Positions 1 to 64,000 of a stretch of DNA of 64,000 bases are shown here, one piece after another (within the stretch, counting starts at the first letter, position 1; every line of letters begins with the position of its first letter). A program made the translations under genes and the position numbers. This DNA is from Sulfuricurvum sp. (GTDB lineage: Bacteria; Campylobacterota; Campylobacteria; Campylobacterales; Sulfurimonadaceae), in assembly GCA_030696775.1 (NCBI GenBank), contig JAUYRN010000005.1, forward strand, positions 310,001 to 374,000, in the 5' to 3' direction. The notes under the pieces are model-generated. The model ran no database searches, was not told where the DNA came from, and saw only the letters and a program-made list of their open reading frames with translations.

Positions 1-511
1 AGTCGAGGATATTCATATCGACGAAACTTCCTCCCACTTTGTAGGTTAGGTAACACGCTTTGCTCGCATGCGACGACATTTTAGAGAGGGCGGTTTCCAC
101 ATCGGAAACTTCCATCGAACGAGATGCCACGACGATGTCAGCTTGCGGTAAAGCACTCCAATCATCTTCCCAGCTGAGATGATACGTCTTAATATTCGTG
201 ATCCCTTCGCGTGCAGCGTAGGCTTTTAATTCTTCGAGCATTTGGGCTGAAAAGTCGATGGCAATCACTTCTTTGACTTTTTTTGCAAGCGGGATCGCCA
301 ATGTTCCAGGTCCGCATCCGATGTCTAAAACGACTTCATCTCCGGTGATGTTCATACGGGAAATAAAATCGTTTACGTAAGGGCTGTTTATTGTCGATTG
401 TGCCATATCAGCTGATTTCTCATCCCAATCACTGCTGGTTTTACCTTTAAAATCGGTGGTGGCTTTGTGCTCACGGTACATTGCGGCAAAGTCGATAGGT
501 TCTAAAAACAT
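1..511 (-). CDS. Class I SAM-dependent methyltransferase (3' end beyond window)
   Basis: The reading frame starts with ATG at 511 and is still open at position 1, so about 170 N-terminal residues are seen and the C-terminus lies outside the window. The glycine-rich SAM-binding motif I (VLDIGCGPGT, residues 61-70) is followed by the acidic end of strand 2 (AIDFS), the standard layout of small-molecule or biotin-type class I methyltransferases. The substrate cannot be told from sequence. It lies 49 bases downstream of the porin gene on the same strand and may be co-transcribed with porin and modA, but no role in molybdate metabolism is evident. Confidence 0.85.
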   Translation of the reverse strand, partial: MFLEPIDFAAMYREHKATTDFKGKTSSDWDEKSADMAQSTINSPYVNDFISRMNITGDEVVLDIGCGPGTLAIPLAKKVKEVIAIDFSAQMLEELKAYAAREGITNIKTYHLSWEDDWSALPQADIVVASRSMEVSDVETALSKMSSHASKACYLTYKVGGSFVDMNILD

Positions 512-560
512 TGAGGCTCCTGAATAATTCTTTAATTATACTGCAATCTTCATACTAAGA

Positions 561-2060
561 TTAAAAACGATAGTTTGCTTCCAGACGCATTTCACGGTTT
601 GATGAGTCGAATGCATTTGTAGTGGTACCACCAATCACATTTGTTTTATCGATATCATTATTTTGATCCATAAATCGAGCAAAGAGTTCTAATCCTTTTA
701 AACTTCCCGAACATTTATAAAGAACATCAAAATTCCATTGTGTTGTATCATCATTTTGATACGCACGATTGGTCATACTTTGATATGGAGTCTTACTCGG
801 ATCACGATCATAAATCGAGTAGCTGAGCATAGTACTAAGCCCTGAAACGAATTGTCCAAGATCATTATTGAGTTGTGCTTTATAGGAATCTGTATTCGCA
901 TTCCAGTCAGTTTGGGTCATACTGCGAGTATACCCTTGGGTCAAGAATCCACGCCAAGGCGCGATCATATCCGCACCGTCATCCGTATGAGAAGTTGAAA
1001 GAAGAAATTGCGTCGAGCCATAATTTACTACTGCACGTACAGCCCATAGATAAGAATCTATACTGTTGTCATGATCGCCGTTACCCGTTGTACTGCTTGT
1101 CGTTAGGGGATTGATGATTGCACCAGCTCCCTTATCGTTTTGCTTGATAAATCGACCGCCAAGACTCACGATTGCATCACCCGCTTCGAGGGCATAATTG
1201 GCTTCAAGCAATCCTTGATCGACCAGATCTGGCCAATGCATTACCCATCCTTGGAGTTCTAGGCCATCAATAGATTTATTAGTAACTCCTGCAATCGTTA
1301 CATCTGGTGCATCGCCTTCGGTTCTTGCCGAGCCAATAGGAGCAGCTATAATGGGGTATAGAGTTGTGTAGTGCGATTTAATATCATCAGGTGTATCACC
1401 AGTATCCGCCATATTTCCAAAATGAGTCATTCCGCGTTCTTTAATTTTATCCGCATAATCCACTTGAATGTGGGTGTTACTAATATCGTTAGAGATGAGC
1501 TCTGCTCCTTCTACTGCGATTGGAATCATTTTTGTATCATTGGGGGTAATCCATGGATTGGTCATTAAAAAACGACCTGCTTTAATTTTACTTTTTTCAA
1601 TATCATATTGGAGATACGCTTGAGCGAGTACTGCGTACCCTTCACCATAAGGGACTAAATATCGAGCATCTGTTCCTGATTTTGGTGTAGCACCGCTACC
1701 TTCACGTAAAAAAAGATCAGCACTAGTCGTGGCATTAAGTTTACCTGCAGTACTTGTCATATTGCGACCGTCATCTTCTTCCGTCCAACCACCAGGATTT
1801 TGAGTAGTATAAAGACCTGCCCCTACGCTGAGCCCATATAAAGGAGCTGTTTTATAGAGTAAGCTTCCACCGACTGCAAAACCAGTTGCAGTCGCATCTT
1901 TATTTGTGCCATCATGCATGTCCCAATCGGTCACGAAATATTGGCTACGGAATCGTCCGTCAAATTTACCCTCTTTAAACGCTGAAGCAAAATCATCCGC
2001 AGCAGTTGCAAATAGTGCCGATCCTAAAATGAGTGCCGTAGCAAAACTATGTTTTGTCAT
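561..2060 (-). CDS. OprD-like outer-membrane porin, possibly molybdate-regulated
   Basis: The 499-residue protein begins with a cleavable Sec signal (hydrophobic residues 6-20, likely cut after ALFATA) and ends in an aromatic residue (NYRF), as expected for BAM-inserted beta barrels. Repeated alternating strands such as YLQYDIEKSKIKAGRF, and the early segment naming a small FKEGKFDGRFRSQYF turn, resemble the campylobacterotan OprD-type porins, including the second porin in this window at 43362-44828. The start is supported by AAGGA 9 bases upstream. A ModE-like box overlaps the ribosome-binding region, so it may help oxyanion entry, but the solute is unknown. Confidence 0.8.
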   Translation of the reverse strand: MTKHSFATALILGSALFATAADDFASAFKEGKFDGRFRSQYFVTDWDMHDGTNKDATATGFAVGGSLLYKTAPLYGLSVGAGLYTTQNPGGWTEEDDGRNMTSTAGKLNATTSADLFLREGSGATPKSGTDARYLVPYGEGYAVLAQAYLQYDIEKSKIKAGRFLMTNPWITPNDTKMIPIAVEGAELISNDISNTHIQVDYADKIKERGMTHFGNMADTGDTPDDIKSHYTTLYPIIAAPIGSARTEGDAPDVTIAGVTNKSIDGLELQGWVMHWPDLVDQGLLEANYALEAGDAIVSLGGRFIKQNDKGAGAIINPLTTSSTTGNGDHDNSIDSYLWAVRAVVNYGSTQFLLSTSHTDDGADMIAPWRGFLTQGYTRSMTQTDWNANTDSYKAQLNNDLGQFVSGLSTMLSYSIYDRDPSKTPYQSMTNRAYQNDDTTQWNFDVLYKCSGSLKGLELFARFMDQNNDIDKTNVIGGTTTNAFDSSNREMRLEANYRF

Positions 2061-2067
2061 AATCCAT

Positions 2068-2091
2068 CCTTATTTATATTTTGATATAACG
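2068..2091. promoter_or_regulatory. ModE-like box before porin
   Basis: CCTTATTT-N8-ATATAACG fits the ModE half-site pattern CGTTATAT-N8-ATATAACG, with one perfect half and six of eight matches in the other. The weaker half coincides with the complement of the Shine-Dalgarno AAGGA, so part of its match may be chance. Confidence 0.5.
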
Positions 2092-2161
2092 ATAGTTAAA
2101 TAAAGTCCCTATAGTTAGAGATTCTAAGAAACAAAAGCCAGCCTCTAAGGAGACAGAACTA

Positions 2162-2917
2162 TTATTTTTTTGGCAAGCCATACCCGTTTGCTTTTAAGAT
2201 TTCGAGTGCTTTAGCCGATGACATAAAACGCAAGAACTTTTTTGAAGCGATCTGATTTTCAGGAGTACCGTTTTTGAGTCCTACCATTGCCTGATCGATG
2301 GTGTTGTACGCTTTATCATCGATTTCGACCCATTTACCGACATTTTTCATTTCAGGAGAGAGGACAATAGATTTCGCCATAAATCCGAGATCGACTGCTT
2401 TGGTCGTTACATACGCACCCACTTGGGAAATCGATTCGGCGGTGATGATTTTTCCCGTCACGTCATCGGCGACTTTATAGTATTTCATTGCGTTCATCGC
2501 TTCGATACCATAGGGAGCAGTTTTAGGATTGGCTAGGGCGATTTTCTTAACCGATGGGTCAGCTACGATTGCGACACCTTTAGAAAGATCCACTCCTGTA
2601 TCACTCCATAAAATTAATGAACCGTAAGCATAAATATATGCAGGAGTTGTGGTAAATCCACCATTGGCAAGTTTCGAAGGATACTCAACATCGGCAGACA
2701 AAAACGCGTCATACGGCGCACCGCTCATGATTTGCTGAGTTAGTTTTCCAGAGGCACCCGTAATGATTTTTACATCGATTCCTGATTCTTTGGTAAATGC
2801 CTTTGCGATATCAGTAACCGCATATTTCATATTAGCCGCAGCGGCAACAGTGATTGTTTGGGCAGCCAGTGCCGAAGCAAAGGCGAGAGAGGTGAGAGTA
2901 AGTTTAAACAGTTTCAA
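2162..2917 (-). CDS. modA: Molybdate ABC transporter substrate-binding protein ModA
   Basis: Periplasmic molybdate/tungstate-binding protein that feeds the ModBC transporter. I place the start at TTG 2917 rather than at the longer frame start (2992), because TAAAGGAG lies 5 bases ahead and the protein then opens with a normal Sec signal (LKLFKLTLTSLAFASALA, cut before QTITV). This gives 251 residues, the usual ModA size. Family motifs are visible: VAAAANMKYA near the mature N-terminus, the SGASGKL-type anion-binding turn (ITGASGKLTQQI), and the conserved LANPKTAPYG segment. modB and modC are not in this window; they are not between modE and modA nor between modA and the porin. Confidence 0.93.
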   Translation of the reverse strand: MKLFKLTLTSLAFASALAAQTITVAAAANMKYAVTDIAKAFTKESGIDVKIITGASGKLTQQIMSGAPYDAFLSADVEYPSKLANGGFTTTPAYIYAYGSLILWSDTGVDLSKGVAIVADPSVKKIALANPKTAPYGIEAMNAMKYYKVADDVTGKIITAESISQVGAYVTTKAVDLGFMAKSIVLSPEMKNVGKWVEIDDKAYNTIDQAMVGLKNGTPENQIASKKFLRFMSSAKALEILKANGYGLPKK

Positions 2918-2925
2918 TGAAACTC

Positions 2926-2949
2926 CTTTATTTCTTTTATGATATAACG
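2926..2949. promoter_or_regulatory. ModE-like box, modA-proximal
   Basis: CTTTATTT-N8-ATATAACG ends 9 bases before the modA start codon. The right half is perfect; the left half overlaps the Shine-Dalgarno complement, as at the porin. Confidence 0.5.
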
Positions 2950-2995
2950 ATAAACACATCATTGCAAAAACGGTTCCAGGTAAATGTGACATTTT

Positions 2996-3019
2996 CGTTG
3001 TGTTTTGTAAGATATAACG
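2996..3019. promoter_or_regulatory. ModE-like operator, modA-distal
   Basis: CGTTGTGT-N8-ATATAACG, extended on both sides to TTCGTT and AACGAA (2994-3021), is the best palindrome of the three boxes. It matches the E. coli ModE operator pattern (CGTTATAT-N8-ATATAACG) as remembered and lies between modE and modA. Confidence 0.65.
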
Positions 3020-3055
3020 AAATTATAGAGAAAAAGGCTTAAAAAATTTCTTATT

Positions 3056-3112
3056 CGTCATTCCCGCGAAGGCGAGATTCTAGCTGGATACCCGTTTTCA
3101 CGGGTATGACGG
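3056..3112. repeat. Palindromic REP-like element, copy A
   Basis: Imperfect inverted repeat: GTCATTCCCGCGAAGGCG at the left is mirrored by ACGGGTATGAC at the right (ends GTCAT 3057-3061 and ATGAC 3106-3110), enclosing the smaller hairpin ACCCGTTTTCACGGGT. The first 19 bases recur at 25682-25700. Elements starting CGTCATTCCCGCG are common intergenic repeats in many bacteria. Confidence 0.7.
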
Positions 3113-3119
3113 GATTCTT

Positions 3120-3896
3120 TTACAGTCCGATAATAATATGCAATGGAGAAATGATGGCGTAAGCAGTCATCCCGATTTGCAAATTTTGCAGGGCATCTTG
3201 TTTTTCGAGAGCAATTAAAAGCGTTCCTCCCGTAAGACGAAGAGCGATCTCGATATTATCTCCTGATGTTTCAAGCGTTTCAACTGTACCGGTGAGGACG
3301 TTGTCATCGGTGTCAGAAGAGGGCAGTGAGGAGATGATTGTAATGTCACTAGATTTGATAATTGCATAAGTGTCGCAGCCCACCGATAGTCCCATATTCA
3401 CTACTGATTTTGCGGTGATAGTAGAACGCAGTACATCCGAATCACTGAGGGCAAGAGTCAGGGTGGAATGCAGACCATTCGTGTCGATGCTTTGCAACGT
3501 TGATGGTAGTTGATTACGTGCACTGGTAGTTAGAAATGTACGGCTGAGGATGCGGGCAAGTCGTTCAGGATCATTTCCTGCTTCGGAAAAACGATCGATA
3601 AACTGACGATGCAATTCACCCAAGCGGTGAAAGGTGGCAATCAGTTCATGAGCGTATGGGGTGAGTTTTGTTCCTCCGCCTCCACGTCCTCCGGTAGAGC
3701 GCTCTATGAGTGGCTGGTCGGCTAGGGCATTCATCCCGTTGATTCGCTCCCACGCTGCTTTATAGCTCATTTTCATCTCTTTGGCAGCAGCGTTAATCGA
3801 GCCTACTTGATCGATTCGCTCCAACAGTTCTATCCGCCCTGCACCTAAAAAACTTTGACCCTCTTTTGTGAGCCAAAAACGTCCGTCAATCTTCAT
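3120..3896 (-). CDS. modE: Molybdate-responsive transcriptional regulator ModE
   Basis: 258 residues with full-length ModE architecture. The N-terminal LysR-like winged helix (residues about 1-115) shows the family signatures GSINAAAKEMKMSYKAAWE and GGRGGGGTKLT. Two TOBE/Mop-type molybdate-binding segments follow (about 122-185 and 192-258), the first rich in the ARNQLPSTL motif that begins Mop domains. ModE with molybdate normally represses modABC. Here modA follows on the same strand and three candidate ModE boxes lie downstream in front of modA and the porin. The gene starts 6 bases after the preceding hypothetical gene and has no clear Shine-Dalgarno sequence, so translational coupling is likely. 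Confidence 0.92.
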   Translation of the reverse strand: MKIDGRFWLTKEGQSFLGAGRIELLERIDQVGSINAAAKEMKMSYKAAWERINGMNALADQPLIERSTGGRGGGGTKLTPYAHELIATFHRLGELHRQFIDRFSEAGNDPERLARILSRTFLTTSARNQLPSTLQSIDTNGLHSTLTLALSDSDVLRSTITAKSVVNMGLSVGCDTYAIIKSSDITIISSLPSSDTDDNVLTGTVETLETSGDNIEIALRLTGGTLLIALEKQDALQNLQIGMTAYAIISPLHIIIGL

Positions 3897-3902
3897 TGTT
3901 GT

Positions 3903-4436
3903 TTAGTTTTCTTCGATGCTGTCAGTGTTATCAGAACTTTCTTTTTCTTCAAAATTGAGTAATTTTTTAGTTGTATTAACAGGACAGAAAAAAATAATTT
4001 CAAAGAAAGGATTCATAAGTGTCGTTTCTGAATCCGGCATATCAAACGCTTTAATTTCGAACCCTTTTCCATCTGCTTCAGTATTCATAATCACCGTAAA
4101 GCTCAATGTTCCCAGTGCCCGAAGCATATTGGTGACATCTTTGTAGGTTCTATGCTCTTTTGGAGCCATAAGATTTTGATTCTCTTCACTTCGATTCTTC
4201 ATTTGGATACTGAGAAGTGTAAGATTGTCGCGGTGGATGCTTTTATTCCATTTAATAATACCTTTTGGAAATCGCAGGAGAGATGTTTTTGAAAGAAGCG
4301 GATTAGGAGTTGTTTTTTTGATGGTTTCTATAAGTTTTAAAAAAGAGTTTTTTCCGCCGACCGCTGCAGCATACGCTAATAGTTGATCGTGAAGAAGTAT
4401 TTTTTCATCATTGTTGATTTGATTGAAACGGCACAT
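3903..4436 (-). CDS. Conserved-looking hypothetical protein
   Basis: 177-residue soluble protein that I do not recognise. It has no signal peptide or membrane segment; the C-terminal 20 residues are strongly acidic (NFEEKESSDNTDSIEEN). The middle part, around KEHRTYKDVTNMLRALGTLSF, looks like an alpha/beta domain with hydrophobic strands (LSFTVIMNT, FFEIIFFCPV). Codon usage and spacing (6 bases before modE, 37 bases after the aroE end) are consistent with a real gene. Nothing in the sequence ties it functionally to molybdenum beyond its position. Confidence 0.6.
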   Translation of the reverse strand: MCRFNQINNDEKILLHDQLLAYAAAVGGKNSFLKLIETIKKTTPNPLLSKTSLLRFPKGIIKWNKSIHRDNLTLLSIQMKNRSEENQNLMAPKEHRTYKDVTNMLRALGTLSFTVIMNTEADGKGFEIKAFDMPDSETTLMNPFFEIIFFCPVNTTKKLLNFEEKESSDNTDSIEEN

Positions 4437-4473
4437 TGTGAGCCTTTTGATTAAGATTCGTTATTATAACGCG

Positions 4474-5265
4474 TTAATACAAAAAGCTTCGTTGCATGAT
4501 AGGTCGAATCTGCTGGAGGGAAACAGTACTCTTTAAAAAGAGAGCATTCGCAATGACCCCTTGTTCCAACAACATATCGGAACCATCTTTATAGGGGAGT
4601 TTCACTTTTTTAACTTCGGCCAAAAATGGAGTTTCTTTACCGTAAATCACGTCGATAGCTCCTTTAGACGTTGCGAGTAATGCGGTGAGAAGTTCTAAGG
4701 GAATGGGTAAATGGTTGTCAGTAAGTCCCGCAGACGTTGTGTTTATGATGAGATCAAAGGAACAGGGTTTGAATGTCTCCCAATCATAGGCTTCAAATCC
4801 TCTTTCTCTAAAATACTCCAGCCGACCTGAGGAGCGATTAAGGATAGTAGGGGTGATGGCGTGGTGTTGCAAAGCTATGGCAAGGGCTTTTGCCGTCCCT
4901 CCCGCTCCGATAATCAATGCGCTTGAGAGTTGTCCAAAGGATTGGATAGCTGCAATAAAACCATCAGCATCCGTGTTGTAGCCGATTAAGCGACCATTTT
5001 CTAGAATAAGCGTATTGACCGTACCGATCTCTCCAGCAATGCCGCGAACTTCATCACATTGGGCGTATGCCGTTTCTTTGTGGGGTACAGTGACATTCGC
5101 TCCAGTGAGTGCTTTGTTAAAAAAAACATCACGCAATTTTTCACCATCACTCAGCTGGGTGCGAGTATAGCAAGCATCTATCTCTAATGCTTTAAAAACC
5201 GTGTTGTGCATAAGCGGTGAGCGGGAGTGAGCTACCGGGTCACCGAAGATGGTAAAGATTTTCAT
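4474..5265 (-). CDS. aroE: Shikimate dehydrogenase AroE
   Basis: NADPH-dependent reduction of 3-dehydroshikimate to shikimate, the fourth step of the aromatic pathway. The 263-residue protein shows the shikimate-binding SRSPLMHN motif (residues 14-21), the catalytic lysine in NVTVPHK (Lys63), the catalytic Asp in NTDADG (Asp99) and the glycine-rich nucleotide loop GAGGTAKA (120-127). The start overlaps the trpE stop as TAATG, so the two are translationally coupled: an aromatic pathway gene directly follows the first tryptophan-branch gene. Confidence 0.96.
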   Translation of the reverse strand: MKIFTIFGDPVAHSRSPLMHNTVFKALEIDACYTRTQLSDGEKLRDVFFNKALTGANVTVPHKETAYAQCDEVRGIAGEIGTVNTLILENGRLIGYNTDADGFIAAIQSFGQLSSALIIGAGGTAKALAIALQHHAITPTILNRSSGRLEYFRERGFEAYDWETFKPCSFDLIINTTSAGLTDNHLPIPLELLTALLATSKGAIDVIYGKETPFLAEVKKVKLPYKDGSDMLLEQGVIANALFLKSTVSLQQIRPIMQRSFLY

Positions 5266-6677
5266 TACGAAGGATCAATCAAATCTTCAAGGGTACTTGT
5301 GAGAGCTCCGAGCTTGTTGGTTACTTCGAGATATTCGAGTTCATGGACAGAGTCCGCAACGATACCTGCTCCTGCTTGGAGGATGATCTGGTCATCTTTG
5401 ATAAGGGCGGTACGAATCGTAATAGCGCTGTCCATATTGCCATCAAAACCAAAATAGCCGATAGTCCCACTGTAAAAACCTCTTTTAACCCCTTCGAGCT
5501 GTGCAATGAGCTCCATGGAACGAATTTTAGGAGCACCTGTCATGGTTCCTGCTGTAAAGGTAGCAGCTAAGAGATCAAACATATCTTTATCGTCACGAAG
5601 TGTCGCATGAACATCGGATACTATGTGCATTACGTGAGAATAACGCTCCACGTGCATCATCTCTTCAACTCGTACCGTCCCTGTCGCGGCAACGCGTCCG
5701 ACATCATTTCGCCCCAAATCGATGAGCATCAAATGTTCTGCCAGCTCTTTAGGATCCGATAGCAGTTCTTCTTCGAGTTGAGTATCACGTTGCTTGCTTC
5801 CGCCGCGTTTACGTGTCCCTGCAATAGGACGCAACAATATGTCTCCATCACTCAAACGCACCATAACCTCAGGAGAACTTCCAACAATGCTAAAATCACC
5901 GTACTCCATCAAATACATATAGGGAGAAGGGTTTTTAATCCGTAAAACACGGTAAAAGCTGTAGGGATCAACGGTAGCATTACGGATATAACGATTGGTC
6001 ATTAAAATTTGGAAAACATCACCGCTTCGAATCATCTCTTTTGAGGCATCAATCATCTCGAAAAAGTGTGATTTTGTGTGAATAAAATCCCCGCCAAGAT
6101 CATTTTTTATAGGTACGAGCGGTGTATAGTGATAGAGTGATTTTAGGGTACGCTCAAGCGTTAAAAATTGATCTTGATACTCTGATAAGGCACTGATAAG
6201 GGTAATAGTAGAGTATTTATGAGAGACAACCGCTACCAATTTTGGTAAAATTAAATCCATATCAGGAATATGGGTCTGATCTTCAAGAGTAGACATGGAT
6301 TCTTTGAGAGTAGGTTCAAAAACTTGAACCATATCGTAGCCGATATAACCGATAAATCCATCAATGTAGCCAATGTCAAGTTCTTTGGCTTTTGAGCGAT
6401 AAAATCCATAGTCAATGGCACTGTAATAACGTTTTAAAAATTCAAAAGGAGATTCAGTAGAGGTTATGATTTCGTTTTTGGAGTTAGTGTAGTGAGTTTG
6501 CCCATCAGCATAGCGCAGACGTTCCCGTGCACCCAGTGCGATAATCGTATAGTTGCCATTACTATTGCCTGCACTTTCGAGGAGAAAAGAAATCTCTCCT
6601 GAAAAAAGCCCCTTTAACTTTTCATAGACCGCGATAGGGGCAAATTGGTCCAGAGAAAAACGGTGAGAGTGAATCAC
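5265..6677 (-). CDS. trpE: Anthranilate synthase component I TrpE
   Basis: Converts chorismate to anthranilate with ammonia from a glutaminase subunit. The 470-residue length and the chorismate-enzyme signatures fit: GSSPEVMVRL, PIAGTRKRGG, DLGRNDVGRV, TAGTMTGAPK and QAGAGIVADS. The N-terminal region is the allosteric domain. Component II (trpG) and trpDCFBA are not in this window, so trpE stands apart from the rest of the pathway. A para-aminobenzoate synthase (PabB) is a less likely reading given the overall length and the E-type N-terminus. It follows the SPOR gene after one base and couples to aroE. Confidence 0.88.
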   Translation of the reverse strand: MIHSHRFSLDQFAPIAVYEKLKGLFSGEISFLLESAGNSNGNYTIIALGARERLRYADGQTHYTNSKNEIITSTESPFEFLKRYYSAIDYGFYRSKAKELDIGYIDGFIGYIGYDMVQVFEPTLKESMSTLEDQTHIPDMDLILPKLVAVVSHKYSTITLISALSEYQDQFLTLERTLKSLYHYTPLVPIKNDLGGDFIHTKSHFFEMIDASKEMIRSGDVFQILMTNRYIRNATVDPYSFYRVLRIKNPSPYMYLMEYGDFSIVGSSPEVMVRLSDGDILLRPIAGTRKRGGSKQRDTQLEEELLSDPKELAEHLMLIDLGRNDVGRVAATGTVRVEEMMHVERYSHVMHIVSDVHATLRDDKDMFDLLAATFTAGTMTGAPKIRSMELIAQLEGVKRGFYSGTIGYFGFDGNMDSAITIRTALIKDDQIILQAGAGIVADSVHELEYLEVTNKLGALTSTLEDLIDPS

Positions 6678-6678
6678 A

Positions 6679-7578
6679 TTATCCCTTTATCTTGAACGCT
6701 TTGGCTTCGATATTTTGACGAATATTGCCCATCGCATCTTGTACCGCTTTTTCACCTTGGAATGGTCCCACTAAAATTTTGGTCGTTTCACCTGTTTTTT
6801 GAGTAGTATATTTCATTCCACTGGCATTCAAACGATCTATTAAAACTTTATTTGGCTCTTTAGCAAATGAACCGACTTGCACAAAATAGATAGTACCTGT
6901 ATTTGTAACTGCAGGTGCAGTTTTTACTTCAGCTTTTGGCTCAGATGATTTAGGTGCCGGAGTGATTGCTTCAGAAGCTTTTACCACTGGAGTCGTTTTT
7001 GGGACTATTTTTGGTTGAACTACTTTTTTAGGTTCTTGTTTTATGGATGCTGCTTGTAACGTTTTAGCTTCAACTTTTTGAACTTTTACAATAGTTGGCT
7101 GTGTAACTGTTTTCGAAACAACAGGTTTCGGTTCAGGAGTAGTTTTTTGAGGCGTCGGTACGGATACAGTTTTCGCAATTGGGGCAGACTGAACCGTTGT
7201 TTTTACCGGTGCAATTACAGCAGGCGCAGCTTGAACAACAGCAGGTTGATTGGATGGTACGTTTTGCAGTGACTCTTCTTTGATTTTTTGTGCTACTTCA
7301 TCCAATGTCTGAGTTTTTGCACTTTCATTACCTTCTTGAATTACTTCAACAGGTTCAAATAATGGATCATTGATGATTTCTGTTGGTGCACTGGGCTCTG
7401 GTGGCAGAATTGCTTGAGGAGCTTTTTGAACTACATCATTTTTGAGTGAGTTCATAATGACCAATACAATGATAAGAATAAGCGTCAAAGTAGCAATGGC
7501 TAACAACAGCTTTTTACTTCCTGAGCTTGATCCGCCTTTATTTAGAATAATGTCATTAAGTTCGTTTTTTTCTTCCAT
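6679..7578 (-). CDS. SPOR-domain membrane protein
   Basis: 299 residues: a short cytoplasmic N-terminus, one transmembrane helix (about residues 23-42), a long periplasmic linker rich in Pro, Ala, Val and Lys (about 60-225) and a C-terminal SPOR domain starting at TIYFVQVGSF (about 228-299). SPOR domains bind denuded peptidoglycan at the division septum. The same gene type sits between the DUF1882 gene and aroE in Campylobacter. The linker is low complexity (PKTTP, PKPVVSKTV) and would be expected to vary between strains. Confidence 0.88.
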   Translation of the reverse strand: MEEKNELNDIILNKGGSSSGSKKLLLAIATLTLILIIVLVIMNSLKNDVVQKAPQAILPPEPSAPTEIINDPLFEPVEVIQEGNESAKTQTLDEVAQKIKEESLQNVPSNQPAVVQAAPAVIAPVKTTVQSAPIAKTVSVPTPQKTTPEPKPVVSKTVTQPTIVKVQKVEAKTLQAASIKQEPKKVVQPKIVPKTTPVVKASEAITPAPKSSEPKAEVKTAPAVTNTGTIYFVQVGSFAKEPNKVLIDRLNASGMKYTTQKTGETTKILVGPFQGEKAVQDAMGNIRQNIEAKAFKIKG

Positions 7579-7708
7579 TTTAGACTCCTCTTATGTGGTA
7601 GATATTTTAAAGTATCGAAAATTTCTGCCTCATGAGAGGCAAGTGTTTTCTGTCGCCCTAGGGGCTAAACTTTCCGCTTCGCTACATGTAGCCTAAGTGG
7701 CTAACGGA

Positions 7709-7733
7709 GCTATCGGGATTTTATTCCGATAGC
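7709..7733 (-). terminator. Hairpin after DUF1882 gene
   Basis: GCTATCGG and CCGATAGC form an 8-bp perfect stem around a 9-base A/T-rich loop, 3 bases past the stop codon of the 7736-8278 gene. There is no clean T run, so it may be an attenuator or processing site as well as a terminator. A second small hairpin (TGCCTC/GAGGCA) lies at 7626-7641. Confidence 0.5.
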
Positions 7734-7735
7734 GT

Positions 7736-8278
7736 CTATAAATGCTTTGACCACGAGGCGCCACGCTCTTTCGAGTAGACTTCGTAGGGTAAATTAAGAA
7801 TGTTGTACTCAGGTGGCAAATCATCCGCAGGGAACATTCGCCACTGTTTTGGCTGTTTGGCAGCAAGTTTCAATGAAAGCATCTTACCCAATTGAATCGC
7901 TTCTTGCAACGTTGTATGTCCTTTATGGATGTACACATGCAAATGTCCCGGTGTTTTGGTCTCAAAAGCGGTAAAATTAATAAATCCCTCTTCTCGAAGC
8001 AATAATTGTGCCTTATGATAGAAACGCTGAGTATCGGTACCATTGTAATCGATAACAATATTTTCTACTTTACCAAACTGATTAATGAGAGAATGTGCAA
8101 GAGTGATTTGTTTTTTAAGATGCTGATCGATAAGCGTTTGGGTTAATGCTTTAGGTATTTTTTCGTATTTATTGTAAAAAGTACGCCCTTTAAACTCAAG
8201 TTTATCGACCATAGCATCGTGTTTAAGCCAATAATGATCAGTGAGCATTTTGATAAGTTTCATATCCATTGATGTCAT
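7736..8278 (-). CDS. DUF1882-family protein
   Basis: 180-residue soluble protein of a family largely confined to Campylobacterota (DUF1882, as remembered), nearly always encoded next to glyA. No catalytic motif is evident; the central part (NIVIDYNGTDTQRFYHKAQ and GHLHVYIHKGH) looks like an alpha/beta fold, and His-rich HVYIHKGH could bind metal or nucleic acid. The start has GGAG 8 bases upstream. It lies 54 bases after glyA on the same strand. Function unknown. Confidence 0.78.
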   Translation of the reverse strand: MTSMDMKLIKMLTDHYWLKHDAMVDKLEFKGRTFYNKYEKIPKALTQTLIDQHLKKQITLAHSLINQFGKVENIVIDYNGTDTQRFYHKAQLLLREEGFINFTAFETKTPGHLHVYIHKGHTTLQEAIQLGKMLSLKLAAKQPKQWRMFPADDLPPEYNILNLPYEVYSKERGASWSKHL

Positions 8279-8332
8279 AATTCAAACTCCTTGTATCGCA
8301 TCTCTATTTTGCTCCATCAGGAGCAAGGGTTT

Positions 8333-9580
8333 TTAATATGTGGATTGTGTATAGATAATAAATCCGCGGGCAAGTGCTTTTAACTCTTCTTTTATAGCTG
8401 CTTGGGCAGTTGTATTTTCAATATCATCCAAAACATCGGCAATTTTATTCGCGATGATTTCAAATTCTTTTTCTTTCATTCCGCGTGATGTAAGGGCAGG
8501 GCTTCCGATACGGATACCTGACGTGACAAACGGTGAACGGGTTTCTCCTGGTACAGTATTTTTATTGACAGTAATTCCTGCACGTCCAAGAGCTGCATCG
8601 GCTTCTTTACCGCTAAATGATTTGTTTAAGAAAGAGACTAAAACGAGATGATTATCTGTTCCACCGCTTACAATGTCATATCCGCGCTTTATTAATACGT
8701 CGGCTAGAACTGCTGCATTAACTTTGACTTGTTTGGCATAGACTTTCCACTCAGGTGAGAGATTGTATTTAAACCCGACTGCTTTCGCTGCGATAACATG
8801 AACCAATGGTCCACCTTGCAGAGCAGGAAAAATTGCTGAATTTATTTTTTTAGCAATCTCTTCATCATTGGTCATAATCATACCGCCGCGAGGACCTGCA
8901 AGAGTTTTATGAGTAGTCGTGGTCACAATATGCGCATGAGGGAATGGGCTTGGGTGTTCACCTGCACATACGAGACCTGCAATGTGCGCGATATCGGCAA
9001 ATAAAATTGCGCCAACCGCATCAGCGATTTCACGAAACTTAGCAAAATCGATTTCACGTGCATAAGCAGAAGCACCACAAACAATAATTTTTGGTTGAAC
9101 AATTTTAGCAATGTCTAAGACACGCTCATAATTAATGCGTCCATCAAGTTCTACACCATATGAGAAACTGTGATAGTTTTTGCCTGAAAAACTAACCTTT
9201 GATCCATGGGTCAAGTGCCCGCCGTGACTGAGATCCATTCCCAGTAATTTATCTCCTGCTTGCAATAATGCAGCATACACCGCACCATTGGCAGATGAAC
9301 CTGAGTGGGGCTGTACGTTTGCATAGTTACATCCAAAAAGTTCACATGCACGGTCAATTGCCAGTTGCTCAACACCATCTGCGTATTCGCATCCGCCGTA
9401 ATAACGTTTTGCAGGATAACCTTCTGCATATTTGTTCGTAAATACACTTCCCATAGCTTCCATAACTGCTGGAAGGGTAAAGTTCTCAGAGGCAATCATC
9501 TCTAAATGGTCAGTTTGACGTTCAAGCTCTTGCTCACATAGGGTGAAAATTTCGTTGTCGTATTCTTTAAGAAAGCTCAT
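8333..9580 (-). CDS. glyA: Serine hydroxymethyltransferase GlyA
   Basis: PLP enzyme that interconverts serine plus tetrahydrofolate with glycine plus 5,10-methylene-tetrahydrofolate, the main source of one-carbon units. 415 residues, the normal length. The PLP lysine lies in [14 protein letters not shown] (Lys225), and the N-terminal [15 protein letters not shown] and [13 protein letters not shown] segments are diagnostic. GGAG stands 6 bases before the ATG, and the first 14 bases overlap the end of lysS. Confidence 0.97.
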
Positions 9581-11090
9581 TGGGTTCTCCGTTGTTAAGA
9601 TTGTTATTTTGGGGTTTCATAGCTGGGAAGAGTAACACATCCCGGATTGAGTGTTGATTGGTCAGCATCATGACAAGGCGATCAATTCCGATTCCCTGAC
9701 CTGCTGTTGGTGCCATTCCATAGGATAGGGCAGTGACGAAATCTTCATCCATCTCGTGGGCTTCATCATCACCACACTCTTTAGCTGCCATTTGGCCGTT
9801 AAAGCGTTCTAGCTGATCGATCGGATCATTAAGCTCACTAAAGGCATTGGCAATTTCACGACCTGCGATAAAGAGTTCAAAACGGTCGGTCAGTTCTGGA
9901 CGCTCATCATTACGACGGGCAAGAGGTGAAATCTCAACCGGATAATGGGTAATAAAGGTCGGATTAATAAGTTTTGCTTCAACAAATTCATCAAACAATT
10001 CGCCCTGAAGCTGTCCTAGATTGAGTGTTGCTTTTGCTTCAAGTTTATTGGAACGTAAAAATTCTAAAATAGCTTCTTTATCATTAACGATATTTTCAGG
10101 AACGCCACCGATAACGCTCAAACTTTTGATAAGTTCGATCTCAGTAAATTGGTCAAAATCAATCTCAAAATCACCATAAGGAAGACGTTTTGGAAGATTC
10201 AAGTGATCGAATAAATATTCAAAATACTCTTTGGTGATTTCAATGAGATCTTTATAGGTTTTGTATGCCCAATAAAATTCAATAGAAGTGAATTCAGGAT
10301 TGTGTGTTGCATCCATTCCTTCATTACGAAAGTTACGATTAATTTCAAATACTGCTTCAAATCCGCCGACGATGAGACGCTTGAGATAAAGTTCCGGAGC
10401 AATTCGTAAAAAACGGTCAACACCTAATGCGTTATGATGCGTAACGAACGGTTTTGCATTCGCTCCGCCGGCGATTGGGTGCATCATTGGTGTTTCAACT
10501 TCTAAGAACCCTTTGTCTTCAAAGAAACGACGCGTTAAGCTGATAACACGTGAACGAATATGAAAGGTTTTACGTACTTCAGAATTCATAATAAGATCAA
10601 GATAACGTTGGCGATAACGCATCTCTTTATCCGTAATTCCATGGAATTTTTCAGGAAGAGGAGAGATGGCTTTCGTCAATATTTTTAAGTTATCGACATG
10701 AAGTGATAGTTCACCTTGCTGGGTAACAAACGGATAACCGCTTACCTCGATAATATCACCGACTTCAATGAGCTTTTTAAAAATATCATTGTAGAAATTC
10801 TCAGGAAGATTATCCCGCGCAACGTAAATTTGGAGTATTCCGCTTTCATCTTCAATTTTAACAAAGCTGGCTTTCCCCATCAAGCGATAGAGTTTAATAC
10901 GTCCAGCAACGGTATAGTGACGATGCTCATCACGTTTTTCTTCTTTTTGGAAAAGATCAGAATTGACGTTGTTGAATTTCTCAATGGTCGTATTGCGTGC
11001 AGAGTTGTTTGCGTAAGGATCTATTCCTGCCTCTCGCAATTGGTTGGCTTTTTCAATTCGTTGAACTACATATTGATTATCGAATGTCAC
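9567..11090 (-). CDS. lysS: Lysyl-tRNA synthetase, class II
   Basis: 507 residues: an N-terminal OB-fold anticodon-binding domain (about 55-150) and a class II catalytic core with motif 2 [14 protein letters not shown] and motif 3 [10 protein letters not shown] near the C-terminus. The start codon is GTG (11090) with AGGG 8 bases ahead. It is preceded by fur after 12 bases and overlaps glyA, in the fur-lysS-glyA order known from Campylobacter and Helicobacter. Confidence 0.97.
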
Positions 11091-11102
11091 AATAAATTCC
11101 CT

Positions 11103-11579
11103 TTATTTTTTCGTTTGGCATGTTTTACAAATGCCATAAATTTGCATCGAGTGTTCTTGCATTATAAAACCAAGTTCTTCCGCAATTTTTTTCTGTCTAG
11201 ACTCAATTTCTTCATCGACGAATTCACTAATACTGCCACACTTTGTACAGATTATATGATCGTGATGATCCTTTGCACCCAGTTCATATTTTTTACCTTG
11301 AGCTCCAAAAGAGAGGGATGTTACCATCTCGGAATCTTCCAAAAGTGAGAGCGTACGGTAAACGGTTGCAATTCCTGTGTTTAAATCAGGGTGTTTTTCT
11401 TGGATAAGATGATGCAGCCCTTCAGGTGTGAGATGCTCGTCAGAGTTGTATAACATCTCTAAAATTACTTCACGCTGTATGGTGAATTTTAAACTGTTGT
11501 CTTTGAGAAGTTGTTTGAAATCATTCAAGAATTTCGCATATTCAACCGTACGTTCTGTAAAATTAGTTAAAGAACCCAT
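11103..11579 (-). CDS. fur: Ferric uptake regulator Fur
   Basis: 158-residue iron-responsive repressor. I use ATG 11579 because AAGGAG precedes it and because the longer frame (to 11711) would run deep into cvpA. It has an N-terminal winged helix (TIQREVILEMLY, NTGIATVYRTLSLLE), the HHDHIICTKCG zinc/metal segment and a second CxxC (GICKTCQTKK) at the very end. Encoded directly ahead of lysS, as in Campylobacter jejuni. A second, shorter Fur-family protein is at 14608-15006; this longer one with the conserved neighbourhood is the better Fur candidate. Confidence 0.92.
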   Translation of the reverse strand: MGSLTNFTERTVEYAKFLNDFKQLLKDNSLKFTIQREVILEMLYNSDEHLTPEGLHHLIQEKHPDLNTGIATVYRTLSLLEDSEMVTSLSFGAQGKKYELGAKDHHDHIICTKCGSISEFVDEEIESRQKKIAEELGFIMQEHSMQIYGICKTCQTKK

Positions 11580-11583
11580 AGAA

Positions 11584-12147
11584 TTATTTCTCCTTTTTAT
11601 CAGATGAAGAATGGGAAATATTTTTATCACTTTCATTGGAATCAAGTAAACTTGTGACATCCTTTGTCTCAATATGCAAAATAAAATTACCGGTTGCAAA
11701 CATAGGTTCAAAAAAGATACTTGTTTTCATTTTTTCTCCAAAATTTTCACGGATAGCAGTGACACTAAATAAAGCATAAATAATGACTGAAAGGATAAAA
11801 AAGAATTTACTTGCTCCCACTACAAAACCTAATACTCGGTCTAAACTCCCTAATCCGCTAAGAGAACTAAGACGTTTGAAACCAGCACCCAATGCCACCA
11901 TAAGAAGCCAAAAAATACCAACACTAAAAACAAAACCTATAAGATTAACAGCAGTGGTTGTTTCGAAATCAAAGAATAGGTCGTTTAAAAATTTCCCAAT
12001 GGCCCCACCGATATGTGAAGCAACAAAGAGTCCTCCTACGATCCCGATAAGTCCAAAAAGTTCTTTTGAAAAACCATTTAAAAGACCTTTCAGTCCCAAT
12101 AATAATACGATTGATCCAACTGCCACATCAAAATAATTTAAGTCCAT
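11584..12147 (-). CDS. cvpA: CvpA family inner-membrane protein
   Basis: 187 residues with four predicted membrane helices and the family N-terminus (NYFDVAVGSIVLLLGLKGLLNGFSKELFG shortened here: VGSIVLLLGLKGLLNG). CvpA proteins are linked to colicin V production and cell-envelope stress tolerance in Proteobacteria; the mechanism is not settled. The C-terminal 25 residues are charged and probably cytoplasmic. It ends 4 bases before fur and starts in a TAATG overlap with the diguanylate cyclase gene. Confidence 0.85.
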   Translation of the reverse strand: MDLNYFDVAVGSIVLLLGLKGLLNGFSKELFGLIGIVGGLFVASHIGGAIGKFLNDLFFDFETTTAVNLIGFVFSVGIFWLLMVALGAGFKRLSSLSGLGSLDRVLGFVVGASKFFFILSVIIYALFSVTAIRENFGEKMKTSIFFEPMFATGNFILHIETKDVTSLLDSNESDKNISHSSSDKKEK

Positions 12148-13073
12148 TATAATTCCATCTCCATTTGATCTTTTCCATTGTTTTTAGCACGGTAAAGTGC
12201 AATATCAGCACGATGAAGCAACTCATCGATTGTGTCTTTTTCTCTCGTTTGAGTCAGTCCTATACTTAATGTTACGGTGATTTGTTCATTATGAAAAACA
12301 GGTTTATTTTGACGGCAAAGATTTAAAAAGCGATTAGCCACTAATTGTGCACCCTCTAAATCGGTTCGGTTGAGAATGACGACAAACTCTTCTCCTCCAA
12401 ATCGGTACACTTTATCACCGTCTCTAAGCGCTTTTTTAAGTAATTTAGCAATAAAAATAAGAACTTTATCCCCTGCAATATGTCCATGCTTATCATTAAT
12501 AACTTTAAAATTATCAATATCGATCATCAAAATAAAGAGCTCTTCTATTTGACGATTCTTTGCCAGAAGTTCAGTAAGATTGTTTTGAAGCGAGTATCGA
12601 TTAAATGTTTTTGTAAGAGGATCGAGAGTTGTTGTAATTTCCAGTGTTTTAACTTGCGCATGCAAGTCTTGAATGATTTTATTAGCACGTTGAACTTCTT
12701 GGCTCATGTGAGATTGAATATCTACAAATTTTTCACTTATATCATTGAAATCAATATAATTTGAATTTTCATGGTCTTTTAAAATACTTGCATGATTGTC
12801 ACTTATTTGCTCAAACGTTTGGTTTGATTGAGTGTAGGAATCAATACTAAACAATGCAATATCTTTATACTCATTCACAGTGTCAGAGGAATATTCATGG
12901 ACATCAAGCTCACCATTTAAATAGAGGTCAAGAACTTCTTTGGTAGCAAGAGAAATGATTTCTGCTAATTCGTCAGGGGCAATTTTATCTTGTCGAGCAC
13001 TCGCAGACTCTAAATGAAAGGAGAGCTCTTTGCAAAAAAGAGATAAAAAAAAGTTAACTTGGGTTGATTTCAT
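12147..13073 (-). CDS. GGDEF diguanylate cyclase
   Basis: Makes cyclic di-GMP from two GTP. With the ATG at 13073 (GAGAG upstream) it has 308 residues; a TTG 14 codons earlier is possible but has no ribosome-binding site. The N-terminal ~140 residues are helical without a recognised sensor domain or membrane span, followed by a GGDEF domain with the active loop GGEEF (from residue 226) and the inhibitory I-site RDGD exactly five residues earlier. The enzyme should therefore be active and subject to product inhibition. It is coupled to cvpA. Confidence 0.9.
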   Translation of the reverse strand: MKSTQVNFFLSLFCKELSFHLESASARQDKIAPDELAEIISLATKEVLDLYLNGELDVHEYSSDTVNEYKDIALFSIDSYTQSNQTFEQISDNHASILKDHENSNYIDFNDISEKFVDIQSHMSQEVQRANKIIQDLHAQVKTLEITTTLDPLTKTFNRYSLQNNLTELLAKNRQIEELFILMIDIDNFKVINDKHGHIAGDKVLIFIAKLLKKALRDGDKVYRFGGEEFVVILNRTDLEGAQLVANRFLNLCRQNKPVFHNEQITVTLSIGLTQTREKDTIDELLHRADIALYRAKNNGKDQMEMEL

Positions 13074-13250
13074 TGACTCTCTCTGTATAAATAATCTCTC
13101 TTTGAAATGACGCAATTATACTTTTTAAAACCTAAATGTAGCTTTCAGTTATCATAATCAGTCGCTTTTTAGGATAAAACGATAAAATTGCTTACTTTAA
13201 AAATAACAAATAAGCCTTTTGGCAATCTAGTAAGATTGGAGATATATTAA

Positions 13251-14597
13251 ATGAATACATGGAGCCGAGCAAGCTGGAGAGATAAACCAATCACGCAGCA
13301 GCCTACCTATCCAGATCAGGTACGGCTAAAAGAGATCGAAGAGCAACTTAAAAATTATCCACCTCTTGTTTTTGCGGGAGAAGCTCGAAATTTGAAGAAA
13401 AATCTTGCAGATGTATGTGAGGGAAAAGCCTTTTTACTTCAAGGTGGTGATTGTGCTGAAAGTTTTTCAGAGTTTCATGCGCACAACATTCGAGATACTT
13501 TTAAAGTAATGATGCAAATGGCGGTTGTTATGACTTTTGCAGGCGGCGTTCCTGTTGTTAAAATAGGTCGTTTAGGCGGGCAGTTTGCTAAGCCTAGATC
13601 TGCTGATATGGAAACAATCGACGGGGTTACTTTGCCAAGTTATCGCGGTGATATTATCAATGGGGTTGAATTTAACGAAGCGGCTCGTATCCCTGATGCA
13701 AATCGTATGGTTCAGGCATACAACCAGTCCGCAGCCACATTGAACCTTCTTCGTGCATTTGCATCCGGAGGATTGGCAGATTTGAATCAAGTTCATGCAT
13801 GGAATCTCGGTTTTGTAGGGCAAAATGAATTGACCAAAAAATACGATGAAATTTCGCGTCAAATTGATAATTCATTGCGTTTTATGGCGGCATGTGGAAT
13901 TACATCGGATGTCTCCAGAACCCTTCGTGAAACCGATTTTTATACTTCTCATGAAGCATTATTACTTAATTATGAAGAGGCATTCACGCGCCAGGATTCT
14001 CTTACGGGAGAATGGTATGATGTTTCTTCTCATATGCTTTGGATAGGTGATCGAACACGTCAACTTGACGGTGCACACGTCGAATTTATGCGCGGTATCC
14101 AAAATCCGATCGGCGTTAAAGCTGGTCCTTCGATGGATCCTGAAGATTTGATTCGTTTGTGTGATGTTTTAAATCCTACCAATGAAGCCGGACGGCTCAA
14201 TGTGATCGTTCGAATGGGTGCTGACAAGGTTGCGGATGGAATGCCTGCTTTGATTCGTGCAATTGAAAGAGAAGGAAAAAAAGTATTGTGGAGTTGTGAT
14301 CCAATGCACGGAAATACCATTACCAGCAATGGATATAAAACCCGTCCTGTAGATGCAGTGCTCAAAGAAATGAAACAGTTCTTCCAAGTACACAAATCTG
14401 AAGGAACCTATGCCGGTGGAGTTCATTTGGAAATGACCGGTAAAAATGTTACCGAGTGTTTGGGAGGATCATTTGAGATTACCTCTGAAAATCTTAAAAG
14501 CCGCTACCATACACATTGCGATCCGAGATTGAATGCTGACCAATCGTTAGAACTAGCTTTCTTGATCGCAGATACGCTTAGAGAAGCACATCCTTAA
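13251..14597 (+). CDS. 3-deoxy-7-phosphoheptulonate synthase, class II
   Basis: First step of the shikimate pathway: condenses phosphoenolpyruvate and erythrose-4-phosphate. The 448-residue, plant-type (class II) sequence begins [19 protein letters not shown] and carries the metal- and substrate-binding [35 protein letters not shown] and CDPMHGNT segments. Class II enzymes are the usual form in Campylobacterota. It is monocistronic, with a divergent diguanylate cyclase upstream and a convergent Fur-family gene 10 bases downstream. Confidence 0.95.
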
Positions 14598-14607
14598 ACG
14601 TAAAACT

Positions 14608-15006
14608 TTACTTACAATTCGGGCAAATGCCCGAAATCATAATTGAGACATCATCTGCACGATAATCACTGTTTTTTATTGTATCTTCCAATAGACGTGT
14701 TGCATCAAAGGGAATATCTTTGAGTTCACCGCATGTTTTACATACTATATGCGCATGTGGTATTTTTTCTATTTCATATTTTGCTTTTTGCCCAGGTATT
14801 TTAACTTCTCGGATTAGATTAACACTCATCATGGAATGTATATTTTTATACAAAGTAGCAAGTGAAATGGAAGAAAATTTTTCTCGAATCTCTTTAAAGA
14901 GGTCATCGATACTAATGTGTCCGGAATATTCCATCAATTCAATAATGGAAATTCTCTGAGGTGTTGCTTTAAGCTGGTGATGTTGCAATAAGAATTTATT
15001 TTTCAT
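14608..15006 (-). CDS. PerR-like Fur-family regulator
   Basis: 132 residues, shorter than the Fur in this window. Winged helix (ATPQRISIIELMEY, SLATLYKNIHSM) followed by the C-terminal metal region IPHAHIVCKTCG and a terminal CPNC, the two CxxC pairs that bind structural zinc. The histidine/aspartate regulatory site is consistent with PerR-type peroxide sensing, but sequence alone does not separate PerR from other Fur relatives. The 3' end contains a perfect hairpin TTCGGGC/GCCCGAA (14618-14635) inside the coding sequence. Confidence 0.82.
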   Translation of the reverse strand: MKNKFLLQHHQLKATPQRISIIELMEYSGHISIDDLFKEIREKFSSISLATLYKNIHSMMSVNLIREVKIPGQKAKYEIEKIPHAHIVCKTCGELKDIPFDATRLLEDTIKNSDYRADDVSIMISGICPNCK

Positions 15007-15100
15007 AATAGGGAATTATAAGAAAAAAATCCAAGAAGTTACCTAAAGGCGAGGGGAAGCATTGTATAAATTAATATTTATTTAATGCTTGCCTTATTTG

Positions 15101-16171
15101 TTACAGCGCGTCGATAACTCTTTGGAGTTCATCAGGTTTATTGGAATATTGCATCGCAATATCTTTGCTGATCATTTTTTTACGTAAGAATTCCACAATT
15201 TCTTGGGTTTGAGTGGTCATTCCCGTACCTTGTTGATTGAGTTGCATTTGGGAATAAAGCTGATGTACCTTGTCTTCACGTATCAAGTTGGCAATGGCTG
15301 GATTGGTAATCATAACTTCTTGTGCAGCAACACGTCCCCCTCCTATTTTTGGAAGAAGTGCTTGGGAGATAACGGCAATAAGAGAAGTTGAGAGTTGAGC
15401 ACGTACTTGAGGCTGTTCATCACCGCCAAAGACGTCGATGATACGGTTGATCGTGCTGGGAGCTGAGTTGGTATGCAAAGTTCCAAAAACCAAGTGACCA
15501 GTTTCAGCTGCAGTTAGAGCAGCAGCAATCGTTTCACGGTCACGCATCTCTCCGATCAAAATAACATCGGGGTCTTGGCGAAGGGCATATTTGAGTGCAG
15601 CAGAAAAACTTTTGGTATCACTTCCGATATTACGTTGTGAAAAAAGACATTTTTTATTGGTATGAACAAATTCGACGGGATCTTCTACGGTAATGATATG
15701 ACGTGCTTCATTGAGGTTGACTTCGTTGAGCATTGCCGCGAGGGTTGTTGATTTACCGCTACCTGTCGGACCGGTAACCAGTATCAGACCTTTTTCGCGT
15801 TTAATCAATTCTTTAAAGATTTTTTTGGCATTCAAATCATCGAGTGAAGGGATAATGGTTGGAATAATACGAAATGCACAGGCTACGTCATCCATGGTTT
15901 TGTAGTAGTTGGCACGAAAACGACCTACATCGGGAATAACAATGGAAAAGTCCAATTCATTATTCTCTTCAAACACCTTTTTTTGTTTTTCAGTTAAAAG
16001 TGAATAGGCCATCTCTTCAATTTGTTTTCCGTCCATAACAGGTAAATTAAGGGCAACAAGCCGTCCGTCAATACGAATTTGAGGTTCTGAGCGGCTAACG
16101 AGGTGCAAATCAGATGATTTGTAAGCGACAACGCTTTTTAAAAGTTTGTGAATATCCAATGGTTGGCTCAT
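15101..16171 (-). CDS. pilT: PilT-family secretion/twitching ATPase
   Basis: 356-residue hexameric ATPase that in type IV pili drives retraction. Walker A VTGPTGSGKSTT, Asp box, the Walker B segment DPDVILIGEMRD, His box TGHLVFGTLHTN, and the PilT-specific C-terminal NLIRE motif (ANLIREDKVHQL) are all present. No pilin, PilB, PilC or PilQ genes lie in the window, so partners must be elsewhere. The start overlaps the preceding small thioredoxin-fold gene (ATGA). Confidence 0.92.
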   Translation of the reverse strand: MSQPLDIHKLLKSVVAYKSSDLHLVSRSEPQIRIDGRLVALNLPVMDGKQIEEMAYSLLTEKQKKVFEENNELDFSIVIPDVGRFRANYYKTMDDVACAFRIIPTIIPSLDDLNAKKIFKELIKREKGLILVTGPTGSGKSTTLAAMLNEVNLNEARHIITVEDPVEFVHTNKKCLFSQRNIGSDTKSFSAALKYALRQDPDVILIGEMRDRETIAAALTAAETGHLVFGTLHTNSAPSTINRIIDVFGGDEQPQVRAQLSTSLIAVISQALLPKIGGGRVAAQEVMITNPAIANLIREDKVHQLYSQMQLNQQGTGMTTQTQEIVEFLRKKMISKDIAMQYSNKPDELQRVIDAL

Positions 16172-16512
16172 GATAAAAAAATTCCTTCGTATTGAGTTGG
16201 ATTAAAACCGACGATTAGGTTTTCGCTGTATTCTATCACGGGGCGTTTAATAAGACGATTTTCTTTGGCCATCCACTCAATTTTATCACTATCGTTGAGA
16301 GAGAGCGACTTCAAATCTAAAGTTCGGTAGGTGGTCCCTTTGGTATTTAAAAGAAGGGTTAAAGAAGCTTTTTGTGACCATTGGGTGATTTTGTCATTAT
16401 TGACAGGCGAGGTTTTAAAATCAACAAAAGTATAGTCTAGTGCGTGTTCGTTAAGAAATTGAAATGCTTTTTTGACAGAATCACAGTTCTTAATGCCGTA
16501 TATTGTAATCAT
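16168..16512 (-). CDS. ArsC/Spx/YffB-family thioredoxin-fold protein
   Basis: 114 residues with the family N-terminus ITIYGIKNCDSVKKA: a single cysteine (Cys10) followed by D-S rather than a second Cys, then the conserved TFVDFK strand and the cis-proline loop RPVIEYS. These proteins include arsenate reductases, Spx and YffB; a lone Cys in a CDSVKKA context is typical of YffB-like proteins that act with glutathione, so arsenate reduction is not assured. It sits 5 bases after gatC and overlaps pilT by 4. Confidence 0.8.
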   Translation of the reverse strand: MITIYGIKNCDSVKKAFQFLNEHALDYTFVDFKTSPVNNDKITQWSQKASLTLLLNTKGTTYRTLDLKSLSLNDSDKIEWMAKENRLIKRPVIEYSENLIVGFNPTQYEGIFLS

Positions 16513-16517
16513 TTAGA

Positions 16518-16808
16518 TTACTCAATAATTTTTGGAACGATAAAAAAGTGTTCTTGTGCATGAGGTGAGCGCGCTAAAATATCATCATTAATCTCTCGAT
16601 TAACACATCCAACGTCTTCACGTAGTAGTGTTGCCGACATATCCATTGAAAAAGTGGGATTGATTCCATCCGTATTTAACTCAGAAAGATTATCAACAAA
16701 AGAGACTATTTCAGACATTTGCTCAATCATTTGGCCTCGATTTTCATCCGGTATTTGGAGATAGGAAAGTTTTTCTAAGCGTTGTAAAAGTTTTTCATCG
16801 ATTTTCAT
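16518..16808 (-). CDS. gatC: Asp-tRNA(Asn)/Glu-tRNA(Gln) amidotransferase subunit C
   Basis: 96-residue GatC: N-terminal helix KIDEKLLQRLEKLSYLQI, then the conserved FVDNLSELNTDGINPT and the LREDV segment. It stabilises GatA and GatB in the amidotransferase that forms Gln-tRNA(Gln) and Asn-tRNA(Asn), the normal route in Campylobacterota lacking glnS/asnS. gatA and gatB are not adjacent. Confidence 0.92.
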   Translation of the reverse strand: MKIDEKLLQRLEKLSYLQIPDENRGQMIEQMSEIVSFVDNLSELNTDGINPTFSMDMSATLLREDVGCVNREINDDILARSPHAQEHFFIVPKIIE

Positions 16809-16928
16809 GGTTAATAACCTACAGATAATTTTATTCCCTTATTGTAGCGAAAAAATAGGCTTTACGGAATTTTAACAACACTTGAGTTATTATTGTAGCA
16901 AAATAGTCAAATATCTATAGGAGTCCTT

Positions 16929-17525
16929 TTGAACCTAAAAGAAAATATGCAAGCCCTCAAAGAAGAGCTAAGTTCGGAAGAAAAATTTTTCGAAAGTGCC
17001 GTTAAAACGGAGCGTTTTGTCAAGAAATATAAAAAACCGATGATTGCATCTGTTATTGTATTACTTTTGGGACTGGGTGGAAGTGTCACTTATCAAATAA
17101 TCAATGATGCTAAAGTAGAGCGTGCGAATACTGCGCTTAATACATTGTTGATGAATCCTATGGATCAAAATGCATTAAAAGAGCTTTCCTCGCAGGGTGG
17201 ATCACTGTATGAATTGTACAGTTTGTCTAAAGCATTGCGTGATAATGATTTAAAAACGCTTCAAACACTTAAAGGTGCCAAAAATTTTGAAGTAGCTGAT
17301 ATCGCATCCTATGAGAGTGCTGTTTTATCAAAAGATGAGAAGGCTTTGGATGCGTACAGTAAAAAACAAGGCTCGATGTATCAAGAGTTAGCTGTCATTG
17401 AATTAGCGGTATTATCAATCCAAAAAGGTGACAGCAAAGCTGCACATACTTCTTTAGCATTGATAAAAGAAGATTCTGCAGTTTATCCACTAGCACAAAT
17501 GCTAAGCCATTACGGAGTGAAATAA
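16929..17525 (+). CDS. YfgM-like single-pass membrane protein with TPR-like periplasmic domain
   Basis: 198 residues. The start is a TTG at 16929 with AGGAG 5 bases upstream; the next Met is at codon 7 without a ribosome-binding site. A charged cytoplasmic N-terminus (about 35 residues) is followed by one membrane helix (about 37-58, IASVIVLLLGLGGSV) and a helical, alanine/leucine-rich periplasmic part resembling tetratricopeptide-like repeats (YELYSLSKALR, YQELAVIELAVLSI). This is the plan of YfgM, an ancillary SecYEG chaperone partner, and as in E. coli the next gene is a BamB-like lipoprotein. Similarity is by architecture and order only. Confidence 0.68.
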   Translation: MNLKENMQALKEELSSEEKFFESAVKTERFVKKYKKPMIASVIVLLLGLGGSVTYQIINDAKVERANTALNTLLMNPMDQNALKELSSQGGSLYELYSLSKALRDNDLKTLQTLKGAKNFEVADIASYESAVLSKDEKALDAYSKKQGSMYQELAVIELAVLSIQKGDSKAAHTSLALIKEDSAVYPLAQMLSHYGVK

Positions 17526-18520
17526 TGAAATATTTATGGGCGAGTTTGAGTGTTGTTAGTGTACTGATATTGAGTGGTTGCTCACAAAAAGAAGTCTATA
17601 AACCGGAAAATATTAAAGGTGATTGGCGCAGTGCTGGTCGTTTAAGTGCTCCTATCTCACAAGTGACACAATCAGGCGCTGTGCTGTCAAATGGAAATAT
17701 TCTTACCAAAGCAGGAGAAAAAAAGCAAAAAATACCTGCTGCCTTTCGTTTACTTAATATCAGTGACGGATGGATTATTACTCAAAATAATACAAATGAT
17801 TTAGAATTGATTCCTGACGATGGTGTAAGTGAGCATGTCCTTGTTGATTTAAAACGAACGGTTGCTTCTGCTAGTGTACAAGGTGATGTGCTTGCTATTT
17901 TATTTGGAAATAATGAGATGGCATTGTATTCGTTACAAACAAAGAAAATGACCTTTAAAGAAAGTTCTAATGCACCTATCGCGGTTGATGCTCGAATAGC
18001 TAATCCGTATTTTTTGAAAGATTTGGTTGTATTTTTGAGTTTAGATGGGAAAATTGTTATTGTCAATGCAACAGATAAAAAGCTATTGCGTTCGATCATT
18101 GTTGGTTCGGAAGAGTATTTTAACAATATTACCTATTTGAATGTGATTGAAAATAACATGGTCGCATCCACAGGTAATACGGTATTGTCTCTTTCACAAA
18201 AAGAGAACCGTGAGAAATACGAAGTGCGTGACATTGCTTACACGGAGGATGGTGTTTGGTTGACGACTAAGCAAGGGGAAGTTGTCGCTCTAAGTCCTGC
18301 ACTACAGTATAAAGCGAAGAAAAAATTTCCATTTGCACATTTTGTTGGGATCAGTGTCCAAAATGATAGAGTTTATGTTCTAGAACAGGGCGGGTATATG
18401 ATTGCTTTGAGTAAAAATTTGCTTTCTTACGATGTTTATGATATTGATATGGATCATGATGCAGTTTTTGTCGGAGATGGTAAAATTTATTTTGACGATC
18501 GGTACATTGAAATTAAATAA
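17525..18520 (+). CDS. BamB-like beta-propeller lipoprotein
   Basis: 331 residues with a lipoprotein signal: hydrophobic stretch then LSGC lipobox (Cys19), so it is lipid-anchored. The rest is made of repeated short beta strands with turns (GDVLAILFGNNEMALYS, LVVFLSLDGKIVIVNA, GVWLTTKQGEVVAL, DRVYVLEQGGYMIAL), the look of a WD40/PQQ-type propeller as in BamB. It overlaps the YfgM-like gene by one base (TAATG) and the Xer gene by one base. A role in outer-membrane protein assembly is inferred from the yfgM-bamB gene order. Confidence 0.7.
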   Translation: MKYLWASLSVVSVLILSGCSQKEVYKPENIKGDWRSAGRLSAPISQVTQSGAVLSNGNILTKAGEKKQKIPAAFRLLNISDGWIITQNNTNDLELIPDDGVSEHVLVDLKRTVASASVQGDVLAILFGNNEMALYSLQTKKMTFKESSNAPIAVDARIANPYFLKDLVVFLSLDGKIVIVNATDKKLLRSIIVGSEEYFNNITYLNVIENNMVASTGNTVLSLSQKENREKYEVRDIAYTEDGVWLTTKQGEVVALSPALQYKAKKKFPFAHFVGISVQNDRVYVLEQGGYMIALSKNLLSYDVYDIDMDHDAVFVGDGKIYFDDRYIEIK

Positions 18521-19356
18521 TGTCATCAGGTGTTGAGGCTTTTTTAGAATACATCACAATAATAAAAGCTCTTAGCCCTAAAACCATTGAAGCCTATCGT
18601 CATGATTTAACTGAGATTGAGACGTTAGCTTCAGGTGCACTTGTCGGATTAGACAGTGCTTCTATTTTTAAAGCTCTTTCAAATATCAAAAATAAACGAA
18701 CACTCAACCGAAAATTATCCGCCATCAATTCTTTTTTAGATTTTTGCCATCATCAACACTTTGATTCTAAGACTTCTAAATTTTCACTCTCAAAACTCCC
18801 GAAAACACTCCCTAAATATTTACCTTTTGAATCCATAATGAGTGGGATTGAGAGTATTGATCGCAGTGATTGGCTAGGGCAGCGTGATTATGCATTAATT
18901 CTTTTTTTATACGCGACTGGGACTAGGGTTAGTGAATGTTTAGAGGTGCAAGAAGATGATATTGAAGGAGAATGGCTTCGAGTCCGACATGGTAAAGGGG
19001 AAAAAGAGCGCTACATCCCCATCGCGAAATCAGCATTGGCTGCCGTGCGTACGTATCAAAGAAGTTGTCCAGCCATAAAACAGCGTACATTATGGCTCAA
19101 CTATCGCTATGAACCGTTAAGTCGTATTTCTGCCTTTAAAATCACGCAAAAATATTTGGGAGTCTCACCTCATGCCCTTCGTCATTCGTATGCAACTGGG
19201 CTTATTTTGGGTGGTGCTGATTTACGTGTTGTTCAAGAGTTATTAGGACACGCTTCCTTACTCACGACACAAATTTATACCCATGTGCAGAAGCATAATT
19301 TGCAAGCAACGGTTTTAGAATGCCATCCGATGGCGAAAGTAATGGAGAGAAATTGA
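18520..19356 (+). CDS. Xer-type tyrosine recombinase
   Basis: 278 residues with an N-terminal SAM-like core-binding domain (1-95) and a catalytic domain carrying the full set Arg136 (TGTRVSE), Lys159, His218-x-x-Arg221 (HALRHSY), His244 (LLGHAS) and Tyr253 (IYTHV). The size and the LGHASLLTTQIYTHV end fit a chromosomal XerC/D/H protein for dimer resolution rather than a phage integrase. Campylobacterota usually use a single XerH acting with FtsK at difH; whether this is that protein is unproven. No dif-like site was recognised nearby. Confidence 0.82.
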   Translation: MSSGVEAFLEYITIIKALSPKTIEAYRHDLTEIETLASGALVGLDSASIFKALSNIKNKRTLNRKLSAINSFLDFCHHQHFDSKTSKFSLSKLPKTLPKYLPFESIMSGIESIDRSDWLGQRDYALILFLYATGTRVSECLEVQEDDIEGEWLRVRHGKGEKERYIPIAKSALAAVRTYQRSCPAIKQRTLWLNYRYEPLSRISAFKITQKYLGVSPHALRHSYATGLILGGADLRVVQELLGHASLLTTQIYTHVQKHNLQATVLECHPMAKVMERN

Positions 19357-19973
19357 TGATTTTGTGTGATATAGGTAATACGACGACCGATATTTTTGAA
19401 AACGGTGTGTACCGAAAAATTCCACTTACAGAATTTAAGCCTGAATTACTGAGTGGTGAGGCATGGTATTGTTGTGTTAATCACAATATGTCTGACATGC
19501 TTGAAGTTTTACCAAATTGGCAGAATATCGTGTCTGTGATTGATTGGAATAAATACTATCCGACGATGGGAATAGATCGTGTCATGGTGTGTGAAGCGAT
19601 TGATGATGGTGTGATTATGGATGCGGGGAGTGCGATTACAGTTGATGTGATGCGTGATGGCGTATATCAGGGTGGATTTATTTCGCTTGGCCTTCGAGCA
19701 GCGCAAGAAGCATACGCTAGATTGTCGCCGGCACTTGCAACGTCATTTAACTTTGAGGTTGATTTGACTATAATGGCGAAAAATACCCCTGATGCACTTA
19801 CGGTCGGTTTTTTGGCTCCACTTGTCCATAAAATCGAAAGTCTTGGAAAACCTATCTATATGACCGGAGGCGATGCGCAGATTTTGGCACGCTATTTTTC
19901 CGATGCAATCGTCGATGAGAGATTGGTTTTCAAGGGTATGCAAAAGTTGATTAATAAAGGTTTACAATGTTAA
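19356..19973 (+). CDS. coaX: Type III pantothenate kinase CoaX
   Basis: Phosphorylates pantothenate, the first step of coenzyme A synthesis. The start is taken at ATG 19356 (MILCDIGNTTTD), where it overlaps the recombinase stop as TGATG; the frame is open 12 codons further upstream but without family similarity. 205 residues with the ASKHA-fold motifs DIGNTTTD, MGIDRVM and MDAGSAITVD followed by GGFISLGL. Shorter than many CoaX proteins (about 255) but typical of the Campylobacterota form. Overlaps hisG by 7 bases. Confidence 0.9.
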   Translation: MILCDIGNTTTDIFENGVYRKIPLTEFKPELLSGEAWYCCVNHNMSDMLEVLPNWQNIVSVIDWNKYYPTMGIDRVMVCEAIDDGVIMDAGSAITVDVMRDGVYQGGFISLGLRAAQEAYARLSPALATSFNFEVDLTIMAKNTPDALTVGFLAPLVHKIESLGKPIYMTGGDAQILARYFSDAIVDERLVFKGMQKLINKGLQC

Positions 19974-20587
19974 GTGTTGCACTGCCAAAAGGACGAATTG
20001 CAGAGGATACGCTCGAAATTTTCGAGACTATTTTCGGAAGCAGTTTTAAATTTGATGATCGAAAACTGATTTTAGAAACAGAACATTTTAAATTTTTGCT
20101 CGTACGTAATCAAGACGTTGCGACGTATGTGTATCACCAAGCTGCCGATATAGGAGTTGTAGGTCTTGATACTCTTGAAGAGCAGGGATTGGATGTTATT
20201 CGTCTGCTTGATTTACAAAAAGGGAAATGCCGAGTTGCTATTGGTATGCGTGCAGGTGAGAAACCTGATTTTACGAAAAGTGAAATCAAAGTTGCAACGA
20301 AGATGGTCAATATCACAAAGCGTTATTTTGCTGAGCGAGCAGTGGCAGCTGATATTATTAAATTATACGGTTCGATCGAACTTGCACCTCTTGTTGGGCT
20401 TGCTGATATGATTGTCGATGTGGTTGAAACCGGCAGTACGATGAAACAAAATGGTCTTGAAGTTGTTGAAACGATTATGGAATCAACGACACATCTCATT
20501 GCAAATAAAAATAGTTTTTTTGAAAAAAAGAGTGAAATATTAGATATTTATGAAAGAATAAATAATCTCCTTTATCCTAAAGTCTAA
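19967..20587 (+). CDS. hisG: ATP phosphoribosyltransferase HisG, short form
   Basis: First step of histidine synthesis (ATP plus PRPP). 206 residues: the catalytic two-domain core with ALPKGRIAEDT at the N-terminus, DIGVVGLDTLEE and the PRPP-binding loop DVVETGSTMKQNGL. It lacks the C-terminal regulatory ACT-like domain of the long form, so by family rules it needs HisZ (a HisRS-like subunit, not seen here) for activity and feedback. Confidence 0.94.
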   Translation: MLSVALPKGRIAEDTLEIFETIFGSSFKFDDRKLILETEHFKFLLVRNQDVATYVYHQAADIGVVGLDTLEEQGLDVIRLLDLQKGKCRVAIGMRAGEKPDFTKSEIKVATKMVNITKRYFAERAVAADIIKLYGSIELAPLVGLADMIVDVVETGSTMKQNGLEVVETIMESTTHLIANKNSFFEKKSEILDIYERINNLLYPKV

Positions 20588-20655
20588 AGTATTCACAATC
20601 GATTAACGATTGACCCTTATAATTTTAAATATACATCAAATAATAGGAATAAAGA

Positions 20656-21177
20656 ATGATTATGAAGAAAAAAAATACTTTGATTTTAGTATTGATATTG
20701 GGAACGACGGTTTTATCAGGTGAGGGTTTTACAACGACAGAATACATTAAAATAAGTAGCTCAAATCCTATTTACGCAACCATTAGTGAAGAAATTCCAA
20801 CACAGCAGTGCAGAGATATTCAAGAAGCAGTTTCAAGTGGCGGTACAGGAAATGGTGATGTTGTCGGTGCCGTTGCAGGTGGTGCGCTCGGTGGTGTTTT
20901 AGGTCATCAAATAGGTGGCGGAAAAGGCAAGACAGCAGCTACCATTGGTGGTGCTGTCTTAGGTGTACTGGCGGGTCAAAACGTAGGAAGTAAATACAAT
21001 ACACCTCAAACTACTTCGTATCAAACGGTTCGTAGATGCGAAACGGTTTATGCAACTAAATCACATCAGGTTATTGATGGATATTTAAATATTGCTAAAT
21101 TCAAAGGCAAAGAAATTCGTATTCAAAGTGATGAGCCACTTAAGCAAATTCCCGTTACCGTTACATACAGTTATTAA
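20656..21177 (+). CDS. Glycine-zipper 2TM-type envelope protein
   Basis: 173 residues with a Sec signal (LILVLILGTTVLSGEG), then a glycine zipper of the SlyB/YMGG kind (VGAVAGGALGGVLGHQIGGG and AATIGGAVLGVLAGQNVG, about 75-115) and a C-terminal beta-rich part (RRCETVYATKS, VTVTYSY). Two cysteines (in QQCRDI and RRCETV) may form a disulfide. Such proteins are outer-membrane or periplasmic envelope-integrity factors; exact role unknown. AGGA precedes the first ATG; a second ATG two codons on is possible. A strong terminator follows. Confidence 0.8.
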   Translation: MIMKKKNTLILVLILGTTVLSGEGFTTTEYIKISSSNPIYATISEEIPTQQCRDIQEAVSSGGTGNGDVVGAVAGGALGGVLGHQIGGGKGKTAATIGGAVLGVLAGQNVGSKYNTPQTTSYQTVRRCETVYATKSHQVIDGYLNIAKFKGKEIRIQSDEPLKQIPVTVTYSY

Positions 21178-21188
21178 TTCTAATTAAC

Positions 21189-21215
21189 GCCCCCATGCTC
21201 GGGGGCTTCTTCTTT
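21189..21215 (+). terminator. Rho-independent terminator
   Basis: GCCCCC-ATGCTC-GGGGGC stem-loop followed by TTCTTCTTTT, 12 bases after the glycine-zipper gene. Confidence 0.85.
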
Positions 21216-21282
21216 TCTTATCCCACTTTTAGCCATTTTTTGTTATAATAATTATATATATTGAAATTTTTCAGGAGACTTC

Positions 21283-22278
21283 ATGGCACTTAAAGTAGCA
21301 ATCAACGGAACGGGTCGAATCGGAATTATCGTTGCAAAAATCATTGCTGAGCGAGATGATATAGAATTGGTAGCGCTTAATACTACTTCAAAGCCCGAAA
21401 TGCTTGAATATTTATTGAAATTTGACAGTGTTCATCGTGGGATTGACGCAAAGATCATTGATGATAATACGATTTCTATCGGCGGAAAGAATGTACGTAT
21501 ATTTCGTGAACGTGATGCTGATAAGGTTGACTTCGGAAGCGTTGGTGCAGAAGTTGTAATCGAATGTACGGGCGTATTTTTAGATCAAGAAAGTTGTCAA
21601 AAACATCTTAAAAATGGTGTACGTAAAGTTGTTATATCTGCTCCGGCAAAAGATGATACTCCAATGTATGTAATTGGAGTAAATTCGAGTGAGTATAAAG
21701 GTGAAGCAATTATTTCTAATGCAAGCTGCACCACCAATTGCTTAGGACCGATTTGTAAAGTACTTGATGATGCGTTTGGGATTAAAAATGCTCTGATGAC
21801 AACGATCCATTCCTATACGAATGACCAAAATATATTGGACGTTAAGCACGCAAAAGATCCTCGTCGCGCTCGCGCAGCTGCTTTGAATATGATTCCAACT
21901 TCAACAGGTGCTGCAAAAGCAATCGGTAAAGTTATGCCTCATTTGCAAGGGAAGCTTAATGGCTATGCGATGCGTGTTCCAACTCCTGATGTTTCTGTGG
22001 TCGATTTGACTGCTAACCTTTCAAGAAATGTTACCAAAGAAGAGATATATGAGGCATTTAATGCTGCGAGTAAGGGTGCATTCAAAGGGTTGATTGAAGT
22101 AGACAATGATATGCGTGTTTCTTGTGATTTTATCGGTTCTACCTACAGTGCGACGTACGTTCCTGACATGACAAGTGTTGTTGATGGCAATACGGTTAAA
22201 GTTTTAGCCTGGTATGACAATGAGTGGGGTTACAGCAGTCGTCTCGTAGATATGACGGTTTTAGTTGGAAATCGCTAA
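21283..22278 (+). CDS. gap: Glyceraldehyde-3-phosphate dehydrogenase, type I
   Basis: 331 residues. N-terminal Rossmann motif NGTGRIG (8-14) and catalytic SNASCTTNC (Cys149) are present, with the usual AKAIGKVMPHLQGKLNGYAMRVPTPDVS segment (split in conserved blocks). The residue that normally binds the adenosine ribose of NAD (Asp in NDL) is replaced: the sequence reads ALNTTSKPEM. Loss of this Asp is typical of enzymes that accept NADP, so a gluconeogenic or dual-cofactor role is possible. AGGAG precedes the start. Confidence 0.95.
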   Translation: MALKVAINGTGRIGIIVAKIIAERDDIELVALNTTSKPEMLEYLLKFDSVHRGIDAKIIDDNTISIGGKNVRIFRERDADKVDFGSVGAEVVIECTGVFLDQESCQKHLKNGVRKVVISAPAKDDTPMYVIGVNSSEYKGEAIISNASCTTNCLGPICKVLDDAFGIKNALMTTIHSYTNDQNILDVKHAKDPRRARAAALNMIPTSTGAAKAIGKVMPHLQGKLNGYAMRVPTPDVSVVDLTANLSRNVTKEEIYEAFNAASKGAFKGLIEVDNDMRVSCDFIGSTYSATYVPDMTSVVDGNTVKVLAWYDNEWGYSSRLVDMTVLVGNR

Positions 22279-22293
22279 TATATTATCATCTTA

Positions 22294-22324
22294 CAAGAGT
22301 GGAAATATTAATTTTCTACTCTTG
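22294..22324. terminator. Bidirectional terminator between gap and chemoreceptor gene
   Basis: CAAGAGTGGAAA and TTTTCTACTCTTG form a 12-bp stem with one G-T pair around an A/T loop, between two convergent genes. Confidence 0.75.
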
Positions 22325-22342
22325 CAAAGGTCTATGAAATAT

Positions 22343-23791
22343 TTAAGAACGTGTCATCTCTAATTCAGATTCTTGAATAAGCTCGTCCATAACAGTAAAG
22401 AGTTGATGACTTGCTTTTTCCATGGCAGTAAAGTTCTCAATGATTGCTTTTTTATTGCTTACAGTATGATCACCATCTTCAATAAATTTGAAATTTTCAT
22501 GAGCGCAATTATGTACGATTGCATGAGGTTCCGCTATAGCTTTGAAGCTTGAAAAATGAGAAAACCGTTCTCTACCCATCCCACTGGTATACCATTTACC
22601 AAGACGGCAAGCATGTTGATCTCCAGGATTCCAGTCACCTTTTTTCCCATTTATAATCCCTATATATGTGTTAGATTTATACATAATATGATCAATTTTT
22701 GCTAAAGTAATAAAAGTAGTGTTTTCAATGATAGTGGCTTGTTGAGAGGTAGAGAGAGCATCCTTATTAAAAGCATGAAGTGTATGTCGGAATGCTTCTA
22801 TCGATTGACTCGATTGAGAAGCAATATCATTCATGGAATCAGAATTTGAATATATTTCAGTGGTATCTTGCTGAAGTGTTTGTACTGCAATCGCAATCTC
22901 TCCAGTTGCTTTTTGGGTACGTTCAGCGAGTTTACGAACTTCATCAGCGACAACGGCAAACCCGCGACCGTGCTCACCTGCTCTTGCTGCTTCAATAGCG
23001 GCATTAAGTGCCAATAAGTTTGTTTGTTCGGCAATATCTTTGATCAAATTGACAACAGAGCTGATCTCACTTGTTTTTTCATTTAGCGATTGAATAGAGT
23101 CCGCAGAAACTTGTACAAGTTCTATAAGGCGATTAAGTTTATTAATAATTGTTTCGAGTTCGTTGACTGTCTCTGAAGAACTTTGTGAGGTTACTTTAGA
23201 CATTTTCGTGATATTGCCAAGGCGTAAAATTGTTTTTTGTAAATCTCCTTGAATCACTTCAAGTCCACCAGCCACCCCAGTACCTAGTTGCCCAAGTTCA
23301 CCGCTAAGTACTGATTTTTGAATGTGTACGTAGGTTGAATACATAGAGTTAATTGCTTTATTAACGTAGATACTTGCCTCTTTAAATTCACCATGTAAGC
23401 CTTGAGTGAAAATATTACGATAATATTTATCTTGACTGGCGGAATCAATACTTGCTCTAATCTCTCGAATGAATACTTCTGTTTGATCGAGCATATTATT
23501 AGTATTCCAGCATAAATCATTGAGTTCACCATGGTCTTTAATGTATGTTATACGGTTTTCAAGACACCCTTTTTCTGCTCCTTTGATAACGGCAGCCACT
23601 TCACTAATTGTCTCTTGTGTTTTACGAATATTGATAAAAACAAACCATGCAAGGGCAAAGTTGGCTATATTAAGTAGCCGTACCCAGCTCCATCCATCCA
23701 TTAATGTTTCAATGATTAATGCTATGACAAAAAGAATAATCGAAGCTAAGTTTGCGTATTGAACCTTAGAGAGAGAGGATAAATTCATCAT
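22343..23791 (-). CDS. Methyl-accepting chemotaxis protein with C-terminal CZB domain
   Basis: 482 residues from ATG 23791 (AAAGG 8 bases upstream; a GTG at 23800 is also open). Two membrane helices at the N-terminus (about 14-55) have almost no periplasmic loop between them, then a HAMP-like region, a signalling hairpin with the tip [21 protein letters not shown], and a chemoreceptor zinc-binding domain at the end ([12 protein letters not shown] ... EPHAIVH ... CAHENF). With no periplasmic sensor, input must come from the cytoplasm: the zinc site and the PAS protein encoded just upstream, whose 3' end it overlaps by 26 bases. Confidence 0.93.
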
Positions 23792-24254
23792 ACGAGACAC
23801 CTTTGTCTTTTAATAATTTGTTGAGCATCTCTTCAGCTGCAGCTACACCAGCACTTTTTTCTTTTTGAAGTAGTGCAGTATAAAGTGGCTTGATGGTTTC
23901 TAATGCTTTTGATGAAGGTTTGCGTCTGACAGAGTGAAAATTAGTAATTTTATAATTACTGTCAAACGTGGGAGTCACATGGGCAAAAACCCAATAATAA
24001 TCTCCGACTTTAGTTTTATTTTTAACATACGCAAAAATTTCTTTACCGGCGCCTACTTGGCTCCAAAGTAGCTTGAATACGACAGCTGGCATATCAGGAT
24101 GTCTTAGAATATTGTGAGGTTGATTGATAATCTCAAGTTCAGTGTATCCGGATATTTGGATAAAAAGAGCATTTCCATAAGTTATTTTTCCATTTAAATC
24201 CGTTTTGGAGACAATAAATTCTTCATCACCGAACGTTAATTCACTATTTGCCAT
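23766..24254 (-). CDS. Aer/CetB-like PAS-domain redox sensor protein
   Basis: 162 residues forming one PAS domain of the Aer type: [22 protein letters not shown], then [14 protein letters not shown] and [15 protein letters not shown], segments that line the FAD pocket in Aer and CetB. C. jejuni CetB is a similar free-standing PAS protein that works with the membrane receptor CetA in energy taxis. The overlap with a chemoreceptor gene lacking a sensor domain argues for the same split arrangement here. FAD binding is inferred from family resemblance. Confidence 0.85.
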
Positions 24255-24285
24255 AATAATATTTTCCTATATTTAAATATATCTA

Positions 24286-25638
24286 TTAGTCTAACAGCCA
24301 TATCCTGAATACCTTCCCTTTTATGGGACGTTTTTGAATTTTTTGATGAACTGAAGCAGCGAGAGAACGTTCAATCGCCACATAGCTTAAATGATCTTGT
24401 TGATCAATCTTACCTATTTGCTCTTTTGTAAGGCCGCCTTCGTGTATCAAAGCACCGACGATATCTCCAGCCCGAAGTTTATCTTTTTTACCTGCATCGA
24501 TACAGATGGTTTGCATAAGAGTCATAGGACTGTTATTACTTCGACCATAAGGAATATCTTGCAGCTCAATATTTCGGTCAAGTGCTTTAAATGATTCTAT
24601 TTGATGAGAACTAACCAATGTGATAGCCGTTCCATCCATTCCTGCACGTCCCGTACGTCCAATACGATGAATATAACGATCAAGTTGCTGTGGAACATCA
24701 TAGTTAACAATGGCATCAAGTTCGGCAATATCTATTCCTCGACCTGCTACATCAGTAGCTACTAAAAATGGAGCACTTCCATTTCGAAATTGGATGATAG
24801 CTTCATTTCGATCAAATTGTTCCATATCACCATGAAGTGTCAATGCATGGATACCTGCATAATTAAGTGTTTCGCACAATTCAGATGCGACAACTTTTGT
24901 GTTACAAAAAATAATAGCATTGGTAATAGTTTGGCTTTGTATCAATGTATTTAATGCAGCTGTTTTATCATTTACTATATAGGCAATTTCTTTAATGGCT
25001 GGAGCTTTTTCGCTGATTTGTGTTTTGATAAAGACAGGATTATTAGTTAGTTTTGATGAAAGCTCTTTGATGGAGTCTGGATAGGTTGCAGAAAACAATA
25101 GAGTTTGCTTAGGTGATGGTAAGTAAGCAAAAATAGCTTCAATATCTTCGATAAATCCCATATCTACCATTTGATCCGCTTCATCCAAAACGCTCATGGA
25201 ACATGATTTGAGATCAAGGTTGTCCAGGCTTAAAAGTTTGAGAACACGTCCTGGAGTTCCAACGATAATATGTGCTCCATGGGTCAATGAATGTCGTTGG
25301 GCTTTCATAGGGACACCACCACACAATGTGAGAAGTTTAATATTACCGATCTCAGAGGCACATGATCGAATAACTTTTGCTACTTGTTCAGCAAGCTCAC
25401 GAGTAGGGCAAAGAACCAATGCTTGGGCCGCAAAATATCGTGGATTAACATTTTGTAAAATTCCCAATGCAAAAGCTAATGTTTTACCGCTTCCCGTAGA
25501 AGCTTGGGCTACAACGTCAGAGCCTTTTAAAATCACTGGGAGTGATTGGGCTTGAATAGGAGTCATAATGTTAAAGTTTAAACGTTTAAGTGCCGTTTGC
25601 AATGGTGCGTGAAGAGATAATGTTTCAAAAGAGGACAT
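24286..25638 (-). CDS. dbpA: DEAD-box RNA helicase, DbpA type
   Basis: 450 residues with Q motif (MTPIQAQSLP), Walker A ASTGSGKT, DEAD (VLDEADQM), FSATYP and HRIGRTGRAG. The C-terminal ~75 residues match the DbpA RNA-binding domain pattern (GKKDKLRAGDIVGALIHEGG, then IKGKVFRIW), which in E. coli targets 23S rRNA helix 92 during 50S assembly. Monocistronic, with the REP-like repeat copy B upstream. Confidence 0.9.
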   Translation of the reverse strand: MSSFETLSLHAPLQTALKRLNFNIMTPIQAQSLPVILKGSDVVAQASTGSGKTLAFALGILQNVNPRYFAAQALVLCPTRELAEQVAKVIRSCASEIGNIKLLTLCGGVPMKAQRHSLTHGAHIIVGTPGRVLKLLSLDNLDLKSCSMSVLDEADQMVDMGFIEDIEAIFAYLPSPKQTLLFSATYPDSIKELSSKLTNNPVFIKTQISEKAPAIKEIAYIVNDKTAALNTLIQSQTITNAIIFCNTKVVASELCETLNYAGIHALTLHGDMEQFDRNEAIIQFRNGSAPFLVATDVAGRGIDIAELDAIVNYDVPQQLDRYIHRIGRTGRAGMDGTAITLVSSHQIESFKALDRNIELQDIPYGRSNNSPMTLMQTICIDAGKKDKLRAGDIVGALIHEGGLTKEQIGKIDQQDHLSYVAIERSLAASVHQKIQKRPIKGKVFRIWLLD

Positions 25639-25681
25639 AGTTGTTGCTTTGGTATGTAGATGTGTAATTATAGCACATCTA

Positions 25682-25723
25682 CGTCATTCCCGCGAAGGCG
25701 GGCGAAGTGCCCCTTACGGGTAA
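25682..25723. repeat. REP-like element, copy B, also hairpin after acnB
   Basis: Starts with the same 19 bases as copy A (CGTCATTCCCGCGAAGGCG, 25682-25700), followed by a different right half ending GGGGCACTT-type complement (CCCCTTACGGGT). The core CCCGCGAAGGCGGG folds into a tight hairpin and may stop acnB transcription, whose stop codon is at 25736. Confidence 0.6.
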
Positions 25724-25735
25724 AGTCAGCAAAAG

Positions 25736-28345
25736 TTATACGGCTTTAATAGTTACGCCATATTTATCTTGCGCAATATCACGAGCTTCGAGTTTGTAGT
25801 TAGAAATCTCATTAAAGTTGAGATATTTGTAAACAACACTCTCTTTTCCAGCTAATTTTTCCGGAACGATACTCATGTATTCTGCTACTGTTGGGATGCG
25901 TCCGAGTTTAGCACATACAGAAGCTAGCTCAGCAGAACCAAGATAAACTTGCGTTCCTTTACCTAAACGGTTGTCAAAGTTACGAGTAGAAGTTGAAAAT
26001 ACGGTTGAACCTTCACGTGAGCTTGCTTGGTTACCCATGCACAGTGAACATCCTGGAACTTCCGTTTGTGCTTCTATCGCGTTATAGACGTCATAGTAGC
26101 CCTCATTGATAAGTTGTTGCTCATCCATACGTGTTGGTGGAACAATCCAGAATTTTTCAACGGCGATTTTACCTTCACCGCGCATTACTTCACCTGCTGC
26201 ACGGTAGTGACCGATATTCGTCATACAGCTTCCCAAGAATACTTCATTAATTTCAGTTCCTGCAACATCGCTCAATAATTTAACGTTATCAGGATCATTA
26301 GGACACGCCAAAATAGGCTCTTTGATGTCGTTCAAATCAATTTCAATAATCGCTGCATATTCGGCATCTGCATCTGCAGACATCAATGAAGGAGCAGCTA
26401 ACCACTCTTTCATTTTGTCAGCACGGCGTTGCAATGTACGTGCATCTTCATATCCATCTGCAATCATCGCTTCGATAAGAGCAACGTTTGATTTTAGGTA
26501 TTCGATGACCGGTTCTTTGTTAAGGTGAACCGAACACGCAGCTGCTGAACGTTCAGCCGATGCATCGCTAAGCTCAAATGCTTGTTCAACTTTCATGTTT
26601 GGAAGACCTTCAATCTCTAAAACACGTCCGTTAAAGATGTTTTTCTTACCTTTTTTCTCAACAGTCAAAAGACCCTGTTTGATTGCATAATAAGGGATCG
26701 CATTAACAAGGTCACGAAGTGTGATACCCGGTTGCATTTCGCCTTTGAAACGTACTAAAACAGACTCTGGCATCTCAAGAGGCATTGCCCCTGTAACACC
26801 TGCGAATGCAACAAGACCAGAACCCGCTGGGAAACTAATACCGATTGGGAAACGTGTATGACTGTCTCCGCCTGTTCCTACAGTGTCTGGTAAAACCATA
26901 CGGTTAAGCCATGAGTGGATTACTCCATCAGCAGGACGAAGTGCAACACCGCTGCGTGTAGAGATAAAGGCAGGAAGTGTTGCATGCAAAATCACGTCAG
27001 ATGGTTTTGGATACGCTGCCGTATGACAAAAAGACTGAAGAACGAAATCCGCTGAGAAACCAAGTGCAGAGAGCTCTTTGATCTCATCACGTGTCATTGG
27101 TCCGGTTGTATCTTGGCTTCCTACAGTAGAAGTGTGTGGCTCGCAGTACATACCTGGGCGTACACCGTCCATGCCACATGCCTTACCGACCATTTTTTGT
27201 GCAAGGGTGTAGCCTTTACCTGTATCAGCTGGCTGAATAGGTAAAGCGAAGAAGGTAGCAGGTTCTAGTCCAAGAGCCGTACGTGCTTTAGCCGTTAATC
27301 CACGACCAATGATGAGAGGGATACGTCCGCCTGCGCGTACTTCGTCTTCGATGGTATTTGGGCGAAGGCTGAAAGTTGCAATTACAGAGCCATTTTTGGT
27401 GATGCTTCCCGCTTTAGTATCAATGTCAAGAACATCGCCTGTTTCCATTTGCTCAACATTTGCTTCGATAGGAAGTGCGCCTGAATCTTCACAGGTTGCA
27501 AAGAAAATTGGTGCGATGATACTGCCGATAACAACACCGCCAGTACGTTTATTAGGAATTCCAGGAATATCGTCACCCATGTGCCATTGGACAGAGTTTG
27601 CAGCAGATTTACGGCTTGAACCCGTCCCTACAACATCACCGACATAAGCGATTTGCATCCCAAGTTTTTTGAGTTCAGTAATTTTCGCGAGACCTTCTGG
27701 CATTTTTGCTGCAAGCATGGTCGTTGCGTGAAGAGGGATATCTGAACGGGTAAATGCTGCGCTTGCAGGAGAGAGGTCATCGGTATTGGTTTCACCTGGG
27801 AATTTGAAAACAACCACACTGAATTTTTCATCAAGAGGTTTTTTGCTTGTAAACCATTCGGCGTTAGCCCAGCTTACTAATACTTCTTTTGCATAGCTGT
27901 TTGTTTTTGCAAGCTCTACGATATCGTTGAATGCATCATAAACAAGTAAAGTATGTTTAAGCTCATTGGCAGCGTCTTGAGCCAATGCGTCGATGCTGAG
28001 AGCATCGATAAGTGGTTTAACATTGTAACCACCTACCATTTTACCAAGAATTTTAATAGCCGCTTTTTTATGATCGTCGCTATTGATATCACTGTTGTCA
28101 GCTAAAAATGCTTTTACTTCACCTTGAACGATTTGGTGTAAAAATGCTGCTTTGACGTGAGCGCCATCATCGACACCTGGGTTGACACGTGATGCTAACA
28201 TCTCTGTGAGGTCAGAATTTTTAGATTTTTCTGCTTTGATAAGCTCTACTAAATCAGTTACTTGTTCTTTTGTAAGGGGGAGAGGAGGGATTCCTTGCGC
28301 TGTGCGCTGTGCTACGTGTGCTGTGTATTCGTCCATAAATGCCAT
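25736..28345 (-). CDS. acnB: Aconitate hydratase B
   Basis: 869-residue [4Fe-4S] enzyme that isomerises citrate and isocitrate in the (oxidative or reductive) TCA cycle. The AcnB layout is seen: N-terminal HEAT-like domain (about 1-160), swivel domain early in the sequence ([23 protein letters not shown]), then the catalytic core with [15 protein letters not shown] and the cluster cysteines in [11 protein letters not shown] and [14 protein letters not shown] lies 5 bases before the ATG. Confidence 0.97.
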
Positions 28346-28375
28346 GGGAACTCCTGCTAAATTTTAATTATAGAA

Positions 28376-28381
28376 AGTATA
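28376..28381 (-). promoter_or_regulatory. Probable extended -10 of acnB
   Basis: On the minus strand TGCTATACT (extended -10 TGn-TATACT) lies about 30 bases ahead of the acnB start. No good -35 at 17 bases; a TTGAAA lies about 20 bases further up. Confidence 0.45.
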
Positions 28382-28471
28382 GCAGAAGAGACGAAGTATT
28401 TTTTCAAAGTGTTACTAAAGTAAACACTTATTTAAATAGTAGTGTGTAATAACGAAACACTATGGTATGAC

Positions 28472-30724
28472 TTATTCATTCATAAGTTCGCGATTTCCTT
28501 TTGCATTAGGTGCAGAGAGGATACCGTTTTGCTCAAGTTGTTCGATAAGACTTGCAGAGCGGTTATAGCCAATTTGAAGACGTCGTTGTAAATAGCTGAT
28601 AGAGGTTTTTTGTTCAGACAAAACAATATGTTTAGCCTCTTCATACAACTCATCCAATGGTTTTCCTTCTCCTCGCTCACTTCCGCCATCACGTATAATC
28701 TCTTCTTTATCCCGTAAAAAACGTCGATCGTATTCAGGCTCGCGTTGGGCTTTGAGAAAATCGACTACTTTTTCAATTTCAGCTTCAGTACTCCAAGGTG
28801 CATGGAGTCTTACTAATCCGCTCATTCCAGGAGGTGTGAAGAGCATGTCTCCTCGACCCAAAAGAGATTCTGCACCCATCCCGTCAAGGATGATTTTACT
28901 ATCAATTTTTTGTCCAACTTTATAACTGATCCGTGAGGGAAGATTGGCTTTGATAAGTCCTGTTACAACATCTACGCTTGGTCGTTGGGTGGCTACAATG
29001 AGATGGATTCCGCTTGCTCTTGCCATTTGTGCAAGTCTGGCGATGGAATACTCAACATCTTTACCGCTGGTCATCATCAAGTCAGCAAGTTCGTCAATAA
29101 TAACAACGATGTAAGGAAGCGGTGTGCCTCCCTCTGCTTTCATCTTTTCGTTAAAGTTTTCGATATTTTTGGTTCGTGTCTCACTCATCATTTGATAACG
29201 TCGTTCCATTTCATAGACCATATTATTCAAAGCGGCAATGGCTTCTTTTGGTTTCGTAATAACAGGTGTTAGGAGATGCGGAATATCATTATAAATTGAA
29301 AATTCAAGCATTTTTGGGTCAATCATCAGAAGTCTGAGCTGATCGGGTGAGTTTTTGTACAATAAGCTTAAAATCATAGCATTGATCCCGACGCTCTTGC
29401 CGCTTCCCGTTGTTCCTGCGATGAGGAGGTGAGGAAGTTTTTTAAGATCGGTTATAAAAGGTTTGCCCACGATGTCTTTACCTAAAACAAGTGTGAGTGG
29501 AGATGAGGCTTCTTGGAAGAGCTTACTTTCAAAAATATCACGTAAATAAATTGTATCTACGGTTTTATTCGGTATTTCAATCCCTACAACATCTTTACCG
29601 GGAATAGGGGCTTGAATACGGATAGTTTGTGCTTTCAATGCCATAGCAAGGTCATCTTGCAAGCCTAAGATTTTAGAGACTTTAATGTTTGCTGCGGGTT
29701 TAAATTCAAAGGTTGATACGACAGGACCTGCATAGGTACGAACTACATCCCCATCAATATTAAAATGAGCAAGTTTTTCGATCAAATCACGAATTTTATC
29801 ATCCAATTCACTCTCATCAACAACCGTTTGTTTCTTGGGAGGATATTGTAAAAAGCTAGTAGGCGGAAGCTTGAAATTTTTAGGTTTTTCACTAATACCA
29901 CGGTCGATTTGTTCTAAGAGGATTTTATTTTCTTCCAATTCTTCTACGACGACAGCGTGTTGTTTACTCTCTTTGACTTTTTTTGCCATACTGAGAATAG
30001 TAGATTCTTTTGGCTGTTCGGATATTACAGGAAGTGGAGTATTGTCTCGTATAGGTTCTTGTTGTACGGGGGATAAATCGTCACTTTTTTCGGTAATATT
30101 CATGGGTGTTGGGGTATGGACCGGTACTATTGTTTCAGGCTCAAATTGAGGTTCATTATACTCATAAGAAGGGATAAAAGTATTTTTTTCAGAGGTATTT
30201 GAAGCGGTAGCTGTGCTTGTAGTATTAAACGTTGAATCCAGAGGTGATTTTTTGAGTGTATTAAGTGGTTTTTCCATATAATTTTTAAAAGGACGTGCCA
30301 AATCACCGAGTGATTGTTCTAATATAATTATCATTGAGACAGCTACAATCATGAGCCACATGATCCAAAGACCAAAGCTTCCAACGTAAAGGCTTAAAAA
30401 GTCAACAATCACACCACCAAAGGATCCTCTAAAAGATCCGCTAACGACTAACGCTTGGAAAATTATGAGTATAAAAAACAAAAGTAAAAATATGCTTCCC
30501 ATCTCAAGATGACGTTTCGTGTCAGACTTGGATTTATAAAAATACATTAGTGGTATCATAAACAACAAGAGATACATGTAAGCGACGTAACCAAACAATG
30601 CAATATTATTGGCTGAAAAACCTGCACCCCATGCACCGATGATGGAAGAATCGCCAATGATAGTAGCAAGTCCTAGATAAAAAAGTATGCCAAAGCTTCC
30701 GATGAAAAGTGTATCGCGTAAAAT
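28472..30724 (-). CDS. ftsK: DNA translocase FtsK, probable ATT start
   Basis: Septal DNA pump for chromosome dimer resolution. Motor domain with Walker A GTTGSGKSVG, Walker B IVVIIDELADLMM, ATQRPSVDVV, and a C-terminal gamma winged helix (ISYLQRRLQIGYNRSASL). The commonly picked TTG start (30598) would cut into the membrane region: the frame continues upstream to 30799 and encodes two more hydrophobic segments (TLFIGSFGILFYLGLATII; GAWGAGFSANNIALFGYVAY). In that extension the only start with a ribosome-binding site is ATT 30724 (AAGGA 6 bases upstream), giving 750 residues. CTT, TTA and ATA codons nearby lack such a site. Confidence 0.88.
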   Translation of the reverse strand: MLRDTLFIGSFGILFYLGLATIIGDSSIIGAWGAGFSANNIALFGYVAYMYLLLFMIPLMYFYKSKSDTKRHLEMGSIFLLLFFILIIFQALVVSGSFRGSFGGVIVDFLSLYVGSFGLWIMWLMIVAVSMIIILEQSLGDLARPFKNYMEKPLNTLKKSPLDSTFNTTSTATASNTSEKNTFIPSYEYNEPQFEPETIVPVHTPTPMNITEKSDDLSPVQQEPIRDNTPLPVISEQPKESTILSMAKKVKESKQHAVVVEELEENKILLEQIDRGISEKPKNFKLPPTSFLQYPPKKQTVVDESELDDKIRDLIEKLAHFNIDGDVVRTYAGPVVSTFEFKPAANIKVSKILGLQDDLAMALKAQTIRIQAPIPGKDVVGIEIPNKTVDTIYLRDIFESKLFQEASSPLTLVLGKDIVGKPFITDLKKLPHLLIAGTTGSGKSVGINAMILSLLYKNSPDQLRLLMIDPKMLEFSIYNDIPHLLTPVITKPKEAIAALNNMVYEMERRYQMMSETRTKNIENFNEKMKAEGGTPLPYIVVIIDELADLMMTSGKDVEYSIARLAQMARASGIHLIVATQRPSVDVVTGLIKANLPSRISYKVGQKIDSKIILDGMGAESLLGRGDMLFTPPGMSGLVRLHAPWSTEAEIEKVVDFLKAQREPEYDRRFLRDKEEIIRDGGSERGEGKPLDELYEEAKHIVLSEQKTSISYLQRRLQIGYNRSASLIEQLEQNGILSAPNAKGNRELMNE

Positions 30725-30799
30725 GGTAAATCCTTGATATTGTAAAGTGGCTGGATTATAGCAAAAAAAGAGAAGCTGAATTCTTTTTATGTCATTTTG

Positions 30800-32863
30800 C
30801 TATAAATAATTGACGAGAGAGAGCTTTGAAACCTTGGATATACTGGATAACATAGCTTGGTAGCTGAGGCTTAATTGTTGCATTTGTAAGGTCGCTTCGG
30901 CTATATCGGTATCAATAATACTGGATTGGAGCATTTTTGTATTGACAATGAGCAAATCACTACGATCTGATGAAGCTTGCAATACTTGAGAATAAGAACC
31001 CGATTCAGTTTGCAGACGACTAACGTGATCACTCAAATCATCCATCATTTGTATTGCATTTTGAATACCAATGTTTCTTGGATCATTACTATCTGACCCA
31101 TCTGATCGTATTTTACCTTCTTCAACAGATTTAATCATTTCTTCGATTTGAGCAAAGAAATCTGTTTTTGGATCGCGGATTGTTAGAGCACTATTGGCAT
31201 TAAAGGTTAAGGCACTTCCTGCTGTACCACTGTAATTTGACGATGAGGCGTCATATAATGACATTGTAGCTTGTGTTACTGGTGCATTTTTTTCTTCGAA
31301 CACTATCTTACCAGAGTAATCAAGGCTAACAGAGCCGAGTAGATTTGCATTTTGTATCGCTGTATTGTATGCATTAAGAGGGGGAACAGGAATGGTCGTC
31401 AAGGGATCTGTTCCTGTAATAGATAGATTAATTACATCCATTAGTTGTTGGTAGGTCATATTCGCAGGGGAGGTATTATTTCCGAAGCCATCTTGGAGAA
31501 CAACTCCATTGACTTCAACAGGATTGGTAGTAAAATCAATATTTACATTATAGGCGGTAGTACCATCAATTTGTGTCCCTGCAAGACTTAATTTTGTTGT
31601 TGCATTAAAAGAACCTATATCAAAGAGTTTACTTGATGGTGTAGCATATGCATTGGTACTTTTATCAATCTGTGAAACGTTGGAAAGCAGTTTGGCTCCA
31701 ACATTTTCAAACTTGGTACGATCATATTCAATTCCTTCAATCGTATTTGTGATAGTGGAAGGGGCTAATCCGCTTTTTGTAAATTCTTTGACGTAAAGCG
31801 AGTTAACAATAGGGGAAGCAATAACATCTTCAAAATTAGTGGTCCCTGCTTGAAGTAAGTCAATATTAGCAGGCACATCTGCCGCATCGGTTCCGGTAGA
31901 GTTAAAATCAATAGCTCCAATCATATGAAAGTCAAGCTTGCTTGAACCGGTTTGTTTGTCTTGAATCTCAATTTGACCATGAGCATTGATACTGACATTA
32001 ACTTGATTAGTGCCGTATAGTGAAGCTATATTTTGAAGCAAATCATCAACCGTATCCGTAGTATTAAGGGAAATTTGTTGTTTAAATGTTGTACCGTCTG
32101 TTTTTGTCCCTTGAATATAAAAATGTGAAAGTCGTGTGGCATCATTAGTTGTGTCAGTATCTGTGTCTCCCATCAGATCGCGTATGGTACTTGAAGTACT
32201 AATGTATGTTGGTTTCCCTGTATCGCGTGTCAAACTTGAATCTTTCATAATGTCAGGAAATTGTTCCGATAGACTAAGTTGCGGTACATTGGTTGTGATA
32301 GTACGATTGATTTTACTTTCATCACCTAAAAATAACTGCGTTCCAGAAATATTGTATTTTTGTTTGACGCCTGAACCTAAAAATGCAGTTAAATCTTTAT
32401 TATTACCTTGATATGTTCCATCTGCTCCTATGGGCATTTGTGATGTTGCCGTACCAGAAAAAAGATATTCTCCTCCGATAGAAGTATTGGCAAGAGTCAA
32501 TAAGTTATTTTTTAAACCGCGTAACTCTTTTGCAATGGCTTGGGTGCTTACATCTGAATTAGAACTGTTGGCAGCATTGATTAATTTGACTTTCATTGAC
32601 TCAATAGTTTTAACGATTGAACCAATTGTGGTATCAGTTTGAGTACTAACTTTATAAGCATTTTGAGCACTATCCTTGATTTGTGAAAGTGTAGTGATTT
32701 CGTTGTCAAGGCGAAGTGTATCGATAAAAACACCCGGATCTTCATGAGCATACTGAATTTTTTGTGTTGACGAAATTTGTTTGTTGACATCAAAAAGTTG
32801 TTGATTAATTTTATTATTTTCGCCGTAAATATTATTGTAATACGATGTAGATGTAACTCTCAT
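30800..32863 (-). CDS. flgL: Flagellar hook-filament junction protein FlgL
   Basis: 687 residues. Flagellin-like D0/D1 coiled-coil ends: N-terminal RVTSTSYYNNIY ... INQQLFDVNKQISS and C-terminal IDTDIAEATLQMQQLSLSYQAML. The ends are typical FlgL/HAP3; the centre is a large Thr/Asn-rich beta insert (about 190-560), making it roughly twice the length of the enterobacterial protein, which is common in Campylobacterota. AAGGA precedes the ATG, and a sigma-54 promoter lies upstream. It ends where the open ftsK frame begins. Confidence 0.88.
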   Translation of the reverse strand: MRVTSTSYYNNIYGENNKINQQLFDVNKQISSTQKIQYAHEDPGVFIDTLRLDNEITTLSQIKDSAQNAYKVSTQTDTTIGSIVKTIESMKVKLINAANSSNSDVSTQAIAKELRGLKNNLLTLANTSIGGEYLFSGTATSQMPIGADGTYQGNNKDLTAFLGSGVKQKYNISGTQLFLGDESKINRTITTNVPQLSLSEQFPDIMKDSSLTRDTGKPTYISTSSTIRDLMGDTDTDTTNDATRLSHFYIQGTKTDGTTFKQQISLNTTDTVDDLLQNIASLYGTNQVNVSINAHGQIEIQDKQTGSSKLDFHMIGAIDFNSTGTDAADVPANIDLLQAGTTNFEDVIASPIVNSLYVKEFTKSGLAPSTITNTIEGIEYDRTKFENVGAKLLSNVSQIDKSTNAYATPSSKLFDIGSFNATTKLSLAGTQIDGTTAYNVNIDFTTNPVEVNGVVLQDGFGNNTSPANMTYQQLMDVINLSITGTDPLTTIPVPPLNAYNTAIQNANLLGSVSLDYSGKIVFEEKNAPVTQATMSLYDASSSNYSGTAGSALTFNANSALTIRDPKTDFFAQIEEMIKSVEEGKIRSDGSDSNDPRNIGIQNAIQMMDDLSDHVSRLQTESGSYSQVLQASSDRSDLLIVNTKMLQSSIIDTDIAEATLQMQQLSLSYQAMLSSISKVSKLSLVNYL

Positions 32864-32896
32864 CTAAAATCCTTGTGCTCGAATTAAACTTTATTA

Positions 32897-32912
32897 AGCA
32901 ATAAAAGTTCCA
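32897..32912 (-). promoter_or_regulatory. Sigma-54 promoter of flgL
   Basis: On the minus strand TGGAAC-N5-TTGCT matches the RpoN consensus TGGCAC-N5-TTGCA at the key GG and GC positions, about 34 bases before the flgL start codon. RpoN control of hook-associated genes is established in Campylobacter and Helicobacter. Confidence 0.7.
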
Positions 32913-32986
32913 TACCATCAAAATCGGCAAAGGAAGAAAAATAATTAGTTTTATAGCACTTTACGATTCTTTAAGCAAAGGCAACC

Positions 32987-32992
32987 TATAAT
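32987..32992 (+). promoter_or_regulatory. -10 element of tRNA-Leu
   Basis: TATAAT 20 bases before the mature tRNA 5' end; no convincing -35. Confidence 0.5.
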
Positions 32993-33011
32993 TCCATCTC
33001 TTCAAACACAT

Positions 33012-33095
33012 GCCAGTGTGGTGAAATGGTAGACACGCCGGATTCAAAATCCGGTATAGCAATATGTGGCGGTTCGAGTCCGCCCACTGGTACCA
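33012..33095 (+). tRNA. tRNA-Leu (anticodon CAA)
   Basis: Cloverleaf read by eye: acceptor GCCAGTG paired with CACTGGT (one G-T pair), D arm with GGTAGACACGC, anticodon stem CCGGA/TCCGG around TTCAAAA (anticodon CAA), a long variable arm with a small ATA/TAT stem (class II tRNA), T arm GGCGG-TTCGAGT-CCGCC, discriminator A and an encoded CCA. Its last 23 bases form the left copy of the attachment repeat of the element that follows. Confidence 0.97.
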
Positions 33096-33098
33096 CGA
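33073..33098 (+). repeat. attL: 26-bp repeat, left copy
   Basis: Begins TTCGAGTCCG and ends GTACCACGA; covers the T loop, the acceptor 3' strand and CCA of tRNA-Leu plus CGA beyond it. Identical to 38315-38340. Confidence 0.93.
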
Positions 33099-33100
33099 GA

Positions 33101-34222
33101 TTACCCTATTTTCAGGGCTTTCCCTTTAACTTTTTTTTCATTTGTGCCCGTTTTGAGCCCAAACAAATCAAATTTTTCTTCGATTTTTATTTCTTCTGAC
33201 TTAATAAATTTTGCATATCGTGTCAAAAGCATTTGTGTCGAGTTGTGACCCATGAGCCGAGATATATCGGTTATTCTCATCGTTCCACTGTTTAGCATTT
33301 GAACGGCAAACGTATGCCGTGTGTTCTTTTGCTGTCTATATGGAATCCCTAATCGTTTGAGCATAGGTATCCAACGTGAATCCCGTAAAGAGGTTGCATC
33401 GTTAAATGCTGACCCCGTCATCTTTGAAACAAATAAATAACTGTTTGATAATCCCGTATGTCGGTATTGATCTTGCAGATATGTCCAAAGAGTATCAAAT
33501 ATTGGTATTTGACGAACTGATCCAATAGTCTTAGGGGTCGTTTCTGATCCTTGCGATATGGATCGTCGAACATGAATTTTTCGTTTATTCATGTCAATAT
33601 CTGACCATTTGAGTGCCAGTATTTCACCAATTCGCATTCCAGTATAAAACGCAACTGCTAAATAATTCCGATACCAATCCTCAGACCCTTTAAGCATTAA
33701 TCCGACTTCTTCGACTGTGAAGGGTTCAATGTCAGGTTTTACCCGTGCAGGTAATCGGATTGCATCGACGGGATTACGGTTGATAATCTCATCTTCGAGT
33801 GCATATCGAAAGATCATGCGAATGATCGTAAGTTTTTCAGAGACTGTTTTAGGAACAACTTTTTCAAGCTGTTTATTAACCCATATCCGAACATCGGTAA
33901 CTTTGATTAAATCAATCTGCTGACTACCAAAGAAGGGGATAATCTCATTTTTTAGAATACGCGAATATTTCCCAAAAGTATGTGCTTTAAGACGGTTTTG
34001 CTGTTCGCTCAAATAAATATCCGCATAGTGCTCAAACTTTGGAATTACTTTTTCTTTCTCTTTTTCACCATACTTGAGTTCAAATAAGAGCTCAGGTATG
34101 ATTTTGTTTTCAATGAACTTGCGGTTTTCTCTTGTATCAGGTAATCCCGTACTTTTTCGGACTCGGTCGAACCCGTGATAGTATGTTAGATAAAGAGTCC
34201 CCGCTCTGCTGTAAAGTTTCAT
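33101..34222 (-). CDS. Tyrosine-type phage/island integrase
   Basis: 373 residues. N-terminal arm-binding segment (YLTYYHGFDRVRKSTGLP), SAM-like core-binding domain (about 60-150) and catalytic domain with Arg197 (YTGMRIGEIL), Arg302 (TRHTFA), His326 (LMGHNS) and nucleophile Tyr336 (TRYAKFI). The first residue of the usual H-x-x-R is Lys/Asn here (KNTR), a common variation in phage integrases. Its 3' end abuts attL, the standard position. The start lies inside the AlpA-like gene, an 86-base overlap, so expression is coupled. Confidence 0.93.
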   Translation of the reverse strand: MKLYSRAGTLYLTYYHGFDRVRKSTGLPDTRENRKFIENKIIPELLFELKYGEKEKEKVIPKFEHYADIYLSEQQNRLKAHTFGKYSRILKNEIIPFFGSQQIDLIKVTDVRIWVNKQLEKVVPKTVSEKLTIIRMIFRYALEDEIINRNPVDAIRLPARVKPDIEPFTVEEVGLMLKGSEDWYRNYLAVAFYTGMRIGEILALKWSDIDMNKRKIHVRRSISQGSETTPKTIGSVRQIPIFDTLWTYLQDQYRHTGLSNSYLFVSKMTGSAFNDATSLRDSRWIPMLKRLGIPYRQQKNTRHTFAVQMLNSGTMRITDISRLMGHNSTQMLLTRYAKFIKSEEIKIEEKFDLFGLKTGTNEKKVKGKALKIG

Positions 34223-34412
34223 GAGATATATCCTTTCCTCTCATCCACTTTTCCAACTCAATAGCGTCAAATCGTATTATACCTGTTGACCCGTTAGGCT
34301 TGAAATAGTGAACATTAAAACGGAATGTTCCGTCATGGATTTTCTTTTTAAGATATGAGCACGATACATCGAGAAATTCGGCTGCTGCTTCATATTTTAG
34401 AAAACGTGTCAT
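34137..34412 (-). CDS. AlpA/excisionase-like HTH protein
   Basis: 91 residues from ATG 34412 (the longer frame to 34553 runs into the replication gene). A MerR-like helix-turn-helix of the excisionase/AlpA kind is visible: KYEAAAEFLDVSCSYLKKKI, followed by a wing with FNVHYFKPNG and the conserved RFDAIELEKWMRG. Such small proteins direct excision or activate the integrase. It starts one base after the replication gene ends and overlaps the integrase. The C-terminal 30 residues, coded in the overlap, are unlike the family and may be unconstrained. Confidence 0.8.
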   Translation of the reverse strand: MTRFLKYEAAAEFLDVSCSYLKKKIHDGTFRFNVHYFKPNGSTGIIRFDAIELEKWMRGKDISHETLQQSGDSLSNILSRVRPSPKKYGIT

Positions 34413-34413
34413 G

Positions 34414-35499
34414 TTATGCCGCCAATCCTCTATAATTATTATGCTTTTCCAAATTGCGTTGTATTGTTTGCACGGTGTATAAAGTGATATTTTCTGAACG
34501 CATAAAGAGTAATTCTCCATCGTCCCAAATCTCCATGATCTTGTCATCTTCAAGACGTGCCAATACTTGGAGGCTGTTACCTTTACGAACTTGGGTTAAT
34601 CCGTACAGACTGAAACGGTGACTTAATAATCGGTAGAGATACATAGGAGCCATTGATCGACTAGAACAGAAACGATTTACACGATGTTTGACATACCATG
34701 CGTTTATGTATTGATCTTGTTCACTGATTTGCTCTTTTGACATTGGAAGCGTTTTATTAATGTACTTCATGATGTAGCTAGAAGCACTTTTGATATTCTT
34801 CTCGAACTTGTTACCGACTTGGAGAAATAAGCGTTTAAATGCTGTTTCAACACGGTTTATTTGCTCTTTTGGAATGAACAAGAGAATATGAGTGTGAGGT
34901 GTACCGTCTTTGTGCGGTTCATTAACACGGTAATACATTCTCTGAGCCTTTGTGAGCTCTTTGAGCGAGCGATCTTGCCGGAGCTTGGCAAATTGCTTTG
35001 TGAGGATTTTAACCGCCTCTTTTGGCGTTGTACCGTTGTATTTTGGATTGGGTACGAGTTTTCCTTTAAATGTTTTCATTTCATGAAACTCACTTGGAAG
35101 TGTCATGGTTAAAAATACGGGAGTTAGATTGGCATTTGTAGCTTCACGCTCTAGCGTGTTGATACGGTTTTGAATTTCTCCGTAGTATCTATGCGGATTA
35201 TGATTGGATGAGACAATACAATCTTTGAGGCTGAATGATTGACCCGTTTGATCGTTGGTTACATAACTAAATTCTAAGAAGTGTCTTTGACGTTGAAGTT
35301 TCATACGAACAGTCTCTAAATCCTTCTCATTCAGACCGTATGTTTTGGCAATGTCCACAACTTTTTTATAAGTAGTCAAGGGAAGAGAGCCGAACTCTTC
35401 GGAAGAACCCCCAAAGGGGCAAAGCCCCATGATGGGTTTAACCGAGATATCGGCAACATTATTTACAGACTTTTTTAGGGATAATTGAGTATCATCCAT
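34414..35499 (-). CDS. HUH-endonuclease rolling-circle replication initiator
   Basis: 361 residues. Rep motif 1 FLTMTLPS (about 129-136), motif 2 H-x-H in GTPHTHILLF (His202, His204) and motif 3 with two tyrosines spaced by three residues, SYIMKYINK (Tyr242, Tyr246). The Y-x3-Y layout is that of superfamily I Reps such as phiX174 A, P2 A and many filamentous-phage-like initiators, where the tyrosines alternate to nick and rejoin. It should nick an origin to start rolling-circle replication of the excised circle. AAGGA lies 7 bases before the ATG. Confidence 0.88.
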   Translation of the reverse strand: MDDTQLSLKKSVNNVADISVKPIMGLCPFGGSSEEFGSLPLTTYKKVVDIAKTYGLNEKDLETVRMKLQRQRHFLEFSYVTNDQTGQSFSLKDCIVSSNHNPHRYYGEIQNRINTLEREATNANLTPVFLTMTLPSEFHEMKTFKGKLVPNPKYNGTTPKEAVKILTKQFAKLRQDRSLKELTKAQRMYYRVNEPHKDGTPHTHILLFIPKEQINRVETAFKRLFLQVGNKFEKNIKSASSYIMKYINKTLPMSKEQISEQDQYINAWYVKHRVNRFCSSRSMAPMYLYRLLSHRFSLYGLTQVRKGNSLQVLARLEDDKIMEIWDDGELLFMRSENITLYTVQTIQRNLEKHNNYRGLAA

Positions 35500-35593
35500 T
35501 TTGTTTCCTTTTGTATGATTGGGAACGCCGTAGGGAGTTTGATCTTGCCGGACTGACTCTCTATGCGCTCAAATAAACCTCTAATATGACCCC

Positions 35594-35630
35594 GTTACGT
35601 TCTTCGCTTTGCTCAGACTTTCGCAACGTG
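35594..35630. other. Inverted repeat, candidate rolling-circle origin
   Basis: ACGTT (35596-35600) and AACGT (35627-35631 region) flank a GC-richer stretch with TTCGCTTTGCTCAGACTTTCG in the 136-base gap between the replication gene and the putative ssDNA-binding gene. This is the only longer non-coding gap in the minus-strand module, a usual place for a double-strand origin or a terminator. Evidence is weak. Confidence 0.25.
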
Positions 35631-35634
35631 GCTT

Positions 35635-35901
35635 TTATTTTACGTAGAAACTTACCTGACTTTTTGAAACAACATCACATTTGACTTGCACTTTTTGACC
35701 GACTTGTTTTTCAAACTCTTTTATCCGTGTTTCAGGTATCGAAATATCTTGCATATCATTTTTGACAGAACCATTCTGTAATTCACTCTCAACGAGCAAC
35801 TGCAACTTATGTTTACCATGGGACACTTCGCCCGTCTCTTTGTCTTTGAAATCGTTGCTTTTGTAAATTGACAACAATTGACCTTCGATAATTATTTTCA
35901 T
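35635..35901 (-). CDS. Putative phage ssDNA-binding protein (gp5-like)
   Basis: 88 residues, the size of the filamentous phage helix-destabilising protein (87). Predicted all-beta: MKIIIEGQLLSIYKS, HKLQLLVESEL, DISIPETRIKEFEKQVGQ, VKCDVVSKSQVSFYV, compatible with an OB fold. The position directly upstream of the HUH initiator is also that of the ssDNA-binding gene in filamentous phages. Identity rests on size, order and fold impression, not on a motif. GGAG lies 6 bases before the ATG. Confidence 0.6.
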   Translation of the reverse strand: MKIIIEGQLLSIYKSNDFKDKETGEVSHGKHKLQLLVESELQNGSVKNDMQDISIPETRIKEFEKQVGQKVQVKCDVVSKSQVSFYVK

Positions 35902-35916
35902 GTTTGGCTCCTTAAT

Positions 35917-36258
35917 TTAGTTAATAAAAACATTATTGATTTCTTGACACAAATCATAATGTTTCTGAAATTGTTGTTGATCTTCGTATGATGTCAATTG
36001 TGCAAAAGTAGCTTCATCATCAAAATCAACATACTCTTTGGCTCTCATCAATAAGCTTTTCAATTTTCGGATAGTTACTCCGCAATCATCGTCAATAAAT
36101 GAATTAAGTGCCGCAACAATCAAAGCATTCATCGAAATTGATTCTTTTTCAGAAATCTCTTGTAACTGATCTTTGAGAGATGCAGGTAATTTTAGGCTGA
36201 ACGCCACCTTTTCTTCGTCTTGCCGTTTGACGGATTTAATAATGCTGTTTTTGTCCAT
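35917..36258 (-). CDS. Ribbon-helix-helix regulator of the element
   Basis: 113 residues from ATG 36258 (AAGGAG 6 bases upstream; the longer frame lacks one). Residues about 18-52 form a ribbon-helix-helix domain: VAFSLKLPASLKDQLQEIS then SISMNALIVAALNSFI, as in Arc, MetJ and CopG. The C-terminal 60 residues are acidic and helical. First gene of the minus-strand module and next to a repeat-rich divergent control region, so the likely master repressor of the element and perhaps of the cargo promoter. Confidence 0.8.
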   Translation of the reverse strand: MDKNSIIKSVKRQDEEKVAFSLKLPASLKDQLQEISEKESISMNALIVAALNSFIDDDCGVTIRKLKSLLMRAKEYVDFDDEATFAQLTSYEDQQQFQKHYDLCQEINNVFIN

Positions 36259-36288
36259 TTGGGACTCCTTTTTATTTGATGCCATTAA

Positions 36289-36334
36289 TGACATTCGATA
36301 TAATATCATAATAGATATTAATGTCAATATCTAT
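36289..36334. promoter_or_regulatory. Divergent operator region of the element
   Basis: Contains a perfect 9-bp inverted repeat ATAGATATT-N6-AATATCTAT (36311-36334), an 11-bp palindrome GATATAATATC (36297-36307) and TGACATT/AATGTCA (36289-36295, 36320-36326), all between the RHH gene and the plus-strand cargo. Overlapping palindromes between divergent genes suggest RHH operators. Confidence 0.6.
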
Positions 36335-36398
36335 ATATACTATTTGTTTAAAATTATCTTTTGCGCTAATATTCATAAATAAATTTAAAAGGATTTTT

Positions 36399-37289
36399 AT
36401 GCGCGTTAGAGAAATAGCTTATTATATTGATCAAATAGACTTTAAAGAGTGCATATTAACACTTAGGAATGGAGATATTGGTAATATCAATAACTATAAA
36501 AAAGCTGTTGCTATTTTAGAAAATATTCCAATTTTTAAAAATGATATTAAAGCAATTTTAGAAGATGACTTATACTCGACTGCGCAAGATAATCTAGTTT
36601 ACAGTAATATGGCTAGTGGTCAAACAATATATAGAAAATCTATGACTCTTCTAGATAAAGCATCTTTACTCTTACAATTATCTAATGAGTTGTATCCTCC
36701 ACTTTCAGAGAATACGATTAGTATCAAATTACCAAATATAAAAGATATGAAATTATTATATCAAGCTATCAAATCTTTTGAACAATCTTTCTCTTTTTTG
36801 GTAACAGATGAAGCAATTAATTCTACAATTGTTATTGAGAACTGGGAACATGGTTCATTTTGGTTAAATTTGTATGCAGGTTCTTTTCTTGCAGTAAGTG
36901 TAATCTCTTCTGCAGCATGGTCTGCAGCAGTAGTCGCCAATAAGTATCAAGAAGTCAAAATTCACGAACAATACGCAAAAACCCTTGAGCTAAAAAATGA
37001 AGAAATGTTAGCTTTTACTCAAGCTCAAAAAAAACTAATTGATGTTCTAGTTAATAATGAAACAAGGGCAATAATTGATAAGCATATGAATGCATCAGAA
37101 GATCAAGAAAGATTTGAAAGAGTTAAAAGGTCTATAGAAATGTTAGCCGAACTTATTCGTCAAGGTGCTGAAGTAAATCCAGCTCTTAGTGCGCCCGAAG
37201 ATGTAAAAAATCTTTTTCCTGATTACTCAAAATTAGAACAAATTACCTCTAAAATCCCACAGATTGAACATAAAAAGAATGAGGAATAA
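36399..37289 (+). CDS. Unrecognised membrane protein, first cargo gene
   Basis: 296 residues from ATG 36399 (AAAAGGA upstream). I do not recognise it. The first ~150 residues are soluble, helical and acidic; then comes WEHGSFWLNLYAGSFLA and a single hydrophobic segment (about 156-181, VSVISSAAWSAAVVA) rich in small residues, followed by a long charged coiled-coil-like helix (YQEVKIHEQYAKTLELKNEEML). An N-terminal sensor plus one membrane helix plus a cytoplasmic coil is a plan seen in several toxin or effector proteins, but no function can be assigned. Very AT-rich, low in G+C compared with flanking genes, and 45 bases before the putAbiC-like gene. Confidence 0.75.
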   Translation: MRVREIAYYIDQIDFKECILTLRNGDIGNINNYKKAVAILENIPIFKNDIKAILEDDLYSTAQDNLVYSNMASGQTIYRKSMTLLDKASLLLQLSNELYPPLSENTISIKLPNIKDMKLLYQAIKSFEQSFSFLVTDEAINSTIVIENWEHGSFWLNLYAGSFLAVSVISSAAWSAAVVANKYQEVKIHEQYAKTLELKNEEMLAFTQAQKKLIDVLVNNETRAIIDKHMNASEDQERFERVKRSIEMLAELIRQGAEVNPALSAPEDVKNLFPDYSKLEQITSKIPQIEHKKNEE

Positions 37290-37334
37290 TGCACTTGATA
37301 CACAAAAAAATTAAAGATTGTAAGAATAAGCAAA

Positions 37335-38219
37335 ATGTCTGATAATAAGGAAAAGAATGTAGCTAAAAAATTTGAGGCGATTGAGAGTATAAAATGGATT
37401 GCGGTAATATTGTTTACTATTACACTGCTGGTATATTTTTCAACATTTCCAGGAACAATTCCAGAAGATAGAGGAAATTGGGGAGTATTTGGTGATTTTA
37501 TGGGAGGAACTTTAAATCCCATATTGGCATTTCTTAGCCTATTGGCAATTATTTTTACAATAAAAATTCAAACGGAAGAACTTGAATTAACTCGTCATGA
37601 ATTAGAAGAAACAAGAAAAGAAATGGCTAAATCAAGTGACGCTCAAAAAGAGCAAAGTGAAGCTTTAAAAGCTCAAAACTTATCTGTTATACAGCAGACA
37701 TTTGAAAATACTTTTTTTAAATTATTAGAACATCATAATGCATTAATTAATGATTTATATGAATATATGGAGCCAGATGAAGGGTTTTCTATTTATGGGA
37801 AAAATATGCTAATTTTGATTTTAAGATCAGACAATATTATTATGGAATTTAAAAAACAAAACATTAATATTGTTAAGACGTATTTTATGACACTTTATCA
37901 AATTTTGAAATTTATAAAAATAAAAGAAGAGCAGCTTGGAGAAGAAAAATTTTTCAATCCAAAATTGTATACAAATATGGTGCGTGCTACATTAGATGAA
38001 ACAATATTATGTTTATTGGCTGTTAATGTGAATCAACAGGATTTTATCAAGTTTAAAGAATTATTAGTACACTATAATTTTTTTGAGCATATTGATTTGG
38101 ATTTTTTGGATTTAAAATATCGTGCTCGTGGTTTGATACCAGTAATGATAAGTATATTGAAAAATTTTGATAAAAAAATTTATGGATCAAATAAAATAGT
38201 TGAATCAATCTACATATAA
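37335..38219 (+). CDS. Putative phage abortive infection protein (putAbiC type)
   Basis: 294 residues. TM1 (about 20-38), a short loop with the family-typical GNWGVFGDFMGGTLNPILAF, TM2 (about 60-78), a coiled coil (EELELTRHELEETRKEM, 79-120) and then the conserved FENTFFKLLEHHN block (123-135), followed by a helical cytoplasmic domain. This series is what I know as the putative abortive-infection (AbiC-like) domain family. Such proteins are thought to stop phage growth at the cost of the cell; the trigger is unknown. Paired with the membrane protein upstream and followed by a terminator. Confidence 0.8.
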   Translation: MSDNKEKNVAKKFEAIESIKWIAVILFTITLLVYFSTFPGTIPEDRGNWGVFGDFMGGTLNPILAFLSLLAIIFTIKIQTEELELTRHELEETRKEMAKSSDAQKEQSEALKAQNLSVIQQTFENTFFKLLEHHNALINDLYEYMEPDEGFSIYGKNMLILILRSDNIIMEFKKQNINIVKTYFMTLYQILKFIKIKEEQLGEEKFFNPKLYTNMVRATLDETILCLLAVNVNQQDFIKFKELLVHYNFFEHIDLDFLDLKYRARGLIPVMISILKNFDKKIYGSNKIVESIYI

Positions 38220-38223
38220 AAAT

Positions 38224-38256
38224 GTGCCCAAATTGTGTCAGAGTAGGGCACTTTTT
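38224..38256 (+). terminator. Terminator after cargo genes
   Basis: GTGCCC (38224-38229) pairs with GGGCAC (38246-38251), followed by TTTTT; the 16-base loop is long. Confidence 0.65.
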
Positions 38257-38314
38257 GACAGCTATTGAGTTTGAAAATCCCTAAAATAGCCTATTTCAGG
38301 CGACTAAAACACCA

Positions 38315-38340
38315 TTCGAGTCCGCCCACTGGTACCACGA
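38315..38340 (+). repeat. attR: 26-bp repeat, right copy
   Basis: Identical to 33073-33098. It begins at the T-loop sequence only, so it does not rebuild a second tRNA; bases before it (ACACCA) differ from the tRNA. Confidence 0.93.
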
Positions 38341-38493
38341 TACAATCCAAGACAGTCCAAATCAATCCAAGAAAATCTTCTAAAACGCCTTATTTAGGCA
38401 CATTAACTCATTTCCTTGTCCATAATGTTCCAGACTAATCCACCTGCATCCGTACTTTTAATGTACTTTCTGTAAACATAGGAAGTTCGAATA
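38341..38493. other. Scar between attR and sir2
   Basis: Holds two CAATCCAAG repeats (38343 and 38363 regions), a small hairpin GCCTTATTTAGGC (about 38389-38400) resembling hairpins beside each att copy (CCCTATTTTCAGGG at 33103; GCCTATTTCAGGC at 38290), and on the minus strand an open stretch ending DAGGLVWNIMDKEMS at 38403. It may be the remnant of an earlier insertion at the same tRNA. Confidence 0.4.
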
Positions 38494-39438
38494 TCAATTG
38501 GATAAAAACGTCTCAATATATGCTTCAATCTTTTCTGCCGCTTGGGTTGCTTTTTCGTGATAAATGACTTTGAAATAAGGATCCAATTTCTTATCCGGAT
38601 CAAGATTATTCAAAAGAGAATATTCGAACCATTGTGCATACCCTGCGACATTGATGACATTTCCACTGGTTCCGATGACGACAAACAGATCGCACTCATC
38701 GATCGATTGTTGAAGCTTCTGATACATCGGTGCCTCTTCGCCAAACATGACGACGTTGTGGCGAATGTCGCTGCTTTGGCATACCGGGCAGATCACATCG
38801 ATTTGGCTCTTGTATCCGATTTCAAATACATTTTTGCATTCTTCACAACGTAACTCTGTCAGTGTGCCGTGCAGATGGACGACATCAGGACACCCAGCAC
38901 GCTCAAACAGATCATCGACGTTTTGTGTGAGAACATCGATCTGTGCGTGATATTTGCGTTTGAGCCGTGAAACCATATCGTGCGCAAGGTTAGGCAGTTT
39001 ACTTTCTAAATCATGCCGTCTTGCATCATAGAAATCAGCCACCAGCTTCGGGTTACGCTCAAATCCTTCAACTGAACAGACTTCCATAACATCGTACTCT
39101 TCCCATAAGCCGTCACTGTCTCTAAAGGTACGAACACCGCTTTCGGCACTGATGCCGGCACCGCTTAGTATCATCACCTTGACTACAGAGGAGGGGATTT
39201 TGATGTTTTCGAGCGCTGTTTTGGTTATTTGCTTCAAGCTTTCATATTGTTTTTCAAGAAGTGCATTCTCTACAAGTTCTGCAAAATCTTCGTTGCCATT
39301 TAAGATCACTTCATTGGCCTGTTTTAATCGCTCAACCTCCGATACAAAGGAAAATCGGTCTATTTTATTCTCACGATATTGCGTAATTAGCTCATCCAAG
39401 TCCTGATAGAGAAATTTGAGAGTATTTTTGTTGAGCAT
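38494..39438 (-). CDS. Sir2-family NAD-dependent protein deacylase
   Basis: 314 residues from ATG 39438, chosen because it lies 5 bases after the NUDIX stop with AGGA nearby; the frame is open 9 codons further. A helical N-terminal extension of about 85 residues precedes the sirtuin core: GAGISAESGVRTFRD, the catalytic LTQNVDDLFERAG and LHGT, and a Cys4 zinc ribbon (RCEECK ... CPVC). The extension is unusual for bacterial CobB-type sirtuins and could recognise partners. A deacylase role is by family; phage-defence sirtuins also exist, and this gene borders a mobile element, but the core is of ordinary class. Confidence 0.85.
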   Translation of the reverse strand: MLNKNTLKFLYQDLDELITQYRENKIDRFSFVSEVERLKQANEVILNGNEDFAELVENALLEKQYESLKQITKTALENIKIPSSVVKVMILSGAGISAESGVRTFRDSDGLWEEYDVMEVCSVEGFERNPKLVADFYDARRHDLESKLPNLAHDMVSRLKRKYHAQIDVLTQNVDDLFERAGCPDVVHLHGTLTELRCEECKNVFEIGYKSQIDVICPVCQSSDIRHNVVMFGEEAPMYQKLQQSIDECDLFVVIGTSGNVINVAGYAQWFEYSLLNNLDPDKKLDPYFKVIYHEKATQAAEKIEAYIETFLSN

Positions 39439-39443
39439 ACGGG

Positions 39444-39860
39444 TCAATCCTGTCTGGAACTGCAATAATCTCGTATAATCTTGGCATGATCAAATACAAG
39501 CTTGTCATAGGGAATATCATCAAGAGGATACAAGAATGCCTCTTTCGCATCATCGGCACCTTCCGGAACTCCAAAAGATTTACAAACGTATACAATCGAA
39601 ACACAGTGAAATCTCGAATCCCGTGCAGGATCTGAATAGACTCCGAGTAACGATTTAATCGTAGCATCAAGAGAGATTTCTTCTTTCATTTCACGTACAA
39701 CAGCTGTTTCTACCGTTTCACCGATATCGACGAATCCGCCTGGCAATGCTAGCCCTTTAGGATTGTTCAATCTCTCAATGAGCACAATCCCTTCAAATAC
39801 ACCAACATCATTGTAAATTTCAACTATACCGTCCACGGCTAAGAAGGGAGTTTGAATCAT
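39444..39860 (-). CDS. NUDIX hydrolase
   Basis: 138 residues. The NUDIX box GGFVDIGETVETAVVREMKEE is present with the metal-binding REMKEE; the glycine two residues after it is Ser. The N-terminal beta strands (TPFLAVDGIVEIY) and the position next to a sirtuin suggest an NAD- or ADP-ribose-related substrate, since sirtuins release O-acetyl-ADP-ribose, but this is inference. The two genes form a pair. Confidence 0.87.
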   Translation of the reverse strand: MIQTPFLAVDGIVEIYNDVGVFEGIVLIERLNNPKGLALPGGFVDIGETVETAVVREMKEEISLDATIKSLLGVYSDPARDSRFHCVSIVYVCKSFGVPEGADDAKEAFLYPLDDIPYDKLVFDHAKIIRDYCSSRQD

Positions 39861-39961
39861 TGATGGCCTTTAGAAAGTGTGTTTTGACATTATAAACCAA
39901 TCGACATTACCTTCTGGGTAAAATATCAAATAAAATTAATTCATATACTAATGGAGCACTA

Positions 39962-40513
39962 TTGATCATACTGGACTTTGAAACCAACTCCGCAAATGTC
40001 CATGATGTAATCGAAGTTGCGGCGTTTCGGATTAAAAGAGAGGAGGGGGTTTATGTTATCGCCGATACCTTCCATCGCTACTATTTCTCTGAATATGAAG
40101 TTAATCCTTACGCTCTTGCTGTGCACAAACTCTCTCCTCAACGAATAGAACGATTACGAGCGAATGTTGATTACGCAGAGTATTTTGCGGAGGATCAGGA
40201 GTTTGTAGAGTTTTGTCAGGGGGCTAAAACACTCATCGCACATAATATAGCGTTTGAATTGCGTCATATCGGTGAGCTGACTAGCTTCGAAAAACACTTC
40301 TGCACGATGAAATCCAATAAAAAGATTGTCGGAGCTCTCAATGTCAGAGGAAGTCTCAAGAATCCGAAACTACTGGAAACTTGTCGGCATTACTGCATCG
40401 GATTTGATGAAGAACAGTATCATAGCGCGGTTTATGATGTTACGAAAACACTGGAAGTTTTGAATAAAATGAACAGCACAGAAATAATGAAATTCACCTT
40501 TAAATCAGTGTAA
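39962..40513 (+). CDS. DEDDh-type 3'-5' exonuclease domain protein
   Basis: 183 residues starting at TTG 39962 with GGAG 5 bases upstream. Exo I motif ILDFETN (Asp5, Glu7), Exo II HNIAFELRHI (Glu where Asp is usual), Exo III HSAVYD (H-x4-D) near the C-terminus. This is the epsilon/RNase T fold acting on single-stranded ends. The Asp-to-Glu change at Exo II may alter metal binding. The 3' end overlaps the convergent YitT gene by 9 bases. Confidence 0.8.
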   Translation: MIILDFETNSANVHDVIEVAAFRIKREEGVYVIADTFHRYYFSEYEVNPYALAVHKLSPQRIERLRANVDYAEYFAEDQEFVEFCQGAKTLIAHNIAFELRHIGELTSFEKHFCTMKSNKKIVGALNVRGSLKNPKLLETCRHYCIGFDEEQYHSAVYDVTKTLEVLNKMNSTEIMKFTFKSV

Positions 40514-41353
40514 CTCTGATGCTTCTATAACGACCATATAGCCGTCATTGTCATGTTCTTTGACAATCTCCTGTACGACACGTATTTTATTATTTTCGAC
40601 GATAATCATAAGAACTTTTTGTTTTTCGTGCGGTTCGCCACTAACTTCCTCTAAAATAACTCCATCTCTTCCTAGAACTTCGACAATATGATGACTTAAA
40701 AGCTTTATATTTTTGGAAAAGATATGAACCACTTTTTTGGAAGGTCTTCCCGATATTATGGCATTTAAACCTTGTCCTGTCGCATAGACGACGATCAAAC
40801 TAAAAAGAGCACTTTCAATACGTCCAAAAGCGATACCGGCAGCAATAACAATAATGAAATCCAATGCAATAATGACATTGTTTTGTTTCCAATGCATTCT
40901 ATCTGCTATGAATCTGGCAACGATAGATGGCCCTCCAGCTGAGGCGTTTCCGGCAATGATAAATCCAAGACCGATTCCTATTGCTATGCCACCGAATATA
41001 CTGGATAAAATCGGATCATTTGTCCATGCGGTGACTTGAAAATATTCACGCAGTATATCAACCATAGATGAAGAGACCACGATAGAAAAAATGGTACGAA
41101 CTGCAAACTCTCTACTGATGTATTTCATACTCATCAGTACTAGAGGGATATTAATAAAAAACATCAACATTCCTGCTGGAATTCCGGTGAAATAGTTTAT
41201 AATTATCGATATACCAGGAGTTCCACCAGCTACAATATGGTTAGGAATTAAAAATAATACGACAGCAAGTGCCAGTGAAGAGGCACCGATAAAGATAAAG
41301 ATATATTTTTTTAACACGTCGTTAATCGGAATATCCGCTAGTTTATTTATCAT
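40505..41353 (-). CDS. YitT-family (DUF161/DUF2179) membrane protein
   Basis: 282 residues from ATG 41353. Five to six membrane helices (first: IFIFIGASSLALAVVLFLIP) with the family repeats NHIVAGGTPGISIIIN and GNASAGGPSIVARFI, and a C-terminal cytoplasmic alpha/beta domain (DUF2179, about 205-282). Function not established; transport is suspected for the family. Confidence 0.85.
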   Translation of the reverse strand: MINKLADIPINDVLKKYIFIFIGASSLALAVVLFLIPNHIVAGGTPGISIIINYFTGIPAGMLMFFINIPLVLMSMKYISREFAVRTIFSIVVSSSMVDILREYFQVTAWTNDPILSSIFGGIAIGIGLGFIIAGNASAGGPSIVARFIADRMHWKQNNVIIALDFIIVIAAGIAFGRIESALFSLIVVYATGQGLNAIISGRPSKKVVHIFSKNIKLLSHHIVEVLGRDGVILEEVSGEPHEKQKVLMIIVENNKIRVVQEIVKEHDNDGYMVVIEASELH

Positions 41354-41416
41354 TGTAAAACCTATGTGATTGGATATAAAATGTGAAGCAATAAGACCCC
41401 TCAAGGAGTCTATTGA

Positions 41417-42862
41417 TTAAAATGGATAATGTCTGTTCCCAGCCGGTTCGACAGTAACCCATTTGAGTTCCGTCATCTCTTCAATCGCAAAGTGACCGCC
41501 TTCACGACCCATACCGCTTTCTTTTACTCCACCAAATGGAATATGTGCTTCATCTTGAATGGTTGGCCCATTGATATGTACCATACCTGAGTGAATCTCC
41601 TCTGAAAGTTTCAAAGCTGCACTTAAATTATCCGTAATAACTGATGAACTTAGTCCGTATGTACTATTATTTGCTAACTCGATAATATGATCAATATCAC
41701 GTGCTTTGATAATAGCAGCAGCGGGACCAAAGGCTTCTTCGTGGAAGATCAGCATCTCTGTTGTAACATTGGAAACAACGGTTGGTTTGTAAAAACACCC
41801 TTCATGTTCACGTCCAGAGAGAAGCTTGGCCCCCTTAGCGACAGCATCATCGATCAAGCCATCAATAAAATGGCATTGAGCCTCTTCGATAAGCGGTCCG
41901 ATAATCGTAGTTGGATCTTCTGGATCACCTACTTTTAGAGTTTTAACTTTAGCCGCAAATTTTTCGCAGAATTCATCATAAATATTTTCTTCTACAATAA
42001 TTCTTGATCCCGCCATACAAATTTGACCTTGGTGCAAGAAGATACTAAACGCAGCGGTATTGACAGCATAATCAATATCAGCGTCACCCAAAACGATAGT
42101 CGGACTTTTTCCTCCAAGTTCAACTGTACATCGTTTCAAGTTCATAGCAGCAGATGCAGCTACGAGCTTACCGACACGTGTTGATCCCGTCAACGTAATC
42201 ATAGCGATACGAGGATCTGTTTGGAAAGTTTCTCCCAAGACTGAACTTGAACATGGAATGATATTTAAAACACCATCAGGAAGTCCTGCTGCTTTAAAAA
42301 TTTCACCAAAAACTAAACCGCATATGGGTGTATGGCTTGAGGGTTTTAAGATAAATGCGTTACCAGCCGCAATAGCCATAGCAAATTTCTTCGTACTTAA
42401 AATCATGGGAGCATTGAAAGGAGAGATCCCAGAGATAACTCCCAGTGGACGACGTGTACTGTAAGAAAGAACTCCTGGATCGTTAGAAGTAAAGGTTTGA
42501 CCGAATACGCGCCGTGCTTCACCCGCAGCTACACGTAAGATATCGGCAACCAAACCAATTTCAAACATAGCTTTTGCATAAACAGAGCCGCTTTCTTGCA
42601 TCAATATTGTTTTGATTTCATCGGTGCGACTTTCAAAAATATCGGCAGCTTTTAGCAGTACGGCTTCTTTTTCTCTCGGAGTAGTTTTTGCCCAAAGCTT
42701 TGATGCTGCGTATGCGGCACTGATCGCTTCTTCGATATCGTCTAAACTCGCCATATGAACTTTGGCAAATACTTTTCCGGTTGATGGATTGATATCATCA
42801 ATAATTTTTCCATTTGATGAAGGTTTATTTTTTCCATTAATAAACAATTCGTATTCTTTCAT
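41417..42862 (-). CDS. Aldehyde dehydrogenase, aromatic (vanillin/benzaldehyde) type
   Basis: 481 residues from ATG 42862 (AGGAG 8 bases upstream). Catalytic Cys282 (GQICMAG) and general base Glu248 (VELGGKSP), NAD-binding TGSTRVGK, and the C-terminal WVTVEPAGNRHYPF, which resembles vanillin and salicylaldehyde dehydrogenases. In this cluster it should oxidise 4-hydroxybenzaldehyde (or a related aldehyde) from the flavocytochrome to the acid. A tandem ACTCGCA box lies 47-64 bases upstream, the same as before the cytochrome gene. Confidence 0.88.
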   Translation of the reverse strand: MKEYELFINGKNKPSSNGKIIDDINPSTGKVFAKVHMASLDDIEEAISAAYAASKLWAKTTPREKEAVLLKAADIFESRTDEIKTILMQESGSVYAKAMFEIGLVADILRVAAGEARRVFGQTFTSNDPGVLSYSTRRPLGVISGISPFNAPMILSTKKFAMAIAAGNAFILKPSSHTPICGLVFGEIFKAAGLPDGVLNIIPCSSSVLGETFQTDPRIAMITLTGSTRVGKLVAASAAMNLKRCTVELGGKSPTIVLGDADIDYAVNTAAFSIFLHQGQICMAGSRIIVEENIYDEFCEKFAAKVKTLKVGDPEDPTTIIGPLIEEAQCHFIDGLIDDAVAKGAKLLSGREHEGCFYKPTVVSNVTTEMLIFHEEAFGPAAAIIKARDIDHIIELANNSTYGLSSSVITDNLSAALKLSEEIHSGMVHINGPTIQDEAHIPFGGVKESGMGREGGHFAIEEMTELKWVTVEPAGNRHYPF

Positions 42863-42908
42863 AATCGACACTCCTGACTTAATTTATTTCTCCATCATAA
42901 ATAAATTA

Positions 42909-42926
42909 ACTCGCAAAAAACTCGCA
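42909..42926. promoter_or_regulatory. 11-bp-period tandem box before aldehyde dehydrogenase
   Basis: ACTCGCA at 42909-42915 and 42920-42926, exactly 11 bases apart. Same repeat and spacing as at 47350-47367. Tandem 11-bp direct repeats are typical of OmpR/PhoB-type regulators, one of which is encoded at 48785. Confidence 0.65.
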
Positions 42927-42941
42927 AAAGTAAAATTTCAA

Positions 42942-43283
42942 TCATGCATTATGATGATAATGGTTTAAAACCCGTTGGTACTCTTCATATACTTGGCATG
43001 GGGTTAAAGAGCCATTGTACATTTTGAGAATTTGACGAATAAAGTCAATGGGGTATTCAAGTGTTAACCCAATATTGCGTTCATATATTTTTGCGAGAGT
43101 TTCATACATTGCATCGTGAATCTCTGGATTTTCTTGTTTGAGACGTTGAAGGTTTTCTTCTGCTTTAATCAGAGAAGCGTCATCAAATTCACCGCGTTTA
43201 TTCTTTTCTTTCCGTATTTTTACATAATCTTTGAGATTTTTTTTGTTTAGGATGGTATCTGTAAATATTTCTATGAGTAACAT
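42942..43283 (-). CDS. Small hypothetical protein of the aromatic cluster
   Basis: 113 residues, soluble, highly charged and helical (KNLKDYVKIRKEKNKRGEF, LIKAEENLQRLKQENPE), ending in a His-rich tail (HYHHNA). Not recognised. No signal peptide. It lies between the porin and the aldehyde dehydrogenase on the same strand, behind a hairpin. Confidence 0.65.
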   Translation of the reverse strand: MLLIEIFTDTILNKKNLKDYVKIRKEKNKRGEFDDASLIKAEENLQRLKQENPEIHDAMYETLAKIYERNIGLTLEYPIDFIRQILKMYNGSLTPCQVYEEYQRVLNHYHHNA

Positions 43284-43321
43284 ACTCTCTCCTGGTACTA
43301 TTTTAGAGGATAAAAGTTGAG

Positions 43322-43345
43322 TAGAGACGATAAATATCGTCTCTA
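43322..43345 (-). terminator. Perfect hairpin after porin gene
   Basis: TAGAGACGAT and ATCGTCTCTA form a 10-bp perfect stem with a 4-base loop, 17 bases beyond the porin stop. The T tract is weak, so it may only partly terminate or protect the upstream mRNA. Confidence 0.6.
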
Positions 43346-43361
43346 TATTTATATGAAAGAT

Positions 43362-44828
43362 TTAGAACGCTAAATTTACGGCAACGCGTAAATCAGTATG
43401 GTCAGTAGATTGTTTGCCTACTGCATCTTTGTTATCGACGGACAAGAGTGTTACCCCGCCATCAAACCCTTTCATACCAAATAGCTTTTGATAATCAAGA
43501 GAAGCCTCAAGTGCTGCAGTGTCATCATACGCATTTGATTTATAATATAGTAATCCCGGTGATGATGAATATTTTTCATCTCTATTGAAGTTAAGGTATT
43601 TCACTTCACCCTTCAAACCGCTGATCCCCGTATAACCAAAATCGTATTCTGCACCGATGGAGTATGCCTTCGTTCCGCCCGTATAACACGACGTATCTGT
43701 ATATCCGAAATGGGGCGACTGATAACGGGTACGAACCCAAGAAGGATTCCCGCCAACAGGAGAAACAAATCCTCCACGCGCAGCATTCCCCTCAACAGCT
43801 CTAGTATCAGCATAAGCTATTGTCAGAGTGCCGCCATTGTAAGATCCTCCAACTTTTGTTTCATAATGGTAGGCATCGATATTAGAAATTCCTAATCCTA
43901 TGAGAGGACCGGCAGGCTCAGGATTAGCCAATGTATCTTTGGTTCCGCCGATTGCTTTTTGAGTTGCCCACTGTACACCGGCAAATAACTCAGAACCAGC
44001 AAGCTTTAACCGATAATCAGCCTGTAGGTGAGGCATATCCATAATATCCCATACGCGGGTGTACCATGCTTGAAGAGCAAGCCCTTCAATACCAGTATAA
44101 ATGCCTCCGGCTACCGTAGCTCCGATCGTGTCTTTTTCTGTATTCAGTTTCCCATCACCGTCTGCTAGACCTTGGAATGCAGATGCTCTGGAGATGCTCA
44201 CAAAATCAGAAGCTTTGATACCCGGCGTTGAGCCTGCGAAGCTATTGCTTTGAACCATATCCGGACCGCTCATTTTAGATGCATGGGCCAGTACCAATGT
44301 GGTATTTGGAATATTCACATTGACAATCTGAGCCGCTTCAAACGTATTGGGCACTAAGTAAATATCATGTGATGATGCGAATGGAGCATCTATCTGCATT
44401 CGACCTACTTGAACAAATGTTTTACCGAAAGCAGCTTTGAGATACGCCTCGCCTAAAACAGCATAGCTGTCTGCACTTGTTCCGTAAACACTATTGATAT
44501 TACTTCCGCCTACTTGTTTATTTTCAAAATAAACTGAATCAACCTTATTGGCATTACTTGAATTCAAACCCATGCCACTTGCCGAAAACATAGAAACTTT
44601 TGCTGCAATACCATACAACGGAGCTGTTTCATACGAAAGTCTAAGTCCTGCTCCGATTGCATAACGGTCTTCAAAAGCACCGCCATCTTTGAAATTAACA
44701 TTTGTGTAAAGTGCTCTCGCACCTCCGGTAAATTTACCCTCACTGATTGCCGTCGAAAGTGTATCAGCGGCAAAAGATGTAGAACTAATGAGGAGCGCAG
44801 CTCCTACGAAACTCAAACGGGCTTTCAT
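43362..44828 (-). CDS. OprD-like outer-membrane porin of the aromatic cluster
   Basis: 488 residues with a Sec signal (KARLSFVGAALLISSTSFA) and an aromatic C-terminal residue (RVAVNLAF) for barrel insertion. The mature N-terminus (STAISEGKFTGGARALYTNVNF) closely parallels that of the first porin (561-2060), so the two are paralogues. Overlaps the flavoprotein stop as TAATG, hence made together with it; uptake of the aromatic substrate is the likely job. Confidence 0.82.
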   Translation of the reverse strand: MKARLSFVGAALLISSTSFAADTLSTAISEGKFTGGARALYTNVNFKDGGAFEDRYAIGAGLRLSYETAPLYGIAAKVSMFSASGMGLNSSNANKVDSVYFENKQVGGSNINSVYGTSADSYAVLGEAYLKAAFGKTFVQVGRMQIDAPFASSHDIYLVPNTFEAAQIVNVNIPNTTLVLAHASKMSGPDMVQSNSFAGSTPGIKASDFVSISRASAFQGLADGDGKLNTEKDTIGATVAGGIYTGIEGLALQAWYTRVWDIMDMPHLQADYRLKLAGSELFAGVQWATQKAIGGTKDTLANPEPAGPLIGLGISNIDAYHYETKVGGSYNGGTLTIAYADTRAVEGNAARGGFVSPVGGNPSWVRTRYQSPHFGYTDTSCYTGGTKAYSIGAEYDFGYTGISGLKGEVKYLNFNRDEKYSSSPGLLYYKSNAYDDTAALEASLDYQKLFGMKGFDGGVTLLSVDNKDAVGKQSTDHTDLRVAVNLAF

Positions 44829-46375
44829 TAATAAATCCCTGATTTACCAGGAGCCAAGATCCCTTTAGGGTCAAGTGCTCGTTTGATTTTTTGGAATACG
44901 CTGCGAATTTCAGGACCATACGTTTCCGCAACAAGATCCATAAATCCGCTGCTCGTACGATAAACACCATATCCTTGTGCTGCAAATTCAAGTACAAGTT
45001 CTTTGTAACAATCATGCGCACGCTGCATCTCTTCCAGATCATTACGGTTATAAAGCAGATCAATGATGTGGTGCATATCGCGCCATCCGACGATAAATTC
45101 GGCAACATAGTCAAATCCATATTTGTTCAAAATCTTTTTCGCCAATGCTGATTGATTCAGGGTATGTTTTCCTTCCGCAGGAGATACAGGAGCAAACCAC
45201 ATACTTCCTCCGCCGCCTCTCCAGTTGTAGAGACCAAATTCTTGAAGGGTCATGTAGCCTCTCATCAAGTCTGCGCGATATTTAAATACCGGGTCATTAC
45301 CCATCTCTTTAGCAGTCAAGAATTTATGCTTTGTAAAGTTCGCATTGACAACTGCCTGGATAATGTTCCAGTTTAGTGCATTTCCTTCTTCCGTTCCATA
45401 CAAGGCAGCATAAACATTCCATGTACCCATTCCGGTATCTTTTTTGATATTTTCGATTTCAGCCTCTGTGATGGATCGATTTCCATCAACATAGTCTGAA
45501 CGTTTAACTACGCCTGCCGCTTCGTAGAGGGTACTTGCAATCGTAAATGCATTCGGAATGATATTCGCGATACGCAACGGACGAAGTACTTCAACGATTT
45601 TTTCAACTTCTTCAACTGTATCCAATGTGATACAAAAAGGTTTAAATGCGGGCGGTTCCGGCATAAGCCACATACCCATTTGTACACAAATACCGTAGTT
45701 GCTTTGAGTGAAGATACCATCCAATGACGGTCCGTATCCCCATTTGAATACGGCTGAACTGGTAGAACCTTTGACTCCACCCATACCAGTTTTGAAGGAT
45801 GAACCATCGGCAAGAACGATTTCCATACCGCATTGCATCATGAAGTGCTCACCGTATGGAGTATAACCTACACCACGGTCCATAGTGTTACCGACAGGAC
45901 TTGCAATCGCACTTGGGGCTGGGCAAGAGAGCCATAATTTAAGACCGCGTTCATGGATGTAGTCGAACAATTGCTGATAGGTAACACCCGGTTCAAGTAC
46001 AGCGTAGCAAAGTTTGTCATTCACTTCGATGATTTTATTCATTTTGTGAAGGTCAAGAATTACTGTCCCTTTCTGAGCTGGTGCTGCCGTACCGTACCCC
46101 ATATTTTTACCGGTCGAAAATGTCCAAATTGGTATGACGTATTTGTTACATACTTTTACGATAGCAACAACTTCTTCTTTTGTAGATGCTTGTAGTGCCA
46201 GTGATGGCATATGATCTTCGATTGGTACTGCCATCATAATCTTTTTATACGGAGTAATCTCCTCATCACCGATAAGGACGTTTTCCTCACCCAAAATTTT
46301 TATGAACTCTTTAATTGCCTTATTCATAGTTTCCAATGAAACATTTTTAGGCATTGCAGTCAGTTTTTTAGCCAT
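44828..46375 (-). CDS. p-Cresol methylhydroxylase / vanillyl-alcohol oxidase-type flavoprotein
   Basis: 515 residues: an N-terminal PCMH-type FAD domain (WTFSTGKNMGYGTAAP, PVGNTMDRGVGYTPYG) and the 4-phenol-oxidase cap domain with NWRGGGGSMWFAPVS, YGFDYVAEFIVG, and the C-terminal LDPKGILAPGKSGI. This order matches PchF of Pseudomonas, which oxidises p-cresol to 4-hydroxybenzyl alcohol and then aldehyde and passes electrons to a cytochrome. Tyr383, just ahead of the GGGGSMWF segment, is my candidate for the covalent FAD tyrosine (Tyr384 in PchF), which would exclude the His-linked vanillyl-alcohol oxidases. No signal peptide: it may be exported with the adjacent Tat protein or stay with it in a complex. 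Confidence 0.88.
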   Translation of the reverse strand: MAKKLTAMPKNVSLETMNKAIKEFIKILGEENVLIGDEEITPYKKIMMAVPIEDHMPSLALQASTKEEVVAIVKVCNKYVIPIWTFSTGKNMGYGTAAPAQKGTVILDLHKMNKIIEVNDKLCYAVLEPGVTYQQLFDYIHERGLKLWLSCPAPSAIASPVGNTMDRGVGYTPYGEHFMMQCGMEIVLADGSSFKTGMGGVKGSTSSAVFKWGYGPSLDGIFTQSNYGICVQMGMWLMPEPPAFKPFCITLDTVEEVEKIVEVLRPLRIANIIPNAFTIASTLYEAAGVVKRSDYVDGNRSITEAEIENIKKDTGMGTWNVYAALYGTEEGNALNWNIIQAVVNANFTKHKFLTAKEMGNDPVFKYRADLMRGYMTLQEFGLYNWRGGGGSMWFAPVSPAEGKHTLNQSALAKKILNKYGFDYVAEFIVGWRDMHHIIDLLYNRNDLEEMQRAHDCYKELVLEFAAQGYGVYRTSSGFMDLVAETYGPEIRSVFQKIKRALDPKGILAPGKSGIY

Positions 46376-46387
46376 TAGATATTCCTT

Positions 46388-46966
46388 TTATGCTTTTAAT
46401 ACGAAAGATACAAACGCATTTTTCGATGTGTGATCGGATACAAAATCAACTTGCTTTGATGTAGCTACAGTATTGTGTGCTCCGGTTGTGTGATACGATG
46501 AAAGAGCGATACCGTATTGGTCAGTATTAAGTGAAGAAAATTGATCAAACGCTTTTTTGAGTGACATACTCGCGAACGAATTTTCCGTGTGGGAAATTCC
46601 TACATTGGATGGAGTATGTGCCGTTTCAGAAACAAATTTCGCCCCGTTTGATAGTGCCGCATGGTTTAAAAGTGCATAATCGCTGTTTTCTAATAGACCA
46701 CAGATCAATGCACCCTTATTTTTTTCCAGCACATCTGACAGCGTATGCAGGTTTTTCAATCGGTCGGAACCTAGGATAATGACGTCATCCATTTTATTAT
46801 TTTTTGCCAATGCGTGAATGTATCCAGTTTCACCGGCTGATTCGGATACGATAGCTATCTTTTTTTGATTAGCACTATCACCAAATCCGGCAGCAGACAA
46901 GGGTGAATATAAAGCAGCGGTTGCTACTGCCACCGCAGAACTTTTGAGAAAATTTCTTCTAATCAC
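46388..46966 (-). CDS. Twin-arginine signal protein of the aromatic cluster
   Basis: 192 residues from GTG 46966, with AGGAGG 6 bases upstream; the frame to 47005 would overlap the cytochrome gene. Starts with a Tat signal (RRNFLKSSAVAVATAAL, cleavage near PLSAAG). The mature part has an alpha/beta look (KKIAIVSESAGETGY, ALICGLLENSDYAL) with no cofactor motif, and I do not recognise a family. As PchF lacks its own signal, this could be its Tat escort or third subunit (inference). Confidence 0.75.
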   Translation of the reverse strand: MIRRNFLKSSAVAVATAALYSPLSAAGFGDSANQKKIAIVSESAGETGYIHALAKNNKMDDVIILGSDRLKNLHTLSDVLEKNKGALICGLLENSDYALLNHAALSNGAKFVSETAHTPSNVGISHTENSFASMSLKKAFDQFSSLNTDQYGIALSSYHTTGAHNTVATSKQVDFVSDHTSKNAFVSFVLKA

Positions 46967-46976
46967 AATATGCCTC

Positions 46977-47303
46977 CTATTTTTCAGTAAAAGTGATTGT
47001 GCCATTGGCTAATTTGGTTGCCAAATCTTTCAATACAACATCATCTATTTCTGATTTTCTAAAAGCAGGCATTTGATTACTGCCATGCCGAACCGTTTGA
47101 AAAATTCCCTCAGCGCGTGCTTTAATACTTGCATCATCATCCATTTTTATGAAAATAGACTGGGGAGCAGTTTTGAGTGTATGACAGTGAAAACAAACGC
47201 TTTTATAAGCATGTTCACCATTCTCGAATTTAAAATTCTTACCTAATTCCACCGCATAAATGGAAGACGTAACTAAGAGTAGACCTAAAGCCAACTTTTT
47301 CAT
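46977..47303 (-). CDS. c-type cytochrome, PchC-like electron acceptor
   Basis: 108 residues from ATG 47303 (AGGAGG upstream). Sec signal (KKLALGLLLVTSSIYA), one haem site CFHCH (Cys37, Cys40, His41) and a Met-containing axial region (SNQMPAFRKSEID). Size, single haem and position upstream of the flavoprotein match the cytochrome subunit of p-cresol methylhydroxylase, which accepts electrons from covalent FAD. First gene of the operon. Confidence 0.85.
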   Translation of the reverse strand: MKKLALGLLLVTSSIYAVELGKNFKFENGEHAYKSVCFHCHTLKTAPQSIFIKMDDDASIKARAEGIFQTVRHGSNQMPAFRKSEIDDVVLKDLATKLANGTITFTEK

Positions 47304-47349
47304 GTAACCTCCTTGATTAACTTTGAACACAGTAAATATAAAGCAAAAA

Positions 47350-47367
47350 ACTCGCATAAAACTCGCA
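47350..47367. promoter_or_regulatory. 11-bp-period tandem box before cytochrome gene
   Basis: ACTCGCA at 47350-47356 and 47361-47367 (11 bases apart), 47 bases before the cytochrome start, in the gap shared with the divergent sensor kinase gene. Confidence 0.65.
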
Positions 47368-47486
47368 TATGGATATTTCATCCATGAATTAAATATAAAC
47401 ATTACTAAAATAGCTATTCATTGCTCATATAAGGTAAAATAATGTAATTTAAGTGTACAAATTGATTAAAGATCTAAGGAATTTAA

Positions 47487-48788
47487 TTGATAGATAAAAT
47501 TCAGCGTTCATTTTTAAAAATGTCAACTGTAAATCGAGCAAAGATTCAAGCAGTAGTATTTGCCATTGTCGGAGTGATTGGCGTTGCTGTTGTAGACAGA
47601 GCTTCTATCAATATGATTCATTCTGGAAACAATAACTTCGGACTGCCATTTCTCGTTGGTGTCGTATTTTTTGTACTGTCAGCCATTTTTATATATTTTT
47701 TACTTAGACGTACTGCCCGAATTGCTGAAGAGGCATTAATCAAGCTTGCAGAATATCAGCGTCAAGAAAAAGAGAATCTTCAGTTATTTAACTTTGCCCT
47801 CGATAACAGTGCAGATGCGATTTATTGGTTTACATTTGATACACGTTTTTTTTACGTAAATGATGCTGCATGTCTCATGCTTGGATACAGTAAAGATGAA
47901 TTGTTAAATATGAAGTTAAGCGATATTGATCCCGACTACACTAAAAATACTCAAGATTTTTTAGCACAAATCAAAGAAAAACAATACATCTGCTTTGAAA
48001 GCCAGCAAACTCGAAAGGACGGGAGTGTTTTTCCAGCTTCGGTTACTGCAAGTTATTTTTGCGATGGATCAAAAGAATTTATTTGCTCATTTGGTCGAGA
48101 TATTACCGAACAAAAAGAAAGACGAAGGATGATTATTGAACAAAATGAAGCTCTAAAGAATTCTCTGCAAGACAAAGAAGTGCTAATCAAAGAAATCCAT
48201 CACCGTGTCAAAAATAATTTGGAAGTAATCTCTTCACTGTTGCAAATGCAAAACCGACGAGAAACCAATGAGCAAGTAAAAGATGCTCTTTCAAAAAGCC
48301 AAAGCCGTATCTATGCAATAGCTCTTGTACATGAAATGCTTTACAAAAATAGTGATTTAGCGACGATAGATATGAAGATTCATCTTGATAGATTATCATC
48401 TTCCATGGTGGACTTATATGCTCAAACTAAAAAAATATCTGTAATCTTGGATACTGAAAATATATTTTTGACGATGGATTCTGCTATTCTAGTGGCTTTA
48501 ATCGTTCATGAACTTTTTTTAAATTCTATTAAACATGCATTTGTCGATTCGGATAGCGGGATAATTACCATATTTATTAAAAATGGAGTTGATGGAGCGA
48601 TTGTGTTTGGTGTAAATGACAATGGAATCGGAATTAACCATGAAAAAATCCAAACATCAACTTCACTTGGCTGTCAACTTATCAACACCATTACAGAATT
48701 CCAGTTAAATGGTGAAATAGTGACGGACTCCCAAAATGGGTTTAAATGCTCCATCACTTTTATCCCCAAAGAGAAAGGGAACTTATGA
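47487..48788 (+). CDS. PAS sensor histidine kinase (HisKA_2/HWE type)
   Basis: 433 residues starting at TTG 47487 with AAGGA 6 bases upstream. Two membrane helices (about 20-36 and 54-73), a PAS domain (about 98-210, FALDNSADAIYWF ... DITEQK), then the HisKA_2 phosphoacceptor EIHHRVKNNLEVISSLL (His238/239) and an ATP-binding domain with HELFLNSIKHAF and DNGIGI. Such kinases often signal to response regulators. Encoded divergently from the aromatic cluster and coupled to the regulator. Confidence 0.88.
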   Translation: MIDKIQRSFLKMSTVNRAKIQAVVFAIVGVIGVAVVDRASINMIHSGNNNFGLPFLVGVVFFVLSAIFIYFLLRRTARIAEEALIKLAEYQRQEKENLQLFNFALDNSADAIYWFTFDTRFFYVNDAACLMLGYSKDELLNMKLSDIDPDYTKNTQDFLAQIKEKQYICFESQQTRKDGSVFPASVTASYFCDGSKEFICSFGRDITEQKERRRMIIEQNEALKNSLQDKEVLIKEIHHRVKNNLEVISSLLQMQNRRETNEQVKDALSKSQSRIYAIALVHEMLYKNSDLATIDMKIHLDRLSSSMVDLYAQTKKISVILDTENIFLTMDSAILVALIVHELFLNSIKHAFVDSDSGIITIFIKNGVDGAIVFGVNDNGIGINHEKIQTSTSLGCQLINTITEFQLNGEIVTDSQNGFKCSITFIPKEKGNL

Positions 48789-49555
48789 AACTAAAAATTT
48801 TAATTGTCGAAGATGAAAGTATTATTGCTCTAAATATCAAAGAAATATTAATCGACTTTGGGTACGAAGTCGTAGGGATCGCCAATAACAGTGCTAAAGC
48901 ACTGTATCTTGCAAGTACAAAAATTCCAGATCTTGTTCTTATGGACATCACCCTGCAAGACAGAGAGGATGGGATTGAAGTTGCCGAAAAAATATCTGCA
49001 ATGCTCTCTGTCCCTATTGTTTTTTTAACGGCTAATGATAAAAGTAAGACCATCGACCGAGCTATCAATATAAAACCTTATGGCTATATTCTTAAGCCAT
49101 TTAAAGAAATTGAATTAAAAACTGCTGTGGAAATTGCATTAAAAACATTTACCGAAAACAAGAAATTAGCATCAACAATCATCGAAATCAAGAGTGAAAA
49201 CATATCTCTTCAAAGTAAACTAGACATAGACAAACAATCGAAGATGCGTTTGATTAATTTGCACAATGGCTATATCTATGATAATGAGAATTTTACTTTA
49301 ATGCTTAATGGCAAAGAATGCGATTTGAATGATAAAGAAAAAAAACTCCTTAAACTACTCATAAAATACTTGGGAAAAGTTGTTAGCGTAGAACAAATTG
49401 AAGATTTCGTTTGGGATGGGGAGTTAGTCGGAGAAGGTGCTTTTCGATCATTGATGTTTAGAATACGACAAAAACTGCCAAAAGATTTTATTCAATGCTA
49501 TTCAAAAATAGGGTATAAAATTTCACCACAAAGCTATGACAGCATTGGATCTTGA
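48785..49555 (+). CDS. Response regulator with winged-helix output domain
   Basis: 256 residues from ATG 48785, overlapping the kinase stop (ATGA); the frame is open 13 codons earlier. Receiver domain with the acidic pair ED (9-10), phosphoacceptor Asp54 (LVLMDITL) and Lys near 104 (YILKPF). A helical linker (about 120-160) leads to a short OmpR-like winged helix (LNDKEKKLLKLLIKYLGKVVS ... LMFRIRQKLP ... GYKIS). OmpR-type proteins bind 11-bp-spaced direct repeats, as found at 42909 and 47350. Confidence 0.88.
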   Translation: MKLKILIVEDESIIALNIKEILIDFGYEVVGIANNSAKALYLASTKIPDLVLMDITLQDREDGIEVAEKISAMLSVPIVFLTANDKSKTIDRAINIKPYGYILKPFKEIELKTAVEIALKTFTENKKLASTIIEIKSENISLQSKLDIDKQSKMRLINLHNGYIYDNENFTLMLNGKECDLNDKEKKLLKLLIKYLGKVVSVEQIEDFVWDGELVGEGAFRSLMFRIRQKLPKDFIQCYSKIGYKISPQSYDSIGS

Positions 49556-49591
49556 TAATTTTGATGTAATACTAAAATGAGTTGAATGATC

Positions 49592-50182
49592 TCAGTTGTA
49601 TGAATCAAAATTTTTAATTAGCATTCTCTCTTCTTCCAACGTAAGGTAACGCCACTGACCGATTTCGATGTTGAGTTTAAAACTGCCAATGCTGATTCGA
49701 GTCAACTCTAAGACCTTTAATGGTGTCCCAAATTTTGGGTCTTTCAGCGCCCCAAAAAGCCGGCGGATATGCCGATTCTTTCCCTCGTCAATGATAACTT
49801 TGAGTTTTGTTTTTGCGCCACCAATGCTTATCTTTTCGACTTCAAGAGCCCTCAGCAGACCGTGCGGGCTTTGGACTCCCCTCAAAGACTGCGCAATATG
49901 TTCATCTGTTACGTGGCCTCTGACCCAGATCTCATATACCTTAACACAATTCCCAGGTTTGGTCAACGCGTCGCCGATTTTACCGTTGGTTGTGAATAAT
50001 AGAAGCCCTTTAGATTCTAGATCAAGACGTCCGATTGGCATCCATTCGTCATGAAAAACCCAATCAGGCAAAAGATCATAAACTGTTTTTCGTCCAAGTT
50101 CGTCAGATCGTGTGACCACGTAACCCTTGGGCTTATTGAGTACTAACAGTTTTTTCGAATAGGACGTTGTTTTATTCATCAA
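49592..50182 (-). CDS. RsuA/RluE-family RNA pseudouridine synthase
   Basis: 196 residues. No S4 domain; the catalytic core has LLVLNKPKGYVVT, the active Asp in GRLDLESKGLLLFT, and EGKNRHIRRLFGA. Lack of S4 and the size resemble RluE (23S U2457) or other short members; the target base is not determined. Length typical. Confidence 0.88.
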   Translation of the reverse strand: MMNKTTSYSKKLLVLNKPKGYVVTRSDELGRKTVYDLLPDWVFHDEWMPIGRLDLESKGLLLFTTNGKIGDALTKPGNCVKVYEIWVRGHVTDEHIAQSLRGVQSPHGLLRALEVEKISIGGAKTKLKVIIDEGKNRHIRRLFGALKDPKFGTPLKVLELTRISIGSFKLNIEIGQWRYLTLEEERMLIKNFDSYN

Positions 50183-50361
50183 GCGTGTTCCTTGGGTGTT
50201 TGTGATGAGCCATTAAAGTAAGATTGGTTCTAATAAACTACAATTGTTGGATGATCTTGTTTTAAAACCGCGAATTCAAGTCATAAGAGCAACGACTAGG
50301 CTTTTTAGCTGACTTAGAAAATCTTACCATAGATCTCTTCATTTAGTAGTAATACCTCTTT

Positions 50362-51186
50362 TTAGTCAACTTTAAAACATCGCATTGAAAGTGTTCCATG
50401 TTGAAATCCTTCATAAACTGTATGAATAATTTCTCCTTCTCTTTGTGATCCCAATATGGGTAGAATCGGCAGATAATGTTCCAGTGTTGGATGAGCATGG
50501 GCAAAATGTGGAAGATCAAAACTGATTAGTTTTTCATGATCATGTATGAGGGCATTCGAAAAAGCATCGTCGAATTCTTTGGCCCATTTTTCTACAGGCG
50601 CATCCCGATCACTTTGGGTATCCCCAAGGTTATGCGTAACATTGCCGCTTCCTATTATCATGATTCCTTGATCACGCAAAGTAGAAAGAGTTTTTCCAAG
50701 ATCATAATGCCACAAAGCAGGTTTGCTCATATCGATCGAGAGTTGAAAAACTGGAACGTCATGTTTTGGGAAAAGATGAACCAGTACAGACCAAGCCCCA
50801 TGATCAAAGCCATGACGTCGATCAATACGAGCATGAGTGAGTTGGGCTAATAATAGACTTGTTGCTATTTCACCTTTTGCATCGTATTTAATGGCATATA
50901 AATCATCAGGAAAACCAAAAAAATCATGGATAGTTTCTGGTTTGTCAACTACCGAAACTACCGAACCGTTTGTCGCCCAGTGGGCAGAGAGGATTAAAAT
51001 TGCTTTGGGTTTGGCGAGGGTAGTTCCCAGCTGTTTCAAGCTTTGGGTATATGGATTGTCATCGATAATATTCATCGGTGATCCATGGCTGATAAACAAA
51101 GCGCTTTGACGCATGATTGTATTCCTTTGTTCTGTTGCATTGGCAGCAAAAGCCGCCAAAAGTGCTAAAAAATAACGTCGATTCAT
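50362..51186 (-). CDS. DODA/YgiD-family dioxygenase with Tat-like leader
   Basis: 274 residues from ATG 51186, or 250 from the internal ATG 51114. The core (from RQSALFISHGSPMN) is the class III extradiol (DODA/YgiD) family, with metal/active-site histidines in SHGSP (His34) and SAHW (His69), and the HGAWSVLVHLFP and GNVTHNLG motifs. It could cleave catechol-type substrates or handle quinone-forming phenols. The first 24 residues (NRRYFLALLAAFAANA) form a twin-arginine-like export signal absent from ordinary members, and AAAGGA lies 8 bases before the internal ATG where the family normally starts. The upstream ATG is 2 bases after the yceI stop without a clear ribosome site. Confidence 0.82.
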   Translation of the reverse strand: MNRRYFLALLAAFAANATEQRNTIMRQSALFISHGSPMNIIDDNPYTQSLKQLGTTLAKPKAILILSAHWATNGSVVSVVDKPETIHDFFGFPDDLYAIKYDAKGEIATSLLLAQLTHARIDRRHGFDHGAWSVLVHLFPKHDVPVFQLSIDMSKPALWHYDLGKTLSTLRDQGIMIIGSGNVTHNLGDTQSDRDAPVEKWAKEFDDAFSNALIHDHEKLISFDLPHFAHAHPTLEHYLPILPILGSQREGEIIHTVYEGFQHGTLSMRCFKVD

Positions 51187-51188
51187 AA

Positions 51189-51758
51189 TTACTTCGCTAA
51201 GATGCCTTCGAGTTGGATATCCAGTTTAACTGTTTCTCCAATAGCAACGCCGCCAGCTTCTAAAACGGTATTCCAAGTAATGCCATAATCTTTACGATTT
51301 ATTTTTCCGCTCAGTCCTAGACCTACGCGTTGATTTCCCCATGGATCTTTAATCATTCCGTTGTTTTCAAGATCTAAAACAACGTTTTTGGTAACACCGT
51401 GCATTGTTAGTTTTCCATAAGCATTATCCCCTTTGACTTTTTCTAATGCAAATGTGATTTGTGGATACTTCTGTGCATCAAATAACTCTGGGGATTTTAA
51501 ATGACCATCACGTTTTTCATTAGCGGTATTGATTGAAGCAGTTTGAATATTTCCACTTAGTGATTTAAGTGTTTTTGTTTTTTCATCGTATTCAAATGAA
51601 CCGTTAAAATTATCAAATTTTCCTGAAATATCAGAAATCATCATATGTTTCACTTTAAAGCCAACCGTTGAATGACTCGTATCAATATTATATTGTCCTG
51701 CGAAAAGGGATGCAGATCCTAGTAGGGCGAGTGCTACCGTAGCAGAGATTATTTTCAT
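51189..51758 (-). CDS. YceI-family periplasmic lipocalin-like protein
   Basis: 189 residues with a Sec signal (ATVALALLGSASLFAG) and the YceI domain: YNIDTSHSTVGFKVKHMMIS, the FEYDEKTKTL strand, and the KLTMHGVTKNVVLDL and RKDYGITWN motifs. These bind polyprenols or quinones in an eight-stranded barrel. Second gene of the MarR-linked cluster. Confidence 0.92.
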   Translation of the reverse strand: MKIISATVALALLGSASLFAGQYNIDTSHSTVGFKVKHMMISDISGKFDNFNGSFEYDEKTKTLKSLSGNIQTASINTANEKRDGHLKSPELFDAQKYPQITFALEKVKGDNAYGKLTMHGVTKNVVLDLENNGMIKDPWGNQRVGLGLSGKINRKDYGITWNTVLEAGGVAIGETVKLDIQLEGILAK

Positions 51759-51788
51759 TGTATTTCCTTTTTTATGTAATAAATAGTG

Positions 51789-52571
51789 TTAGTGCATAGG
51801 CACATCAAATAACAAAACCTTAGACTCTGTAAGAGCTAAAAGAGTGTATTCCTCCTTATCGGTGATTTGAAGTTCATCTCTCGCGTCAAGAATATGACCA
51901 TTAATCTCTATTTTTCCTTCGATAATAAATATCAATCGACCGTGATCTTTTTTTACATCAGGACTCGATATTTTTTTACTCTCATTGATTTCCGCTAAGT
52001 AGATAGCGGCATCTTGTTTAATGGTGATGGAATCTTCACGTCCGTCGCCACTGACCAGCGTGACCCATTGATTGGTCTTATCGTGATGATTAAAGTCACG
52101 CTGATCATACCGAGGAACTCCACCTTCTTGGTTTGGATAAATCCAGATTTGAAAGAGTTCAGTGTCTGAGTCATCCGTAGCATATTCAGAATGAAATACT
52201 CCCGATCCTGCACTCATATATTGAATCTCACCTGCTTTTATCGCGCCATGGTTACCTTCGGAATCACGGTGTTCTAAAGAACCTTTGGTAACGATAGAGA
52301 CAATCTCCATATTTTTATGCGGATGCATATCAAATCCCATTCCAGCGTCAATGCGATCATCATTAATGACGCGTAAAACTCCAAAGTTCATACGATTAGG
52401 ATTGTGATAGTGTGCAAATGAAAAACTAAAACGGCTGTGTAACCAACCATGTTCCGCAACACCGCGTTCAGTCGAACGATGAATTTTTAATGACATATTT
52501 TTCTCCTTGGTATTAGAATATAGATCTAAAGGCAAGACAGAGCATATTTGTATAAATGTTCTGCGATTCAT
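51789..52571 (-). CDS. Pirin-family protein with Tat-like leader
   Basis: 260 residues from ATG 52571, or 235 from internal ATG 52496. The core (from MSLKIHRSTERGVAEHGW) is a bicupin pirin with metal ligands in DMHPHKNMEIVS and FHSEY and the GEIQYMSAGSGVFH segment; family members show quercetinase or redox-sensor activity. The first 25 residues begin MNRRTFIQICSVLPL, a twin-arginine-like signal. AAGGAG lies 6-7 bases before the internal ATG, a much better site than AAAGG before the first. Either a cytoplasmic, an exported, or both forms may be made. Confidence 0.85.
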   Translation of the reverse strand: MNRRTFIQICSVLPLDLYSNTKEKNMSLKIHRSTERGVAEHGWLHSRFSFSFAHYHNPNRMNFGVLRVINDDRIDAGMGFDMHPHKNMEIVSIVTKGSLEHRDSEGNHGAIKAGEIQYMSAGSGVFHSEYATDDSDTELFQIWIYPNQEGGVPRYDQRDFNHHDKTNQWVTLVSGDGREDSITIKQDAAIYLAEINESKKISSPDVKKDHGRLIFIIEGKIEINGHILDARDELQITDKEEYTLLALTESKVLLFDVPMH

Positions 52572-52584
52572 GATTAAGCCTTTA

Positions 52585-52602
52585 ATTACTAGTTAGTACT
52601 AT
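52585..52602. promoter_or_regulatory. MarR operator copy 1, before pirin
   Basis: The complement of this stretch is ATAGTACTAACTAGTAAT, identical to 53101-53118. It lies 14 bases before the first pirin ATG and overlaps a likely -10 (TATAGT on the minus strand). Confidence 0.75.
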
Positions 52603-52617
52603 ATAAGTAAATTTTTT

Positions 52618-53067
52618 TTATTGTGCTTTTTCTAATTTGCGTAGCAAACGTGAAAGAATTTGAATCTCTTCTTCATTCAGTGCTGCATCATACATACCTG
52701 TCAAATTTACTACGTGTTCATGGAATATTGATTTCATAGCTGTTGACCCTTCTTCGGTTATCTCAAGAATTTTGATACGGCGATCTTCATCAGAAGGAAT
52801 GGATTTAATCAATCCTTTTGATTCAAGATTTTTAACGACTACCGTGATATTACCGGGGGTACTAAGGGTTAATTTGGTTATTTGACCAACGCTTAATTTT
52901 CCCAGATGGTATAAGGATTCTAAAATACCAAACTGGGGCAATGTAAGATCCCGATCTCCTAACCACGCTGTTTCTTTTGAACGGATTTTTGTAAGAGATC
53001 TAGAAAGCTCAATATGTGCACGTAAGACAATATCTTCATGTCTGCCATAACTTTTTGCACGTTTCAT
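52618..53067 (-). CDS. MarR-family regulator of the pirin-YceI-DODA cluster
   Basis: 149 residues. Winged helix: DLTLPQFGILESLYHLG, VGQITKLTLSTPGNITVVVKNLESKGLI and DEDRRIKILEITEEG. GGAG lies 6-8 bases before ATG 53067. The same 18-bp operator stands 34 bases upstream of this gene and again before pirin, so it probably represses both itself and the cluster and answers to phenols or quinones, as many MarR proteins do. Confidence 0.88.
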   Translation of the reverse strand: MKRAKSYGRHEDIVLRAHIELSRSLTKIRSKETAWLGDRDLTLPQFGILESLYHLGKLSVGQITKLTLSTPGNITVVVKNLESKGLIKSIPSDEDRRIKILEITEEGSTAMKSIFHEHVVNLTGMYDAALNEEEIQILSRLLRKLEKAQ

Positions 53068-53100
53068 AGATTCTCCTTACCTAAAATCGATAACAACATA

Positions 53101-53118
53101 ATAGTACTAACTAGTAAT
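53101..53118. promoter_or_regulatory. MarR operator copy 2, before marR
   Basis: ATAGTACTAACTAGTAAT, the reverse complement of 52585-52602, 34 bases upstream of the MarR start. TACTA...TAGTA gives the box partial dyad symmetry. Confidence 0.75.
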
Positions 53119-53189
53119 AATGTCAAGGCCAGCAGAGTAAAACTATTTTAATGTACCCAAAAAGCTACTTGATATTTACCAGTAACATA

Positions 53190-53876
53190 TTAATTCATTT
53201 TTTCTCGTATTTCTTCTTCTAAAACTTTCATTAATTCTTTGTGGGTATAGCGGCTAAAAAGATATGTTTTGGCATTAAAAAGTGTTTCGAACATGATTTT
53301 CCAAAGGGTTGAAAAATTCTCATCCGTGCGTCTTTTACACAATTGTTTTTGTAATTGACACTCTAAATCGGCCATTACTTTTGCTTGGTGTACATAAGTT
53401 TTGAGCAGGGTGTATTCAAGGCCTACTTCGATGTAGTCTTCAATCAAACGGATTATAGATGCTTCTTTGTCGGTAAAGTTATCGTTGTTTGTCGGAACCA
53501 GAATATTATCTACTAAAAGTTGCTCGACCAATGCAGGGTCAACATCAAAATAATCTATAAACTCTTGTTTGGTGTAATATATTGCGGTGGTCGGGATGCC
53601 GCTCAACGTCTCCATGAGAGGTGCAAGCATTGAAAAAGAACTTGCCATCGATTGGTTTTTGTTCTGCAAAATTCCTTTGATTTGCTCAATTGAACTTCCC
53701 ATCTCTTGCTGCATGTATTTGATGTATTTGATCAGTTCGACATGCTCTTCATTGTAGCGGTGGACATTGGATTTTAGCTTTTTAGCTTCTGGAAGCAGCC
53801 CCTCTTTGATGTAGTATAAAATGGTTGATTTCGGAACATGGGTCAGCTCTACAAGCTCTGATATTTTATAGTCCAT
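53190..53876 (-). CDS. MerR-family regulator
   Basis: 228 residues. N-terminal MerR winged helix (YKISELVELTHVPKSTILYYIKEGLLP, then VHRYNEEHVELIKYIK) and a dimerisation helix (MGSSIEQIKGIL), followed by a ~130-residue helical ligand domain without the cysteine pattern of metal-sensing members. AAGGA precedes the ATG. Divergent from the deformylase-like gene, with a perfect palindrome between them. Confidence 0.85.
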   Translation of the reverse strand: MDYKISELVELTHVPKSTILYYIKEGLLPEAKKLKSNVHRYNEEHVELIKYIKYMQQEMGSSIEQIKGILQNKNQSMASSFSMLAPLMETLSGIPTTAIYYTKQEFIDYFDVDPALVEQLLVDNILVPTNNDNFTDKEASIIRLIEDYIEVGLEYTLLKTYVHQAKVMADLECQLQKQLCKRRTDENFSTLWKIMFETLFNAKTYLFSRYTHKELMKVLEEEIREKMN

Positions 53877-53903
53877 GATTTTCCTTGATTAATACGAATG
53901 TAA

Positions 53904-53922
53904 GAATTATACCCTATAATTC
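53904..53922. promoter_or_regulatory. Palindromic operator between merR and deformylase-like gene
   Basis: GAATTATA-CCC-TATAATTC, a perfect 8+8 inverted repeat, 28 bases before the MerR start and 72 before the divergent gene. Contains TATAAT on both strands, so binding would cover a -10. Confidence 0.65.
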
Positions 53923-53994
53923 AAAACGTATAGTGTAGCTTAACGCTTTACATTTACTTGCTTTAATTTTATCTGCAACTATCGAGGTTTTTAT

Positions 53995-54801
53995 ATGGTA
54001 CAACCATTACTCAAATATCCGGATCCTCGAATTCGTCTTATATCAGCTAACGTCCGTTTTTTTAATGATGAATTACTTCAATGGATCAATGATATGGTCG
54101 ATACGATGAAGGCGAATGATTTGGAAGCACTAAGTGCGATTATGATAGGTATTCAGTATAACGTCATTGTTATTAAAAACGAAGATGAGTATTTTCCCTA
54201 TATCAACGCGCGTTTGATCAAATGTATTGGAACTTCGAATCAAACCGAACGGAGTATTTATTATGAGGGGATCAGTGTTGATGTTGACCGATTTGATAAT
54301 GCAACGGTCATTTATGAAGACGTAAAAGGAGAAGCACATCATCAGGATCTTTCCGGTGATGCGGCACGTGTTTTTCAGCAGCAGCTTGATTACAGCTTCG
54401 GAAGTACCTTTGTTGATCGGGTAGATAAAGAAATGAAACAGCGAATCAATGACCATCTGGAATTCGGTCTTATCGCAAGCAGCTCAACTTGTCCTCTGGT
54501 ATTTGTTCGTGATTATTTCAAACGGGGAGCAAAATATGTGATGGCACTTATTTTTTTAAGCTTTATCGTACCATTTTTTGCTTCTGAAGAAGTACGCCAG
54601 TTGATCTATCAGATTGACATTTATCTTTTATTGGCCGTGCCGGTATTGATGATCGCTTATTTTTTCTATGCCCTGTATGAGTCCAGACTCTATAAACAGT
54701 GTACGAGTTGCCAGATAGGCAATATTATCGGTACGACAGCGATTATGGCCTCACAATTGCTGATTGTCGGTCTCGGCGTATTTTTCTGGGTTGCGCCGTA
54801 A
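53995..54801 (+). CDS. Degenerate peptide-deformylase domain fused to a membrane domain
   Basis: 268 residues. The first ~150 follow the deformylase fold: LLKYPDPRIRLISANV at the start, then LSAIMIGIQ at the place of GxAAxQIG, EGISV at the place of EGCLS (metal Cys replaced by Ile93), and FQQQLDYSFG at the place of QHExDHL (both His and the Glu replaced by Gln or Tyr). All four catalytic/metal residues are lost. Then three membrane helices (about 181-197, 208-228, 243-265), with a CTSC pair (Cys236, Cys239) between the last two. A dead deformylase used for binding, not catalysis, tethered to the inner membrane. GAGG 7 bases before ATG. Confidence 0.8.
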   Translation: MVQPLLKYPDPRIRLISANVRFFNDELLQWINDMVDTMKANDLEALSAIMIGIQYNVIVIKNEDEYFPYINARLIKCIGTSNQTERSIYYEGISVDVDRFDNATVIYEDVKGEAHHQDLSGDAARVFQQQLDYSFGSTFVDRVDKEMKQRINDHLEFGLIASSSTCPLVFVRDYFKRGAKYVMALIFLSFIVPFFASEEVRQLIYQIDIYLLLAVPVLMIAYFFYALYESRLYKQCTSCQIGNIIGTTAIMASQLLIVGLGVFFWVAP

Positions 54802-54848
54802 CTATAAAATGCTCAAAGAACAGAGTTAATAGGTTAGGGTATTGTTTT

Positions 54849-55271
54849 TTATACTTTTTCTAAAAAAGTTGTCAACGTTTGTTGGTGCTTGAGAAATGTT
54901 TCGTATTCTGCTTTTCCAAGAAAGTCCGACATTTTTTGTTCAGTCATGGCAATGATATTCAAAGATAACTCTATAAGCATCTCCCCTTTATCTGTCAAGA
55001 TAACGATTTTTTCTTTGCGGTTCAGAGGGCGAATTTCAAGCTTAATATAACCCAGTTTCACCAGTATGGTAATGCTTTTATGCATGGCCTGGCGGCTAAT
55101 CCCAAGAACACCTGCAAGAGAGCTAACACTCATAGGTTTTGCTTCAGCGAGATGGGCAAATATTCCAAGTAATGTTGGGGTAAGATCAGTAAAGCCTTCT
55201 TTTAAAAGATTTGTTAGGATGATTTGATTAAAAAAAGTGCTTGATTTTAGGGCATTAAAACAAAATGACAT
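54849..55271 (-). CDS. MarR-family regulator, divergent from ydhR-like gene
   Basis: 140 residues from ATG 55271 (AGG 8 bases upstream); a GTG at 55310 is also in frame but sits inside the promoter of the divergent gene. Winged helix: TPTLLGIFAHLAE, VSSLAGVLGISRQAMHKSITILVKLGYI, NRKEKIVILTDKG. Likely controls itself and the YdhR-like gene. Confidence 0.83.
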   Translation of the reverse strand: MSFCFNALKSSTFFNQIILTNLLKEGFTDLTPTLLGIFAHLAEAKPMSVSSLAGVLGISRQAMHKSITILVKLGYIKLEIRPLNRKEKIVILTDKGEMLIELSLNIIAMTEQKMSDFLGKAEYETFLKHQQTLTTFLEKV

Positions 55272-55282
55272 TGTAAACCTAG

Positions 55283-55311
55283 TTGACAATATGGTATCTA
55301 TCAAGTACACT
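55283..55311 (+). promoter_or_regulatory. Promoter of ydhR-like gene
   Basis: TTGACA (55283-55288), 17-base spacer, TACACT (55306-55311). The spacer and -35 form an imperfect palindrome TTGACAATATGG...CTATCAAG, likely bound by the divergent MarR protein. Confidence 0.75.
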
Positions 55312-55349
55312 TCTATTGAAGTATCTTAAATAAGTAAAAAGAGTTTAAC

Positions 55350-55658
55350 ATGAATTTTCTTGTACAAGTTGATTTTCCGTATTATGGTCCTTTTGAAGAG
55401 GAAATGAGCAGTGCGATGCAAGGCTTAGCCGAAGACATCGCCAATGAATCTGGTTTAGTCTGGAAGATCTGGACCGAGTCTAAAGAGCAAAATATTGCAG
55501 GTGGGATTTATCTTTTTGACAATGAAGCAGATGCTAAACGTTATGTCTTGAAACACGAAGCACGGTTAACATCTTTTGGTATTAAAAATATCCGTTCTAT
55601 CATTTTTAAAACAAACGATTCCTTGAGTCAAATCGATAGGGCACCCTTAAATCGATAA
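55350..55658 (+). CDS. YdhR-type putative monooxygenase
   Basis: 102-residue ferredoxin-like alpha/beta dimer of the YdhR family: LVQVDFPYYGPFEEEM, LVWKIWTESKEQNIAGGIYLFD and the EADAKRYVLKHEARLTSFGI helix. E. coli YdhR resembles small monooxygenases of aromatic polyketides, without proven activity. Divergent MarR suggests induction by an aromatic compound. Confidence 0.88.
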   Translation: MNFLVQVDFPYYGPFEEEMSSAMQGLAEDIANESGLVWKIWTESKEQNIAGGIYLFDNEADAKRYVLKHEARLTSFGIKNIRSIIFKTNDSLSQIDRAPLNR

Positions 55659-55784
55659 ACTATAAAGTTCCAAGAGTGCAAAATGTATCGGTAAAAAGAA
55701 TGATTTTACTCAGGAATTTAGCATTAGATATCTGATAAACTGACGTATAACTATAAAAACATTCTCAAATAAAAGTGATAAGCA

Positions 55785-56921
55785 ATGCAGATTGAAGAAC
55801 AGATTTGGAATAAAAATAATTGGACGGTAAAGAATGGTTCTCAGCTGGATCCATCAAAAGTACAACTTATTTTTTTGTTTGGTGACATTGATGAAATAGC
55901 CAATGTTTTTCATATTGAACATTTTCAATTAAGATATCCTAATGCCAAAATAGTCGGCTCTTCTACAGCTGGAACGATTGAATCAGGATTTCTCAGTGAA
56001 CACTCGTTAGTTGCAACTATTATCGCTTTTGACCATGCGTGGGTAGAAATAGCGTGTATTGATGACCTTGATAATGCAACGCTAGAAGATCGCTCAAAAG
56101 AACTCTTTGACCAATTATCGAAAGATCATTTAAAACACGTTTTTATTTTAATGGAAGGATTGGCATTAAATGGATCCTTGTTGGTTAAAGGGATCAATGA
56201 TTTAGCGATGAAAATTCCTATGACCGGTGCATTAGCAGGTGATGGATATATTTTTAATCATACTCTCGTTATTGCTAATGGCACTGCAAAACAAAATCGA
56301 GCTGTAGCAATAGGGTTTTACGGTGATTCTCTTTCTATCAAAGTTGGATGTGGTGTAGGCTGGCAAGAGTTTGGTGCCCAGCGTGTTGTGACCCGATCAG
56401 ATGGAAATGTAATCTATGAAATTGACCATAAGCCTGCACTGAAATTTTACGAAGATTATTTAGGTGAGCATATCAAAGATCTCCCATCAAGTGCTCTTCC
56501 CTTTCCGCTCAATATTCATGCCTATGATGGAGATAAAGAGGTAGTTAGAGTAATGATGGGTATTAATGAAGATCAGTCTATCTATTTTGCGGGTGACATT
56601 CCTCAAGGATCAACGGTGAGACTCATGAAAACCTCTGTACTTGATTTAATAGAAGGGGCGGAAGTTGTAGGTAAAAACATATCACTTCATTCCGATAAGC
56701 CCTCATTGGCGATTGCTGTAAGTTGTGGCGGCAGAAGAAACGTTTTAAAAGAATTTGTCAGTGAAGAGATTCAAGCTATGCAGGAGCAGCTTGGAGGAAA
56801 TACCCATGTTTTCGGACTTTATTCGTATGGGGAATTGGCCCCATTTTCGGACAACTTATTTGATTGTAAACTTCATAATCAAACGATGACAGTAACGGCA
56901 ATTTATGAAGATGTCTTTTGA
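55785..56921 (+). CDS. FIST-domain sensory protein
   Basis: 378 residues with FIST_N (about 25-220: GSSTAGTIESGFLSEHS, IPMTGALAGDGY) and FIST_C (about 225-360: YEDYLGEHIKDLPSSALPFPL, SCGGRRNVL ... FGLYSYGELAPF). FIST proteins are proposed small-ligand (amino-acid) sensors that act with chemotaxis or signalling proteins. No output domain is fused here. Confidence 0.88.
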   Translation: MQIEEQIWNKNNWTVKNGSQLDPSKVQLIFLFGDIDEIANVFHIEHFQLRYPNAKIVGSSTAGTIESGFLSEHSLVATIIAFDHAWVEIACIDDLDNATLEDRSKELFDQLSKDHLKHVFILMEGLALNGSLLVKGINDLAMKIPMTGALAGDGYIFNHTLVIANGTAKQNRAVAIGFYGDSLSIKVGCGVGWQEFGAQRVVTRSDGNVIYEIDHKPALKFYEDYLGEHIKDLPSSALPFPLNIHAYDGDKEVVRVMMGINEDQSIYFAGDIPQGSTVRLMKTSVLDLIEGAEVVGKNISLHSDKPSLAIAVSCGGRRNVLKEFVSEEIQAMQEQLGGNTHVFGLYSYGELAPFSDNLFDCKLHNQTMTVTAIYEDVF

Positions 56922-56973
56922 TGAAATTTTTCTTTTTTCACTTCAATCGACTGTTTTTAAATCATAAATAGAC

Positions 56974-57891
56974 CTATTTCTTTTCACCCAATGCGGTTCC
57001 CAAATATCCCAACGATCCTACCGCTCCAGCAAGGCTTTGTTGCCAATCTGCCGGCATAAAGACAACTTTTGCATTGCCTGATTTACTGAGGTTTTGGACA
57101 CTGTCGATATAACGTTGGGCTAACAGATAATGAGGTGCTGTTTCTCCTCCTGCTAATCCTTGACTAACAATTATCATTGCTTTTCTATCGCCATCGGCAA
57201 GTTCTGCTTTGGCTTGTGCATCGAGTTTGGAGGCTTCGAGTCTTCCTTGTGCTTCTAGAACAGCTGCTTCTTTTTGTCCTTCTGCTTTGGCAATGGCTGC
57301 TTTTTTCTCACCATCAGCGATCATGATGGTAGCTTCTCTTTGACGATCCGCTGCGGCTTGACGCTCCATGGCTTCTTGGAGGTTTTGGCTTGGACGGATG
57401 TCTTGAACTTCCAAGTTACCCAAAGTCAGTCCCCAACCGCTGAGAGAATCTCGAATTTTCATCGCTACATCGGCTTTGATCTGATCTCGCTGTGAAAGAG
57501 ATTCATTCAGTGTCATCCCACCGATTACGGCACGCAAGGTTGTCGTTGTCATATTTCCTACAGCACTCTCGAAATCGCTGATCGAATACGATGCTTTGCT
57601 AGGGTCAGTAACACGGTAAAAGACGACTGCGCTGATGATGACAACGGCATTGTCTTTGGTGATGACCTCTTGCTCTCTGGTTTGTTGAATCAGTTCTTTG
57701 GTGATGATTTTATACGCGACAATGTCCACAAACGGAATCAGTAAATGAAGCCCTGGAAGAAGGGTTGTATTGTATTTGCCCAATCTCTCTACGACCCACT
57801 CTTCACCCTGTGGTACGATACGTACCATGCGAGTAAGCGCATATATAACTCCACCGACTAAAATTAACGAAAAAAGTATTCCTGCATCCAT
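56974..57891 (-). CDS. SPFH/band-7 membrane protein, QmcA-like
   Basis: 305 residues: one N-terminal membrane helix (about 5-22), the SPFH domain (VPQGEEWVVERLGKY, NAVVIISAVVFYRVTDP, RDQIKADVAMKIRDSLSGWG) and an Ala/Glu-rich coiled coil (about 180-255). Matches QmcA/stomatin. The NfeD gene is 5 bases upstream, the usual partner. Confidence 0.92.
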   Translation of the reverse strand: MDAGILFSLILVGGVIYALTRMVRIVPQGEEWVVERLGKYNTTLLPGLHLLIPFVDIVAYKIITKELIQQTREQEVITKDNAVVIISAVVFYRVTDPSKASYSISDFESAVGNMTTTTLRAVIGGMTLNESLSQRDQIKADVAMKIRDSLSGWGLTLGNLEVQDIRPSQNLQEAMERQAAADRQREATIMIADGEKKAAIAKAEGQKEAAVLEAQGRLEASKLDAQAKAELADGDRKAMIIVSQGLAGGETAPHYLLAQRYIDSVQNLSKSGNAKVVFMPADWQQSLAGAVGSLGYLGTALGEKK

Positions 57892-57896
57892 GATAT

Positions 57897-58340
57897 TTAT
57901 CCTTGTATGTGTTTTTCGACAATGAGTGTATTGCCGCGTACTTCTACGATTTGTATTTCTTCACCGGCTTTTATCTCTGAACCTACTGCAAGTGCTTTCC
58001 AGTGACGGTTACTAACGACACTTTCATACAGCTCAACATCTCCCTCTTCGTGGACCGATAAAGGCGTTAGTGCTTTTCCTAAAATACCCACAAACTCGTT
58101 ATGTGTTCCGACACCAGCAGTACTGCCATCAGCGATGTGTTTATTTTTAAAAACAATCGCACCGATAATCATAAAAACAGCAGCAACCATCAACTGCCAA
58201 AAAAGTGCCTCAGGAGCGAAAAATGCTACCGTACCGGCAATTAAAAACCCCATTCCGGCAAACAGTGCAAAAAAAGTTGGGAGTATCATTTCAATTACCA
58301 CTGCGATCACCGCAAAAATAAGCCAGATAAAATACGACAT
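57897..58340 (-). CDS. NfeD-family membrane protein
   Basis: 147 residues from ATG 58340 (AAAGGA 5 bases upstream). Three membrane helices in the first ~75 residues, then an OB-fold domain (about 85-147, VGILGKALTPLSVHEEGDVELY ... IVEVRGNTLIVE). NfeD proteins work with SPFH partners in membrane microdomains; this short form lacks the ClpP-like protease. Confidence 0.9.
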   Translation of the reverse strand: MSYFIWLIFAVIAVVIEMILPTFFALFAGMGFLIAGTVAFFAPEALFWQLMVAAVFMIIGAIVFKNKHIADGSTAGVGTHNEFVGILGKALTPLSVHEEGDVELYESVVSNRHWKALAVGSEIKAGEEIQIVEVRGNTLIVEKHIQG

Positions 58341-58431
58341 TTCCATCCTTTGTTCAGACATTATGAAAGTAGAGTACATTGATTCACCTTATTTCATTCT
58401 GATTAATACAAACTCATTAGATGAAGAAGTG

Positions 58432-59730
58432 TTATTTCTGTTTGTCTGATAACGTTCCCTGTATTTTTTCTTGGTAAGTACTCAATCCAGCCTCTAACCA
58501 TAAAATTGCCGTTTGGTTAAACAGTTCGCTAGCTAGAATAGAGGCTTTGGCTTTTACGGCAGCTAAATCTGCAATAGATCGGCTCAGTTCGTCAGCACTG
58601 GCAAGTTGATTATCAAAACGCCCTCGTATGAGCTTGGCGTATTCGGCGGAAGCTTTGACCTGCATTTGAGCACTTTCTATTTTGCTCTGCGTGGCTTTAA
58701 TATCAAGATAGGTATTGCTGATTTCAGTAGCAATGCGATGTTTATAATCTTCTAAAGTGATTACGGATGCGAGTTTTACTGCCTTGGCTGATTCGGTTGT
58801 GTGAACGTCACTGAATCCGCTGAAAAGATTCCAGGAAGCGACGATTCCTGCATAACTTTTATTGCCGTTGGTGTAGCCATCGCCGTCAAATTCGAACGAG
58901 TCCCCCTGTCCTTTGAGACTTCCGACAAGAGCTAAATTTGGGTAGTAACGACTTCGAGCAAGGGTAATGTCACTTTGCGCGATGTCCATGGACTTCGCTA
59001 ATGCGAGCAGATCTTCACGCTGTGTCAATGCAATGGCGATCATGTCGTTTTCTTCTATTTCCGGGAGCGTATTTACTGGGATGTGTGCCGATTTTATTTT
59101 TTCACCAGAGAGATAGGTGAGCTGATTTAAAGCTTGTAATTTACGGTTTTTACTCTCTGTTATCTGTGCATCGATTTCAAATTTTTTGGCTTCAATAGCA
59201 TACAGCTCAGCAGGTGCTAACATGCCATTGTCGTAGAGGCCTTTGGCTTTGGTGTACGATTCTGTGATCGCATTTTTTGCCTCTTCTTGCGCAGCAATAA
59301 TCTCATCTGCAGCAGCAACGGCACTGTAGAGTTTGGTAGCATTCAGAAAAAGATTTCGCTTGAGATCTGCGACTTCCAATAAGACTTTTTCATGGGAGTA
59401 TTTTGCTTTCTCAATAGAGGAACTAATCGCAAAACCGCTAAAGAGAGGATATGTAAGAGTCAGAGAACCTTCAGTGTGCTTTTTAGTACCCATCGGCAGT
59501 TTTGTTGAAGCAAATGTGGCGGTAGGAATTTCATGGAATTTAATAGCACTTATACTGATATCTAATGCAGGCAAGTTTCTTCCCTCGGCAGCACGGTAGC
59601 TTTCCCATGCAGCAATTTCAAGCTGCTGTGCGCTTTTAAGTGTAAGCGAATGCTCTAAATTTGACATAACTTCCGGATAGCTTTGAGCCAATAAAAATGT
59701 CGGTAGAATAAAGGTAAACAAGCGTTTCAC
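58432..59730 (-). CDS. TolC-family outer-membrane efflux protein
   Basis: 432 residues, GTG start at 59730 with AAGGAG 5 bases ahead; an ATG two bases upstream is out of frame (ATGTGA). Sec signal (TFILPTFLLAQS), then the two-fold repeated helical pattern of TolC (EIAAWESYRAAEGRNLPALDIS and QSDITLARSRYYPNLALVGS). Outer-membrane duct for the divergent HlyD/ABC pump. Confidence 0.9.
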   Translation of the reverse strand: MKRLFTFILPTFLLAQSYPEVMSNLEHSLTLKSAQQLEIAAWESYRAAEGRNLPALDISISAIKFHEIPTATFASTKLPMGTKKHTEGSLTLTYPLFSGFAISSSIEKAKYSHEKVLLEVADLKRNLFLNATKLYSAVAAADEIIAAQEEAKNAITESYTKAKGLYDNGMLAPAELYAIEAKKFEIDAQITESKNRKLQALNQLTYLSGEKIKSAHIPVNTLPEIEENDMIAIALTQREDLLALAKSMDIAQSDITLARSRYYPNLALVGSLKGQGDSFEFDGDGYTNGNKSYAGIVASWNLFSGFSDVHTTESAKAVKLASVITLEDYKHRIATEISNTYLDIKATQSKIESAQMQVKASAEYAKLIRGRFDNQLASADELSRSIADLAAVKAKASILASELFNQTAILWLEAGLSTYQEKIQGTLSDKQK

Positions 59731-59826
59731 ATGATCTCCTTAAAAATAATTCATTCTTAGTTAAGGAAGAAGAATATAGTATAGTTCTAATAATAGCAAA
59801 AATATAGAATTGGAGAGATGTATTTT

Positions 59827-60984
59827 ATGATACAAATTGCTAAAAAATATTGGTTAGGTGTTTTTGTGTTAGCATTGTTTTGCGGTGCTTCGGTAATGAT
59901 TTATCTAAAATTACATACACAAGCATTACCGGAAAATCTAGTACAGGGGAGTGGACGGATTGATGGTGATTTGATTAATGTAAACGTAAAATATCCCGGT
60001 CGTATCTCTATAATGGATATATCTGAGGGTGATTGGGTTCAAAAAGGCTCTATCATTGCCATCATCGATAGTTCAGAACAAAAAGCCCAAAAATCTCAAA
60101 TAGATGCACAGATAGAAGCACAGATCCAACAGCTCGCGGCAAGAGAAATCGAGCTTTCAATAGCGCAAAAAAGTATCCCTGAATCCCTGGTAAAAGCCAA
60201 AGCAAATACTTTTATAAAAAAAGCCCAGATGAATGAACTCGATAAAATAATCAATACACAAAAAAATGTAGTCGCTCAGGATCAGAGGGACGTTGAGCGT
60301 TTGAATAATCTTTTTTCCAATCGTCTGATCGAAAAGCATCAGATTGAAATGATCATGCTGAAACTCCAAAGCGATAAAGATCAACTCTCCTCATTAATAG
60401 ATAAACGTGAACAGCTCAGCAGGGCGATTGATATCACTCAAAGTGATCAGGTTGAAGCATCTGCAGCTCAGCAAAAAATTGCTGCTTTACGTGAGGGAAT
60501 CAAAGCTACTGAGTCGGGGATAAAATCATCGAAGGCATCAAAAACACAGATGAATGCGGTTCTTAGTGAAATGGAACTTCGTTCTCCTGTGGATGGCTTT
60601 GTTATGGAAAAGATTGCGAATAATGGAGAAGTAGTCGGCTCAGGAATGGCGGTTGCGACATTGATTGATCCTAAAAGCCTTTATTTAAAAATCTTTGTTG
60701 ACACACTCCAAAACGGGAAAATTAAAATCGGTGACTCAGCTGTAATCTTTTTAGATTCCGATCCTGATCGGGCTATTGCGGCCAAAGTGGTTCGGATAGA
60801 GCAAAAAGCAGAATTCACACCCAAAGAAGTGAGTGTAGCGAGTGATCGTATTCAACGGGTTTTTGCAGTACATCTTCAGCCATTGAAAGTGGATCCTCTT
60901 TTGAAACTTGGAATTCCGGCAGTTGGTGTTATTTCATTGGATAACAAAGGGCTGCCCACGAGCTTACATGCAGTACCTGAGTAA
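59827..60984 (+). CDS. HlyD-family membrane fusion protein (YbhG-like)
   Basis: 385 residues from ATG 59827 (GGAGAG 9 bases upstream; ATG 59818 is too close to it). One membrane anchor (about 9-26), a biotinyl-lipoyl half (VKYPGRISIMDISEGDWVQKG), a long alpha hairpin (about 90-230), then ELRSPVDGFVMEKIANNGEVV and a beta-barrel part. Bridges the ABC permeases to TolC. First gene of a four-gene set in the order of ybhGFSR. Confidence 0.9.
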   Translation: MIQIAKKYWLGVFVLALFCGASVMIYLKLHTQALPENLVQGSGRIDGDLINVNVKYPGRISIMDISEGDWVQKGSIIAIIDSSEQKAQKSQIDAQIEAQIQQLAAREIELSIAQKSIPESLVKAKANTFIKKAQMNELDKIINTQKNVVAQDQRDVERLNNLFSNRLIEKHQIEMIMLKLQSDKDQLSSLIDKREQLSRAIDITQSDQVEASAAQQKIAALREGIKATESGIKSSKASKTQMNAVLSEMELRSPVDGFVMEKIANNGEVVGSGMAVATLIDPKSLYLKIFVDTLQNGKIKIGDSAVIFLDSDPDRAIAAKVVRIEQKAEFTPKEVSVASDRIQRVFAVHLQPLKVDPLLKLGIPAVGVISLDNKGLPTSLHAVPE

Positions 60985-60996
60985 CGGATAAAGAGT

Positions 60997-62613
60997 ATGG
61001 GAATGCTGAAAATTGATCAAGTAAGTGTCACTCATAATAAACGCAGGGCGATCAAAGACGCTTCTTTTAGTGCCAATGAAGGTGAAATAATCGGCTTTAT
61101 CGGTGCTGATGGTGCCGGTAAGAGCTCATTGATGCATGCCATTGCGGGAGTCATCCGATTTGAGGGGAAAATATCTTTTCAAAATACTATTTATCACTCC
61201 CCATCTGAAGCTCAAATCCTAAAATCTAAAATAGGGCTCATGCCTCAGGGGATCGGATTGGTGCTGTATGATTTGCTCACCGTCGGAGAACATCTCGATT
61301 TTTTTGCCAATATAAGAGATATCAGACAGGATGATCGTTTTAATGAATATAAAAATCGCCTGCTTCGTATGGCAGGTTTGGACAAATTTATCGACCGTAG
61401 AGCCGGTAATCTAAGCGGCGGTATGATGCAAAAACTTTCCCTGATTTGTACGCTTCTTCATCGTCCGAAACTTTTGATATTGGATGAACCGACGACGGGA
61501 GTTGATCCGTTGAGCCGGATTGAGTTGTGGAAAATTCTCGATCAAATACGGTGCGAAGAGGGTACTATTGCTTTAGTTAGTACAGCGTATATGCAAGAAG
61601 CTGCGCAAATGGATCGAGTGCTGCTGTTTGATGAGGGTGAAATCATTGCTCAAGGGTGTGCAAAAGAGCTGATCAAATCGGTACAGGATATGACGTATGT
61701 ACGAAAACCTTTTACGACTCCTCATTCGATGAGTACACTCGATACGACGTATTCACTGGAACCTCTCGAGGCTGAACACGCTGAACCTACATTGGAAGCT
61801 CTATTTTTTGTCAATGCACTTCAAAAAAATCGCATTCTCCCCTCCGTCGAAATTACCCCTCGTGATGGAGATACCTCGTTTTCTTCTGTTGTGATGGAAG
61901 CACAGGGGCTAACCAAGACGTTTGGCGATTTTGTTGCTAATGACCGCGTTGATATTAGGTTGTGCCGAGGTGAGATTTTGGGATTACTCGGTTCCAACGG
62001 AGCCGGAAAAACGACTTTTATTAAAATGCTGCTGGGACTTTTACCGATTGATGACGGGGAATTGAATCTATTAGGAAAACGCATTGAGACTGCCAAGGAT
62101 CGACAGGAGCTTAAAAGTTCCATCGGATATGTGAGTCAGCATTTTGCCCTTTATAACGATATGACGGTACGAGAAAATCTCCACTATTTTGCTTCCATGC
62201 ATCAAATACCGATGGATATTGCGATCAAAAGAATAGCCCGTTATTCAGAAGAACTCGGATTTGATGGGTACATGGATGCGATCCCTACCGAACTTCCGTT
62301 GGGGATTAATCAACGATTTTCACTTGCGGCCGCGCTGCTGCATGAACCGGTCATATTATTTTTGGATGAACCGACATCCGGAGTCGATGCGATAGCGCGT
62401 GCTCAGTTTTGGCAGTTGTTGGTAGCCCTGAAAGAGAAATGGAAAATTGCTATTTTGATTACAACGCATTACATGAGTGAAGCCGAATTTTGTGATCGGA
62501 TCGTCCTAATGCGTGATGGTTGCAAGGTTGCTGATGATACGATTCCTAACCTCTATACCGCGCATCCCAATGCCAAAACGTTTGAAGAGATTTTTTTAGA
62601 GTATTACCGATGA
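60997..62613 (+). CDS. Tandem ABC ATPase (YbhF-like)
   Basis: 538 residues with two nucleotide-binding domains. NBD1 (about 5-230): Walker A GADGAGKS, signature LSGGMMQKL, Walker B LLILDEPTTG, but the H-loop His is Ala (VSTAYMQEA). NBD2 (about 305-538): Walker A GSNGAGKT, Walker B ILFLDEPTSG, intact H-loop TTHYMSEA, but a degenerate signature (LPLGINQRF). Paired across the dimer, NBD1's defects and NBD2's weak signature fall in the same ATP site, giving one degenerate and one working site. Confidence 0.92.
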   Translation: MGMLKIDQVSVTHNKRRAIKDASFSANEGEIIGFIGADGAGKSSLMHAIAGVIRFEGKISFQNTIYHSPSEAQILKSKIGLMPQGIGLVLYDLLTVGEHLDFFANIRDIRQDDRFNEYKNRLLRMAGLDKFIDRRAGNLSGGMMQKLSLICTLLHRPKLLILDEPTTGVDPLSRIELWKILDQIRCEEGTIALVSTAYMQEAAQMDRVLLFDEGEIIAQGCAKELIKSVQDMTYVRKPFTTPHSMSTLDTTYSLEPLEAEHAEPTLEALFFVNALQKNRILPSVEITPRDGDTSFSSVVMEAQGLTKTFGDFVANDRVDIRLCRGEILGLLGSNGAGKTTFIKMLLGLLPIDDGELNLLGKRIETAKDRQELKSSIGYVSQHFALYNDMTVRENLHYFASMHQIPMDIAIKRIARYSEELGFDGYMDAIPTELPLGINQRFSLAAALLHEPVILFLDEPTSGVDAIARAQFWQLLVALKEKWKIAILITTHYMSEAEFCDRIVLMRDGCKVADDTIPNLYTAHPNAKTFEEIFLEYYR

Positions 62614-63722
62614 GAATAGGGATACTCAAAGCTTATATTCGTAAAGAACTGAGTGAACTTCTACGTTCTCGGCTGATCATCATGGTATATCTTTTACCGA
62701 CGATGCTTATGCTCCTGTTTGGGTACGGAATTCGGATGGAGGTGACTCATGCGAGGATTGCAATTATCGATAATGATCAAAGCCGTCTCTCAAATTTGCT
62801 GGTAGGTAAGTTTGAACACTCCAAGTATTTCGATGTGACAACAACCGTTATGGATGAAGACGAAGCGCTGAGAAAGATTAAACAAGCTCAGAGTGATGCG
62901 ATCATTATTATCCCGGCCTCCTTTGAAAAGAGGCTTCTGAAAGGGCAAACTACCCAAATCGGTGTATATGTCGATGCGGCTTTTCCAAGCCGGGGTTCAA
63001 CGATGGAAAGTTATGTGCAGGGGGTGATCCTCAATGCGGCATCGGCTTTGATCCCCTCTGCGCCGAAAGGTTCAATCGTAATCAATCAGCGAACACTGTT
63101 CAACCAAGCTATGAGGGATGAAGATGCGATTGTTCCGGGTCTTATTGGATTGGTTTTACTCGTTGCTCCGGCGATCATCGCGGCATTGCTTATCGTAAAA
63201 GAAAAAGAGAGAGGGACAATCTTTAATTTTTATGCATCTCCACTCTCAAAGGCAGAGTTTATCGCGGCCAAGCTGATTCCGGTTTTTTTACTTCATTCAA
63301 TCAATATTTTCATACTTTTGTTGTGGGCACTGTATCTTTTTGAGGTTCCGTTTCGGGGAAGTTTTTGGATCTATTGGCTGGCTTCGGAACTTTATATCCT
63401 CGTTAGTATTTCGATCGGAATTTTGATTTCTGTTATAACCAGGACACAGATTGTAGCCGTTGTTTTAACCGTTATGGTGACGATTATCCCGGGATTTATG
63501 TATTCAGGTATTATCATGCCGATATCCTCGATGGTGGGGATGTCACGGTATGAAGCACATGTTTTTCCGGTTATGTATTACAACCATATCCTCTATGATG
63601 TCTTTTTGGTAGGGGAAGGTCTCACGTCACAGAAAACTCAACTGTATTTGGTAATCTTAGCCGTATATGTAGTGATTTTGTTGAGTCTTGGGACTCTTTG
63701 GCTGCGAAAGGAGATCCGATGA
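62610..63722 (+). CDS. ABC-2 type permease (YbhS/YhhJ-like)
   Basis: 370 residues: one N-terminal helix (about 24-40), a ~130-residue periplasmic loop, then five helices with the ABC-2 signature around KEKERGTIFNFYASPLSKAEF. Overlaps the ATPase by 4 bases (ATGA) and the next permease by 4. Efflux substrate unknown; E. coli relatives export cations and drugs. Confidence 0.92.
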   Translation: MRIGILKAYIRKELSELLRSRLIIMVYLLPTMLMLLFGYGIRMEVTHARIAIIDNDQSRLSNLLVGKFEHSKYFDVTTTVMDEDEALRKIKQAQSDAIIIIPASFEKRLLKGQTTQIGVYVDAAFPSRGSTMESYVQGVILNAASALIPSAPKGSIVINQRTLFNQAMRDEDAIVPGLIGLVLLVAPAIIAALLIVKEKERGTIFNFYASPLSKAEFIAAKLIPVFLLHSINIFILLLWALYLFEVPFRGSFWIYWLASELYILVSISIGILISVITRTQIVAVVLTVMVTIIPGFMYSGIIMPISSMVGMSRYEAHVFPVMYYNHILYDVFLVGEGLTSQKTQLYLVILAVYVVILLSLGTLWLRKEIR

Positions 63723-64000
63723 ATCGTATTTTTTGGTCGATTGTCGGAAAAGAATTGATCGGTTTTATACGATCATGGCAACTTGTACTGGTCGTGTTGT
63801 ATATGTTCAGTGTCGAGGTGTACATTGCGGGAAGCGGTATTGAGATTAATCCCAGAAATGTAGCTGTAGGATATGTGGACGGCACAGCAGGGGGGTTAAG
63901 CCAAAAAATCCTGACTCATCTGCACGGACCCGAATTTCTAGCTCCTCGCCGTTTTAACAGTCAAAGAGAACTAAGCCGGGCAATTTTCGATAAGGAGATT
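63719..64000 (+). CDS. Second ABC-2 permease, truncated by window end
   Basis: ATG 63719 overlaps the previous stop (ATGA), with GGAG 5 bases ahead. 94 codons visible: N-terminal helix LIGFIRSWQLVLVVLYMF, then the start of a periplasmic loop (INPRNVAVGYVDG), parallel to the first permease. Expected to be the YbhR-like partner. Confidence 0.9.
   Translation, partial: MNRIFWSIVGKELIGFIRSWQLVLVVLYMFSVEVYIAGSGIEINPRNVAVGYVDGTAGGLSQKILTHLHGPEFLAPRRFNSQRELSRAIFDKEI

Follow-up and report, generated by a model that had tools for sequence, protein, structure and literature searches.

A candidate pseudo-deformylase family with a membrane domain, linked to SQR genes in Campylobacterota

What might a peptide deformylase (PDF) domain do once its active site is lost and membrane helices are fused to it? 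This question is raised by a gene at positions 53995–54801 (+ strand) of a Sulfuricurvum sp. window, by which we mean the whole stretch of 64,000 nucleotides that was analyzed. The gene was delineated by open reading frame listing, Pfam search and AlphaFold modeling and encodes a protein of 268 amino acids, here called dPDF-TM. Divergent PDF-like proteins exist. A preliminary description of the locus had stated that no protein of this plan was known; likewise, our literature search found neither a paper describing such a protein nor an earlier membrane-fused deformylase pseudoenzyme. Judged by its sequence, dPDF-TM is best explained as a member of an undescribed family of pseudo-deformylases (dPDF).

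The fold landmarks noted earlier (EGISV, QQQLDYSFG and IGIQ) are present in the reading frame. Residues 3 to 147 (54001–54435, + strand) match the Pep_deformylase family of Pfam (PF01327, E 3.9e-27), and solved PDF chains in the PDB were matched at 3.4e-12 by the single sequence and at 3.9e-28 by a family profile. The cut-offs of the NCBIfam deformylase equivalogs were not reached, the best model giving 67 bits where 190 would be required. An AlphaFold model built from 46 sequences (mean pLDDT 87, pTM 0.65) shows a PDF fold and, after it, three long helices. Using Foldseek, the first ~160 residues of this model were matched to solved PDFs at 3.7e-15, with an rmsd of 1.6–1.9 Å and ~27% identity for the top hits and target TM-scores of ~0.85–0.94 for most of them. 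The fold of the N-terminal part, for which a non-deformylase prediction had been named as the decisive counter-evidence, is confirmed as that of a PDF at the level of structure prediction.

The active site has not been retained. In the window protein, the metal ligand Cys90 (E. coli numbering) is replaced by Ser87 (54253–54255, + strand), Gln50 by Met50, and the HEMDH motif reads QQLDY (residues 129 to 133, 54379–54393, + strand), lacking both histidines and the catalytic glutamate (H132 to Q129, E133 to Q130, H136 to Y133). The search for relatives with the same losses bears this out for three positions. All 101 family sequences carry Ser, Thr or Asn in place of Cys90 and Tyr, Phe, Met or Ile in place of His136, and Glu133 is absent from every one of them. 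The claim that the metal cysteine, both histidines and the glutamate are all replaced therefore holds for the window protein but does not extend to His132 across the family, where 15 of 101 sequences retain the histidine; Gln50 is kept in 77 of 101. Changes reach the substrate-lining glycines as well: G45 is Ala in 94 of 101 sequences, G89 is Arg, Ser, Lys, Thr or another residue in all sequences tallied, and G43 is also replaced. The structural residues E88, Q131 and D135 and an arginine near the R97 position are kept. A sulfide-sensing metal site, considered in view of the hydrosulfide-bound E. coli PDF structures 4az4 and 4al2, was discarded, since the metal ligands have been lost.

The PDF domain is joined to the membrane domain at a conserved Cys166-Pro167 (54490–54495, + strand). 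As described before, three membrane helices with a CxxC follow, and hydropathy and the AlphaFold model (helices 171–189, 198–232 and 234–266; 54505–54792, + strand) agree on them. Both also place C236-x-x-C239 between helices 2 and 3, within the motif C236-TS-C239-QIGNIIG (54700–54732, + strand) on the predicted cytosolic side. Positive residues are found next to helix 1 and within the CxxC loop, and by hydropathy and the positive-inside rule the PDF domain is predicted to lie in the cytosol. C166-P167 and C236-x-S-C239-Q-x-G-N are the conserved marks of this domain, although their invariance is inflated in the 101-sequence set, many members of which were recruited by a scan using those very motifs. 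The three cysteines are also kept in the divergent members L160 and L161, which are profile hits picked without the motifs. When the membrane domain was searched alone, Pfam returned no family and the PDB no matching chain (best E 0.26). A stand-alone ORF of 98 amino acids that resembles this membrane domain but has no PDF domain lies directly after the genes for sulfide:quinone reductase (SQR) and a microprotein in genome G246 (L170:4551-4844, 3.4e-6), the only stand-alone form among those read in a draw of 298 genomes of the class; two further weak matches (G195, G250) sit within longer frames. The G246 arrangement points to the membrane domain as the core of the protein.

Strong purifying selection acts on the gene, its dead domain included. 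Nei-Gojobori dN/dS against the nearest relatives was 0.06–0.09 for the whole gene and about 0.04–0.10 in the dead PDF domain and the membrane part alike, values that are approximate as synonymous sites are near saturation in the pairs compared. dPDF-TM is therefore not a decaying pseudogene.

The family is tied to the sulfide-oxidizing enzyme SQR. It occurs in 79 of 397 Campylobacterota class genomes, and SQR of one type was found in all 79; SQR without dPDF was found in 32 genomes and neither gene in 286. In 71 of the 79 genomes, SQR is followed on the same strand by a dPDF copy, at a median gap of 278 nt. Of the remaining eight, some have a contig end between the two genes, and G147 and G193 carry dPDF ~8 kb away from SQR. 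The arrangement spans Sulfuricurvum, Sulfurimonas, Sulfurovum, Nitratifractor and other lineages, and its maintenance over such phylogenetic distances is strong evidence of shared function: the dPDF family belongs to a sulfide-oxidation module. The absence of dPDF from 32 of 111 SQR genomes indicates that it is not essential to SQR. The window copy itself does not adjoin SQR; a second copy in the same genome (G000:C32:37649-38452) lies downstream of a flavoprotein of 489 amino acids that matches Aquifex aeolicus SQR at 5e-38. In an alignment, a 90%-type relative of this flavoprotein keeps the three catalytic cysteines of the A. aeolicus enzyme (C124, C156 and C347). By these comparisons, the enzyme beside dPDF is a genuine SQR. 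Its closest solved structure is the type I SQR of Aquifex (3hyv). Type IV is grouped with type I and found in every Sulfurimonas sequenced, and type VI is absent from S. denitrificans (PMC4584964). Given the statement on Sulfurimonas in that review and the likeness to Aquifex type I, the dPDF-linked enzyme is likely of type IV. In Sulfurimonadaceae, a hybrid histidine kinase (L031:7492-9414) and a response regulator (L031:9399-10148) stand beside the SQR-dPDF pair; the same two genes stay beside SQR where dPDF has been lost (L165, L167).

The gap between SQR and dPDF holds a further ORF of 50–58 amino acids with the consensus ...MxPxxFxxFxRTCxIWQFIRFxxINIKMxxVVxKSH, in which RTCxIWQ and a C-terminal KSH are the conserved features. 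Of 153 SQR loci, 150 carry this microprotein no more than 500 nt downstream of SQR, loci without dPDF among them, and in a separate draw it was found in 71 of 298 genomes, all 71 of which have SQR. Pfam and NCBIfam hold no model for it, and it is an undescribed protein. In the window's genome it is encoded once, at the SQR locus (L031:6349-6507, equal to G000:C32:37348-37506). In two Sulfuricurvum genomes (L076, L077) it is also found between MerR and the window-type dPDF.

The window copy is, by sequence comparison, a paralogue of the SQR-linked copy. MerR-linked Sulfuricurvum copies form one clade (support 98/97) nested within SQR-linked Sulfuricurvum copies, and MerR-linked Sulfurimonas copies are placed elsewhere in the tree, separate from that clade. 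These separate positions imply that the association of dPDF with MerR arose at least twice, with a separate move seeming to have occurred in Sulfurimonas, unless gene conversion blurred the history; conversion between the Sulfuricurvum copies could mimic a separate origin. In genome G010 the MerR-dPDF-CMD segment is present twice with equal score, on contigs C1 (L003) and C9 (L032), reflecting either a recent duplication or an assembly artefact.

The regulator is a MerR-family protein of 228 amino acids (53190–53876, − strand; PF13411, 6.4e-18) that adjoins dPDF-TM in relatives. It was correctly described as divergent from dPDF-TM across a perfect palindrome, GAATTATA-CCC-TATAATTC (53904–53922), in the divergent promoter region. 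The better operator candidate is probably an imperfect dyad next to it, AACGTNNAG-N5-CTTAACG (53924–53948), because it is conserved between genera, in the MerR loci of Sulfurimonas and Sulfuricurvum, and is the sole site of its kind in the window's genome when searched with a 5-base spacer and up to two mismatches; its left arm is decayed in the window. The intergenic block AAGAATTATACnnTATAAT...AACGnnAAG-N5-CTTAACG is common, with mismatches, to all scanned MerR loci except that of G028 (L197). No consensus sigma-70 promoter was found in a scan of 53850–54050. Other neighbours of the MerR regulator are CMD/AhpD-like, DsrE/DsrF-like and thioredoxin-like genes. Related MerR genes with DsrE-like and/or thioredoxin-like genes nearby were seen in some Sulfuricurvum genomes (L193–L196), three of which (G009, G020, G022) showed no dPDF in our search. 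Close relatives have a CMD gene after dPDF; the window has none there. Two MarR-family regulators (52618–53067 and 54849–55310) flank the MerR-dPDF pair, the second of them divergent from a ydhR-type mono-oxygenase (55350–55658).

Taken together, the lost active site, the membrane domain, the adjacency to SQR and the copy held by its own regulator suggest that the window protein probably serves sulfide oxidation as a partner without enzyme activity of its own. The biochemical role that we infer from these sequences, and to which we assign a probability of about 50%, is that of a membrane partner of SQR, in which the PDF fold docks and the cysteine-bearing membrane domain works. The cytosolic PDF domain would dock on SQR, the microprotein or both, and the function would reside in the membrane domain, with C166 and C236/C239 most likely handling sulfane sulfur or the thiol redox state produced by SQR. 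The window paralogue, probably under MerR control, may let the cell make the SQR partner apart from SQR. DsrE and thioredoxin-like genes in the MerR neighbourhoods back a partner role. A more specific proposal, which we offer tentatively and at somewhat less than even odds, is that SQR of Campylobacterota works as a three-part membrane complex of flavoenzyme, microprotein and a pseudo-deformylase, the cysteine-bearing membrane domain of which takes over sulfur or controls the enzyme.

The linkage to SQR would also fit with an assembly or membrane-delivery factor, in which freshly synthesized SQR or microprotein would be held by the dead PDF domain and delivered to the bilayer by the membrane domain, the cysteines being structural. 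Having once bound the N-termini of nascent chains, the PDF fold could have taken on a chaperone function, and SQR and microprotein are kept without dPDF in L165, L166 and L167, as would be expected for a dispensable factor. This explanation gives no reason for the conservation of the cysteines in CP and CxxC, for the presence of DsrE and thioredoxin-like genes at the MerR loci or for a membrane domain that occurs on its own, and we consider it unlikely, if worth keeping in mind. Poorer still are the prospects of a sulfide or redox sensor signalling to the adjacent hybrid histidine kinase and response regulator. Both genes do come after dPDF in the SQR loci of Sulfurimonadaceae, and the window copy shares a divergent promoter region with a regulator gene, but neither kinase nor regulator stands beside dPDF in Sulfurovum, Nitratifractor and other SQR-microprotein-dPDF loci, and their persistence beside SQR after the loss of dPDF also argues against such a pairing.

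The preliminary description had suggested that the protein may be a membrane-located sensor to which N-formyl-Met peptides or nascent chains bind. An intact PDF fold in the model and the retention of E88, Q131 and the arginine speak for it, yet the substrate-lining glycines have been exchanged, and the genes conserved nearby belong to sulfide oxidation (SQR, with DsrE and thioredoxin-like genes around MerR) and not to translation; we regard this proposal as highly improbable. Like the kinase-sensor explanation, it matches the phyletic pattern less well. That the protein is an active deformylase is suggested by a database name: in Sulfurovum mangrovi, the sole annotated relative from which we can speak of RefSeq naming, dPDF-TM lies in two pieces on plasmid NZ_CP087125.1 (L164:6001-6816), probably owing to a frameshift, downstream of an FAD-dependent oxidoreductase, and both pieces are called peptide deformylase. 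With all metal ligands and the catalytic glutamate missing from the window copy and a normal, separate def gene with intact motifs elsewhere in the genome (G000:C26:57496-57963), hardly any weight can be given to this name.

A role of the pseudo-deformylase as partner of SQR would be of wider relevance, as sulfide oxidation starts with SQR in those Campylobacterota that are frequent in sulfidic waters and at vents. The products of the different SQR types and the reason for having several of them are open questions (PMC4584964). Two conserved, unstudied SQR partners, one named peptide deformylase in an annotated record and the other small enough for annotation to miss, are direct targets in cultured Sulfurimonas for addressing the questions on SQR types. 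If the three-part complex is real, an enzyme of translation that lost its activity would have been put to new use in sulfide respiration.

Compared with known systems, dPDF shares with peptide deformylase (def, PF01327) its fold, its domain length and the structural residues E88, Q131 and D135. Unlike peptide deformylase, dPDF-TM lacks metal ligands and catalytic glutamate, has its substrate glycines replaced and is fused to three membrane helices, and its family is linked to SQR instead of translation genes. As in SQR loci of types I and IV (Aquifex aeolicus, 3hyv; Sulfurimonas type IV), the neighbour of dPDF is an SQR with conserved cysteines; the SQR literature that we searched made no mention of a deformylase-like or microprotein partner, and no paper describing the SQR-dPDF pair was found. 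The cysteine-based sulfur handling of DsrE, TusA and rhodanese carriers corresponds to the role proposed for dPDF, and DsrE genes lie near the same MerR regulator, although dPDF has no sequence relation to these carriers. A general parallel is offered by pseudoenzymes kept as binding modules, since the dPDF family has likewise lost its catalytic residues under purifying selection.
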